This document shows positions 1 to 64,000 of a stretch of DNA of 64,000 nucleotides, piece by piece (the stretch's first letter is position 1; each line of letters starts with the position of its first letter). The DNA comes from Crambe crambe. Taxonomy: Eukaryota > Porifera > Demospongiae > Poecilosclerida > Crambeidae. Position numbers and translations under genes: made by a program. The DNA is taken from positions 6,262,001-6,326,000 of the forward strand of contig OZ004592.1 of NCBI GenBank assembly GCA_963924555.1, given 5' to 3'. Under the pieces are notes generated by a model that was not told the origin of the DNA, did no database searches, and saw only the letters and a program-made list of their open reading frames with translations.

Positions 1-1171
1 CATTATCAACGACAGTCTGAATGGTAGTGCAATTCTCTCCAGATTCAATAGTTAAAGAATCATTCCCAATCACAAAGTCACCATCAACACCAGCTATAAT
101 AATCATATTCAATAGATGATTCAGATACCGTTATAAGCTTACCTCCTTCTCTTCCAAAGAGTGAGACTTTGATTTCTCCTTGAAAGAATATTGATGGAGG
201 AGCTCTGCTCACACATACTTGAAGTCCGTCTCCCTCCATCACTGATTGAGTCTCTCCTTCAGCATTGCAGATTAACCCTACAATTATTAGTGAAACCACA
301 TGTAGCTAGCATGCAGTGTTCACATGTAGCTAGCATGCAGTGTTCACATGTAGCTAGCATGCAGTGTTCACATGTAGCTAGCATGCAGTGTTCACATGTA
401 GCTAGCATGCAGTGTTCACATGTAGCTAGCATGCAGTGTTGGATGTACATGAATTATATCCAATCTTTTTGCTGGCAGACTCACTTACATAATGACATCT
501 TCGTGCCATACATGCATGATTGTGTGGCTGTGGCACATTAAGTGGTTACACTCTAGCCTCTACACTAGTGGTCTCTTGAGTATAGACAATGGGCTGTTAA
601 TGAGAAATAATTGGGTTCACAAACCAATGTTTACATCAAAATATTCTACTTGAAGGTGCAGAAAGGGCTTCAGTTTTTTACACACATCAATATTTTGACA
701 TGATTAAACACTACATATCCACAGTGGCTACAGGGCACATACAGTTCCCAGACCAATAATTAACTTTACTTTGTCTGATTTACTGTGGGGTTGGTTGTCC
801 ATTACATTCAATAGAATCCATAAGAAAGTTTTAATATTCCTATGGCTATCTAGAATACCAAATACTACCATAGCTCCTGGTACACATTTCACCATGATAA
901 TTACAGAAGTTCTTCGTTTAATCATCAGAGAGAATGACTAAATAGGGATGGCATTGGAGGGTACAAACACTTTCTTTCATAATTATCTTACTCAGCGACC
1001 AATATATAGTCTAGCTTATAGCTAGTATTTAGATTATAGATATACTGCATCCAATCATGATGCAGATGAATAATTTACATAGCCAACTTAAGCTAACTTA
1101 CTCTGCCTTGTCTCCTCACTGGAAATGACATGTTGAAAGAAGAACAACAGTAGCAAGAGCCTTGTACACAT
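1..1171 (-). CDS. Secreted Calx-beta-like protein, 5' part only
   Basis: Three exons can be read: 1102-1171 (ATG at 1171), 143-277 and 93 to the left edge, where the gene is cut. Exon 1 encodes a clear signal peptide (MCTRLLLLLFFFQHVISS, then EETRQ). Its phase-1 donor joins the phase-1 acceptor at 277. Exons 2 and 3 give a stretch ending in GREG-AGVDGDFVIGNDSLTIESG, which fits the second half of a Calx-beta strand pattern (a D-F-x-L-T-I-x-x-G core followed by a hydrophobic-rich strand). The intron between exons 2 and 3 is only 49 bp. The protein is therefore probably secreted or membrane-anchored and extracellular. Sponges have many such proteins, and the function of this one is unknown. The first intron (278-1101) carries a 24-bp minisatellite. 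The gene diverges from NEDD1. Confidence 0.55.
298..441. repeat. 24-bp minisatellite, six copies
   Basis: Six near-perfect head-to-tail copies of a 24-bp unit beginning acatgtagctagcatgcagt. There are no spacers. It lies in the first intron of the secreted gene, so the eight-residue repeat it could encode is probably not translated. Confidence 0.9.
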
Positions 1172-1482
1172 TTCAAGGTGTAATATGTTCAATCGTACCC
1201 CAGATCTTGCATGCAGCTAATAGTATATAGTGCCAGGCCTTCACTTTGGGTTTTATAGGAGCTGGATTATGCGCGAAACCATTGCGCAGATCGATCAGTT
1301 GAAAAGGTCAAAGTCCAAGAATAGGCGGGGATTCAAAAGCATGAAGGACCACCATTTTTTATGACATGGCCCTGTAAGGTCGATACCATCCTGATAAAGG
1401 TGAGTTTTTTTTTAAAATCAGTCTCATAACATGAAATGAGTTTTTAAGTAATAAACGTTTTCTTGCTTCAGGTGTCATTTCA
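1172..1482. promoter_or_regulatory. Divergent promoter and NEDD1 5' leader
   Basis: This spacer separates the start of the secreted gene (1171, minus) from the NEDD1 ATG (1483, plus). It holds two GCGC-containing words at about 1269-1288 (atgcgcgaaa, ttgcgcagat). A probable 5' UTR intron runs 1400-1471 (donor gtgagt, acceptor ttgcttcag). No TATA box is evident. Confidence 0.45.
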
Positions 1483-4400
1483 ATGGCTGAATTTGTGTCA
1501 GGGTCTCTGGACTCTGTGGTATTCTGGGAAGCCAAAACCTTAGCCAAGAAAAGAAGTGCACAACCCTTTCCAAATTCCAACTGCCCACTCTCCTCACTAA
1601 CATGGAACTCAACAAGTATCCTTTTTAATGCACACTATGCATAGTCTAGTCTCATTGTGAGATTTTCCTGAGCTATAACTTAAGACACCAAACTAGCTGT
1701 GGTCCCCAGAGAGGGAGATAGAATAGCTGTATGTGAATTTCATGATGACATAATGACCTGGAGCTTCCTAAATACCACGGTAACTGAGTGATTAAGACAT
1801 CATCTTGCTATGCAAACACTACACCTAATATAACACCATACTCTTTATCCATAATACTCTATTTTTATTTTCAGGAAGGCAGTGACTTCACCAGTGGTTG
1901 TCTTCTTCACAACAGCCGCTACTTGGCCAGTGGGTCAGCCGATTCTTCCGTCCATATTTGGGACCTCAAGAATAGGACAATATTCAGGTCCTTCTCGGTA
2001 TATAGAATTAGCATTACCTTATGAATCAGTGTGCTACAGAATGAGTCTGGATTTTTAGGGACATGCCTCTCCAGTAGTCAGTGTCGTCCATAGTCACAAT
2101 GATCACTGGATTGTTTCAGGAGGGGGAAATGGCTCCATTATCATGCATACAGTCAACAGCAGCACACCTTGTCAGACTCTCCAATCCTCCCTTGATCACC
2201 CAAGCTGTGTAAGTTTGCTTGTGGCTGGCTATATATGATATCAGACTTGTGGATACATTTTCAGGCTGTTAATCGCTTGTGTTTCTCACATGTGGAGAAA
2301 GGTCAGCTGGGTTCAACTAGTGAGGATGGCAGCGTTTGTGTGTGGAGTGTAGAATCCCAGCGGTTACTTCACAAGTACTCATCACCCCACACGGGTAGGT
2401 AGGGATTCGTTGTGATAACAACCCTTTACCTAACAGTCTGAGATTACCTGATATTGTGTCATCTAGGCTCAGCTACAGACCTTTGCTTCTCCCCTAGCAA
2501 CAATATGCTGATGATTAGTGTAGGGATGGACTCGCGGATTAAATGTTACGACATTCAAACAAGAAAGTAATTGAAGGGTTTTGCTGATAGACAATTTAAA
2601 GGAAGCTAGCCTGCTTTTTAAAATAGGATTGTAACAGAAGTGGTGGCCCCTTCGCCTCTGAGCAGTGTGACCATGTTGAAGGATGGAAGCACACTCTTAG
2701 TGGGTGCTGCTGATGGTATGTTGAACTTATCTCCTATACAAACCACATGTTCCTCTGTGCCTTGTTTTTCTGATAGTTATCCGCTGTTGTATTATAGCAG
2801 CGCTATGGTTACACTCAGCTTTGTATATTTTTTCAGGAAAGCTCTATGTATACGAGCTGAGAACAGTCAAGCATCCGAAGACGACACTCCTTGGCCACAC
2901 AACAGCTATCACTTGCATTGCACCACAATTTCACTCCAAGGTACATACTTGTATGAGAAGGTGTGCAGTGGGCCTCAATAAAACCTATCATATGTGATCT
3001 TGTATGACTTATCTTTGCAGACATCCGGTCGGTCTAGATCCTCCAGGTCCTCTTCAGCTTCTAAAGGTATTGCACTCAAGGTTCGATGTCATGGTCTTCC
3101 AAAACCACATTATTCAGGCAAACTTGCTTCATCAAGTGTGGACTCAACTCCATCAACTGCAGACTCAACTCCATCAACTGCAGAGTCTACTCCTGAGAAG
3201 ACTATGCTTGGGGAAATAACAGATCCCTTCATGGCTACTCCTGTTTCTAATCATATTCAATCCTCAAGTAAACATCTCCTTCACACAGTGTAGTTCGTCT
3301 AATGCTCACTGCATATTATAGCAGCCACATTTAAATCTGATGAGAACCTCAACTTCCATTATGTATAGAGAGGGTGTGTTATTTGGTAATGGCAGCCATC
3401 TTGAGAGGCAAGTGCCCATAGACATTTTGCCTCTCAAGATGGCTGCCATCGCTGAAGTAAATAACACACCTTCTCTATAAAACACTGTGGAGTAAAATTT
3501 TACTTCTTGTATTTCTCTATACATCAGGTATATTTAGTCCCATTGACCCCAACCTGGTGACTCCACTGACCGGCAAAGTGATAACAACAACAGCCAGTGC
3601 CGCCCACCCCACCCCTCTCCACATGTCTTCCACCCTTCCTTCCTCCCCTCCAGCACCCAGTGCCGCCCACCTCATCCCTCTCCACATGTCCTCCACCCTC
3701 CCTTCTTCCCCACTAGCACCCAGTGCTGCCCACCCCACCCCTTCCACACCAGCACCCAACGTCACTCACATCCACTCTGTCACTCCAAGCTCCGAAAGCA
3801 GTGGAATCTTCTCCCCTTTGGACAGCAACACTACCACTGCCCACTCACGATTATTCACTTCCCGTCAACCAGTGGCCTCCCCATTGTTAATATCCCACAC
3901 ACTAACTGAAAAGAGACTACCTAATATGCCAATAGGAAATGGCAAGGTATTGTGCATGATAGATTAATTTGCTAAACCACTGATGTTACTTTTCTCATTG
4001 CTGTAGGATTTTTTAAACCATCAAATTCTCAATGATAAACAGGACAATACTGATTCTTACGATGGTATGTGGGACACTTTATATACAAAAATTTAATATT
4101 CATGATTATTATTATTTTGAAGGTGGAATGACATCATCTGCAGGATCTGCCAGTTCTTTATCGGTAAGCTAGGATGCTAAATGTTTAATACCTCATCTAG
4201 TGTGTTTGTGTTCATCAGGCCGACATACATTACACTGATCCACCAGTGGACCGACAATCGGCCGGTTCTTTACCAGTAAGGACACCAGTGGACCAACAAT
4301 CGGCAAGTTCTTTACCAGTAAGGACACTTGCTTTTTAAAGTGACTTTCATTTATATTTGTCAGGTTGATATACATCATCACACCGATCCATCAGTACATC

Positions 4401-5062
4401 AATCATCATTGGTAAGGGTTTCACCACTACGGACAAGTTGGGGGCCACTGAAATTGCAGAGGTGGACATTTTAATACACAAAGTACTGTGGTGGGACAGC
4501 AACAAGTATTCTTTACAGAGGGGTGTCCTTTATTTGGAGTGTCCATTATTCGGAGGTTCCACTGTATGTAACTTCTATTCATTAGGCTGATATCCATCAT
4601 CACTCTGGTCCTCCTCCAATGGAACAACGTGGTACCTTAGCAGCCCCACCCCCTTCAGGAAGTGCTCCCCCACCCTCTAGTGGCATTCAGATGAAGTATT
4701 TGGAGAATATGGTTAAAGATGCTCACGAAGAAACATTGTAAGTGATCAATGATGCAGCATTGATTATGTCTACATTGTAAATTTGTATATATAGACAAGC
4801 ACTGCATCAAGACATCAGAGCTCTAAGTGTAGATAACATCAAACTCTTCTGCACTTTACAAGTATGTTATAATCAGCTCTGCACTTAGAATGGTACCCTT
4901 AATTATCGTAGCATGAATTGCTCGTATAATGCATGCACATACTATTGTATACAGCAACAATCTGCAGCTCAACATGCTGCTCTTGTCAAGAAAATTGACA
5001 TACTGAGTGATGAACTTAAACAAGTGCAGGAACTGGTCCATCGATACATGCCCAAACATTAA
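1483..5062 (+). CDS. NEDD1: NEDD1, gamma-tubulin ring targeting WD40 protein
   Basis: Exons: 1483-1615, 1697-1779, 1875-1997, 2059-2208, 2265-2394, 2467-2566, 2627-2715, 2837-2940, 3021-3267, 3528-3946, 4007-4064, 4123-4163, 4219-4275 (or to 4317), 4364-4411, 4586-4737, 4795-4861, 4955-5062. All phases join; about 702 residues (human 660). Residues 1-304 form the WD40 propeller (for example ASGSADSSVHIWDLKNRTI). The middle is Ser/Thr/Pro-rich and poorly conserved. The last 75 or so residues are the helical domain that in NEDD1 binds gamma-tubulin complexes (IQMKYLENMVKD ... HQDIRALSVDNIKLF). The known family role is to recruit gamma-TuRC to centrosomes and spindles. The ATG at 1483 matches the family N-terminus (MAEFVSGSLDSVVFW). 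Oddities: the 51-bp segment 3067-3117 could be an in-frame intron or exon, and exon 13 has two donors in tandem. The 3' end is duplicated at 11461. Confidence 0.93.
3364..3479. repeat. Hairpin (MITE-like) element in a NEDD1 intron
   Basis: A 116-bp inverted repeat: TATAGAGAGGGTGTGTTATT at the left is mirrored by aaataacacaccttctctata at the right, with inner arms around tggcagccatcttgagaggc. It sits in the intron between exons 9 and 10. No coding content. Confidence 0.75.
4219..4317 (+). other. Tandem alternative 5' splice sites of NEDD1 exon 13
   Basis: A 42-bp unit containing exon end and donor (ccagtggacc...ttaccagtaagg) occurs twice in a row. Donors at 4276 and 4318 are both in frame, so splicing can include or skip 14 residues. 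The same unit is further amplified in the downstream copy at about 11530-11620. Confidence 0.6.
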
Positions 5063-5687
5063 CTCCAGATGGTCTTATAATATACTCCGTGTGTAATAAT
5101 TATTGTGAATATCATTTTTAACTGAAGACTCGACTAATTATTTTATTGAAACCTTCATATATAGTTGTGTGTTGAGTTAATCTTGCCCTTCCCCCCCCCC
5201 CCCCCCCCCCCCCCTTTAAACTTGGAAAAAATTATGAAGATAGTTGGAACCCTCAGAGGCTTCAGATATCTCTACTGTACTTTTTGCTCGTTCGCATATG
5301 ATACAATAATCTAACTCGCAAATCTGTCAATTGTCGACCATAATATCTTAACTCACCGGTGGTTATAGATTTCCCCCCGGTCAAAGTTCATTCTCTAGCA
5401 AATTAATCTGGCAGTTAATATTCCATTTTCTAACTTCCTAACTGGAAGTGAAGTTACATCACAGTTTGTAACTGGAACTCGACGATGTAAAGTCGGCGAC
5501 CTCTACCTATTCTCAACCAGCCATTATTCTATTGTCAACCACTTTACCAATTATTGCCTGTGACATTCACAGAAATAATATAATCAAAATTGAATCAAAT
5601 CAGAACAAAACAGAGTAAATACCAATCCAAGATTCATGTAAATTGAAATATCATAGTACTAGTTATGTATATTTTTGTCTAAGCAAT
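5063..5687. other. NEDD1 3' flank with a C24 run
   Basis: No gene is seen. A run of 24 C lies at 5191-5214. From about 5480 the sequence may already belong to the transposon whose coding region starts at 5688 (repeated words such as ctattgtcaacc), but I could not define a terminal repeat. Confidence 0.4.
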
Positions 5688-8321
5688 CTACTTAAACACA
5701 TTGCCGCATACACAAACTAAAGTGTCATCGCTATTTTTACATATGCAATCTTCATGCATCCATTTTTTACACTCTTCACTTGTACACTGGATCCAATTCT
5801 TCAACGGAAGCCCATCAGGTGACAAATCATCTTGATATTCACCAAAACAGACAGTACATTCATTGTTTGTACTTTCCTCATTCTGAGGGTGATATCCGTC
5901 CTTGGTTTTGCTTCGGGTAGCAAAAGTCTTCTTAAAGCCAGGAGCCGCCTTCTCTTTTTCTCTGCGTTTAAGGTCCATCTCTTCCTTTTTCCTTTGTTTT
6001 TCTAACCTTTTAAACTCCTGCTCCTTTCCTCCTTTCGATCTTCTTCTCCTTCTCTTCGGCTTTTCTCTTGTTCTCTTGCTCCTTCAGCTTTCGTTTCTCT
6101 TCACGTTCCATTCTCTTCCTTTCCTTTGCTTCCTCTTCCTCCTTTTTCTTCTTTTCTTTCTCCACTAACATCTCAAGTAATTGCTGGCTAGTCAGCACCC
6201 TTGCTGGACCCAGTTTCTTTCCATTCTTGGATCTTTTGGGAGTTGCGTGTGGCAGTGTGAGAAATTCAGAAATAGGGGACACATTTTTCGACATCTGACC
6301 ACCCATTGAAGTGGGTGTTTTTATCACAGGTGATGTAGGTTAGTTGTGTCCGTCAGGGTTGATGTGTTGGTTGGATCTGTAATCATAGACGTGGGATTGG
6401 TTGCGTCTGTCAGTGAAGAGATGGTGTTGGTTATGTCTGTCAATGTAGACATGGGGTGGGGTAAAGAATTAGTGTTGGTTATGTCTGCCATAGTGTCCGT
6501 CATCATAGGTGTAGTGTTAGTTGTAACAGTGTCAGTCACAGTACATGTAGTGGGTGTGTGAAGTACGTCTGTCACAGAATTCACAGAATGTGGTACACTA
6601 AAACCAGACAAGACCCTTCAAGATTCAGCCAAGGTATCAGATACTGATGGTGTGCAAAGCGACATTGCCTTGGGCTCACCCCCTTCTGAAGCATATGTAA
6701 CCGTATCACTACCACTACTGGTACTGGGCAAAAATCCAGGGTGATGAATATTTTTACCCAAGTCATCTTGTCAATACATAGATCATAGCCATTGTCATAT
6801 CTTGTTTGAAAATGACTAATTTGTTCCTCAGTGAAAACAGGCATAGGGGGTGACACACTCTCTTGCTGGCCTTGTTATTGCTATCAGGGGTTTGTTCATC
6901 ATCATCACTACTTGACAATTCACCACAAGGCCGCTCATGTACACTGATAGCTTCCCTATTTAATGGACACACCCCTGTCCTACAAAAACCATTGATTATG
7001 TTTTCAGGCTTAATTGCTTTGTACCAAGCCTTAGAAAAGAGTCTTGAAAATCCCAGCTTTGTAACAACAGCCCCAGGGTTACCAGTCATAAATTTGTGAC
7101 ATGTAGAGCCCCAATAAGACTTTAAAGGCTTGAAAAAACTGACATCTAAAGGCTGTGTGGTATGGGTTGTATTAGGGGGGATGCAAAAAAAACTATAATG
7201 CCCTGTTTACAGCTTGTTTCATTACCTTTGCAACTGAGAAAGCCAGATCACCCAAGCCACAGTTTACACTAATCCATTATTCCACTACTCCATCAAAGTA
7301 CCAGTACAATAGTTCCAGTATAAACTGAGGTTTAGTGTGCTCTAGGCTTGTTGCAAAGGTGCCTAAACAAGCTGTAGCTGCCAGAGAAATAGCTTCTGGA
7401 GTATAATGAGATTTGTGGCCATCTAACAGCAGAATCACTGGACGGTGAGGTGGAATGTTAGGGATAAATAGCTTGTCTAACCAGCTATTGTACAATTTCT
7501 GGTCAATCCACCCGCTCTCATTCATACCATAGAGGGTATTGGGCACCTCCCCTACCGTCCATTCATGGTTAAATCTCTCCCCCTTCAATATCACCATGGG
7601 TGGAAGCACATGTCCAGCAGCATTCCCACAAGCAACAACAGTGATTTGGGTTTTGTTACCTGAAGACACTCCATGAACCTTTCGCATACCTTTTGGTGCT
7701 ATATGCTTTGGTTGCTTGTGGTCCAGAGGCATCCCTGTCTCATCCATGTTGTAGATTGTGATGGTTTATCTAGTAAGTTGTTGTCAGATAGTGTTTGTTT
7801 CAGAAGTGAAAAATAGCTATCCATGTTCTCCTTGGTGATAGCCTTTACCCTCACACGTGAAAGAGAATCAGTACACCGTAAGGACAGCTTTGGGTGACGC
7901 TGCATGAATCGAATCCACCAGCCTTCACCGTTGAAGTGGTCATTATACTTGCCTTGGTTCTCTCCAGAATGCTGAATATTTCCCTCTTGGTCTTTCCATA
8001 TCCCATGGCAGCTGATTTGATCAGGAAGTCCACCAACTCCTTTTCTTCAGCCTCATCTAGGTAAGGAATAGGGCCTGGCTTAGTCCCATGTTTAACTCTT
8101 CCAGAGATCCTGTCCTTTAAAGTAGATGGAGGAACATCGAAGGTCCTAGCAGTCATGTTAATACTCATAGTTCCATCTCTGATGGCATTGATGGCCAGCA
8201 ACATAGACTCGTTAGACCATGTCTTCAACTTCCTAGGCCTGTTGGAGTTCAAGCGTTTTCCCTTTCTCTTCTCCCACACTCTAGTTGCTGCCTCCGCCTT
8301 TCTATTCCTGGCTGGCATCAC
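5688..8321 (-). pseudogene. Pogo/Jerky-type DDE transposase, decayed
   Basis: Read right to left. From 8321 come a basic N-terminus and a psq-type helix-turn-helix (NMTARTFDVPPSTLKDRI), then a CENP-B-like HTH segment with GWWIRFMQRHPKLSLR. Next comes the DDE_1 core with NMDETG (about 7747), LLLDGHKSH and PPNTTHTTQPLD (about 7165-7130), so all three acidic motifs are present. A Thr-rich spacer (about 6611-6324), a K/E-rich coiled coil (about 6240-6010) and a C-terminal Cys/His cluster like a PHD-type finger (ECTVCFGEYQDD ... WIQCTSEECKKWMHEDC ... CVC) follow, with the stop at about 5688. The frame breaks near 7920 and near 7760, at an A8 run near 7186, and around 6300-6860. A MITE also interrupts the DDE domain at 7210-7374. 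It is therefore not active. Pogo relatives move by cut-and-paste into TA. Confidence 0.85.
7210..7374. mobile_element. 165-bp MITE with TA duplication inside the transposase
   Basis: Terminal inverted repeats of about 26 bp: cagcttgtttcattaccttt at the left and its near complement ending ggtgcctaaacaagctg at the right. It is flanked by TA at 7208-7209 and 7375-7376. Removing the element plus one TA joins the host codons as SLAAKQGII, exactly as expected before the PPNTTH motif. It is therefore a recent insertion of Tc1/mariner type with no coding capacity. Confidence 0.88.
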
Positions 8322-8630
8322 TCCAAAGCTAGCTAAACAAGAAACTAACTAGACAGGCAACAAACTCTGAAAGAACTGCTATTCCTGGTAATTACGCGGT
8401 AGTCAGTAAATTCATTATAACTTCCGTGTAACTTCAGTAAATTTGGCCGACAATAGATAGCCGACAATAGGTAATGGACGACAAAATAATGATGAATGAC
8501 GCTAATATAATAATAATATTCATGTAGTCGCGCGCGCCAGACTAATATTCATGCTTATTAATTATTGCTGTTAATAGTACATTCCACAATCACTAGAAAG
8601 TCTACAATACCGTGGTCTTAGTGTAGAGTG
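8322..8630. other. Upstream flank of the pogo-like element
   Basis: AT-rich with two words tagccgacaata/ggccgacaata near 8448-8475 that may be subterminal repeats of the transposon. No gene seen. Confidence 0.3.
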
Positions 8631-9440
8631 TACGCAGAAAAATGTCAAACTGATACTCTTCTTCTCTGCCAACAATGAGTCCTCCAAAAATAATGCGCTC
8701 CGTGCTGGAGGGGGCACATCCCCCTCCCGACGGTCGCACCCTATTATACCCTCGCCGGCGCCGTAGCCACGCAGTCGTCTATACCATGTGTAGATCCACT
8801 TTTCCTTTTGCCCCCCCCCCCCCCCCCCCCCCAGGCCTGAGGCTATTATGCCAGCATAATTTTGGGCATAATTGGTACTTCCATTCTGCTGACATAATGC
8901 TGGCATAATGTTGGCATAATAGGTAAAATTTGAGCATAATCATGTGTTGAAATGGTGGAAGCAAAATGCTCCAGAGCTTCCATATTGGCTGCACAAAAAA
9001 TCTTACTAGTTCAGCCATCTTCAGCTGCCTCTGATATTTTCATTGTTAAAAGCTTCATTTAATGAGCAGCAAGACAGTACCCTACAAGATTGCTTAATGC
9101 TGCAGTACAACAAGCGTTGAACTTGAATTGCACATGCACACACTTTCATAATACTCATTCATCAAAAAAGTTTTGAGCATAATTTTGAGCATAGCTAATA
9201 GGTAAACTTTTTGGGAATTGCTCAAAAGCATAATAGGCTTAAAGAAGAGCATAATAGCCTCAGGCCTAAGGGCCCCCTTAGCAAAATTTCTGTATACAGC
9301 CCTGCCATATATCTCGCTATTCAACATTTCCTAATTCACTTCCTATAGCGTTCTATTGAATTGTAGTGAGCTCCTGCACTCTATATACCCATATGTTCTA
9401 AGCTTGTCATTTTGTGTGATGGTATGTGCATATTTATAAC
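8631..9440. repeat. Dispersed poly-C repeat, copy A
   Basis: Segments 8631-8832 and 9268-9440 match 13618-14095 (copy B): both share gagggggcacatccccctcc, ccatgtgtagat, a long C run (here C22 at 8811-8832), then caaaatttctgtatacagcc and the following ~100 bp. In this copy a MITE (8833-9267) splits the repeat at the C run. No intact ORF. Confidence 0.75.
8833..9267. mobile_element. MITE with GCATAAT-rich interior
   Basis: Perfect 19-bp terminal inverted repeats: aggcctgaggctattatgc (8833-8851) and its complement at 9249-9267. The interior carries many copies of (a)gcataat. No ORF. It interrupts copy A of the poly-C repeat immediately after the C run. Confidence 0.8.
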
Positions 9441-9660
9441 ACTTCACATAAGTCTGAACCGCCCCGCGAAAAAAAATAAGTGGGCTGGCTCGCGAGACTA
9501 ACTTCACATGTCCTAGCTATGAACAAAAAAGTGATATCATACGTATATCTATTCTATAGCTAGCTACTGAATTAAAAATGTTAAAATGTTCTTAAAATTA
9601 AAAGCTAGTAGCTACATTGCTACACATAGCTAATGTTCTTTCATCTTTGCACTTCTGTAG

Positions 9661-10501
9661 TTAGAAGAGTGCAGCTATAGCAGCTGGAACAATCAGCACC
9701 AGAGCAATTGGGAAACTGTAGGTGCTTGGACTCCCACTGTTAGGGCATACTAGAGTAATGACAATATTATAAAAAGCAGCTTGGACTCTACATAGCTATA
9801 ACTATAGCTACATAAGTGGTGGTAAAATATGACTCAGGGTTACTTTACACTGCACCATTTTCAAATGTAGCTATCCTGCAATGCAAGGTTTACGCTGGAG
9901 AGTAAAAACAGATGGGGATAGCTATGCACCTGGAATGCAGCGCTAGCTCCACAGTACTCAGCAGCCAAACATCCATGATAGTCCAGTGGTCCTGCCCACC
10001 TTGTCTGTTCTTCTTGTTTACTAAGTAACATATTTTCACAAGTCTCCATTAATTTTAGGAGCCCTTTTTCCTGGAGCTGCATGTGTTTTGGTGGTGCATT
10101 TTGGCGTTTTTAGAGGCCAAACTGTAGCCATGCATATAGGTTTACCTCCATTTCCATTTGAAAATGGTGCACTGTAGCTAAATGGGGCCTAGCTAACTCA
10201 CATGAATTGAAAGCAGTTCGAACAGCGAGAGTATTTATATTATTGCAACTTGCAAAATATTGAGTCAATGCAGAACCACAAGTTCTGCAGAAAGTCGTTG
10301 GATTTGGCCTCTGCAATAGTAAAAATTACTGCATAGCTAGCTAGCTACTTTTTTACAAAAAATTACAGCTAGCTAGCTACAAACTGAACTTACCAGTAAA
10401 ACTTGAGTAAGACAGTTTCCAACATTTGGAGATCCAGTAGGGCACTGTGAATAGGCTACAGCTGCCAGGCAAGCAAGGATGAAAATTTTGGTGACAAACA
10501 T
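9661..10501 (-). CDS. Small cysteine-rich predicted GPI-anchored protein, copy 1
   Basis: Three exons: 10394-10501 (36 codons), 10202-10310, 9661-9749; phases 0 and 1 join, giving 101 residues. Residues 1-19 are a signal peptide (MFVTKIFILACLAAVAYSQ). The mature part has spaced cysteines (C..C, then FCRTCGS...ASC). It ends in a short N-S-G-S segment followed by a hydrophobic tail (YSFPIALVLIVPAAIAALF) with no charged residues after it, as in a GPI-anchoring signal. The function is unknown and I recognise no named family. Two paralogues lie at 18763 and 27023 in the opposite orientation. Exon 3 is nearly identical among them while exon 2 differs. A conserved TATA box lies about 90 bp upstream. 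Confidence 0.85.
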
Positions 10502-10589
10502 TTTTAGCTGCTTTGCTGTTGAAGGGGAAAGGGGAAATGGACTTGCTATTTTGCTGCACAGTTCTATAGTTACATGAGACTTGCAGTGC

Positions 10590-10597
10590 TTTTATAG
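10590..10597 (-). promoter_or_regulatory. TATA box of cysteine-rich gene 1
   Basis: ctataaaagcactgca (reverse strand) matches the other two family members at the same distance from the ATG. A GCGCATGCGCA palindrome lies just upstream at 10613-10623. Confidence 0.75.
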
Positions 10598-10654
10598 CTT
10601 ATATCATGCTCAGCGCATGCGCAAGGGTTGGTTAGCACTTCAGTACTTTTCATT

Positions 10655-10865
10655 ATCATGGCACTGAATTAAGTCATCCTATTATTCTCATTACCAGGGA
10701 CCTACTCCGACTTGCCATTTAATGTGAATACTTGTATTGGCATGGATTTAAGTCACTGACTTAATCCAGTGCCATGTATACTCATGGCACATTTGACTTA
10801 AATCAATGCCATGAGTGACTCAAGGCATGGATGACTTAATTCAATGCCATGAGTAACTCAAGGCT
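10655..10865. repeat. Diverged direct and inverted copies of a 20-30-bp word
   Basis: The word catggcactgaattaagtca and its reverse complement recur at about 10658, 10758, 10784 and 10826. Possibly a decayed foldback element. Confidence 0.6.
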
Positions 10866-11296
10866 ATTTTTATGTCATTTTATGTAGGACCATTCTGTAG
10901 GTTCATATTTCTGACTTCTAAGCTCAATGCTGGAGGATATAATCTATCTTTCAAAATAGAGCTTGTAAGCTCGTGGAGTTTTGAAATATTTGGAGTAGCC
11001 CCGCCATTCGAAATAGCCCCGCTTTACCTTATAAGGGGGAAAAGAGTCTGGCTAGCGAGACTCCAGGTAGCAACTGGCTCAGGGTATGGGACCTAGCATG
11101 CTAGCTAAGTTGTTTTTCTACTCTGTACAAACTGTAAATCAAATTAATCAGTTAAACTAGCTGTGAATGGTAATTATGAGTAATTATGAGTAATTAGGAT
11201 CTGAAAGTCAAACTTTGTATCTACTAGCTAAACTGTACATGACTGGTTAAACTAGCTGTGAGTGGTAGATAGGAGTAATTAGGATCTGAAATCATC
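10866..11296. other. Non-coding spacer with short duplications
   Basis: No gene seen. taattatgagtaattatgag and the phrase gagtaattaggatctgaa recur between 11170 and 11295. Confidence 0.4.
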
Positions 11297-11460
11297 AAAC
11301 TTAATTTCCAAATAGGGTCTCAAAGCCTAAATGGGCTTCTCTACTTCTTAACTCCTTCCATCGCCAGACCAGATTTTGATGTGCAATCAGCTGGTTCATG
11401 TAGTCTGGTACAGATGCTAAGCATGAGGGCAACGAATCTGCCTGGCTCCATGTGCTCCAC
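11297..11460. repeat. Dispersed repeat, abutting the NEDD1 copy
   Basis: About 165 bp beginning caaacttaatttccaaatag and ending ctccac; a diverged second copy is at 17467-17636. Its right end coincides exactly with the left end of the NEDD1 duplication. Confidence 0.75.
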
Positions 11461-12534
11461 TAAATGTTTAATACCTCATCTAGTGTGTTTGTGTTCATCA
11501 GGCCGACATACATTACACTGATCCACCAGTGGACCAACAATCGGCCGGTTCTTTACCAGTAAGGACACCAGTGGACCAACAACCAGTGGACCAACAATCG
11601 GCAAGTTCTTTACCAGTAAGGACACTTGCTTTTTAAAGTGACTTTCATTTATATTTGTCAGGTTGATATACATCATCACACCAATCCATCAGTACATCAA
11701 TCATCATTGGTAAGGGTTTACCACTACGGACAAGTTGGGGGCTACTGAAATTGCAGAGGTGGACATTTTAATACACAAAGTAGCTACTATGGTGGGACAG
11801 CAACAAGTATTCTTTACAGAGGGGTGTCCTTTATTTGGAGTGTCCATTATTCGGAGGTTCCACTGTATGTAACTTCTATTCATTAGGCTGATATGCATCA
11901 TCACTCTGGTCCTCCTCCAATGGAACAACGTGGTACCTTAGCAGCCCCACCCCCTTCAGGAAGTGCTCCCCCACCCTCTAGTGGCATTCAGATGAAGTAT
12001 TTGGAGAATATGGTTAAAGATGCTCACGAAGAAACATTGTAAGTGATCAATGATGCAGCATTGATTATGTCTACATTGTAAATTTGTATATATAGACAAG
12101 CACTGCATCAAGACATCAGAGCTCTAAGTGTAGATAACATCAAACTCTTCTGCACTTTACAAGTATGTTATAATCAGCTCTGCACTTAGAATGGTACCCT
12201 TAATTATCGTAGCATGAATTGCTCGTATAATGCATGCACATACTATTGTATACAGCAACAATCTGCAGCTCAACATGCTGCTCTTGTCAAGAAAATTGAC
12301 ATACTGAGTGATGAACTTAAACAAGTGCAGGAACTGGTCCATCGATGCATGCCCAAACATTAACTCCAGATGGTCTTATAATACTTCATATACTCCGCAT
12401 GTAATAATTATTGTGAATGTCATTTTTAACTGAAGATTTTACTAATTAAACCTTCATATATAGTTGTGTGCATATGGGGGGGGGGGGGGGGGGGGGGGGC
12501 ACAGGGGGCATTTCCCCCTTTAAACTTGGAAATT
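11461..12534 (+). pseudogene. Duplicated 3' end of NEDD1
   Basis: Near-identical to 4178-5228, including introns, so it is a DNA-level copy and not a retrocopy. It holds the equivalents of NEDD1 exons 13-17 with the same splice sites and the same stop, but no WD40 part. Differences include extra copies of the ccagtggaccaacaa unit, a C-to-G change turning ATC CAT into ATG CAT at the start of the exon-15 equivalent, and replacement of the C24 run by a G24 run at 12476-12499 followed by gggggcatttccccc. If transcribed it could encode only the gamma-tubulin-binding C-terminus; no promoter is evident. Confidence 0.9.
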
Positions 12535-12563
12535 TTTGCCTCGGCACCAGAGTGCCGAGGCTA

Positions 12564-12976
12564 GGGATGTCCACATTATGCTAGCATAATTTTGAGCATA
12601 ATGGGCTGACCCTAGCATACAAGCATAATAGGCTCTTTATACCCACCATCGAGCATGCTCAGATGGATAAGGTATGCTATATCCAGAAAAGGATATGAAC
12701 TCTAACTCCTGTAGCTCTCTCCAGATGCTATTTCTAGTCCTAGTTTTACTGCTACAATTTCTAGTGACACTGAGGTTCTGTGAGGTTCCTACTGGATGTA
12801 CTGAAAGGTCCAGCTTCATCTGATTTAGCGCGGAAGAGAAGAATTCCTTAATTTTGCTAATAAACGATGAATATTATTGAAGCATAATGGGATAAAATTG
12901 AAGCATAATGGGTAATCTTAACTGGAATTTCTGAAAAGCATATTGGGCCAAAAAATAAGAATAATGTGGACACCCC
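12564..12976. mobile_element. MITE, GCATAAT family, with TA flanks
   Basis: Terminal inverted repeats gggatgtccacattatg (left) and the complement of ggggtgtccacattat (right), flanked by TA at 12562-12563 and 12977-12978. The interior has repeated agcataatggg words, as in 8833-9267. No ORF. Confidence 0.78.
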
Positions 12977-13158
12977 TAGCCGAGGCACAGCATACCGAAG
13001 GCGACTACTACGATGGTACATATTAATAGCGCGCGCAATGATGCGCGGTGACGCGATCGAGCATGTGCATTAGCTAGCTCTTAGCTAGCCAAGCTCTACT
13101 ACAGTACTAAAGACAAACAGACAGGCTCAGGCTCGCAGTCACTACGCAGTAATGCTAC

Positions 13159-13330
13159 ACCGTGAAGAGAATGCTGATGATGCTTCTTGGCCGTCTTTGC
13201 CAACAAATGAACAAAAACAACAAAGATTTAATACAATGTACACCGTGAAGAGAGTGCTGATGCTTTTTGGCTGTCTTTGCCAACAAATGAACAAAAAACA
13301 ACAGAGATTTAATATAATGTACACGAACTA
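13159..13330. repeat. Two tandem copies of an ~86-bp unit
   Basis: The stretch caccgtgaagagaatgctga ... caaagatttaatacaatgta is repeated with a few changes. No coding evidence. Confidence 0.75.
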
Positions 13331-13617
13331 GGTGATCGTTAGAAGTGCCAAAGAGAGAGCCATGTTGAAGGAGAATCTAATGAAAGAATCCAGTACACAT
13401 ACTTCAATCAAGCTATGCGTGAGAATCATTCAAAAAGGCAGTTTGAAAGCATTGAACAGCAAGAATACTAGCTGTGTACAAACCTTACTACAATAAGCCA
13501 TGTTGCTCAGTGCACATTATTTATAAAGTTTAATAATAATAAAGGTTGCACTGAAGTTGTGCCGAGGCATTCCTAGTCTTTTTAAAAGACTAACTTGTTA
13601 AATTATATACAGGTGCA

Positions 13618-13890
13618 TACACAGAAACTGATACTCCTCTTCTCTGCCATACATCCACAACTCAGACAGCACTTGAGTACAATTCTTTAACTCAATACAC
13701 AAAATAAGCATTTTACTTATGAAAATGGTGGGAGAATTAGCCAACAATGAGTCCTCCTTTGTGTGCACGCGGGAGGGGGCACATCCCCCTCCTGCACGGT
13801 CACACCCTCCCCTTGCCTATGGCCACACAGTTGTCTATACCATGTGTAGATCTACTTTTCCTTTGCCCCCTTTTTTCTATACCCCAGGTT

Positions 13891-13926
<36 letters not shown>

Positions 13927-14095
13927 AGCAAAATTTCTGTATACAGCCCTGCCATATATCTCGCTATTCAACTTCACTTCCCATGGCTATTTCATACAAG
14001 ATATGTTCTATTGAATTGTAATGAGCTCCTGCACTCTATATGTAGCTACCCATATGTTCTGAGCTTTTCATTTTGTGTGATGGTAGTATGCACAC
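13618..14095. repeat. Dispersed poly-C repeat, copy B
   Basis: Same repeat as 8631-8832 plus 9268-9440. It has the empty form at the C run (C34, 13893-13926) but an extra segment at about 13650-13745. ORFs through the C run are proline artefacts. Confidence 0.75.
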
Positions 14096-14283
14096 TGACC
14101 CTTTACCTCATTTCAACTTTCAAGGTAGTAGAGTTTGGTTTGGTATGAGGTTACCAGTACATAAATTTTAGCAGAAGATGGCAACCACTTATCCCCTTTC
14201 TGAGTGAATTAGGTTATTTTCATTCCATTGTTTACTAGCTACATAGCGTATTAATGAAAAGCATAACCATAGATACTATAATG
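14096..14283. other. Spacer, nothing recognised
   Basis: AT-rich, no gene or repeat recognised. Confidence 0.4.
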
Positions 14284-14390
14284 TCACTGTAAAAATAAAT
14301 GTGTTTACTGCACACCATTTTGTCCCAATACACACACTGTTTTATTTTTAGTGTGTGTATTGGGACAATTTAGTGTGCACAGTGATAGGC
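14284..14390. repeat. Hairpin element
   Basis: Arms tttgtcccaatacacacact and agtgtgtgtattgggacaat around a short loop, with weaker outer arms (gtcactgt / acagtgat). Foldback or small MITE. Confidence 0.7.
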
Positions 14391-14534
14391 ACAAGTGAGT
14401 ACTTTAGACAGTGCCAAATACAAGAAAAACAGTCAAAACAGATCGACTGGATACCATTATTAGTGGTTTCTAGGTATCTATAAGTTAACTGCTTAGTACT
14501 TTATTCAAGTTCTACATTATATTTGCTTATCAGC

Positions 14535-14685
14535 TGTAGGTATCTGCAGGTCTGAAAGTATCTGTAGGTATCTGAAAGTATCTGCAGGTATCTGAAAGTA
14601 TCTGCAGATATCTGAAAGTATCTGCAGGTATCTGGAGGTATCTGAAAGTATCTGAAGTATCTGCAGGGATCTGGAGGTATCTGAA
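14535..14685. repeat. 10-bp minisatellite
   Basis: About 15 copies of tctg(c/a/g)(a)agta-type units (tatctgcaggtatctgaaag). Not coding. Confidence 0.85.
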
Positions 14686-14707
14686 ATGCTGGAACTGTTA
14701 AATTCAT

Positions 14708-14735
14708 ACTGTGCATGCGCATACGCATGCACAGT
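14708..14735. repeat. 28-bp palindrome with GCATGCG core
   Basis: actgtgcatgcg - cata - cgcatgcacagt is a perfect inverted repeat with 12-bp arms. It contains half-sites of the NRF1-like word seen near several promoters here. Confidence 0.7.
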
Positions 14736-15924
14736 GACATTCCATTCCATGAAATAGGGTCCCGGAACCGTTCGGTTCTGTTCCGCAGAATAGTGAGGCC
14801 CTTCAAATCCGCTGTTAAAGGTCATAGTACTGCATATGGAAATGAGTATAGAACTAAGGGTATAAAGTATAATATGAATTTTTTAAAAAGGCCATGTAGG
14901 AACTTAGTCTGGCATAGCGGAAACTATGCCAGGAACTGTTGTACAATCGTTGTTAGTTTGGTCTAAAGTCTATAGCAGCTACACAACATTGGAAACTTGA
15001 GTAGGCCTAGCTACTCTCCCCATGTAAAACATGTTTTTGATTGCTCATTTCAAATTACAGCTTTACTATAATTATTTTAGAATTTGTGGCATTAAGCCTG
15101 CAATTTCTGCTGCCAAGCTTTGCAGTGGACAGTGACAAGGTCATGTACAGGATCTGAGAGCTTTGCAGCATTAATCAACTATGACTCCACAGCCACAACT
15201 GATTTGTGTCATGCGCCAACTATAATTTGCACTTTTCGCATTCATTACACCAGAGATTATCTCTAATGATGAATGCACGGTTTCAAGTATGCAAACGGTG
15301 CCAATTTCAATAGTGACACACAGACACACAACTGATTACTGTAACCCTTGTGCATGTGTGCTGAGGGTTAATTACATGCTAAATAAATATGGGCCCATTA
15401 GAATATTCGATACAACACATTCCTATACCACTACTTTCAGGGAACCTAATGTAATAAAGTATAGCTTGATCACATAATATTTTAACATGAGTTAGTCGAG
15501 TATAGTCCAGTCCAGTATATTCCAGTCCAGTGATCCAGTCCACCATTTACACACTGATTCCCCATAGCAATGATAAAAACAGAAGCATTAGCTAGTTCCA
15601 AAAACATTGAAAATAGCTAGCTGAAATAGCTAAAATACATTCAGTTTCTATGTACTTATGTTCCAGCTGGTCCATACAGTATAATAGGAGGACACCTTGT
15701 ATATTCATTGCATGCTAACCACTTTTATATACAGGGAAGTAACTAAGTGTATGTATCCCATCTAGGGAAAACCTAGCCTCGTCCCCAGCCTCTATTGAAA
15801 ATTTATAGACAGGTCGTGCAAAAGAGTGCCTGCATGGGCTGGCTATCTATCTTACAGCAGATTGCAGCTATATTGATACAAAAACCAAAGTTACATATAG
15901 CCTCCTTTCATCCAAAACCACAGA
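14736..15924. other. Intergenic region without recognised gene
   Basis: Only short open frames without homology. A few repeats of gtccagtcca occur at about 15500-15540. Confidence 0.4.
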
Positions 15925-16107
15925 TAATCCTTTGAAAGGCCTTCCTCTCCCCCCTCCCTCGCAAAATTTAACACGCAAATTTTGTGAGAGGAAGGCCTGG
16001 GAACGAGACTACGGTAGTGAATGAGATTATGATAACCACAAAGGAGAGCTGCTGTGATCTGTAACAGGAAGTCCAGAACAGCAAAACAATTCCTTTCAAA
16101 GGATTAG
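15925..16107. repeat. Nested inverted repeats
   Basis: Inner hairpin arms aggccttcctctc...gcaaaattt (15937-15969) and aaattttgtgagaggaaggcct (15977-15998). An outer pair, aatcctttgaaagg and cctttcaaaggatt, lies at 15925 and about 16092. Foldback element, no ORF. Confidence 0.65.
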
Positions 16108-16362
16108 AGCCTGGGAACAAGGCCATAGTCCAATCAACATCAGGCTGTGGGGGTGTCTAAAAGAGCTGTGTAAACTTGAGGCTGTTCTGAATAGATATGT
16201 GGCTTTTCCTTAATAGATGCAAGTTTTATTGCAGTCAATTTGTGCTTTACATTTGGACAACCAGATTTAAAAATCTGATTTGAGAGTGCACGCACATAGG
16301 TTAGATCTGCACATGCGCTTAAAGCTATTAATACCATAGATTGTATAGACTACAGTACAGAG

Positions 16363-16632
16363 GTTTGCACGGTTCTTGCACCTTATTGATATGGGAAGCG
16401 CCACGCGCATGCTCATTATAATTCCATAGCAATGACTTCTTGTGAGCCTACTCATTGCAGTGCTTACCGTGAGGACCTTCGTTGGCGAATTGTGTGGCAG
16501 ACAGAAGCTCTTCACTATACTAGTGAACTTTGTCCAGCTACACTATCACAAGAAGTCGTCATTCTATTATATTGCCATGGAATTTACACGCATGCGCGTG
16601 GCGCTTTCCATCAATAAAGGTGCCGTGCAAAC
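16363..16632 (+). mobile_element. Internally deleted Tc1/mariner-like element
   Basis: 270 bp with ~80-bp terminal inverted repeats (gtttgcacgg ... gcgccacgcgcatgc and the complement). The interior keeps the first codons of a transposase on the plus strand from the ATG at 16432, with YREDLRWRIVWQTEALHYTS, a sequence typical of the N-terminal helix-turn-helix of Tc1-like transposases. The reading then runs straight into the right inverted repeat, so the rest of the gene has been deleted. A non-autonomous derivative. Confidence 0.7.
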
Positions 16633-16651
16633 ACACACACACACACAAAAC

Positions 16652-16979
16652 AAGTGAAGAAATTGTGAAAAGAAAAAGGTTGATTTATTATCATCCCTAC
16701 ATCAAGCCTCCTATGAATGGAATTAATGGACTATCTACCATATTACCTGCTATGTTTGATAATGGAATATTAGAGGATCTCTTTCAGAGATGAAAATCTA
16801 TTAGCAGGTGGTTGAGATTGTCCTTTCATCAGAGGTTGAACCACATGTGAGCACCAAGTACATTCTATGAATACCTAGCTATAGTAATACATTTTATTGA
16901 ACATGATAGCTACTTAGCTACAATCTTGATGTAGAGATGATAATAAATCAACCTTTTTCTTTTCACAATTTCTTCACTT
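16652..16979. mobile_element. 328-bp inverted-repeat element
   Basis: Arms of about 55 bp: aagtgaagaaattgtgaaaa ... cctacatcaag (16652-16706) and the complement at 16925-16979. No ORF. It lies 20 bp from the previous element, after a short ACAC run. Confidence 0.75.
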
Positions 16980-17466
16980 ATTTCTTTATTTAATTTTTTA
17001 TTACACTGTTTTTGTCATCCCTACATCACCTTTCATTTTTTTAAATGTTTTTTCCTCTCTTTTTTTATATATTTTTTAATTTTTTAGCACTAGCTCACCT
17101 GCTTAAGTCCTTTGGTAGCTACATGTCAAAGGTGGGCTAGCTACATATATAAGATCATGAAACTTTGAGGAGACATAGCTATTATTATGATAAAATTGCT
17201 CCTCCCCCACATCCCACTGCATGCAGTGCATGTGGGGTATGAAATATAATTTTGTACTTGGTAACCATGGACAATTGACCACACGGCATGCATCATAAGC
17301 ATGGTGTGATTGATTGCCCCTCTTTGTTAAAGAGGAAAGTGACAATTCGACTGTTTCGCTCTATTTGGAGCTCTTCAGCATGGTGCAACCAAGTACATAG
17401 AACAGGTTTGCAAAATTGTCTCAGTACTCTTCTAATCACTGTCAAAGCAGTCCAGTCCACTGCCCT
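16980..17466. other. Spacer, T-rich
   Basis: No gene recognised. The word catccctacatca from the neighbouring element recurs once at 17016. Confidence 0.35.
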
Positions 17467-17636
17467 CTCAAACTTAATTTCCAAATAGGATCTCAAAATC
17501 TAAATGGGCCTCTCTACTTCTAAATTCCTTCCATCATCAATGGTGAGTCAGCCCTGAAGAACCAGATCTTGTGAGCTGTCTGGTACAGACACTAAGCATG
17601 AGGGCAATTGAATCAGCCTGGCTCCAGAGGCTCCAC
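17467..17636. repeat. Dispersed repeat, second copy
   Basis: Diverged copy of 11297-11460, beginning caaacttaatttccaaatag and ending ggctccac. Confidence 0.7.
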
Positions 17637-18674
17637 TTTAACGAGGGTGGGTGAGCATACGTGTGGCGCTCTTGCCATAAAAATGATGCAAACCACAGTA
17701 CTGCACATTTCACTTGCATTTGAAAATTGCATGGGCTACTGCATAAGTTTTGTAATGCAATTTTATACAGTGGTAATGAGGGTCAAAGGTCATACACAAA
17801 ACTCATTCAAACGGAAGTGAAATTTGTAGTAACATATTTGGAACTGATTCATTATTGAGATTGGTTCCAAACTTTGAACCTGCACTTTAATGACCTCTGA
17901 ACTTTTGGATAGTACACTTTTCACCTTTTGGATATAACAAAAAAATTTGGACATGAATTATTAAATAGAGCTGCTTATTTTGTCTTGAACAGTATTCCAT
18001 TGTAGCTATAGGCACCAATTTTATGTCTAGATGCCTTTGTGGTGCCAAGTAATTGACAAGGACATTCTATCAGTTGACAGACTCCCTATTAAATTTTGTG
18101 TACAGCTCTTTAGCTAGCTATTTAAAATAAATAAAATGGTGTTGTAAGTGGTCACCTTATAGTTGCCAGAGAACACCGAATGATGTTTTGAAGTCAAAGG
18201 TGGGAGAAATAAGACAAGCAGGCCCAATACATGTATCATGATCTCAGTATTTTATGAATCGTGGCACAAACAGTAAATATCGTACAGTCAAGGCCAATAA
18301 CTCAGCCACAGCCCCCACCCACCTTCCCCGGAGCCTATGCAGCTGATTACACATCTTAATCTCTACATGAAAAACGAACTGACCATGACTAAAAATCTGG
18401 TTCTTCAGGGAAAGTGCTAGATATATACTTCCCCTGCACTCAGGCCACACCCTCCCTTGAGCAGCATGTGGCCCTGCCAGATTATGGAGTGCTCATTATG
18501 TTAAAAAGATTTTTTATGACTTACATCCACGGATGTCCTGTGTACCTATTAAATCATAGATCATATCCTTGTTCCCATTCATGTTTACAAACCACTAGCG
18601 TCCTTGTGGGGGCCCTGAAGTCGTGCCATAACATCCTTATTCCCTACCTCAATAATATTTTGTCTGGCAATGGG
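17637..18674. other. Upstream region of cysteine-rich gene 2
   Basis: No gene recognised; the last part is the promoter region of the gene at 18763. Confidence 0.4.
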
Positions 18675-18682
18675 CTATAAAA
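18675..18682 (+). promoter_or_regulatory. TATA box of cysteine-rich gene 2
   Basis: ggctataaaagcactgca, shared with the copies at 10590 and 26929. The following leader (cagctaacttcaaaacagca) is also shared with copy 3. Confidence 0.8.
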
Positions 18683-18762
18683 GCACTGCAAGCTGTAACA
18701 TTACGTAGACACTCGACTGTGCAGCTAACTTCAAAACAGCAAGTCTATTTTCCATCAAAGCA

Positions 18763-18925
18763 ATGTTTGCCACCAAAATTTTCATCCTTGCTTGCCTGGC
18801 AGCTGTAGTCTTTTCGCAGTGCCCTGCTACTGTCCCTCAAAATATTGTAGACTGTCAACAGCGAGTTGCACAAGTAAGTTCAGTTTGTAGCTAGCTAGCT
18901 AGCTGTAATTTTTTTACAAGTCAGC

Positions 18926-18958
<33 letters not shown>

Positions 18959-19326
18959 GCAGAATCCCGCAAATCCAACTGTTTTCTGTGATTCTTGTGC
19001 TTCAGCACTGAGGCAATATTTCACTGATTGCAGTATTCCTGCTCAAGCTCGAGATACTTTGAATCGACGTGAGTATCTAGATATATACAGAAGAATAATT
19101 ATGTGACTGGATGTAACAATTAATATAGAGTCCCATAGCACTTCCAAGTAGCTATGGTATAGGAGCTAATTGGAATGTGTTAGCCAGTAAACAGTTCATA
19201 AAAATTAATTGATTTTCATTGTCACTCATTATTCTAGTATGCCCTAACAGTGGGAGTCCAAGCACCTACAGTTTCCCAATTGCTCTGGTGCTGATTGTTC
19301 CAGCTGCCCTCGCTGCACTCTTCTAA
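18763..19326 (+). CDS. Small cysteine-rich predicted GPI-anchored protein, copy 2
   Basis: Exons 18763-18873, 18963-19068 and 19238-19326; all phases join, giving 101 residues. Signal peptide MFATKIFILACLAAVVFSQ, then CPATVPQNIVDCQQRVAQ (exon 1). Exon 2 has FCDSCASALRQYFTDCS, and exon 3 encodes CPNSGSPSTYSFPIALVLIV plus an uncharged end. The mature domain of about 55 residues has a C-x2-C-x9-C core. The likely product is a cell-surface protein on a GPI anchor (inference from the tail). The first intron starts with the same tagctagctagctgtaattt stretch as in copies 1 and 3. The gene is followed at 19617 by a fragment of the DNA polymerase lambda 3' end. Confidence 0.86.
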
Positions 19327-19616
19327 CTTTAGAAGCTAGGCAAGGATGAAGGAACATTCTTTTTTTATTATTGTGTGTAGCAATGTTAGCCTAGTTTGTT
19401 TTGTTTGTTTTTTTCTTTCTTTCAAGTGATAGCTAGCTATAGTTGTGTGTAGCATAGCTTCTTCTTTTAAGAAATTTTCAGAAATTTTCAGTACATATAC
19501 TGAGTGCAAGCTCAGCCACTCCAATCACTGCAAATGTGATTTCACTGCCTGCAGTAATCACATAGCTAAATGGCATATCATCACTAAAGCTAACCGATTC
19601 TGCATGCTCCATTCTT

Positions 19617-19680
19617 TAAAATCCTAATCCCTTTCTTTGGGCTCCTATACTCCAGTCCTAAGTACTTGAAGACATAGCAG
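19617..19680 (-). pseudogene. Fragment of the POLL last exon
   Basis: The reverse strand reads YVFKYLGLEYRSPKK, close to the end of POLL here (DVFKYLGLEYKDPKD, exon 28644-28754); about three quarters of the bases match. Only about 60 bp are recognisable. As copy 3 of the cysteine-rich gene is also followed by POLL, this is probably the edge of a segmental duplication. Confidence 0.6.
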
Positions 19681-19794
19681 TGTTTATAACAAGAAGCATC
19701 ATAAAATATTTGTGCAGAGATATATCCAAAGCATGCTGTATGCATATGCCAGAGAGTTCGGTAGCTAGCTAGCTACTGCATGTGGAAGCAAATA

Positions 19795-20338
19795 CCGTAT
19801 AGCCGGAAATATTGACGAAGATTTTAATTTGACGCTTTGGCAGTTTATGCATCAAATCGCCAAAAATAAAACCGTCAAAAAGTCGCGCGGTTTAATTAAG
19901 TTTGCGATACATTGCGTTCCATTTATTGCACACCACTGCCGGAGAGTCAAAGAAAATATAGGCTCTGGAGGAGTAGCGCCTTGAACCTGTGATAGCACAA
20001 CGAATTGATGAGCCATCCATCACTATAAAGAAAGAGAGAACAAGCGGCTGAAATTCTTCGAGGGATGTGTCCAACGATTGTAGCATAAGGATCGCTATCA
20101 GTGTTAGTTTCTCCCAAGAATTGAAGTCCATACACTTTCGTAGACTAACACAACTGGAGAACTCGTACTAAACTGATAATAGCTATATGGCTAACTAGCT
20201 GTACACAGCTCGCATGCACGATGCACGCGCATTATTTATTTTGCGCGATTTCAGATTCCGTCAAATTAAATACCGTCAATGGTATTTTTATGAGGTAATC
20301 GTATAATATAATTCCCGTCAATATTACCGGCTATACGG
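19795..20338. mobile_element. 544-bp TA-flanked element carrying a gene fragment
   Basis: Terminal inverted repeats ccgtatagccggaaatattgacg (left half of it) and the complement of cgtcaatattaccggctatacgg at the right, flanked by TA on both sides. The interior on the minus strand (about 20135-19900) reads, over two frames, ETNTDSDPYATIVGHIPRRI and then SSIRCAITGSRRYSS. This resembles a HIRAN-like segment common in transposon-associated proteins of aquatic animals. The fragment is frameshifted. It could be a non-autonomous element that captured an exon, or the remains of its own gene. Confidence 0.65.
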
Positions 20339-20340
20339 TA

Positions 20341-20800
20341 GCTAGTAGCAATTCAGGCTTCTATGGTGGAACATCCCTGATCACTATTTCGCACCATATG
20401 ATTAAGAAACATCAAAAGCATCCAGTTATTGCTGCCTATACTCCATGCACTATATCTAGTGACATACCAATGCTTGTCACACAAAATGATGACCATAGAA
20501 TGTTATGTAAACACCATCATGCAGTTGTCTCCCTGCAGAGTTGCTAACAAACTTGATGTTGAAGGCATGATCAAGAGGAATCACTAGGGGGCATGCAAGG
20601 GTTCCAACACCATGAATTATGTGATCTCAGTTATGTAGCTATATACTCCTCACAGAAGTCAGGGTATTTACTAGTCTCGCACGCGCAGCCGTCCTGAACT
20701 TTGATCACCAAGGTTCACCTCAGCTGCGAACTCAAGCACCTGCTGCACCTTCTCACAACCCCTTGTGAGGAAACCTTTGAAAAGGCACTATCACTTAGAT
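20341..20800. other. Spacer, nothing recognised
   Basis: No gene recognised. Confidence 0.35.
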
Positions 20801-21798
20801 AGGGTCTGCAACATGAAAAATCGATATCCTAGTTTTGCATAACTTGCACCTGTTTTAAGTAGAGGGGGTTGAAGCTTAAACAGCCACACCTTCAAATCCT
20901 GGGTTTGTGATTGCTCAACAGAGAAATTCACTCGCGATGTACATTTTTGCGGTGTCAGCAAAAATGAGGTCAAGGGTCAAATTTGGAATTCAAATTTTGG
21001 TGGTTCTAAGTGTTGTGCTCACCTTGACTGCAAAGTTGCTTCAAATTGAGCTGCTATAACTCCTGGATCAAGAATAAAGAACGGCCGCACCACTAGCTGA
21101 TTAATTAATGCGCACTTTATTTTCGCGACCTTTGACAAAGTGACTTATACGGCACAGACCTTTGACCTCAAACTCTCTGGTTGCCTTAGGGAGCCCTTTG
21201 GGCCCGCACTGCAAGCTGGGCGAGTGTTGCCTAGCCTTGGAGTCACAACAGTGCATGAGTAGTACGTCCCATACACCTAACGCTCGCTGCGCTCGCTCCC
21301 TTGCAGGAGCCCTAGCCTTGGAGTCACAACAGTGTGTGAGTAGTACGTCCCATACACCTAACGCTCGCTGCGTTCGCTCCCTTGCAGGAGCCTAGCCTCG
21401 TGGTGCTGTATACCGGTAAGTCAATTGATCCTCAATGTCAAAGGTCGCGAAAATAAAAGTGCGCATTAATTAATCAGCTAGTGGTGCCGTTCTTTATTCT
21501 TGATCCTAACTCCTGAAACAGAGCCTTGGATCCCTTATTTGCAAGCAGATGAGTTATCTTGGAGAGAACAATCAGCTGTGCTAGATGGGGTCCATGAGAG
21601 GGCAATCCCTCAATGTTCAGTTGTTTGGGGCTTGGTCCAAGATATGTAATGATGAAATCAGAATGAACCCAAGGGGTTCTTTGCCATCTGGGCAGTGTAC
21701 TTCCAGTTGGTATAGTAAGTGTGTGGTTAGTATCTCCCCCTTAATGGCATATTATTGATTCCAGTTGTAGAAATGAGTGCACCAACATATCAAGACTA
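20801..21798. repeat. Left arm of a large inverted repeat
   Basis: 20801-21056 and 21507-21798 are the reverse complement of about 23605-23990. This arm is interrupted by the 442-bp element at 21065 and has two further extra segments, about 20851-20972 and a ~58-bp insert near 21708-21765 bordered by ttccagttg on both sides. Confidence 0.8.
21065..21506. mobile_element. 442-bp element with 8-bp target duplication
   Basis: Terminal inverted repeats of about 70 bp (ggatcaagaataaagaacgg ... gcgcac and complement). Flanked by taactcct at 21057-21064 and 21507-21514. The right arm of the large inverted repeat shows the empty site (single taactcct in the complement at about 23838). The 8-bp duplication suggests a hAT-like mover (inference). 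The interior has two tandem copies of an ~82-bp unit around 21229-21392. No transposase. Confidence 0.85.
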
Positions 21799-22064
21799 CT
21801 CTACAGGGCTGGATCCAGGGTTTTTAGATAGGTGGGGTTGACAGGATTAGGAGCACAAACACTGGACCATGAGGAAAGGTGCAAGAAGGAGCATATTAGT
21901 TTTGGAGGACCCATGTTGGCTTCACTGGTAGGCTACCACTATTGAGCATTGCTTAAATTATTAGCTAGTTGCACAAAATCGAATCCGGTTTGTGTGCATC
22001 ATGAGAGATGAAGCATCCCAAAATTTGTGTTGTAGCTAAGTGACACATGCAACGTCACACCTCA

Positions 22065-22300
22065 AATCACAGTTAGTATGCACCGAGTTATCTAATGTGT
22101 GATCTTGAAAAGTAAGCCAAAGTGTTCCAAAAGATATCTTTGAAATGACACATACAAGATTACAGGTGTGATTGTTTAAGGAAATCACATACTCCGAAAG
22201 ATATCTTTGAAGTGACATGTGCATGGTCACAGGTGCAATCGTAAAAGGAAATCACAGTTAGTATGTACCAAGTTATCCAATGTGTGACCTTGAAAGTGAA
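22065..22300. repeat. Tandem ~68-bp and direct repeats
   Basis: aaagatatctttgaa(a/g)tgaca and its following ~55 bp occur twice (about 22129 and 22197). They are framed by two copies of aaatcacagttagtatg(c/t)acc (about 22065 and 22250). Confidence 0.75.
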
Positions 22301-22899
22301 AGCCAAAATGGATGTATCATGTATACATAGATTGTTTCTTTCTTTGACGTAGCCTTAGATGATAATTTTTATAGTAACCGCATTAGTTCCTAGTTTAGTT
22401 AGCCCACACATGTAACATGTTCTCTCTTCTAATTACACTACTTTAGAGGAGAAACACAAATTGTCAAAGAAAAATAGACATGGCTAAGCAAGTAGGCATG
22501 GTCAAATTGTATAATAGCTTGGGAACAAAAAGGGAGTTTGCAACCCCCTCAAACCCCTCCCCTGGATCCAGCTCTGCTCCAGGAGGCTGAGTAAGAGTCA
22601 GGCCTACATAATTATAGTGTGTTCATGATGTCCATGGAGGAGAAGTGGTTCCATGGTGTTGTAATCAGGCATATGTGCACTTGTATAATAATGGTGAAAC
22701 AGATCATCAACATTGATGGAGAATAGAATTATTTAAAAAAAAAAAAGACTTTTGATCACCAAAAGATAAATTTACCTTGCTCAAAACAAACAAGAAATAG
22801 TTTCCTTGTCAAAGATAAGTCTACTTCCTTTCATTTCACTCTCTGGTAAATCTACTATAATTTTTCAACTTCTCTATTTCCTCTTGTTCCTTCATCTTG

Positions 22900-23220
22900 T
22901 CATCCAAAACTCAAACTAGACCTTGCATTTCCACCTGCAAATTCTTCTGGCATTAGGGGATTGGGCACATCTGAGGATACCACCTTTTCTACAAATTTGT
23001 ATGTGTTGTATGGGTACCTCCCCCTTTCTTGTAACTGTTTGTCGATCAGTTTCTTGATCGTCAGGCCATAATAACCAAGATCACTAGGAAATGGCATGGA
23101 GTGATAAGCAAGGGACAAACAAAACACGACATGCTCAACTTCACTGCTACTAGATTCATGTTTGTTATCCACAATAATGAATATGCACATACTTTGACAC
23201 AAGCATCTCAGAGGGTACAA
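22900..23220 (-). other. Open frame between the inverted-repeat arms, unknown
   Basis: A 106-residue open frame with a protein-like segment (DLGYYGLTIKKLIDKQLQER, then YPYNTYKFVEKVV). It lies in the loop between the two arms of the large inverted repeat and may be an exon of a mobile element or of a lost gene. I do not recognise it. Confidence 0.25.
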
Positions 23221-23604
23221 CCACAGGATCTAGGAACAGATGGGCAAAACTAGCATAGCAATATTAACCACATTGCTATAGTCTATTATGTGAGGGCATA
23301 GTCTAGCTGCTAGACCTTTCAAAATAATTGAAAATAGACTAGTGACGGCAATACCTCAGACCTACCTCTACACTGAGAAGTCACATTTCTAGTCCTTGGT
23401 AGCCACTGCCTTTTCAGGTACATTTGAGCAGACCCCTTCAGTTTCCCACTTCTTATTGGAGCTTCGATCCTGTGTACAGTTCCCAAACACCGGCCTGGTC
23501 TCCCAATTTTGATATGGGGATAGACTTCTGAAAACTTAGTGGTGAACTGTTATGCCATGGACAGAACACCATGTGGTCTGCTCAGCCAACTGGAGTAGTT
23601 TAAA

Positions 23605-23990
23605 CAAGTGTTGATATGTTGGTGCACTCATTTCTACAACTGGAAGTACACTGCCCAGATGGCAAAGGACCCCTTGGGCTCATTCCGATTTCATCATTAC
23701 ATATCTTGGACCAAGCCCCAAACAACTGAACATTGAGGTATTGCCCTCTCATGGACCCCCATCTAGCACAGCTGATTGTTCTCTCCAAGATAACTCATCT
23801 GCTTGCGAATAAGGGGTCCAAGACTCTGTTTCAGGAGTTATAGCAGCTCAATTTGAAGCAACTTGGCAGTAAAGGTGAGCACAACACTTAGAACCACCAA
23901 AATTTGAATTCTAAATGTGACCCTTGGTGCAAGTTATGCAAAACTAGGATATCAATTTTTCACGTTGCAGACCCTAACTTAGAACAATAT
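23605..23990. repeat. Right arm of the large inverted repeat
   Basis: Reverse complement of 20801-21798 without the inserted element. Ends near gcagaccctaacttag. Confidence 0.8.
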
Positions 23991-24401
23991 TGCACACAAC
24001 TCTTTAGCAAGTTATTGTATCATGTCACATCATAAGCCTCATTATTTTCTCTCTGTATGTATCCCTTGTGGGCTTTACAATGAAATTTTGAAATTTTGAA
24101 ATTTTGAATTTTGACCTTCTACACAGCAAATACTGAAAAATCTCCCCCAGAATGCACCAGGTTTGATCTAAAATAAAATAATTTTTATTTTTTTGTTGTT
24201 TTTGTTTTGTTGTTGTTGTTTTTTTTGGGGGGGGGGGGAACATGCCCCCAGACCCCTCTAGATGGCGCACTTCGCACGTGTAGTCACAACTACCAGTACT
24301 ACCTGATCACTTCAATTTTGAAGGATCCATCCCTGCCTCATGAATTGTGGCACAGACATCACGAGATTGCAGCAATGCTCACTTATTGTGTATCACCCTA
24401 A

Positions 24402-24726
24402 GGCCACACCAAGTCAATTATTACTAAGTTTCTGATCCCCCGCCCGCCTGCTAATCGCGCGCAAATTTATGATTGGTCACGTGCAAACACTTTCAGATCA
24501 TGTGATCTTAACCGCGGAGGCAGTAGCAAAAGAAGTAGAAGAACAGTGTACTGTTGTACTAGTTAGTTGACTTAGTTCCACCAGCCATGCCTTTGATCTT
24601 TTGAATGTTTTGTTGGTGCATTTCCTCCTCTGTGGTTTCGAAGCCATAATAGTCGCAATTACCGCCCGCCCGCATGTTAATTGAAAAGAGGAAAGACCAG
24701 AAATTAATAATTGACTTGGTGTGGCC
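24402..24726. mobile_element. 325-bp MITE, Harbinger-like
   Basis: Terminal inverted repeats ggccacaccaagtcaattat and complement, flanked by TAA on both sides (24399-24401 and 24727-24729). The 3-bp TAA duplication is typical of PIF/Harbinger elements. No ORF. Confidence 0.78.
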
Positions 24727-26928
24727 TAATATGCAAATTGTAATTCTATATCAAGAAACCATCCTTGTGAGCTATCTATAGCTGAAGTCCTTGAGACCTT
24801 AATAATTATTGCAGCCTCTTTTAGTCATCCATCATAATTTTATCAGCAGCAAGTCAGTTTGCTGGAACATTTAGTAAAGAAAACAGCAGCAGAAGACAGT
24901 TGTAATAACATGGCTGGAGGCACTGCTACGGCTGGTACAGCCATGGCCGTACCACCATTCAGAGTGTGTGTGGGTATGTGTGTGTATGCAATTTAAATAA
25001 TTATTGATTTATAAGTTAGTACATAGCATTGCCTGGATCATACCAGATTGAAATTGATATTGAACTTACTGGAGGGAATTCCTCAGACCCTCCAGATGGT
25101 AGCTATGGCTGTACCACTATAAATGAGGTGGCTCCAGCTCTGAATAATAGTTGTTGTTGTTTTTTTGTTACCACCACAATTACATAGGTGGCTACTCTAA
25201 TTCAGCAGTTTATACAAAGGAACTCAAGAGTCGACATCAATACCTCCATATCTGCCAACCCCTGGAAGTAAAAATCCCCTATTATGCCAGCATTGTGCTG
25301 GCATTAAGGTTCAACCCATTATGCCCAAAACTATGCCAGCATAATTTGCATGTCCCTAAGTGTCACCTGACTTCCCTCATACATTGTGTAGTGTTATCTT
25401 ATAAATGTATATCAGGCAAACTAATTTCCAAAATATTTTTGCTATATATCTTGGTCATGGTTGGACTTAGGGGTTTTTTTGAATAGATCATTGGAAAGCT
25501 CTTTAAAAAAGCTGCATTTTGGTGGTAAAAAAAAAAAAAACAACAACAACAACTAGGGGCATGTATGAAGGCAGTATGAAGCCTAGAAGTTCAACGAAAT
25601 ATTTTTGAAAATCACCAAAATTGTGGGTACCAACTCCCATAATCTAGCTATGCTCAGAAAAGTATTATGTCAGATACCCCCCAAGAACTTCAAACTAACT
25701 ACTTCACTGTAACATCATTGTTTGATCTCCATAGCTAATTATCATGATAAAAAGATTTGGCCATTTCACATAGCTAATAGGTCCTTAATACATCAGCTGA
25801 TAGCTAATTCATGTGCAAATACAGTACAAGTAGCTATAATATAGCCAATTGCCAAATTGTAAGATTCCAACTAACTATAAGATTCTACTGCAGTAGAGCT
25901 ATGAATTTGCAATAAAATTAGTATAAATAGCCAACCACACATGAAGTGGAGAGGCTCCCCACTTTCCGCCTTCTTTCCTTACACAAGAATTAATACATGT
26001 ATATAGCTTACTCTTGTTACTGGGAGTTGTTTGGGGAATTTTTGGGAGAACATTATCAGACACTCAGATACATTTTTCAATAAAGTAAAGTCATGTATTG
26101 TATATCAGAGGCCCATTCAATGCAAATTGAGATACCATAGCATCTTTGTGCATGGGGAAGAGCTTCTCAACCACAATAAAGTGATCTCTATAATTATAAC
26201 TAGTTATGTGCTTGTAGCACAGAAGGGCAAGCAAAGCAACAACTTTAAATGCTGCATTATGATATTTTGGAGTTGCATGCATGCCCTCTTCTCATAGAGT
26301 CTATAAACCCTATCCCTTTCTTTTTTTTTTATCAAGCCTTGATCGTCTCTGTTCCGCTGATTCAGAGCTTCTTCTGGCTCTATCCTCTTCTTCTGGCTCT
26401 ATCCCATTTCTTTGGTCTAACCTTGCTCTTTTTACTGCTCGGAGCAGTGTTCATTCACTACTGTTTTGCACATGCTCAGTATTTTACCCTTGGGGCTTGA
26501 CATATATATCATCACTAGTTTGTACACCATAGAGAGTGGCTTGCTTCGTTCACAATTACAGTCTTTGGGAAAAAAATTTTTAGTGAGGAAAAGATTACTA
26601 TCCAAGTTATGTATTGCAACTTGGGAAGAGCTATATAGCTGCAGGAAGTCCTTATAATGTACTTTAATTATTCTCAGTCAATGTCCTTTTGTGGGTCCTT
26701 TTGGGAAAATTTTTTGTGAGGAATCCAAATTATGCATTATAGCTATAGAGTTTCACCCCAACATGCAATTTATATGAAAAACCATAGCCCACTAACCACA
26801 AACATCTTTGCAGGAAAGAAGTATAATAAAGACTCAACCACAATTAAAGTAGGGGGAAGTTTTGGGGGGACGAAAAGATTCTGTTCAAATCATGTATCAT
26901 GTATGTCATTATAAATTGCTGGCATAGG
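24727..26928. other. Intergenic region upstream of cysteine-rich gene 3
   Basis: No gene supported. Contains a fragment of the GCATAAT element family at about 25280-25350 (ttatgccagcattgtgctgg and inverted copies) and A/CAA runs at 25527-25552. One ATG-led frame at 24911 has no continuation that I can support. Confidence 0.4.
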
Positions 26929-26936
26929 CTATAAAA
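26929..26936 (+). promoter_or_regulatory. TATA box of cysteine-rich gene 3
   Basis: ggctataaaagcactgca again, 87 bp before the ATG. Confidence 0.8.
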
Positions 26937-27022
26937 GCACTGCACGACGTGTATAGACACTCAACAGTGCAGCTAACTTCAAAATAGCAAGCAAGTCCAT
27001 TTTCCAAAGCAGCAAAAAAAAA

Positions 27023-27470
27023 ATGTTTGTCACCAAAATCTTCATCCTTGCTTGTCTGGCAGCTGTAGCCTATTCACAGTGCACTACTCTCCCTCAAAAT
27101 ACTCAAGATTGTCTTACTCAAGTTACACGAGTAATTCAGCTTGTAGCTAGCTAGCTAGCTGTAATTTTTTTAAAGATCATATGCTTACTATTGTAGAGTC
27201 CAAATCCAACAACTTTCTGCAATTCTTGCGGTCCAGTACTGAGACAATACTTCACAGATTGCAGTAGTACTCTTCGAGGTGTTTTCAATCTAAGTGAGTA
27301 GCTAACAGTTACCCATAACATGTCAAAATTTACCAGCTGCTTGCAGTTTTTATGACTTTTTAATTGTCATTATTCCAATAGTATGCCCTAACAGTGGGAG
27401 TCCAAGCACCTACAGTTTCCCAGTTGCTCTGGTGCTGATTGTTCCAGCTGCTATAGCTGCACTCTTCTAA
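27023..27470 (+). CDS. Small cysteine-rich predicted GPI-anchored protein, copy 3
   Basis: Exons 27023-27130, 27197-27293 and 27382-27470 (97 residues). Signal peptide MFVTKIFILACLAAVAYSQ identical to copy 1. Exon 2 gives FCNSCGPVLRQYFTDCSS. Exon 3 is nearly base-for-base the same as in the other copies and encodes the hydrophobic C-terminal tail. Exon 2 is three codons shorter than in copy 2. The start is preceded by an A run (27014-27023). Like copy 2 it lies just before POLL sequence, here with a Fanzor relic between. Confidence 0.86.
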
Positions 27471-27636
27471 CTACAGAAGTGCAAGAATTAAGCATGTTGC
27501 TATATTATAGGCAGGTAGATGTGAGACATATTATAATGTGTGAACTTTTCATAGTTAATATTTGCCATGATTATTTTTTAGCATATACTTTTGCATGTAT
27601 AACACAAATTATATGGTCATATGTCATTTGTCTTGA

Positions 27637-28537
27637 ATGGATTGCCATAATATTAAGGGAGTTGGTATCCACAATTTTGGTGATTTTCGTGAGATCTCCA
27701 ACGAATCAACAGAGAGGAGTCATGGAGGACATGACAACATGCGCCCTTCAAAATGCACTGGTCTGGACACAGGAAAGAAGAACATTATCACCATGGTGGA
27801 CGGTGACGGGATATCTTTGAAGTATACATGTACTACTTCACAAAGAAACTTCAAGAGTCGTCTTACAAGGTACAAGTTGGTCCTGAGCAAGGAGAGGAAG
27901 AAGTTTGGCATCAATGAGATAGTTGTCCTCATTCTCGTGGAGAACAAATGACTCGGACAAGTACTATGAATACTTGATGGAAAAAGCGCGAGTTGACAGA
28001 CTGACAAGAGATTTTTATAGAGAGAGTACATGTAGATGGAGAAATTGGAAATTTAGGATGTTCTGCAATAGAAGGAGCAGTGAGGACAGATTATTGAATA
28101 GAGTAGCAGAAACATAATGGTGATACATGCAAGATGGCAATTGGTCAAGGAATGATCAGATGCCAGGTTGCCATCCATCTCCAAACTCACAAGGGAATCA
28201 GGACTCTGCTGGCCAAGAGATTTGAAATCGTTGAAGTGGATGAATTCAGGTGTGCAACATATGCACAAACCGTCTTGAAAGATATCGCAACAGAAGGGGA
28301 AGATTGTCTCATTCCAGACTTTGCTGCACCACCTGCAGACCCTAACTTGGAAAAGAGAGGTTCGTGGACAGGGACATAAATGCAGCCACTAACATCTTAT
28401 GGGCTGGAATGTCTCATGAAAGGCCCATCTGTCTAAGCAAAACGATCTCTCGGTCGGTGCCGGGGGGAAATCGAGTAACCCATCTCAGACAATATTCACC
28501 TGAGAGTTTATCGCCACAACTGACTGTGGTAGTTTAA
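27637..28537 (+). pseudogene. Fanzor/TnpB-like RNA-guided nuclease, C-terminal relic
   Basis: Order of motifs matches the RuvC half of Fanzor/TnpB proteins. KCTGLDTGKKNIITMVDGDG (27748-27807) has the RuvC-I aspartate. Next come an arginine-rich region (NRRSSEDRLLNRVAE, to 28115) and GNWSRNDQMPG (28136-28168). KRFEIVEVDEFR (to 28252) carries a glutamate that may be the shifted catalytic one described for Fanzors. A zinc-ribbon-like CNIC ... CCTTC follows (28253-28338), and then RFVDRDINAATNIL (28358-28400) with the RuvC-III aspartate; stop at 28535-28537. The pieces lie in three frames with extra stops, and the N-terminal DNA/RNA-binding half is missing, so it is not functional. In life these proteins cut DNA guided by an RNA encoded at the element end. 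It sits between cysteine-rich gene 3 and POLL. I could not identify element ends or a guide RNA. Confidence 0.82.
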
Positions 28538-28643
28538 TAGCTCAAAATTGTGATAATAGCTATCTGAGAACTGTGTTACTAATAGTCACTGTGTATTTGG
28601 TTAAAAATTGAAAGCTACCAGCACTCTCCACTGTGATAGCTAC

Positions 28644-30429
28644 TTAATCCCAGTCCCTATCTTTGGGGTCCTTGTACTCCAATCCCAAGTATTTGAAAAC
28701 ATCTTCCTCGCAAGTTACAGGTAATGGAGTCCCTTCAAATATTTTCACTCCATTCTGTATCAATATTACAGGGTTGATTGTATGCACACATACATCTAAA
28801 TCACACACAGCTTACTTTTCTGATAACACCAGTGCAGAGAGCATGTTCTGACAGAGACATACCCTATTATTAATAATTATAATAGCTGTACAGGCATGGA
28901 CTATTAACGACACTAATCTCACCATTTTATCAGCTTTGCTTCTCATTGATCTATTCATGTGACCAGATCCAGTAAAGTGAAGGAGAGCCAGAGGGAATTC
29001 ACAGTAGGGTACCACCATGATGTCTATACGACGATGCTACAAACCAGAAAGGTACACCCATCACCAGATAGAGGGAAAAGGGGGGCATTAATCTTTCACA
29101 GCTCACTGACTTTTCTTCCTTCTCCTTCCAATTTGCACACCCCAAGGTACTTGCTGGATCCATTGGGCTCATTGTGGACAGAAAGGTCATCCGTCAAGAA
29201 GCCATCTTCATGAGCTTTCTCCAGGAATGTCCCAAAGATCCCACGATAGGAGCGGCCATCAGGATGGGTGATGAGGATGTCCACATCCCCACAAGTTGGC
29301 TTGCCTCTGCGATAGGAACCACACGTCACCACTTCCAACCCATCATTGATGCTGTGTGCTATCTCCTTTACCTGGATATATATAAGCTAATCAACCAGCA
29401 CTACGAACGAACAGAACCTTGACTGACACAGACCTTTGCCTCAATTTCTGCTACTTCTTCTCTCTGCATCCTCTCCAAGAACTCATCAAAGTATTTGACT
29501 CCTATTGACTGCACTCTGTTGAGCACATTGGCATCCTTAAGATCTTGAAGACTACGATACCCCTACAATAGATCAGTTTTGCTATTAGTCAATGCTAGAG
29601 AACTATATAGAGTTTTGGATTGTATCACTTGCTATAGTTGTTATAACATGACATTGTCATTAGTATTCCAAATATGTGACATGAGACAATTTTTTCGGAT
29701 TATCGAAATTACTACTTTGAATTTTTTCCCTTTACATTAACCACATACCTGAGCATAGAATTGCTGTGCAATAACCTGTCCAACTCCATGAATATTCTTA
29801 AACATCTCAATCACTCTCTCCCTTTCCTTGTCCACATTCTCCAACCTCCGTAACTTTCCACTGCTTACAATTTCAAAAATCTTCTCAGCCAAACGCTTGC
29901 CAACAAAAGGAACACTCTGAGCTTCCTTTGTATGCATGTGTGTAATGTGAAATGAACACTTAATAATAGGATACCTTATACCCAGTGAATTAAACACACT
30001 ATACTCTCACCTCTAGAGTTGTAATTTCTTTTGGGTGCTTCTTCACTGCTTGGATGACTTTAGTGGTGCTCATGGCACGCCACTTTTCACCATTGTTCTT
30101 ATACACTGTGAGGAGCTCCTATAATTATTAAGCATTGTGTGATTTATAACTGTGAAGTGGTAGCTAGGATACATACTTCAAGTTTATCTGTGATGTGTTT
30201 ATTGTGGTTCACCCAGGTTTGGGCAGTAGAAGAACCAATTTCACAGATCCACCTTCTTTTCTGTAAACATAGCTGAATGAAGTTACAGAGTTTATCTTTA
30301 ATCAACCTTTTTAGGTGGCAAGGCAGTTTCATCTTGCATGCCATCTCTATCTCCAACATCAAGGGAGGAGCCCGCTCCATGAGGAATGTCATCCAACTAA
30401 ATAACAATCAATTAATAACTTTCTCTCAT

Positions 30430-30465
<36 letters not shown>

Positions 30466-31082
30466 AATGTGGCTACCTCCTTGTGCTCCTTCATGCCTTC
30501 TTTTTCCTCCGTTTGCTCTTCTTCAGACTCAACATAGTCACTATCTGAATCCAGCTCTCCCTTGGAAGCAATCTTGGACTTTACTGGACTGGTCTTCCAG
30601 CGACGAGGTGCAACACTAAACATGCCTGCCTTGGGTGAGAGCAGACCCAAACTGCCTCCTCCACCATCTGAAGTGACCTCATTCTTTGGCACCTCATCAT
30701 CTCTCTCTCTAGTTGTAGACTTAGCAGCTGCTTTACTTGGGGATGCCTGTGTTACTGCCCCTTGTTCTTTAACAGGGGGAGATAATTCTGGCAGAACACG
30801 ATAACTGTTCTCAGGGACAACTTCCCTCTTGGTGAGGCATGCACTGAGCCAGTCAGCTCTGAGAACAGACACAGTCTCTGGGATGGAGTTTACCTTGAGA
30901 AGGATGGGAACTCTTCCCAACTTTGTTTTATTTCCCACCAGGATGTGTGTGGTGGACTCTGTCAGAGTCCTTATCACCTTTCCTCCATGTTTTTCTAGTT
31001 GCTTGGCGAGGATACTCACCCGCGCTTTCCCGAGACCCTGTTCCAGCAGGAGGGCGTGTACTTCAGAAAGGAATTCGGACAT
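28644..31082 (-). CDS. POLL: DNA polymerase lambda
   Basis: Ten exons: 30477-31082, 30307-30396, 30177-30260, 30011-30118, 29749-29925, 29434-29562, 29111-29371, 28923-29036, 28816-28863, 28644-28754; all in phase 0, 575 residues, the same length as human POLL. An N-terminal BRCT domain (about 8-100, GGKVIRTLTESTTHILVGN) is followed by a Ser/Pro/Glu-rich linker. The 8-kDa domain has helix-hairpin-helix motifs (VPFVGKRLAEKI; NIHGVGQVIAQQF). The polymerase X core has GSYRRGKPTCGDVD with D427 and D429, and RRIDIMVVPY with D490, the metal-binding triad. The C-terminus DVFKYLGLEYKDPKDRDWD is typical. It works in base-excision repair and end joining in the nucleus. Intron 1 holds a G32 run (C on the coding strand) just after the donor. 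A fragment of the last exon is at 19617. Confidence 0.96.
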
Positions 31083-31225
31083 TATTATAATATTCCCGGC
31101 GTTCTAAATATTGCGCATCAGTCGTGCTCGATCATGCATATGCTATCGCGCTCGCTAGCTAGCTATGCATGATAGGGGGTGGGGCTGGACGACCCGTACT
31201 CAAATATTTGTACATGAATAATTTT

Positions 31226-32356
31226 CTAGCTACTTGAGTCATTACTAGAGTTCTGCATTTGTTCCACATCTGAAACTCCACCATGATTGGTTGACAGCGA
31301 AATAGTTTCAAGAATAAACATCCCACTGAACCTAACTGTTACTTCACTGTCTCCTTTTTTGGCCCCTTTTTCATCTTCAAGGGGAAAGTCTGCATAAAGT
31401 GGATGGTCTATCTCTTCATGCTCTTGATTCTTGTCTTCTTTTTTAGTTTCAATAGCATCTGGAGGTTCTTTTTCATCAACTGATTTTCCCTCAGATCCAT
31501 AAAGCTGTACGAGATTGTTGTGGTCATCAGAGGTCACTTCATTATTGTTGATCACGCTGACTGAGATAGGGGAATCTATATCTGATGTGATGGACTCACT
31601 CACACGAAACTGCACTCTTGGATTGCTTGGGCAAGAGATAGATCGAGTAACTTTAGGGCGACCTAAAATGTTATTTAATAATAATTATTATTACTGTGCA
31701 TGGTATATACTAGGTAAAGGGTTTCTCATGTAAAACCCTCCCTCGTCTCCCCATGTACATTCAGACTGACACAGTTCACCCTAGTATGGTGTTCTCAACT
31801 CAAAATCACAGGGTGATCTCCAACTCAGAATCATAGGGTGTTCCAACTCAGAATCACAGGACTTAGGATTTAAAATTTTATTCAGAGTGTTAACTATGAT
31901 GACTTAATCAAACCTGTGGTACTTAGGCTCATGATGCCATTGAAGTCGTGACCTGCTGTGCCAACAGTTGTGACACCCAACGACTGGGAGCGGCTAAAAG
32001 GAACACCAGTCTTTGCTGGCAGACCATTTGGCCCTGCAAGGCAACAATTTTATGACTAGCATCAAGAATTGAATGGAAATACGATCACATGACCTTTACC
32101 TGTGGCATCATCAGTGTCAAGCTGATCACTGCTAATACTGACCCTTTCTGCAGGTGTGTGCAGACAGTGTGAAAATGGAATGTCATAAGCTTTGCATATC
32201 AGTACATTACTGACTAGCTATAGAAGTTGCTTATGAAATAGCTGAGCTGATCAGAGAGCTAGCTAGCCAGCCAAAGAGCTATACAAGTTCATGTGACCCT
32301 AATATAAATCTAGTCAGCTAACTAACAGTGCACTTACTTGACAAAAGGTTTCCCAT
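31226..32356 (-). CDS. Acidic protein with MGNLLS N-terminus, unknown function
   Basis: Four exons join in phase 1: 32338-32356, 32100-32147, 31923-32033, 31226-31662 (204 residues). The first seven codons sit alone on a 19-bp exon and give MGNLLSK; G2, N3 and S6 fit an N-myristoylation signal, so membrane attachment is likely (inference). The rest is probably disordered: a Ser/Arg-rich stretch (SRPKVTRSISCPSNPRVQF) followed by an acidic half (EIDHPLYADFPLEDEKGAKK) and a short hydrophobic stretch (MFILETISL). No named family recognised. It lies between POLL and the ankyrin genes, all on the same strand. Confidence 0.6.
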
Positions 32357-32579
32357 TCTAACTTAACCCAGCTGAAAAGTACATTAGCTAAGATGGTCAG
32401 ATAATTATAATCATATTCATTGTTACACATAAGGTCACACTCATTACATAATGGAAAAATAAGTGAATTATTTTTTTTTTACAAAAAAAAAAAATCACGA
32501 TTAACATAAATAAAAGATGAGCTGCTGACTTCAAATTGCTGATAGATAAAAATACTGTGAAGACCACTTATTTATGAGA

Positions 32580-33100
32580 GTCAATACTTATGGAATAAAA
32601 GGGTGACTCTGTGGTGCCAAGCACACAAGTGAGAAGCATGATAACATAGAGTGTGGACACATACAGTGTGGATACGTCACATGTAATGGGTACAGTGTAA
32701 TGGTACGACGATATAAAAATATAGAAGTAGAGTGAGAGGTGTTTGTGGTGTGGACATTACCTGTAGGTAAAGTATGTGAAGCTATAATATTACAGCTGTA
32801 CACATAGGAATGTGATGCGTATTGTGAGGATATGAGGTATGGTGCTACAACGTGTGCATTGTGAAGGTGCATTATTGATGAGGTGTAAAGTGAAGGTATG
32901 AGGTAGTATCATAAAGTGCATTATGAAGTGTAGTACAATGAAGGTATGCAACATCACAAACAGTGCTGCATTTTGTGAAGGTATGAGGTAAACCATAAGG
33001 TATGAGATGTGGTACAACACACATTGTGAAGGTATGAGGCATAGTGCTATCAGTATGACACAAGCATTGTGAAGGTGCATAATGAGTGTAATGAAGACTG
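32580..33100. repeat. Diverged tandem repeat
   Basis: Variants of tgtgaaggtatgagg(t) spaced 20-60 bp apart, with tgtggtac and cattgtgaaggt words. Open frames on the minus strand here are products of the repeat. (gtatgagg) recurs at least eight times. Confidence 0.6.
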
Positions 33101-33202
33101 GTCAAATATGTACAAAAATAATGTGCAGAGTAATTATTTGCCTATAAAGCTCAAACTTGCACAGTCAAATTTCCCTAAAGACATGATTCAGGCAATGAAT
33201 CT

Positions 33203-36200
33203 TTAGCTGGGAGAGCTTGGAGTCCAACCCCTGCCCATAGTTTCATCGTCACCACTCTCATCTGACAAGTAATCCAAACTCCCAGAGTTCTCTGAGTGGT
33301 TAGCAGAGGAGATAAGGGAGGTATGGGTCAGAGTACGCCTCAGCTTGCGCACACGCTGCAGGGACTTGCGTCTCTGGTTCCAACCCCTCTTCCTTAACAT
33401 TTTAGATGCGATGGTTCCATGGTCATACTCAATGGCTACTTCCAAAGGATTCTTCCCCTCCTATAAAAAGATCATTCCATCACATACATACATACATACA
33501 TACATACATACATACATACATACATACATACATACATACATACATACATAATGCCACAGGGCATAAGTATCATTATTGGCTGCGAGTGTAGACCTCTATC
33601 TTTCTATGGTCAGGAGATTTATCAAAACATAGATATCCATGGCCATATATGTACAGGTCTGGTCCACCTGCCTGAATACCCTTCCAGCTATCCCTGCATC
33701 TCCCACACTCGCCTCATGACATAAACCATAGACACCCATGACACTCAACCCACCTGATTTTGGATATCTCTGCTCACTCTACGGCTAATCAACTCGTTGA
33801 CTATCTCCTTGCAGCCACTGCGACTGGCAATATGAAGAGCAGTGTCCCCAAACTTGTCCTGAGCATCCACAAACGTTTTGCTGCTCTCTCTCTCCAAAAG
33901 GCCCACCACTAAATCAAGATTCCCAGAAGAACAGGCATAGTGCAATGGTGTCTTCTCATCCTGTATATAAAAGATTCATAAAAACTACTGTCCAGTACAC
34001 CATTTACAAGTGAGTGGAGTCAGAGTGTAAGATCTAGCTAAGTAAACCATTTAGAGAACATGCAGTCACTCATCCTTGCTTTAATCTCAGACATATCACT
34101 GCTAGCTGCCAAATATACTATACTAGAGTACATTATTCCACCTGGCCCAGCCACAACATGGAAGTGTTTATCACTTTGATGACCACACAAAAAAGCATGG
34201 AATTTACCTGGTCAGCTTTATTCGGGTGACAGTTCTTCAGCTTGAGTAAAGAAAGGGCCAAAGTACTGGTGCTTTTCTTACAGGAAATGTGAAGTGGAGT
34301 CATACGATACTAGATTATGGAATTGAAAAGATAACATAAAAAGAGCTCTTATTCATTCCTGATATGAAGTACCTTATCAAAACCATCCAATGTGCTCGGG
34401 TCATGGGAAGCCAGCTCTACAGCTGCAGCAGTGTGCTCATAGATACATGCCAAATGAAGAGCTGTCCTCATCTATGGATCAGATTTTTTTTTTAAACAAT
34501 GTATTCTCTGAATAGGAATCAAGATACAGAACAAGAGGCAACATACACAGCTCTATTATAGCCCTACCTTCATATTCTGAATGGATGTATTTGCTTTGTA
34601 GCTGCATAGTGTCTTGACAATGTCCACCGATCCAAGCCTACAAGCCAAGTGTAGGGCAGTGTTTCCTCTCTGTAATACGACACAAATATAAAGGTTCTCA
34701 CACTTTGTAATGTCACAACACAACCATACAAATTTGACTTTAGGGAGTGTACCGAATGCCTTCAAGTTTGTCAGTGCTGTGTCCTGGGTGATTTACCTTG
34801 TTGGTGCTGTTTAGACATCTCTTTCCATGCTTAAGGAGAAGTGCAACAGACTCACAGTCCATCCTGAGTACAGCTAGGTGTAGAGGGGTGTTTCCATCCT
34901 GTGAATAGGGAAAAATCATTGTAATTTTTATTATAATAGTGCTACCCATGGCAATAAAGTGACCTTCCAGTGATTGTTTTATCTCCAGCAAACATATGGA
35001 AAATGGCATGTGCCAACATTCAACCGTTTCACTGTATATCATATGGTTCATCTGAATACTAAAACTAATATATATTTTCTAAAAATATACAGTTGTAATA
35101 TAATCAATTTCAATTCCCACCACGACTAGTTTATATCAGTGGGAGTCACTAACTCAAGCTCCTCTATATACCTTATCTTTAATGGAGTTCTTGGCTCCTT
35201 GTGTTAAAAGGTGCTCGATTTTCAGTCTCTGCTCCACATTCCCCTAACAGGAAGAATGAATGAATGGGTGAAACCTCTGTACTTAACACAAACTAGCGAC
35301 TTTAACTATGTGTAGTGGGCAAGACAAAGGCACTTGCTATACACTAGGGGGTGTAGTGGGTTTGTATTGTGATAAGCACACAGATGTTATGCAGACCAAG
35401 ACTTACAAGTGCACATGACTCAGCAGGAGATCTTAAGCTTGCACACGCAACATGGAGTGGAGTTTGACCACACTGCAAACGGAGACAGTCCTTATTAAGT
35501 GAGTGGTTTACTTGAAACTGCTAATGTTCCCTCACCTTGTCCTTTGAATTGATATTGTGGTTCTCTTCTGAGGCAAGAGTCAAAAGGAAGTCTAGAGTTG
35601 CTATGTCCACATCACTCAAACAGGCCTCATGTAGAAGAGATATGTCAGGCTACGATAAACCACCACATTGTTAATAATTCTATTCTCTCCCTTGACAATA
35701 CAATAGTTTTCCCACTTTAACAACCTCTACCATGTCTCAGTAACAATTGGTGTGAGCACACTATTAACACACATTACAGCTATATTATTAGTCATCATCA
35801 ACACACAACATTAACTACCTGCTCAAAACCACTTCACACCAATTCTCACACTTAACAGTACATAGAGAGAGAAATCACCTTCTCAGTGGTTATACGCTGT
35901 ACATATTCCTTGGCCTCCTGCACACCATTCTCCTTAAATGACTTCTCCAGTTCGGTGAGCTGTTGAAAACATCACCACAAAAACAACTAATAGTGCAGAC
36001 AGAGCTTATCACATTTTGGTGAACTCACAGTGTTATGATAATATACTGATTGTCTTTGAGGAGAAACCTTGACTGTTGATGCTTCATGAGCAAAGTACAT
36101 CAAGAAGTTTTAAACAACAATAACAGCTGTTTGTATTTTTATACACTTACGTTCCGATACGGATCCATTTGATTTGATACTCATTTCAAGAGTTGGACAC

Positions 36201-38066
36201 TGCTTCTGAACATCGTCTAACAAAAGAGACATCATAAACTCATTAAAATAGATTATCGAATAAATTCACTCACCAATCACATCAGATATTCCCTTCACAC
36301 CACAAGTTCTCAACACTTTGCATATTTCCACAAACCACTGCGGTTTTGACCATAGTTTCTTCTTGATGAGCTGGAGCAAAGCTCTGGCCCGCTCTTGGAC
36401 GGGCTCCTCTGAATCTTCCGCGTACTCCACTTCATTGCCGTCCAGTACAGCGATCCCATATAACTTCTGTGCAACTTCCTCAGGTTCCACTTGTTTAACT
36501 AGAGTTTCAAAGTGATCAAAAAGGGACTGATCAATGATTCTTCGCATCTCAGCTTCTTCCTCTGAGTATGTCTCTAAGTGCATGTTCAAACTGTAGTGTA
36601 GCGCTAACTCTGAATCAAGGGGGAAAAATAAGAAAGCATGACTCAAACATTTTTGGTAAAGCAAAATACAAGTCAAATGATAATGTACAGTAACATAAAA
36701 TTAATACCACAACATGCTCTTACACCACTACAATGATCTTACACCTGGGTCTTGGGGAAAGTTTTAGGTGGAATCCCTTAAAGGTGACATACTTTGTATA
36801 CTAATATTTGAACGTTGGTTCCTTGCTGTTTGTTTGCTTGATATGAATGCAATTACACTATTATACTCCCTTGCATGCATAGCTGCAGACACAGCAAGAC
36901 TGCTCCATTAAGCAGCTGACTCATACCATGCTTAGACCACCGAAATCACTCAACCAAATCACTTCCAGCTTTATTGTGACCAATTGCTTTTGTGATGGGC
37001 TGAGAGCTCAAACCCTCAGGGATAAGCAGGCACTAAACACATACTATTATGTTGAGGTTTGTGACTCTCAGAGGACTTTCCTCTCTTGGAAGTACAGTCA
37101 TAGGAAGTGGAAAACCTGCTCTCTTTACGACGCATGACATCAGCATCAACATCAATCAGTTTCTCGGCAACTTCACCTATCAAAATATAATTAGACATGT
37201 AAACGGAAGATTCATAAGTTGAGCAGTAAAGAGAAACCACCTGATTACCAGCATAAACTCTCTAACTTGCAGGATACTAAGTATTCTACCTTAACAACTA
37301 CCGCAGGTACTGCTGTAGTGGCATTCATTAGTTTACAGGAACGTTGTAAAAATGGGAATGCATTATTCATATAACTTTGAGCCCTACCATAACACTCTTT
37401 TGTAACAGCTGTGTTGGCTTAACGAGCTCTGAATAATATTATCGATTGGGGGTTAATTACATTCTTGCTTACTGGATATTTATGAATACAATTGCACCAC
37501 ATGTAGAGTCATACTCACCTATTACTGAATCATGTTCCCTCGAAGGTGGTTGTGTTAGTAGCTGTGTGCAAGTTACCTCCTCCCTCTGTGCATGTTGTAA
37601 GGTCATGTCAGTACTCGAGTTTGAGGAGGTGGGTGGAGTTGTATCATCGATGTTCACCAAATCTGTGATAGATAACTTAGTCCAAGATCCATACTGGCTT
37701 TCAGTGACATTGTAAGCGGAGTAATCCACTCTCAATGGTCCTTGATTTCCAGCATCTATAATTGAAAACATACAAATTTTTCAGCTGTATATAATTTGCA
37801 GCTTAAAATTTGACATGGCAGTTTTTTTTATCAAACTGGTACACACACACATCACTAGTAGTAATAGCTAGCTAACTTTAATTCTCAGTTTATAGCAGCT
37901 GTTATTGAATTCGAAAAATGCCCAGCTGAGCGACAGCTGTTGGATCAAGAGTGCTAATTAGTCTCTCTCTGGCATACCTACGGTAGCTAGCTAAGTAGGC
38001 TGCGTTTCTACTTGACCACTTACAGTTACTGTGGACGTATCTTTGTCGAGAAAGTCTCAGTCCCAT
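33203..38066 (-). CDS. Death-fold/ankyrin repeat protein B
   Basis: Sixteen exons: 38024-38066, 37519-37755, 37045-37176, 36274-36609, 36151-36216, 36029-36081, 35879-35959, 35536-35649, 35407-35472, 35172-35243, 34797-34898, 34568-34669, 34373-34471, 34208-34309, 33754-33960, 33203-33460; all phases join, 689 residues. The N-terminal 137 residues are acidic and disordered (start MGLRLSRQRY). About 138-250 form an all-helical domain of CARD/death-fold type (PEEVAQKLYGIAVLDGNEVE, then QERARALLQLIKKKL, WFVEICKVLRTCGVKGI). About 317-604 are ankyrin repeats (DGNTPLHLAVLRMDCES; RGNTALHLACRLGSVDIV; FGDTALHIASRSG). The tail is basic then acidic (KMLRKRGWNQRRK; DYLSDESGDDE). Likely a cytoplasmic adaptor for protein binding; partner unknown. 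Paralogue of gene A, 330 bp upstream. Confidence 0.82.
33480..33549. repeat. (CATA)n microsatellite
   Basis: About 17 copies of cata in the last intron of ankyrin gene B. Confidence 0.95.
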
Positions 38067-38395
38067 TTCCAATTCACTCGTAAGCTATTATCATCGAGTC
38101 CCGTCTATCAATGTAGGAGCGACTGCTTGACTAAAATCTTACTGTAGAAGGATCTATGCTCTTGAAGTACCCCTTTAAGTATCTCTCCTACATGCTAGTG
38201 GTGCATGCACAGCATAGAGAGCTGCACAGCTATGCGCTAGCAACAAGCTGTGTACGTGACTATCATGTGGTCAAGACATGCAATGATTTTCATACGCATG
38301 CGCATTAAAAATGCTGATTAACAAAATATTCACGCTTTGTAGTATAGTACAGTGTAACATGATACAAATGATTGGTATTTGACACACATGTTTAG
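38067..38395. promoter_or_regulatory. Spacer between ankyrin genes A and B
   Basis: Probable promoter of gene B. Contains tacgcatgcgcatta at about 38293-38307, an NRF1-like palindrome also seen upstream of gene A and of the GPCR gene. No TATA box evident. Confidence 0.45.
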
Positions 38396-41300
38396 TCACA
38401 TTTCTGCCTCTTCCACATCACTATCTTCAGATAAGGGAAATATTTCGTCTGAATGATTACTCCCATCGTCAGATACCAGAGATGAACAACTGCAACTCCT
38501 CTTCATCAATCCAGAATCAATACTCTCAGTGGCAACAGCAGCAGCAGCAGAAGGAGCAGAAGATTTTTTGCGATTAAAATGCCATCGAGATTTCTTGGTC
38601 CTCATCAGTTTAGCTATTCCATTATGCTTTGCTTCTCTAGCTTCATCTGCAGCAGTCTTCCCTTCCTAGATATACAAATAATTGATAAACTTTAAAAATT
38701 CTACTAAAGGTATAGCTAAGTGCTCACTTTATTTATGATATCCTTATTCACATTAGCTTTCAGCAGCTCCTTTACAATCATTTTGAAGCCCCTTCTACTT
38801 GAAATGTGAAGTACAGTGTCGCCATTTCTATCACGGACATTGAGCAGACCAATGTTCAAGTTCTTTTCAAGCTCCAATAGAGGAAAAATAAGTTCCCGGT
38901 CTCCCCAGTAGCAGGCATAGTGTAATGCTGTCCTGCTATTCTAAAAGGAAAGGGGATAAAAATAATAATAATCATTATTTACAGTTCTTCTTTCTACATA
39001 CTTTATTTGTGGTTGCAATATTAAAATTTTCCTTTAGCTGTGCCTTGTTGAGAAGTGACTTCAAAACCTCTGCATCTCGCCTCAACACTGCAATATGCAA
39101 TGCAGTGTTACCATCCTGTAATAAATCAGGTCACCAAAATGAAAAACCAGATGGGTTATATAGCTATAATAGATTACGTAATCCTGAATGGTAACGTCAG
39201 CTCCATTTTCAAGTAGACATCGTATTTTCTTTCTCTGCTTGAAGGATATCCTTTCATCCTGTTTAAAAACATTAATTAACTATCAGTGTGTAACGAAAAA
39301 AAAACCTCACTGGATTGTCAGCAGGAAGACACAGACATGCTATCATCAAAGGAGTTCTTCCATTCTAAAAAGCATAATCGATTAATTCAATTGTGCTAAT
39401 AATACATAAATTATACCTGATCTCTTGAATTGATATCAATCTCTTGTTCACCTATTAGAGCATCCAAAGATCGAGTGCTCCTATTTTCCAAACAAGACTT
39501 ATGCAAGAGCATGTTCTTCCTCCTATGAAACTACAAGGGAGTGGTAGTCGGCAATAAATGAGGAAGTAGGCACTGTCCTCCTCCAACCCCAGGCCTCCCA
39601 TGCATGAGTAAACTCCCTGATTAGACTTACCACTTGGCAAGAAGAGTCAGACATAGATGACACATCATGAGGATCAGGACTGGTATGGTATTCATGAGTA
39701 TCATCATGGCTGACATTTTCATGAGTACCATGGCTGACAGGACTGTTATGGTTTTCATCTGATATTTTGGAGCAGTGACTCACTGAGTCTTCGGTGATGA
39801 TGTCATGGGTGATGTCCTCATCAACTACCATTGCCATAGTAGTGTAGTCTTTTAAATTATTATCCCTTTACCAATTTCCTGCTAATCTACTTTTACCATC
39901 TAGAAGTAAAAGAGATTACTTACCAGTAGTGAGATCTGTAACAGAATAATAAACGCTTTCTGGCGAATTCTGATGATGCTGAGCTAAAAGAAAATCAATG
40001 AAGTTATTCAGCTGGCTAAATCTTTAAGTATACCATTTTCTGCCAATAGTTTCGAGTATTGGTCATCACTGCATTCTTCATAAAAGAGCTGTCTTGCTCT
40101 TGCTGTAGCAAAATAATATCACTGTACTGTTGGAACCAAAAAACTCATTACTGAAAGCTCTTACCACTAGCTTCTTGTATGGCTGGAATATCACACAAAA
40201 CTTTGCACACGTCTTCAAAAAGACCAGGATCATGCCTCAGTCTCCTCACAAGAGTGACCATCAACACTCTGGCTCTGTCCAATTGGGATACGGTGTGACT
40301 AGTGGCAACATTGAGATCATTGATATCAATAACTGAAATCCCATAGAGTTTTCTGGCAACATTTTCTGGGTTTGCTGCAAATTGCTGTATCAGCAGATGA
40401 AACTGAGTCTTGAGGATGGTCTCCATTGCCTTTTTCTTTGCGACTGATGGAAAGAATAAGGACTACCATTTAAAGAAGTCACTAGTTGTACTATAGATTA
40501 ACTGTTGGCCTACTATATAACAATACCCTTTGACCAAATCCAGTTTTTTTTTGAATCTATCATACTCACAACCTTTTCTAGTTATGGTATGTAGTCTACA
40601 AAAGAAACTCACTAGCAGCTGAAGTCTCGTCAGCATAATTCAGGCTCCTTGTGCTGCTGATATAAACACTCCTTCCAAAAGCAGACTCAAAAACATCTAA
40701 AATAATAAAATTTAGTCTAGATATTATATTACTTTGGACATGACTTTACCAGTGGTTGTGTGATGACAGAACTTTCTTGGTAGGTCTGTAATGGAGATCA
40801 ATATTAAATATTGCACACTCTATCCAGCCAGCTATGCTTTACCAGTGTTTTCCTCAACTTCTGGCCATGCATGACACTGCACACAGAAAGCTCTCTTTTC
40901 CTCATCAGACACCAAATCTTGCTTTTGCTTGTTATCAGGACTAGATTCGGCACAGTCTTCATCATCATCACCACCATTGCTATCTAGTTGAATCAGTTTC
41001 AAGTGGTAGTCATACACAGAGCTGTCTTCTGAGTAGTACAAGTAAGATGAACGCTCCATATCTTCAGTCTCAGTGGATCTATATGAGCTGTTGTCTTCCA
41101 GAGTATCATAAGAGAGGTCAGAGCTACTGCTGCTGCATGATGAAGATAGTGAAGTGTAAGTAGACAAGGATGCTATGGACTGGCTCAAGTGCCTGTGCTC
41201 TTCTTCCCATTCTGTGCTTGATTCCATACTGGAGGAGAAATCTGAATGGCTGCTTCCTTGATCTAACAAGTGTACAGTATTTCTTGAAGTCTTTTCATCA

Positions 41301-41413
41301 CTAGTATTGAATCCGGTGGAGTGATTGAAGGATTTCGATATCTCATGAATTTTTAGAGTATCTAACTCCACTCTTTGCCGATATTCTTCAGGACTGTACG
41401 AGTTAATAGACAT
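38396..41413 (-). CDS. Death-fold/ankyrin repeat protein A
   Basis: Thirteen exons: 40843-41413, 40750-40785, 40613-40696, 40165-40443, 40034-40102, 39924-39983, 39631-39848, 39417-39530, 39311-39364, 39178-39258, 39002-39115, 38728-38940, 38396-38665; phases join, 720 residues. Residues 1-190 are Ser/Asp/Glu-rich. About 231-323 form the CARD/death-like helical domain (NPENVARKLYGISVIDINDL; RARVLMVTLVRRLRHDP; LFEDVCKVLCDI), colinear with the one in gene B. About 440-631 are ankyrin repeats (NGRTPLMIACLC; DGNTALHIAVLRRDAEV; NSRTALHYACYWGD; NGDTVLHISSRRG). The tail is basic, Ala-rich, then acidic (MKRSCSCSSLVSDDG). Intron positions around the death-fold exon and the last ankyrin exons match gene B, showing tandem duplication. 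The exon at 39178 uses a donor at gtaatc, the least certain join. Confidence 0.82.
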
Positions 41414-41470
41414 TTCTTTCCAGCACTGCACAACCTAGCCAGCAAGCTAGCTAGCTAGCTTGCTTTGGTA

Positions 41471-41516
41471 ATGCGCATGTGCAGTAGGGTCATTCCGGTG
41501 ATCTGCGCATGCGTAA
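41471..41516. promoter_or_regulatory. Two NRF1-like palindromes upstream of ankyrin gene A
   Basis: atgcgcatgtgcagtaggg and ctgcgcatgcgtaagg, 58-103 bp before the ATG at 41413. The first is almost the same as gcgcatgcgcagtagg upstream of the GPCR gene (52354). Confidence 0.5.
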
Positions 41517-41907
41517 GGTATTGAACTCTGGATCATGCACACTCTTCCCAAGGCTTAATGCGAGCGTGTCTACTTTACACCCGAGAAATGCTTATCAAAA
41601 CTTCCAATAATTGACAAGAATAAATGAAAAATGTCTAACATAACAAGAAAAGCACCATTTGCAATTTTGAAACAAAAAATATGACGACTATCATGTATCC
41701 ATCCAACGATTCATGCAGGGTCAAGTCCACAAGGCAGTCAAGCAGGGCAGGGCAGGGATGAGCATAATACGAGATATACACTTTTTTATGCTGATATTTC
41801 GGGGACAAATGTTATAGCTGAACACAGGTAGGTAGCAATATCGAGTAACAGTTAGCTATTAACAGTTAATGGGTGATAGTAGACAGAAGGTAAGGTTAGC
41901 ACATCCA
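41517..41907. other. Spacer between PDCD4 and ankyrin gene A
   Basis: No gene seen. Holds the 3' flank of PDCD4. Confidence 0.4.
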
Positions 41908-44861
41908 TCAATCTTCTGGAGACTTGATGGCACCACCATCTCCCTCACTCACATAGCGTTTACGGCCCCTACAATCAACAATTAATTAAATACAGCACAA
42001 AAAAAAAACACAGTTGTATTTGTATATATACCGAGAAGGAAGTTCCTCCAACACACGTTTGGAGACAAATCCTACAGCAAATCCCCTCTCAACAAACTTG
42101 GAGAGAGTGTGATACGCATTCGGAGCATCCAAAACAATGTCAGTGAGGTCATGAAACACCCTCATAAAACCCTAGAGTTCAGAGAAGGTTATTTATCAAG
42201 AATCCACAAAACTTCTTTCTCACCTTCTGAAATTGGTCAGATGTGATAACAGTGATCCTTCCCATGTACTGGAGAAGGCCACACATCATCTCAGCACACC
42301 TCTCATTTGCCTTCTCAAGGACCATAACGACTGCCTCATAGACCAGTTCATGATGGAAGTGAGGCACTTCTAACCCCTGCAGACAGCGAACAGCTTCTTC
42401 CTTGTCGCCTGATGACAGATATTCCATCAGCAAAAGATTCATCTAAGATAATGACAGGTAAATTAATTCACTCTATTGCACCCTACTCCTCCTTACTTTG
42501 CTGATGAGGAACATGACAGGTCTCTGTCCACCTCCCACTCCCCACACGTTGTCCAAACGAGCCATCCCATGCTTCATGGTGATCAGCATCCTGGCCCTCT
42601 CCAGTGGAGCACTGCACAAGAGTGAATAAAAAGATCATCTTCTTTGGCTCTACTTTAGACTTACTGAACAGCTGGTTCAGTAGTGGGGCGAGACTTGGTG
42701 ATGTAAGCCGGAGCCAAGCAGTCATCAGCCACACAACGAGCTATAAAGTTACCCACAGCCTCTGAGACATCGGGTGTGTCCAATTCCAGGTCCTGGAGTT
42801 GCTTGAGGATCATGTCAAAGCCACTAGCCACTTCACGTGCATTCAACACTTGTCCATACAAGTCAGAGATGAGGACGGATGCCTTCTCCCTGTTGGCTGG
42901 CTTCTGCTCCAAGGCTAGCGTGACCAGCACACGGATGATCTAAACATAACAACTGCTATCAGCAATGACCTATGCCAATCTATCTAGTTTTCTCATGTGA
43001 GCAACAATACCTCAGGCTTAAAGTTTTTGATGTTCAGATCTTCCAAGATGTCGGCTACTTCTTGGGTGTCGCCATGCTCAAAATATTCGCGAAAGAGATC
43101 TACTGCTTTCTTCTCAAACTCCAAAATTGAAATGTGTGGAGATGAAGGGGAGACCACATATGATTCCTGCCAATCACACATAATTAAGTTAATCAACTGT
43201 CCAATATAAGAGGTTTTCCCCTGTTCTCCCACAATGCAACGTATAATGATGAGTAGGGGGTTCCCAATGATATTGGTAACAAATTTATTTTGGTTGTGGG
43301 AAATCTCTATTGTATGTTAATTAAAGAACATACCTCATCAATAGAGTCATAGTTTGGGTCATTGGCATCATGGGTGTGACCATCATCATCATATACCTCA
43401 GTGAGCTTCCCCCATGTCCCCTTGCCTCCTGCACCACCTGTGTATCAAGATTAGAGACCAAACTCATACCATCTGTAGAAATTGAAGCTGATATGTGGCC
43501 ATGTGTATGTGACCATGTGCCACTACAATAACAACTTTCAGTGCTCCCAAGAGAATGCTATTCTAAGGTTTTTAGATACAATGAATCCATCTATCCTAAC
43601 CTACCATTCAGTCAAGCTATTATTCAATCATCAATGGGACCACTACAACAGTAATCCCTACCTGATCTATATAATACTTCACCTCAAAGCCAGCACCCTC
43701 CATTGAGACATCACCCCACAAGCTATGGCCTTATGGCAAAGTGAACAAGCAAAGGAGACAGATTAGACAGCACCATTTAAAAGACACTTAGTTACAAAGA
43801 CAAAGGAGTCAACGTGTCAACACATTTAGGGAGGCATTCAAGAACTTTGTTTACATAGAGAATGGCTTACTTGACCATCTGCTACCAGCACTAATTGGAA
43901 TACACATTGATATGGTCACAGTATAGGAGCATACTCCTTAAAAAGAAATCAGGGCTGTGGTTGCCTAATTAGGTATGCAAATTTGCTATGGATTATTTCT
44001 TTTCAAACTAGTTCCTGAGATGTGCAGTTTTCCGTAGCTAGCTTAAAAATTGGTCAAACCAGCTTAACTGGAGTTTAAGTAGGCAATCAACTAATTACAT
44101 TTGCTCTCTGACCTTGAAGTTTTGATTCAATAGGCCAAGATTCAAACCACCAGTCATGAATTTTGCCAAAGCTGAACAATAACCTAGCAGCTATATCCAT
44201 GTCAAAACAAATCAGGTGCACAAAATAAGAATCCTCTCAAAACAACATTCTCCCTTCAACACAATTACTACAGTTATGATAAGAGTATCCCAGGTGACCT
44301 TGGTCTCACATAAGGGAAACACACATGACAAGAGTGCACATAAACCAAAACAATGATACTAGTAGTGATAAAGGTGTGAGACTGTAGTAAACTACAGGCC
44401 ATATAAGTGCCTCAGAGACGGGCATAGTTGTTTTCACATAAACACTCCCTATTTTCAAAAAATGAACCCATAAGAGTAGCAGCTGAAGCTGTTCTAAGTC
44501 TGCTAAAAACATAACTCACTTGAACTGCTGACAGAAAAAAAAACAAAAAAACAGGCAGGTGTCATTGACTTTTAAAAAAGCTGTTCAAGAGAAAATGACT
44601 AAAATTATCACCATACCCATGCCTTTCAAAAAGACTGTAAGCACTAACTAATCTGTGCATACCAGGTGATTGTTAGGAAGCTATTAGCACTTTTCAGCAC
44701 AAATAACACCGCCCAATTTCCAATAGTACAGGATAGTCTACAGGTTCAAAAGGTGTTGATCTGTCTCTGCATAATTGACCCACATGACACCAGCTAGTTA
44801 GCTACTAGACTCAAAAAAAAAAAAAAAAAAAAGAAGCGGAAAACAAGATCCAATTAGCAAG

Positions 44862-44899
<38 letters not shown>

Positions 44900-45458
44900 G
44901 TGTTGTAGGCAGTTGCATCAGCTCACCAAAGGTGAAAGGTGTCCATTAAGCTACACATGTACTCTCAGTAAGCATGCAATTTTAAATTTTTGAATTTTAA
45001 AGCTTGGACATTGAATGTAAACATTCTCTATTACACATGCACCACATAATTATTATATTCACTCAAACCATGACCATGTAAACACATATACAGGAACACG
45101 AGTTATACACATGTAACTCACCTTTCTTTGGCATACCCCTGCGGCCAGTTCGAGAATGACGATCTTTCTCAGAAAGCTTCTTCAATTTGGAAGGGGATAG
45201 TGGTTTTTGCTGAGAGGGACTGTTGATGGCTCCATTGCTCACGTCGCCACCACTGGTATCAATCTTTGGGAGCCGGGCACGTCGTCGAGCCTTGTGCTTT
45301 GGGCGCTGCTCCTCCACCGGGACCCTGGGGACAGTCTTGACCTCTGTGATGGAATTAAACTGCACCGTAGCATTTACTGGAGATCTGATAGCTCCACTGC
45401 CATTGGTGCTGTTGTATGTGACAAAATTGTTAACAGGTTGAGGAATGTCAACTTCCAT
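41908..45458 (-). CDS. PDCD4: PDCD4, MA3-domain translation repressor
   Basis: Eight exons: 45122-45458, 43334-43437, 43011-43166, 42665-42939, 42497-42611, 42224-42442, 42032-42171, 41908-41968; phases join, 468 residues (human 469). The basic N-terminal RNA-binding region includes RPKHKARRRARLPK and RTGRRGMPKKG. The first MA3 domain covers about 165-290 (FREYFEHGDTQEVADILEDL) and the second about 328-450 (LLMEYLSSGDKEEAVRCLQG, then VPHFHHELVYEAVVMVLEKA). The C-terminus RKRYVSEGDGGAIKSPED is conserved. The known role is binding the helicase eIF4A through both MA3 domains and lowering cap-dependent translation. Intron 1 is long for this locus (about 1.7 kb) and holds A and G runs. Confidence 0.96.
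44863..44896. repeat. G34 run in PDCD4 intron 1
   Basis: Thirty-four G on the plus strand (C on the coding strand). Similar runs: C24 at 5191, C22 at 8811, G24 at 12476, C34 at 13893, G12 at 24227, G32 at 30430. Confidence 0.95.
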
Positions 45459-46307
45459 GATTCTTGTATTTTAAGCGTAAAAATATTCTTTACTTCAAAT
45501 CCGACTGGTGAAAATGATTGGTATGTTAAAAATTGATAATTTTTTTAGGTCGGCCAAACAACGAGTTTATAATACCAGTATGCTGCAAATTTTTTATGTA
45601 TTAAAATTTTCTTCTTTTGAACGAAAAGTGAATATTGGTCAGATTGCCGGAACGTACTCAGTAGCTTTAGGTAGGTCTTCTCTAACTACCTCAACCCTAC
45701 AACGTACTAGTTACAGGGAAGAACAAAAATTCTGCCCTCGAGCGCTGCGGCGAAGCGAAGTCAATGCAATGGAAGGAGTTGCGTCATCCAGGCCCAACTT
45801 GTCTTGTTTGTAGCAAGAAGAGAGTTGTTCGAATTCAAACGGCGATGGCCAGCTACGCAATACGTGACGCGATGGGTTGCTCTCCTGCTACCTGCCAGTT
45901 CGAGCTAGTGAAGTTGCAGTAAACTGCTGTGTAAATCTGAGCAGTTTTCTCCCACCAAAGGCTAACCAGCCTCCCTTTGTAAAGCAGAGCTTTACGGTAG
46001 ACTCCTTCTCGTTTGTTCAGTCCGTATACTCTCCCACCTTCTTCTAGAAAAACGAAGCGAAACTTTATCCTGTGCTCGGACTTTTCTTCCTGATTTATAT
46101 AGCTGCTGCTTCAAGGTTGTAAACACATTACGTAACCAGAAAATAGGCGTGCGCGTGCGCAATGAATGTGCATGCCTGCCACGTCATCCATAATCAATTA
46201 TAATTGTACTTTGACCCGATTAAATTTAATCATACAAAAATCTATGTACTACTACTACTACACCACAGATTTAAAAAGTCATAAAACTGTCAATTTAGAA
46301 TCACTTA
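45459..46307. other. PDCD4 upstream region and MVP 3' flank
   Basis: No further gene supported. GC-rich words (cgtgcgcgtgcgcaatg at about 46148-46164) could belong to the PDCD4 promoter, though they lie about 700 bp from the ATG. Confidence 0.4.
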
Positions 46308-49300
46308 TTAGTAACTATAGGTCTGTTCTAGGTTGATAAAACTATTTTCATCAGTGAATAGAACACTCTTGAGTCCAAGAGATCGTAGCATGTGATCCTA
46401 CACAAAATTAATCAGAGATTCTTTATCATACAATGTATACAATGTTAAGTGATTGTACCTTTGCTTCAGGTCCAGCCTTGGCAATAGATGACAGGGTCTT
46501 CTTTCCCAGAGAACCCACAATATTAGAGAACTTCATTATCTAGAAGTCAGAACATCATTACAGGAACCCCGAACCCCTGAACCAGGTGGAACCCCCTGAG
46601 GAATGCACACATTGTTATCTCAATGTTCCACAGGTGGTGTGATCGAATGTCAAGAACAATGCATACACTGATTGGTACCTTTGTTATGGCCCAGTAGGGT
46701 GGGGGGAGCAAGAACTTGGCACTTACGACAGGAGCAATTCACTAACACAACTGATTATTAGACAGACTGTCATCACTAATGTGTGTTTATATATTACTGA
46801 ACCCCATGCATGGTGGACTTTCAATTGGAGTTTTCATAATTGCTTCATCACATAGAGTGAAGAAAACATACACTGGATGTTCAGCAAATACACACACCAA
46901 TACTAAAATAATGTGATCAATATACAGCCCTTTCAAAAGTCCAAGCCTTTTAGCCTTAAAGCTGAGTGGTATACAGCTGTTGAGAGACTAACATACACCG
47001 TAGCAGCAAGCAGACTGTCAGCCATCATACCACTGCATGTTCATGCTCTACAAATCTACATTAGTACTGGAGCCTAAAAGCTCAACAGTCAACAGTGTGC
47101 TTAGTCACGTGAACACAAAGTGCTATTGCACACATGTATGCCACCATGCATTGACAACCAAAATAGTCTCACTCCTGAGGTATTTTGAATGAAACCCTGA
47201 ATTGCATGCACACACCTCAACTTGGGTGAGAGCCTTGGCTTTCTCTATCTCAAGCTCATTCTGCTCCCGAATGAAGGACACCTCTGCCTCCCTTGCCTCT
47301 ACCTGGCACTCCAGTTCCGTCTCACTCTCAATTCTAACTGCCTCAGCCTTCAACTCAGCAACTATAGCAACAATACAGTGAGTAAACGACACCTGCATCT
47401 CCCCAAAATAAATGTATTTCTTGCTATGTCACATGAACCACACTCATTGAAATAAACATCCAAAACTCCAAAACATACGTTCAATTGCACTCTGTCCTTC
47501 AATCAGCAGTTTCTCTGCCTGTGCCTGAGCTTCTGCCTTGGACTGACCGGAGGACTCCACAGCAGCTGCCACTGCCTGCAGCTCCAGTAATATCTTGCGA
47601 GCCTCCTCACTCTCCTTCTCATTCTGCAGCTTCTGTCGTTCCAGCTGCCCCTTGGCTTTCTGTTCCATCCTTTTGGCTTCATGCTGCGCTGATCGCTCAA
47701 TGGAGCTAAGGATGAGATGCATAATTCTATGGTTAACAAGTTCACAGCAAGCAAAGATAATTATACTTGACTAGTGCACTAGTATTATTAAAAGGTCATA
47801 GAGGGTGCAAAACCAAGGTCAAAGGTCAAAACCTACCAAATCACACAAGTGCTAAATCACTTGCTGAATCAGGATGTTCAAAGAAAAGGAGGACCCTCCT
47901 GTTTGTTGTCTAATTGGGAGGAAGGGGAGAAGGGAAAGAGAACTCATGAAGGGGGGAGGGAGGGAGAGGAAGAGAAAGTGACTGACTGACTGACTGACTG
48001 ACTGACTGACTGACGTACTTTGTAGAGATTTCAATGGCCATTTGGACAGATTTCATGAGGCTATCGCGCATCTGATGATCCACAGGTTCGATGCTCTGCA
48101 CATCAATGTTTGTAATCACCTATATAATATTATTGGAGAGCGAGAGACCATAAATCTATTCAAGCCATACAAAACAATCAAACAACAGATGTCAGAGGAT
48201 GCTCAATTAGATTCATATGAATTATTATAACAATGCATGCAAGTACCATTCACTGTATGGTATTGCTTACTCATCTAAGAATGATGCAACACATCATTTT
48301 ACCAATTCCATCAGTACTGGATATCAGAATAAAATAACTTTATTAACTTTATACAAACCAGAATCCCCCCCTCCTCAATCAATAGCATAAGACTTATACT
48401 ATGACATAATTTTCTGGATGTGAATAAAAAACCTATTCCCAATAGCCTACATTAGCCAATCTATGGATTGCAATTCCTTTCCTCTTGAATCACATTCAAT
48501 CAGTGATCGACTTCAGACTCTCTCAAAGGTTGAAACATTATAGGCTACCAGCCACTTTACAAGGTGACATCATGAACCTAGCATTCATTCATTGCAGCTT
48601 TTAAAAACCGTTCCCTGAAGGTTCCATGTTCAGTGCTTGCAAAGACTCAATTGAAGACCATGTACACTCTCTCCCACTCCTATTTTAAAATGCCTTATTC
48701 GGAGATCCAACATGTCGTGTATGACAGCCACAAGCACACAGATAAGAGACAACACACATACCCAGAGGGTGTATGCTCTTTTTATTAACCAAAGACAGGA
48801 GTAATTATAAAGTCATGTCAGGACTTTGGGAGGAGCTGTTCACGTCATCACTATAACAACAATAATAACCCTGGCTACCATTTCAGGCCAGTATACAGAA
48901 TATTTAGCATGTACCAGAACTAGGAACAGCCATCACAACCAATCAGCTCCTTGGCTATGCATGACACCTTCTGAGCTAATGAGCCACCCACCAGGTTAGC
49001 TTGCCCACCTACCTGTGGTACTATAATATCATAGGAGGAAGTCTCACTGTGGTCCATATACCATCATTTAATTAGCAATTGGCAAAGAGTCAAAATGTAA
49101 AGACTACAGTGCACTATGACATTCAATTTGAAAATTTAAAAAGTATGGGTCCTGTTTTTATGTGATTAAGAATCTGTTTTTAGTATAGTCTAGTACTGGC
49201 ACCCCTACAGCTGCAGCTGCCCACCTGGATAACTATGGCTGCACACATGTAAGTTGTAGTGTAACATACTCTGTGTGTTGTTTGAGCCTACCATGTACTG

Positions 49301-52300
49301 CCAGTCTTAAACTTGAAGTAACACAGGCCACAGCATGCAAGCATATCATCAGCTCAGCGGGCTAGATTCTATGGCTCTAGTGCTACACAACTGAAACATG
49401 TACTAGATTCTATGGCTCTAGTGCTACACAGTATAAAACAACTGAAACATGTACTAGATTCTATGGTAACTGGGCAAGAATGATAACAGCTGAGTTTAAA
49501 GCCAAATCCATTTTATACTAGCATAGTTCTATACCGCAATAAATAACAAAATGGCTGAGGTTATGGCCAATATAATTGGTGAATACATCAGGTTATGATA
49601 ACTCATTTTGACCTTTTTTATCACTGATCATTTGATAGAAACAAGTGTTGGCTTTGAATCATGTTTTTACTACTATGAAAGACCAGGTTGGCTTTCCTCG
49701 ATTTCTCCAACTTGAACTCACCAAGTTGTTGGCACTGAAGACCAGCTCGTCCCCAATTGACCCATCTTTTTTCTTCCCGAAGACGCCAACACGAATGATG
49801 TTGGTTGAGTACTTGTGGAACTGCTCAAAGGGAGTGGAAGCAACTACACCTCGGATACGACTGGCCACTTCACGACAAGCAAAGCCAATAAAGTCAGGCA
49901 CCGAAAACAACTTCTTTTCTGATTCTTTGTTGCCACGTTCAAACTGAAAAGAAAGGGGGGAAAATGAAGCCTCATAAGAGACACAAGGAGCTGTGTATGC
50001 GTGGAACAGGAAGAAGACTAGTTACTCTTCTTCCTGCAGTGAGCAGAAATTTTTTGGCAGATAAAATTCCACCTTGCTGAACTCCACTTCCTCCCTAACA
50101 AAAGAATTAAGCCTACCACATGCTATCTATCTATCTATCTGCTCCCCACGTTGTTATTGTTATTGTTTCTTGTTGTTATTATTGTTGCTATTTCTTGTTT
50201 CTTTTTTAGAGAAGGAATGACTCAGCATTAGATAAATATACCCTTCCCTAAAGGACACATTCTTCAATCTGTCATCATTCTTTGTTGGGGAATAAGAAAT
50301 GATGACTTAACTCTACTGTATGACACACAGTCAGTACTTTTCCCAGCGACCTCACCTCACCTTTACAACGTAACACACTCTGAACTTTTAGTACAACTTA
50401 TCCTTTTTGGTGGTGGTATATAACACATAACACTTCCTTCAGTGCTAATGCACTTTACATGAATACTGTCAGCTCCCCTTTCAACTTGCCCACAACATAA
50501 CCCACGAAATGCACTCACTGAACTTGTGATTAGATGATATGGATCATGCAGCTGCAAATTTACTAGCTCAGCAAAACCCACATCCCAATTCACTTCATCC
50601 AATACACAAAAAATTACCACACAAAAAAAAGAGAAAAAACTTGTGGGTATACCCTGATCGTTGCAATGATTTAAGGTGCATAGTGAGCGTACATCAGCCA
50701 CACTAGCTGGCTTGAGATACACAGAGATACATACTAAATTACCTTGAAGACATTATTCATAGCAATGGCAACCTTCAAGCGAGCATGGTCAGACGTCTCC
50801 ACGATAATGGTGTCAGAGATGAAGTCAGGTCCCAACATGAGACAGATGGTGATGAGAGCTCCACACTTCTTTGGCTTGCCAGCTGAACAAAATATCTTTC
50901 AGATTAGCACTAGCCCTTTCCCTCTGTAAGAAGCCACACTTACCACTGAGGAAGAGAGTGTTGAAGGTCTCGTGGGGCTCAAGGACAACAAGGTCGGGCC
51001 CAAACACTACTCTGGCTGTCTTGTGTTGGTAGTTGTAAACCTGCACTGCAGTGTTGCTAGGACACCGATAGGTCACAACTCTCGTTTTATCTCGATTCTA
51101 ATTTTTAAAATGCCAGATTTGCAAAATAAATGCATAGCTTAGGTAAATTTGTTATTGCAAGTGATACCATATCAAGTATTGTATCTTATGTGATAATGCT
51201 GGTTCAGCATTAATTAAATAAGATAACATTAACACTTAAAGTGGAACTCCTACAGTGGTACAAATATCCAAGCAAGGTCTGGATAGACTCTCTTACATTG
51301 CAGGAGAGGGAGGCTATCCACCTTCTCCGTGTATCTACACCCGCCATAAACAGTCTTCCTATTCAACTTACAGCTATTTTAACCTTTTTAAAAAGAAAAC
51401 AAACAAGAGAATTTTTTTCAGTGACGGGTTGTTTTTGGTAGAGTAGGAGCTAGGTAGGAGATGTTTACTGCTCCCATGCAGTTCAAGTTATAAGCTTCCA
51501 CTTCTCCTCACTCTATTGCCAGGCAACCACAGAGCAATGGTAAAGCCACACTTTACCCAATGCAATGATTAGTTGTTGAGTTTTATTGAGTTAGTACTAA
51601 TAGTTATATTTCACTTTCAGTTCCCCAATATTTGACAAACACTGTGTGAGCTGTTCAATTACTCCATTAAAAATAAACATGGATTCATCAGTGGGTAAAG
51701 AGGCTATTCGGGAAAATGTTCCTAAGGGACCAATAAATCCCCTTGTTATGCAATCATTATTGCAATGAGTTTCAAGATAGTGAATAACAGCAAGTATGTT
51801 GTGAAAATGCTATAGATACCTTATATTTTGGGTCGATGGAACTCTCGAAGTAGGACATTTTGCGTATGTTGGGATCTCCTATTCCACCACCATTCCTGAA
51901 CAAAAGTCACAACATTTTGTATAAATCTACTAACCTTCCATCCCACCCAACACACACGGCCCAAGTTTTCCCTTAATGAAATAAGCTTATCTTTCCTTTG
52001 TTTACTTTAGTATATCGTCCACCAATGGTTCGAGTTCTTTAGAATAGAGTTCTTCGTTGGCCTGGATCATGTAGGACTGTGGTCCCATTACACTCCGCAC
52101 CTGCCCACTCTTAATGTCCCGCACATATATCCCTTCATTTTCATTCATTGGAATACTCTTCCTGCAATAGAAAATGTGGTAAAGGGTCATATCTGTAAGA
52201 AATCTACCTAGTATTACCTCAGTTCTGTTTTGCCAATCTCAATTCTTGGTGTATATTCTGCTGGTCCTGTGATCATCCACTTGTCACCTGGTGTCCTGTG

Positions 52301-55300
52301 CACCTTTTTCCCTAGAAGATATATTTATTTTTATAGTTAATCAATGAACGCCTTGCGCATGCGCAGTAGGTTAAGTGTACAAGACCGCAGCTAGCTGAAA
52401 GAATAGTTTCGCTTCTTACTACCGATGAATATAAGGAGAATGCTGCTGCTAGCTACAAAGTGAAAGAATGAAGCTAGTCTCCACCCCAGCTCTATCATGG
52501 TTCATTGCACTCATCAGCTTCTGCCATCACCAAAGAGAATGCAACTCATCAATGGAAATGAGAAAGACCAAAAAGAACCTGGTAATACTCTCTCTCCTTC
52601 CCTACCCAGATACTGGAATTTTTCAGCCATCCTGGGATGAAGGCCCTACTCTGACACTTGCAGCTGAACTGGCAATTGAGCACATCAATGCCAATCCAAA
52701 CATTCTCCCCAACTTCAACCTCACCATAGTGCAAGCAGACAGTGGCTGCAACATCAAGTCAAAGGCATACCTAGCTCTCATAAGAGACAACTTGATGAGT
52801 GGGGAACCTGTTGTGGGTATGATAGGACCTGGGTGCTCTGTCTCTGCCTCCATCATAGGAGAACTATCCGGGAAAGATCAGCTCTCACTCGTCAACGTTC
52901 ACATAGCAGGAAGTCTCCTACTGGCCAACAGAAATAAGTACCCATTTTCCTTCGGGACATTGGATTCCACTGAAGTGTTTGTGGAAACACTGATTGAATT
53001 GATCAAGCGTAATAAATGGAACCACGTCAGTGCACTATACGACGAGTCTCGACTATACTACTACTCAACCATCCAAGTAATGGAGAACCAGACAAAGGAC
53101 AATCCAGACTCGAATTACTTCTATTCTGCAGTGTATAACACGTACATACCTTTGAATATCATACAGAATAACTACAAAGTGATCCTGCTCTTTGTAGGAC
53201 CGGATTTTCTCAGCAAGATATTGTGTCTGGCATGGAAGTATAGAATGGTGTACCCTGTCTATCAGTTTGTTATTGTGAGCAGAGTAGTTGAAGAAATAAA
53301 AGCAGTAAATTTCACATACAATAACGAACTTGTAACATGTAATAGTGTAAACATTCATCAAATGATCACCAATATGCTAATCATCCACTACCAGCTTAAG
53401 CCATTTAACGTCTCTATGGCTACAGATTCCGGGCTCTGCTATGAGGAATTTATAGAAACCTACCATCATGCAGTGCTCAACTCCAGCCTTAATCCAAGGA
53501 AGGAATGGGAGAACTATACATCAATTGAACCAAGCTTCTGGGCCTCATCCTACTTCGATGCAGTGTGGTCTCTCGCTCTGGCTTTAAATAACTCTATGGA
53601 TAGTGTCAATTTGTCTGCGTACCGCTTTGGACATCTATCAGATGCTGAAATCCTCAGAAAAAAACTCCTGGAACTGAATTACATGGGGGTATCAGGACAC
53701 ATTACATTTGATAACACAACAGGGTATGTTCAGCGTAATGTGGAGATCTATCAGATCAGTCCTCTAGGAGAGATGAGAGAGATAGGGTATTATAGCCGCA
53801 TTAATGAGAGCATTTACTTGACAGACACTGCTCGGTTTATTAATGGAGAGTTCAATCACTTAGTTCGTATCCTAACTGCTCCTAAATCACTGGCAGCTAT
53901 TATGTTGGCTCTCACTATAATAGGACTTCTACTGGTACTCCTGCTGCAGATATTGACTATCATCTACCGGACATCTAAATCCATCAAAGCCTCAAGTCCG
54001 AAACTCACTCAGTTTGCCTTCATTGGCTGTTACACGCTAGGTTTGGGTTCCATCCTGAATGCTTGCGTTGAAACCTTCACTGATCAAATAGCACACAGCA
54101 CTATTTGCATGCTCTGGCATGTCATAAACATAGCATCTGCCATAGGAACAACTCTCATATTCGGGACAGTTTGCATGAGAACATGGCGCCTGTACAGAAT
54201 ATTTGTCCATTATAAGAACCCTGGCAGATTCTTATCAGAGAAGATACTCATTGTCCTAGTGATAATGATGGTGGGTATTAACATCATCATAAGCATAGCC
54301 TGGAGCCTAAATGACCCCTTTGTCCCCCTGAGCAAACTTCACAAGAGAAGCTACGAAGAGGTGAAGACCAACAACGTTACAACCAACATTAGAATAGTGG
54401 ATGAAATGATCTATTCATGCCAACAAGAAAGGAACTTTCTGCTATGGTGCTTCTCTTTGATGTTTTTCAATGTAATACTTGTGGGTGGAACTGTGATACT
54501 GGCATTTCTAACTCGGAATATTCCACACAAGGACTTCAAGACTCGAGGCATCATGAGCCTTTCGTACATCCTCACGGGCATACTGGGACTGGGATTTGCT
54601 CTGTATACCGTACTACTGCTGCAATTAAACACTCACGCTACCACTTTGAGGCTTGTCACAGCTGGAATTCTCTTCAACATCTACATCTACCTCTCCTGTG
54701 TTTTGCTCTTCCTGCCACCCCTCTACCCACAATTCAAACTCAGAATCACTAAAATGCTTCCTTATATTCACATTACCAAATAAAAAACATGTTGTGTGCA
54801 TTGTGTATACTTATTCCTACGTAATTAAACACAAAGATCATCATTATAATATAGAGCCATATTATTATAACAAGACCTACCTTTGAGAGTGATTTTTGCT
54901 TCTACATCTTCCCCCCTCCCCTCCAGCTCCCCCCCCCTCCCCACCCCTGACTTACCATCTGGAAGAATGTCGTCAAACTCTCCTTCAGCTGTCACTACCA
55001 CTGCTTCATCCGACTGCAGTATCACTGTGTTCTTTATTCCCCTTTCTAAACGCTCACCTGTATAAAGAGAGATCCTTCTCAAGAAATGAACTTAGTGTTT
55101 GCTAGCACTTGAAATCAATAGGGTTATTGTCAGTTATGCTTTCATAAGTAGATGCCTATATTATTTCTGATCACTTGGCATTGCATATCATCCTTGGATA
55201 ACCATGTACTTTTTTTAAAAAAACAACCTAAAAAAAATCAACAACAAACTTGTTACCACATCATATACCATACCGGGCTGAAGGAAGAATGTCTTTGGTC

Positions 55301-55932
55301 CAATCCTGAGCTCCCTTACTCCCAGGCGACTCCGCCCATCGGATCCCACTGGATCAAGGACGACACAGTACTGGTGCTGCTTCAACACCGTCAGGTTCAC
55401 CACATGCACCATTTCCTGCAAAAATGTGCCAGAGAGATGAAAAATAGAAAATCCTCGGGATGCAAGAAGCAAAAGCAAACATAATTTATCGTCATGACAA
55501 TGTTATCATTAAGAGTAGAGTACTCGATAAACACAGATCAGATCAAGTGCACTTTTAATAACACTCATTACTATATTTTGAAATTCCTTGGTCCATCTCC
55601 AATGACTCAGCATGCAACATTTACTCCTATCCAAACCTACACTGAAGTGGTGCATTAACTAAGTCAACAAAGGAATGGATATTATGATGTTAGCCATAAT
55701 ACCACAGCTGTTGAGTGAAAGCATATCAAATGCTTTCAGGAACAAGTTTGCTTGTCGTGAAGGAGAAAGCATTATTTTAAAGACCAGTGTGAGTTAATGT
55801 GTAATAATTATCATAATACCTCGGTAACATCAGGAATATAGGCTTCAGTATGCTCCTCAGTTATCAGCCATTCATCCCCAATGTGTCTGGGAAAAGAGAG
55901 GACCAATAGATGGTGAGTCACTCAGTACAGTG

Positions 55933-56000
<68 letters not shown>

Positions 56001-58604
56001 ACTGATAATTGTAGCTCCATGACTCTGCAACTAGCCCACCAAGTAGACATTATGTGACTCTGTGCTTGTCAGCTTTAAAATGATAACAATCGATGTTATG
56101 TAATACATAACACAGAGCAACCTTATTATTCCACAAGTACATAACACAGAGCAACCTTATTATTCCACAAGTAGATGTGAAATGACATGCTTCTCATGTG
56201 AAATACAGCTTTATCATTTTATCATTTTATCACGCTTCAAACTCAATATACATATTGCCTGGATGGTATCACCACACCCTACACCTCATATCACATGTAC
56301 CCCTATGACTCTCAGTCTTCATCAATGACCCACTCCGTAACAATCACCCCAGGAGGACTTACTACAAGTTCCAGCAAAAACAAATACACACACACAAACA
56401 AATGCACACACACACACAAACAAATGCACACACACACACAAACAAACACACACACTTGTAAATGTGCACATTTCACATGTGACAGCTAAAAGAGAATTAT
56501 CATGTCAACTGAAACTTCAAGAAGTACCTAATTATGTTTATTTTAATACAAGACATATGAGAGAGTAAACAAGAGGAACAGTGGACGCTTACAGTACTTG
56601 ATAGGAAACTTTTATTAATAAGGTTTTTTTTAAATATTATCAGTCAAGTAAAAGTCATACCTTTTCACTCCAAACTGGTCTGTGAAGTTGCCATTGGCAC
56701 GAATGTAAAGAGCCACTTTGGGGGACACAGTGTAGGCTTTAACCCTATCAACCACCTGTAAAACAATCAGACTTATTTTCATGAGTCGATGAATGTGTGT
56801 TGTTTTATCTGTTAACCTCTTCAAACACTCCTGTGAGGTACGCACCAACCTCTCTCACCAGCCATTCCTCTCCAGTGCAACGAGGGACTCCATCCTTGTC
56901 CGTGAGGTTCTGTCGAGCCCTCAGTCTCAGGGCATGATTTGGAGTTATGATCTCCGGGGATACTGCACGCACTACTTCCTTTTAACAAATAATAAGCAGA
57001 CTTATGGCAATATTTGATAATTGAACTTTGAAAACTATATAAACTTTCAATATTAATCCCAAACTGAACTGGTTTAGAAGATAAGAAGAGTCAAAATTTA
57101 TTCCCAAGTCATTCTGGCAGATAATCAACATTCAGGGACATAAAACATAGTCATCCCAAATTGAACTGGCTTAGAAGACAAGAAAGAGTCAAACTTATTC
57201 CTATGCACATCTTAAGTCATTCTGACAATAACAGCTAAGTATTCAAAATCAAACTGAACTGATTTAGGAGATGCAAAGAGTCAAAACCTTTATTCTGCCA
57301 CATACTCATCAAGCATTCAGGGACTTATGAGTCTTCTGGGGCCACTTGACACCTCAAGTATAAGATTTCAGTAATAATTCATAACAGAAACCCTACCTGA
57401 GTTCTGATGGGCATAAAAGCAAAGGTTAAGGGTTAATCATGTGTGTCTCTGCATTGCTACTAAAATCCATCACCATAGCTACAAGCATCATGTCAATAAT
57501 CAGGGTGGAGTAACACTCCCACATTTTCTTTACAGCACTGCTTGCATACAAATTGTCTAATGGATCAGAATGAGCCTTACCACTTCAGGCTGAGGGAGGT
57601 ATGTGATTGGTCCTCGCAGTTGCCACTCGTCCCCAACTTTTCTTGGTGATCCTGTCTCATCGCTCTCGATATCCACCAGTGCACGGAGGTGGAGGGCGTG
57701 CTGAGCTTTGATGACAGGTAGCAACTTCACTGCCTTGGCAGAGGCTATTAAAACGGATACATGTCAGTAGGTAAAGGGTCGTCACCATTGTAGGCTCTGC
57801 CCAATAGTACATGCATATGACGTTCACTGTAATGAATTTGTATGTAAATCCACCATCATAGGTTATGCCCACTAGTGTAGGAGGGAAGTGATATATGGTA
57901 ATGCTATGTTTAGAAACATGAAGACTCAATTCCCTGGAGAGCTGGATCTCACTACTAAGTATGTACGCCATTCAATAAGAACAATCCAGTCAGAGAAGGT
58001 GTTCATGTACTTTACTAGTCTGGCATAGCCGACTCTTTACCACTTTACTTCAACTAGTATATTGGTAAATACATTCAGATAACATACCATCAGGTGAAGC
58101 ACCTTCTAGAGACTCCCCTGGATAGAGGGGAAACGGTTCCTAAAAGAAAACAGTTAACATCACACCCATGATACCCAACAAAGTGTCACTGTGACATACT
58201 CCATGAGTGCGGACTTCTTTGTGCCCAAATTTCAAATCAAAGAGCTTTCCTTCTTGCAGCGGCTTGCTACAGGAGGTATTGAGATATGGGAAACAATAAG
58301 GGGATAGTGTGAGCATGTTACAAATGGACTACTCACTTCTTATCAATAGGGTCCTTGACGACACAGTAATGGCCTGGGGGAATCTTGACAAAGGGGAGTG
58401 GTCCAGCTACCAGCTTATGATTATCCTGCAACATTAGGTTCTGAGGACCAACCTCCAATGCTGTTACATTTGTGTTCTTGTGATAGAAAAAACAAAGAAG
58501 GGAAGTTCAATAATACTCACCCAGTAAACAAAGGCATTCCTTACCAAGTCCAGAACATGGACATAGTGGTTGGGGAGAATACCCGCAATTTTCTTATCTG
58601 CCAT
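46308..58604 (-). CDS. MVP: Major vault protein
   Basis: Twenty-one exons: 58545-58604, 58337-58476, 58200-58266, 58088-58139, 57581-57744, 56817-56978, 56661-56755, 55820-55886, 55274-55415, 54881-55057, 52218-52311, 52006-52161, 51820-51895, 50944-51097, 50743-50882, 49722-49943, 48019-48119, 47479-47705, 47216-47361, 46459-46539, 46308-46397. Phases join throughout, 870 residues (human 893). The N-terminal two thirds are MVP repeats ([50 protein letters not shown]). The shoulder domain has [20 protein letters not shown], the cap helix is long and charged ([20 protein letters not shown]), and the cap ends [14 protein letters not shown]. This protein builds the hollow cytoplasmic vault shell. 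Exon 54881-55057 contains a possible in-frame mini-intron (donor at 54955). The GPCR gene at 52468 lies inside the intron 52312-54880. Confidence 0.95.
47979..48014. repeat. (GACT)n next to an MVP splice donor
   Basis: Nine copies of gact beginning four bases into the intron (donor at 48018 on the minus strand). Confidence 0.9.
49362..49470. repeat. Tandem repeat in an MVP intron
   Basis: Units beginning agattctatggctctagtgc and including caactgaaacatgtac occur two and a half times. Confidence 0.8.
52354..52366. promoter_or_regulatory. NRF1-like palindrome upstream of the GPCR gene
   Basis: gcgcatgcgcagtagg, about 100 bp before the GPCR ATG, in the MVP intron. Near-identical to the word upstream of ankyrin gene A. 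Confidence 0.5.
52468..54783 (+). CDS. GABA-B-like class C G-protein-coupled receptor
   Basis: A single uninterrupted 771-residue frame. The N-terminal hydrophobic stretch ([16 protein letters not shown]) is a probable signal peptide. An extracellular Venus-flytrap ligand-binding domain covers about 35-450 ([54 protein letters not shown]), with several N-x-S/T sites. There is no cysteine-rich domain before the membrane part, which fits GABA-B-type rather than glutamate-type receptors. Seven membrane segments lie at about 472-755, with [15 protein letters not shown] after helix 1 and [11 protein letters not shown] after helix 3, both usual in the family. The ligand cannot be named from sequence. 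The gene has no introns and lies antisense within an MVP intron; the intron-poor structure contrasts with every neighbour and could reflect retroposition. Confidence 0.93.
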   Translation: MKLVSTPALSWFIALISFCHHQRECNSSMEMRKTKKNLVILSLLPYPDTGIFQPSWDEGPTLTLAAELAIEHINANPNILPNFNLTIVQADSGCNIKSKAYLALIRDNLMSGEPVVGMIGPGCSVSASIIGELSGKDQLSLVNVHIAGSLLLANRNKYPFSFGTLDSTEVFVETLIELIKRNKWNHVSALYDESRLYYYSTIQVMENQTKDNPDSNYFYSAVYNTYIPLNIIQNNYKVILLFVGPDFLSKILCLAWKYRMVYPVYQFVIVSRVVEEIKAVNFTYNNELVTCNSVNIHQMITNMLIIHYQLKPFNVSMATDSGLCYEEFIETYHHAVLNSSLNPRKEWENYTSIEPSFWASSYFDAVWSLALALNNSMDSVNLSAYRFGHLSDAEILRKKLLELNYMGVSGHITFDNTTGYVQRNVEIYQISPLGEMREIGYYSRINESIYLTDTARFINGEFNHLVRILTAPKSLAAIMLALTIIGLLLVLLLQILTIIYRTSKSIKASSPKLTQFAFIGCYTLGLGSILNACVETFTDQIAHSTICMLWHVINIASAIGTTLIFGTVCMRTWRLYRIFVHYKNPGRFLSEKILIVLVIMMVGINIIISIAWSLNDPFVPLSKLHKRSYEEVKTNNVTTNIRIVDEMIYSCQQERNFLLWCFSLMFFNVILVGGTVILAFLTRNIPHKDFKTRGIMSLSYILTGILGLGFALYTVLLLQLNTHATTLRLVTAGILFNIYIYLSCVLLFLPPLYPQFKLRITKMLPYIHITK
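55937..55999. repeat. (TC)n microsatellite
   Basis: About 30 TC repeats in an MVP intron. Confidence 0.95.
56104..56173. repeat. Two tandem copies of a 35-bp unit
   Basis: acataacacagagcaacctt plus ~15 bp, repeated directly, in an MVP intron. Confidence 0.85.
56380..56456. repeat. CA-rich microsatellite
   Basis: Units of cacacaaacaaatgcacaca repeated three times in an MVP intron. Confidence 0.9.
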
Positions 58605-58869
58605 ATCACAAGTCGCCTTAGTAGTCGGAGCAGGGCAAAATTCAGCACCTTAGTAGTAGCAGTAGTTAGCCAGTCCTCAGCTAACAAGTCGCCCGAGTAC
58701 TGTGTGACGTGGGGGTGTAACGTGAACCTTGCACCTAGCCCCACCCATTTTTAGCACGTGTGCTATGTTAGGGGTGTTGCCGAGATTCGTTCTTTGCCAA
58801 TCCAAAAGGTATGTTGTAATTACCAACTGATAGTGCATAGTAACGCTTCCCTCATTCAGTACACTTGCA
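58605..58869. promoter_or_regulatory. Divergent promoter of MVP and FAHD2
   Basis: Only 265 bp separate the two ATG codons, so both genes must share this region. No TATA box evident. tagcacgtgtgct at about 58752 contains an E-box-like CACGTG core. Confidence 0.55.
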
Positions 58870-60674
58870 ATGGCTGCCAAGTTGAGACTGCTGCAGTTTT
58901 GTGAGCCTGGTGGAGGGGGCAGACAACGTGTGGGAGTTGAAGTGGAAGGTGGGAGGGTGGTAGATGTGACAGCTGTGGACCCCTCCATTCCTACTGACAT
59001 GAAAACTTTCCTGCAGGGTTTTGATACCAACACTGCAGCTGCTACAAAGTACGAATCCATAAATTCTAAGCACATAGCATGCAATCACCAATGATAACAT
59101 AATGCAAGTATGCCCATAACTTCTGCACTGAGTTTGTTTTTTCTTCACTCATTACCTTGTAGTATATTGTGTACATGTTAGGTTCAACATTTTTCCTCCT
59201 CTGACACTCTGTGCATCCCCTATTTTCCTGTAGGGCTGTAGAGAAGGCTCTAGCCAGCAACCAGAACATTCTCCCACAGGACGGCTATGACCTCAGGGCT
59301 CCAATTTATGACCCCCAGAAGTTGATTTGCATTGGCATGAACTACGTGGACCACTGCCTGGAGCAGAACATTCCAGTTCCCAAGGAACCCATTATTTTCA
59401 ATAAATTCAGCTCCTCCATCACCGAACCCAATGGAGTTGTGGAGCTCTCAGACATTGTTAAGGTAACTAACCATCAATCTTTTCTTCTTCTTCTCTTCCT
59501 CCTCCTCCTCCCAATGCCTAGGATTTTCAATGTATGTTTTCGTGACTGCAGGAGTTGGATTTTGAAGTTGAGTTAGCCTTCGTAATGGCCAAATCTGGAA
59601 GAAATATCAAGGTAATGAGATAATTTCTTATCCCATTACATGAAGTAAGGGTATATTGCTTTGAGTTATACGGTAATGCTAGAGAGTAATGCTAGAGTTA
59701 AGGATAATGCTAGAGTAATGTTAGAGTAATGCTAGAGTTAAGGATAATGCTGGAGTAATGCTAGAGTTAAGGATTATGTTAGAGTAATGCTAGAGTTAAG
59801 GATAATGCTGGAGTAATGCTAGAGTTAATAATGCTAGAGTAATGTTAGAGTAATGCTAGAGTTAAGGATAATGCTGGAGTAATGCTAGAGTTAATTAAGG
59901 ATAAGGAATAATGAGAAATGCAGTTATTTGGCTATATCCCAATGTGGAAGTGACTGATTCAGAAACTATATCAACTGAATCCCCTCAGGCATCAGAAGCC
60001 ATGTCTTATGTGGCAGGCTACACTGTGGCTCATGATGTGAGTGCCCGTGACTGGCAACTCAAGAGGAATGGAGGCCAGTGGCTGCTTGGGAAAACCTTCA
60101 ACACTTACTGTCCTCTGGGGCCAGTCATTGTTACCACAGCAGCGCTTTCAGGTATGGTGCATTTCTCATGAGTTCTACGTGAATCACAGTATCTTTTACC
60201 GACTGTTTTTGTGCACAGATCCTCATAAGCTAGGTATCCGGTGTCGTTTGAATGGGGCAACTGTCCAGGACTCCAATACTGACCAATTGGTCCACAAAAC
60301 AGAAGACCTGGTTGCCTGGATATCTCAGTAAGTTAGAACCTCCGATAAAGGACACTCTGAAAGAGGACAAACTAAAAGGTTATACAACCTCTCAATCTAC
60401 AAAGAACAAAATGCTTGGAGGTTCCCATTCTATTAGCTAGCTCTTTTAAGGTTTTTGTGACTGTGATAGGTTTGTGACATTTCAACCTGGAGATGTGATT
60501 CTCACTGGCACACCACCAGGTGTGGGTTGCTTCCGTAAACCGCCCCTGTACCTCAAGGTGACTCAAATGATGGCAGTGTGTAGGTACAATGATAATGCTG
60601 TTGTTTTGCAGAAAGGAGATGTGGTAGAATGTGAAATAGATGAAATTGGAACTATTAGAAACGTCATTCAGTGA
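58870..60674 (+). CDS. FAHD2: Fumarylacetoacetate hydrolase domain protein, FAHD2-like
   Basis: Seven exons: 58870-59048, 59234-59462, 59552-59611, 59989-60151, 60219-60327, 60470-60557, 60612-60674; phases join, 296 residues (human FAHD2A 314). Conserved FAH core: [37 protein letters not shown], the metal-binding acidic stretch [45 protein letters not shown] and a C-terminal [13 protein letters not shown]. The three acidic residues that bind Mg/Mn in the family (E-x-E and D) are present. The family hydrolyses or decarboxylates small acylpyruvate-type molecules; the exact substrate is not known. Intron 3 holds a minisatellite. Confidence 0.94.
59673..59895. repeat. Minisatellite in FAHD2 intron 3
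   Basis: Irregular repeats of gagtaatgctagagttaagg and shorter forms, about a dozen units. Confidence 0.9.
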
Positions 60675-61271
60675 AAAATACAACTCTAACCTTTATAAAT
60701 TAAATTATTATTTATAACACCTTTAAACTCTAACCTTTATAAATTGTGTTGTTGGTCTTTACTATAGCCACATTTATTACAGTTGATATGATGTAAGGCT
60801 TGGCCTAGGACTTAGTTAAAGTTGCCAAGAGAATCCTACAGCCATGCTTTGAACTCAATATGGCTTCCTGATTTGGCTTGTGAGAGCTGCAATAATTATG
60901 GCTTCCTGTCTGCAATTTGGGTTGGCTGTGGTAACAAGCTGTGTGTCCCAAATAATTGGTTTACTCAAAATCGAAGGAGCATCAATATGATTATATAGAA
61001 CCCCCATGAGAGGATGAAGAGACTGGTTATTTGCAAATACAAAGTCCTAAGGTTTTAATCACTCTGGACCTTTTTTTTATACTGAAAATTGAAACCACAC
61101 GCTGTCAACTGTTGATCAATCTGCAGTAATGTTATGCCATACATACAAACAGAGTAACGAAGTGATCATTAGACAAAAATAATAAGCCAATAAAATTAAT
61201 AGTAATATGAATGAAGAAAGTTGTGAATTGATGATATGATGAATCTGTTTTTTGTCATTTTAAGGCACTGG
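60675..61271. other. Convergent spacer of FAHD2 and the glycine-rich gene
   Basis: Both genes end here. The phrase aactctaacctttataaatt occurs twice (about 60681 and 60727). No other feature seen. Confidence 0.45.
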
Positions 61272-64000
61272 TCATCTTGACACGTTGTAGCAACTTTCTT
61301 CCACTCTTAGCTGGTGACTTCTCAGCACATGAATGGAGTCCTGAAGGACCCGAAGTGGTGGTAAGCTCTCGCTGCTCCCCACATCAACAGTTACTGTATT
61401 GCTTGTCTGTCTCGATAAACTCATGATTCTATGTGTTTGAGTTTTGGAGCCTGCGATATCACTTGAACTCAGAGCTCCAGGCCAGGAGAGCAATGAGCCA
61501 GACTTATCAGTACAGAGAATGCCATTTTGGCTCAAATCAGTGATGCTCAAAGACTTGCACATCTCTTGAATTTCATTGGCAGCCTCCAGGACAGCAGGGA
61601 ACTGAAAACGTCCAGCTCTCTCTGACACTTCTCTCTGAATCAGGGAAAGCATCTGATTCACGGTATTTGCCATTCCATTCAAGGTGTAGACACACTTATT
61701 GCTTTGCAGGTCTTCTCTGACTTGCTTCATTCTAGAAATGCTCCCACAGCAACCCAGAACCTCGTCAGCCACTTCGTGAGCAATTACAATGGCCGCCAAC
61801 TGCTGTTTCTTCAAGAACATGCCATTTGGAAGGTGGCACTTGACGAATCCCTGTGAGGACTTGTCGTCCGAACTCTTCAGGATCCTGAGCTTGCACTTCA
61901 GGGGAACTGATGCCAGCACAGTCAGAAATACTTGTCCGAACCTGCTCGCTAGGGGGAACTCTCTCGACTCTGTTGTGAGCAAGGGGTCATCTGCTCCCAT
62001 GGATGTCAAGCTACCACCTGCTCCATCCACACACTGAAAATTGGATGACCTTGGGATCGGACACTTTCTGACGTCGATCAATCCATACGTGTACTTGCAC
62101 AAGCTCTTCTGGACAATTTTAGTGTTGTGGCTGAAAACTGCCAAGGCCTGAGCAGGATGATCTTTCTCCAACTTCTTCAGAATTTTCTTCTCTGATTTCT
62201 TGATGGCAACATCAGCAGGCACAAGAGTGCCAGGGGCTACGAGGTGGTGACCGGAATGAATGTCTTCTGGGAGTTTCATACGATCTTGGGGGTTACAGAG
62301 GTGACGCAGGATTTGAGCGTGCCCTTTGTTGTCGTAGTGATAGTCCTCCAGAGAATGTGGGGCGGATGAAGAGAGGAATAGGAGCATGTTTGAATCGAGG
62401 GCTTTTGATGATTCCAAGTGAGACACAATCTGGCCAGGTGGGATTTTATCCAGGTTACAGTGTGGATAAATGATGGTCTTGGCACTGTACATCTTGTAAA
62501 ACGGAGGGAGGCTGGAAGTGAAAAGATTGGAGGAGCTGATGCGATTGAATGATGAAGACTGTGAGCTTGGAACTTCGACAGAATTGCTGCCTTCAAGTTC
62601 TGTTCTCTCGCTTGTATGAAGGTCTTTCCTGTCATTGCTGGCGTCCCAGTAATCCACATTCAGATTGAGGATGTCAAAGATCTTCTGCCAGAGAGTGAAC
62701 TCGGTTGCTGAGATCAGTTCACTTGTGATCATCAGTACGTCTCCGAGGTTACTTGGAGAATTGGATGGAGAGTATGCTGGAGTGACTCGAATCCCTTGTT
62801 GCTTATACTCCACCAGTTTTCCCTTGTAGTGGAGATCAGACTGCCAGAAGCAGCTGTCGCAAAGTTTAGCTTCAGAATCCATCATGATGGAAATTGGGAC
62901 TGTTAAGACCTCACCTGGCTCGATCTTTTTGATCGTTATCCACATACTATTGGGAACGCAAGGGTCATGTGTCACTCGGAATGGTGATTGCTCCATCTTG
63001 TTCTGGTAGACTCCCAAAGGCACTAGAGAAGAGCTCAGACGCAAACATACTGACACGCTTCCATTACTGTTCTCTGTTGACCCATACGTAACCTGAGAAA
63101 CATTCTCGACTCCTACCTCAAAGACTGAAACCTCTCCTCTGCCAATGTTTTTCCTTGAGAGAGCAAAGCTGAATCGAATAGGGTAGGCAACCTGTAGTGT
63201 TTTCTCTAAAGATACTTCAAATGGCCTTCCCAGGAGTTCAATACGTGGTGCAAAACTGGCCTCAGCAGAGAGAGGTCCGGGAAGATTTGGAGTAGCCTGA
63301 TCGATAATTCTTCCTTTGAATTCCACAGGTACTGAAAAAGACTCGTTTGGAGCAAGCTCAGGCAGTTCAAAGACTGTGGATTCAAAGCAAATGGTCTTGG
63401 TGGTTGGGAAGAGAAGCTTTGCACCTTTGGGTAAGGGTAGTCCTCCAGTGTTTGAAACAACTACTTCAGACACTGTGAACAGCTGATTGGGCTCATAGGT
63501 ATTATCACACAGTGCAGGTGAAATCTTCATGGAGGAAACTGTAGCTTCATATCTTGACCCCGACTGATGTAGGACCTCTCCTGATAGGAGCTGCACAACC
63601 CACAGCAAACCTCCATCACTCCCTGAGTTACCATCCTGTCCGGTCTTCCCGCTAGTACCATCGGTACCCGTACTGCCGGGTTTCCCCTTCATCCCTCTCA
63701 CTGTCTGGACAGCTCCTCTCACATCCGATTCTTCTTCCCATGATCCTCCTTCTCCACCATATCCTGCTGTCCCTCCTTTACCACCATCTCCTCCCTCTCC
63801 GGCTTTTCCTTTCTTCCCTGCTCGACAGTCGGTTTCAACAAGCATCAGTAAACGTGGATCAGATGCTGTAATAACACAAACACCGCCTGAACCAGCACTA
63901 CCTCCATCTCCACCATCACCTCCGGCTCCGCCATACCCTCCATCTCCTCCGTGTCCTCCATCCCCATTCTTCCCTCCATTTCCACCATCTCCACCACTTC
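61272..64000 (-). CDS. Large glycine-rich protein, 3' part
   Basis: The open frame runs without a break from the right window edge to the stop at 61272 (about 910 codons here); the start lies beyond the window. The first part is a Gly/Asp-rich repeat (GDGGYGGAGGDGGDGG, then GKAGEGGDGGKGGTAGYGG), followed by a short collag­en-like stretch (GKPGSTGTDGTSGKTGQDG). The next ~300 residues look like beta-sandwich domains (FTVSEVVVSNTGGLPLPKGA; LAPNESFSVPVEFKGRI; RFSFALSRKNIGRGEVSVFE). The C-terminal 450 residues are mixed, with a Lys-rich helix (KKSEKKILKKLEKDHP) and a helical end (LIQREVSERAGRFQFPAVLE). No catalytic motif or membrane segment is evident in the visible part. No named family recognised with confidence. 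The lack of introns over 2.7 kb is unusual for this locus. Confidence 0.8.
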   Translation of the reverse strand, partial: SGGDGGNGGKNGDGGHGGDGGYGGAGGDGGDGGSAGSGGVCVITASDPRLLMLVETDCRAGKKGKAGEGGDGGKGGTAGYGGEGGSWEEESDVRGAVQTVRGMKGKPGSTGTDGTSGKTGQDGNSGSDGGLLWVVQLLSGEVLHQSGSRYEATVSSMKISPALCDNTYEPNQLFTVSEVVVSNTGGLPLPKGAKLLFPTTKTICFESTVFELPELAPNESFSVPVEFKGRIIDQATPNLPGPLSAEASFAPRIELLGRPFEVSLEKTLQVAYPIRFSFALSRKNIGRGEVSVFEVGVENVSQVTYGSTENSNGSVSVCLRLSSSLVPLGVYQNKMEQSPFRVTHDPCVPNSMWITIKKIEPGEVLTVPISIMMDSEAKLCDSCFWQSDLHYKGKLVEYKQQGIRVTPAYSPSNSPSNLGDVLMITSELISATEFTLWQKIFDILNLNVDYWDASNDRKDLHTSERTELEGSNSVEVPSSQSSSFNRISSSNLFTSSLPPFYKMYSAKTIIYPHCNLDKIPPGQIVSHLESSKALDSNMLLFLSSSAPHSLEDYHYDNKGHAQILRHLCNPQDRMKLPEDIHSGHHLVAPGTLVPADVAIKKSEKKILKKLEKDHPAQALAVFSHNTKIVQKSLCKYTYGLIDVRKCPIPRSSNFQCVDGAGGSLTSMGADDPLLTTESREFPLASRFGQVFLTVLASVPLKCKLRILKSSDDKSSQGFVKCHLPNGMFLKKQQLAAIVIAHEVADEVLGCCGSISRMKQVREDLQSNKCVYTLNGMANTVNQMLSLIQREVSERAGRFQFPAVLEAANEIQEMCKSLSITDLSQNGILCTDKSGSLLSWPGALSSSDIAGSKTQTHRIMSLSRQTSNTVTVDVGSSESLPPLRVLQDSIHVLRSHQLRVEESCYNVSR

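Follow-up and report, generated by a model that had tools for sequence, protein, structure and literature searches.

A Degraded Fanzor1 Copy and Its Relatives in the Genome of the Sponge Crambe crambe

The 64,000-nucleotide stretch of the Crambe crambe genome analyzed here (the window; contig OZ004592.1, positions 6,262,001–6,326,000) very probably carries a defunct Fanzor1 copy, whose relatives elsewhere in the same genome would encode a TnpB/Fanzor-type RuvC nuclease together with a putative 3′-terminal omega-RNA scaffold. Fanzor1 elements of animals have been in print since 2013, with Hydra and Mayetiola among the hosts given in Table 1 of that account (PMC3627910). The discussion of the paper that characterized Fanzors states that their biological role is unknown (PMC10432273).

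Results

The Copy in the Window

A sequence-only reading of the window had proposed a Fanzor relic at 27637–28537 from six named motifs. All six are found, in the expected order, distributed over three forward frames with stops (Table 1). The proposed interval stands as Fanzor from about position 27691; its first 54 bases are not Fanzor. One of the other places matched by the dispersed repeat in this part of the interval lies inside the window (the query gave 23 blastn matches against the genome). This second copy, at 25607–25643, is in the opposite orientation, and the pair may perhaps bound a small element with inverted repeats. On the 5′ side of the window copy, approximately 0.84 kb (on the scale of the relative L012) to 1.1 kb (on that of L011) of the element is absent.

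Table 1. Features of the Window Copy and Its 5′ Boundary
Feature	Position in window	Strand	Basis
Fanzor1 element copy, subfamily B, 5′-truncated and frame-broken	27691–28541	+	blastn to L009, L010, L011 and L012
Short non-Fanzor dispersed repeat adjoining the 5′ truncation	27652–27689		15 other places matched
RuvC-I motif DTGKKN	27766–27783	+	ORF 27637–27951
ORF with SSEDRLLNR region	27923–28117	+	Counterpart in L009 open frame
GNWSRND motif	28136–28156	+	Window translation
RuvC-II motif EVDEFR	28233–28250	+	L015 counterpart aligns with DE of SpuFz1
Zinc-ribbon (TNB) cysteines, C-x2-C ... CC-x2-C	28253–28336	+	PF07282 in L015
RuvC-III motif DRDINAATNIL	28367–28399	+	ORF 28346–28537
Decayed 3′-terminal RNA fold (omega-RNA scaffold candidate)	28475–28541	+	L009/L010 homologues predicted to fold as three-way junctions
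3′ terminal inverted repeat remnant GGTAGTTTAA	28528–28537	+	GGGTTAA end lost

The blastn search of the genome that had been suggested with this reading recovered relatives. Other places in the genome are 91% identical to the query over its positions 275–938, 88% over 409–938 and 92% over 92–314; a fourth place shows 80% identity over 285–830 and contributes a further piece of 74% over 91–221. The relatives carry the motifs of the window within one frame, the RuvC-I counterparts being DPGKKN in L012 and DPGRKN in L015. Because the DNA matches other places and the relatives hold the motifs in frame, the set of motifs in the window is not a chance occurrence. The suggested profile search was unsuccessful for the window itself: none of its four pieces, taken alone, gave a Fanzor/TnpB Pfam match at E ≤ 1, the outcome named in the first half of the refuting condition that came with the reading. 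The window copy is assigned to Fanzor through its paralogs, whose closest matches in the PDB are Fanzor1 proteins, and by this route the relic reading is supported.

The Family in the Genome

The genome searched comprises 143 Mb in 119 contigs. Protein searches with two paralog pieces returned at least 32 and at least 17 matches, from which we count at least 24 Fanzor-related places, including the window. The window copy, L009, L010, L011 and L012 constitute subfamily B, of which every copy seen is broken. Two of these loci on contig C20, L012 (440851–441903) and L009 (410274–410961), lie approximately 30 kb apart and hold the 5′ and the 3′ portion, respectively, of a B element. They are on one strand in reversed order and overlap by 40 bp (97.5% identity), as though a rearrangement had divided a single element.

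Subfamily A includes four near-full copies, L015 (C19), L016 and L018 (both C6) and L017 (C15), with DNA identities of 93%–97% by stretch. The intact relatives predicted by the sequence-only reading are represented by one of these four, L015, in which the frame is unbroken over 654 codons and the product matches SpuFz1, PpFz1 and GtFz1; the frames of L016, L017 and L018 are interrupted. Relative to the A element, L052 (C13) is 83%–93% identical by stretch and L053 (C20) 72%. Protein pieces of subfamily D, on contig C12, are 32%–60% identical to L015. The better-kept relatives are single-ORF elements of about 2.16 kb, bounded by imperfect 16-bp terminal inverted repeats (TIRs). No relative was found in the viral contigs scanned with the L015 protein.

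Protein Homology and Selection

Against the PDB, the L015 protein matches SpuFz1 (7.1e-24), PpFz1 (2.2e-19) and GtFz1 (5.4e-18), and the subfamily B paralog L009 matches the same three proteins (3.8e-10, 1.9e-9 and 2.3e-8, respectively). The Pfam domain PF07282 scores 27.8 bits in L015, above the cut-off of 26.3, and 18.2 in L009, below it. The columns of the RuvC-I aspartate and RuvC-II glutamate of L015 align with SpuFz1, and the RuvC-III aspartate falls outside the aligned stretch. The RuvC catalytic motifs and the zinc ribbon (TNB) occur in L015 in the order that is characteristic of Fanzor1. Homology to characterized Fanzor1 proteins is thus seen in L015 and L009, not in the window pieces, and the closest PDB matches place the family with Fanzor1. 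An unrelated RuvC-like family is a most improbable identity for this family, as the three significant PDB matches are all Fanzor1, Pfam gives a Cas12f1-like TNB domain and nothing was found in its favor.

The dN/dS ratios of L015 against L016, L017, L018, L052 and L053 are 0.27, 0.19, 0.24, 0.36 and 0.32, respectively, over 577–646 gap-free codons and with 0, 1, 0, 1 and 10 stop codons skipped. These ratios show purifying selection among the copies, so selection acted on the protein during the spread of the family.

Element Ends

L015 and L017 span TTAACCCTAGAACTAC to GTAGTTTAAGGGTTAA. Their ends, with 14 of 16 positions complementary, constitute imperfect 16-bp inverted repeats beginning with TTAA. 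The 5′ 16-mer has four exact matches (three Fanzor copies and the 5′ piece L057) and three more at one mismatch; these seven compare with six for the reversed control at up to one mismatch. For the 3′ 16-mer, 17 exact matches and nine more at one mismatch (26 in total) compare with 10 in the reversed control, and the exact 3′ 15-mer is found 18 times versus seven. Since the reversed controls match this frequently, some of the bare stubs, which have no further Fanzor sequence, may be due to chance. TTAA is present at nearly all 3′ junctions, with exceptions such as TCAA in L074.

L016, L018 and L052 begin at GGACCCGG, which forms one side of a small hairpin close to the 5′ end. The three copies have different flanks and this start in common, as if copying had halted there.

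A Candidate Omega-RNA Scaffold at the 3′ End

The last 66–86 nt of the A, B and C copies (GUGACCC ... GGGUUAA) are predicted to fold, for the most part, into a closing stem and two hairpins, the sequences of the hairpins being different. The z-scores of the folds, for all seven sequences given, are −3.97, −3.10, −2.95, −2.71, −2.63, −2.57 and −1.86. In L015 the predicted fold (2192–2269) overlaps approximately the last 15 codons, with the stop codon at 2236–2238. The closing stem is gone from the window copy, which does not close.

A covariance model built from six A-like sequences matched two B copies with 34.5 and 26.5 bits (1.2e-6 and 2e-4), C with 29.5 bits (2.8e-5), the stub L063 with 20.3 bits and D with 19.7 bits (0.0064–0.015), in the last case at a site just after RuvC-III. 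As the terminal bases are common to B, C and D, part of the score reflects plain sequence identity. The model gave no match at E ≤ 10 in the divergent loci L022, L023, L029, L046, L047, L048 and L054 and none in the window at E ≤ 1, and a search of Rfam with L015 had no match at E ≤ 1. The A alignment by itself shows weak covariation, with one two-sided pair and an equally high value in 83 of 500 shuffles; helix 1 is invariant in this alignment. An alignment made with MAFFT from nine RNA ends was set aside, subfamilies B and C being misaligned in it. Because covariation within A is weak, the case for a scaffold is built on the matches across subfamilies and on the folding energies. A structured RNA at the right end is thereby predicted for four subfamilies, as would be expected of an OMEGA system, and lends support at the level of RNA modeling to the earlier suggestion of guide RNAs in the relatives. 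The 3′-terminal fold is a candidate omega-RNA scaffold that would terminate at the end of the element, and the variable flank beyond it would be the guide.

Insertion Scars

The flanks of 24 of the 26 matches to the 3′ end were compared; L053 and L073, with an undefined 5′ junction, were dropped. A repeat was scored when the initial 12 nt of the right flank, with a start no more than 5 nt from its first base, recurred with at most one mismatch within the 160 nt to the left of the element, and flank pairs from different copies served as control. The first cases were already known when this test was devised. It finds the beginning of the right flank again on the left side in nine of 24 copies and stubs, compared with five of 552 cross pairs. 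The count is 4/13 for copies that retain over 30 bp of element (L015, L017, L018 and L052), versus 1/156 pairs, and 5/11 for bare stubs (L062, L063, L068, L071 and L074), versus 1/110. Two variants of the test gave 4/13 versus 2/156 (13-mers, up to two mismatches, 500 nt) and 4/16 versus 1/240 (100 nt, 16 loci). No repeat is seen in the other 15 of the 24, namely L009, L010 and the stub L058 in subfamily B, then L016, L025, L027, L050, L051 and L059, and six bare stubs. In the reverse test, the end of the left flank was found in the right 160 nt at five of 24 loci; in three (L018, L063 and L068) this is the same flank repeat, and in L015 and L062 it is filler.

The repeats are 13 nt long in L015, L018, L052 and L068 and 14 nt in L017, L062, L063 and L071, with one mismatch in those of L015, L018, L062 and L063. 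In seven of these eight the left copy opens with TTAA, and in L015 with TCAA; in L074, TTAA is missing from the right copy. The filler between repeat and element measures 1 nt in L018, 12 in L052, approximately 27 in L017 and approximately 135 in L015. The filler of L062 recurs at +46 of the right flank, and a block of that of L015 at +140. A repeat near L015, considered as a long target duplication, was rejected as such, since it is the filler block that also occurs 140 nt into the right flank. The base after TTAA is A at 14 of 21 sites (8/13 where over 30 bp of element is retained), against 34.4% of the 642 TTAA in the window. Three to four extra nucleotides are present between the element GGG and the target TTAA in L060, L068 and L071. 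As judged by eye, the stubs hold approximately 12–22 bases of the element. None of these loci was seen to hold a clean full-length copy bordered on each side by plain TTAA. The right flanks of both L015 and L017 begin with TTAAAAGAGA; a likeness of guides such as this might conceivably direct where new copies insert.

Discussion

How the Elements May Have Inserted

The flank repeats, together with copies that are intact at the 3′ end and truncated at the 5′ end, suggest that insertion starts at the guide-RNA end, the 3′ side being joined first at TTAA. In the mechanism that we propose, DNA flanking the element would be read through its right end to serve as guide, and the ribonucleoprotein (RNP) would cut matching sites adjoining a TTAA-containing motif (TAM). 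Insertion would begin at the 3′ end of the element at TTAA, copying would proceed toward the 5′ end, and the 5′ side would be closed by end joining with templated filler. Two readings fit the scars, a cut by the Fanzor RNP at a fixed distance or target-primed reverse transcription by another enzyme. The narrow 13–14 nt and the order of motif and then target favor a nuclease ruler, and the re-made right junctions and the halting of copying exactly at TTAACCC favor a template whose ends are defined.

Target-primed reverse transcription in trans, in which a retrotransposon would nick TTAA, copy a Fanzor transcript from its 3′ end, truncate and leave duplications of 13–14 nt, is a plausible if tentative explanation. 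The 5′ truncation and target duplications are those of LINE-type insertion, and the excess of A after TTAA, the filler at the 5′ joints and the short stubs agree with it. LINE-type endonuclease and reverse transcriptase (RT) genes are present in the genome (26 matches in one search; 150 of 801 candidates scored in another). The 3′ joints, however, are without poly(A), and no LINE with the common 3′ tail was seen among those of the 26 matches to the 3′ 16-mer whose surroundings were covered. One endonuclease-bearing repeat family (four copies, 99.0%–99.8% identical) was considered as the mover and rejected, as its tail differs and its 3′ joint has no TTAA. The inverted repeats are also left unexplained by the copying of RNA.

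That the Fanzor itself made the scars is a more doubtful proposition. The RNP, guided by the right flank, would cut the empty allele at a fixed distance to the right of TTAA; the right DNA end would then copy the element 3′-first from the occupied homolog, often aborting, and microhomology-mediated joining to the left break end would leave TTAA and 9–10 nt. Indeed, the eight insertions with measured repeats have to their left TTAA (TCAA in L015) followed by 9–10 nt of the right flank, on the side and in the order that such a cut would give, and filler in L062 and L015 is templated from nearby flanks. Published cleavage positions of Fanzors span 9–21 nt beyond the TAM, but those of Fanzor1 lie at 14–21 nt and do not agree with 9–10 unless the ends were trimmed. 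Furthermore, in L015 and L017, which are full-length, copying ended exactly at TTAACCC and did not continue into the left flank, the extra nucleotides of L060, L068 and L071 suggest a right junction formed anew, and the clean full-length copy bounded by plain TTAA is missing from the loci seen.

Movement of the elements at TTAA by a piggyBac-like cut-and-paste transposase, with the remaining features explained by later decay, appears unlikely. The element ends carry TTAA, the piggyBac target, the TIR beginning with CCCTAGAA is one that we take to resemble piggyBac ends, and nearly identical elements with piggyBac-type transposases are present in the genome. However, the end of the one piggyBac family examined has another sequence, and by eye none of the 62 transposase matches lies at a match to the 5′ or 3′ TIR; the 16-mer searches and this one family's end thus revealed no transposase that shares the element TIR. 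Moreover, piggyBac is known to duplicate only TTAA, whereas repeats of 13–14 nt are observed in eight insertions, and 3′-only pieces with repeats on the left side are not products of cut and paste.

Finally, Fanzor and omega-RNA might themselves be the insertion machinery. The RNP would open a target marked by TTAA, and copying of the element into it would start at the guide-RNA end, perhaps through reverse transcription of a transcript that bears the omega-RNA. We regard this as a long shot. It is prompted by the pieces of approximately 12–22 nt and the 32-nt L058, which fall within the RNA scaffold, and by L059, which keeps approximately 79 nt, little beyond its 66-nt scaffold. If true, eukaryotes would possess in such a machinery a natural parallel to nuclease-primed writing.

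Other Mobile Elements

Several piggyBac-type transposase elements (L064–L067, on C3, C17 and C15) have unbroken frames. L064 is 99.97% identical to L065 over 3.8 kb and 99.2% identical to L066 over 3.4 kb, and from this near-identity they were probably active recently. The endonuclease-bearing family L089–L092 ends on the 3′ side in a short AATTTTG-type repeat, not in poly(A). On contig C28, LINE-type endonuclease matches at positions 216, 7254, 14292 and 21330 show an exact period of 7038 bp, which suggests a tandem array.

Relation to Known Fanzor Systems

SpuFz1 (SPu-1), the Fanzor1 of Spizellomyces punctatus, is the best PDB match and also resembles L015 in organization: it is a single ORF (633 aa, compared with 654 codons) in an element of approximately 2.1 kb with TIRs and a 3′-terminal RNA of about 75 nt (PMC3627910, PMC10432273). 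There, a 75-nt scaffold at the 3′ inverted repeat is joined to a guide of 14–15 nt (PMC10432273). Published accounts describe putative TA duplications and a CATA TAM for SpuFz1, in contrast to TTAA here, and ghost loci that keep both repeats, in contrast to the 13–14-nt flank repeats and 3′-only pieces of the present family. GtFz1 of Guillardia theta, also a Fanzor1, is closer in its TTAAN TAM and in an omega-RNA that overlaps the end of the ORF, but its locus is reported without inverted repeats, unlike the present element with its TIRs (PMC10432273).

The homes of Fanzor1 listed in PMC3627910 include Mariner, Helitron, IS4, Sola2 and MuDr elements and an unclassified TTAN group in insect viruses. 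Members of the latter group have 13-bp TIRs and 4-bp TTAN target duplications, which makes them similar to the elements described here; they reside in viral genomes, however, and section 12 of that paper does not describe repeats of 13–14 nt. The Fanzor1 elements of Hydra and Mayetiola share with the present ones an animal host, a likeness by description only (PMC3627910, Table 1). Neither this family nor the 13–14-nt repeats were found among the listed titles and opening lines of abstracts of Fanzor papers, in a search that covered few subscription papers, and the insertion signature was not encountered in the parts drawn on of articles including PMC3627910, PMC10432273, PMC10711439 and PMC11423790. 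As judged from sequence, we file the family under Fanzor1, a known kind, and the structure of the element as a new variant.

The present analysis adds a large Fanzor1 family to an animal genome. Copies that are nearly identical, an unbroken frame, a predicted scaffold for the guide RNA and scars with a narrow TTAA geometry are found together here. With these, whether a Fanzor helps its element to spread becomes a set of specific questions, concerning the distance of the cut, cleavage of the empty allele and the use of RNA as template.
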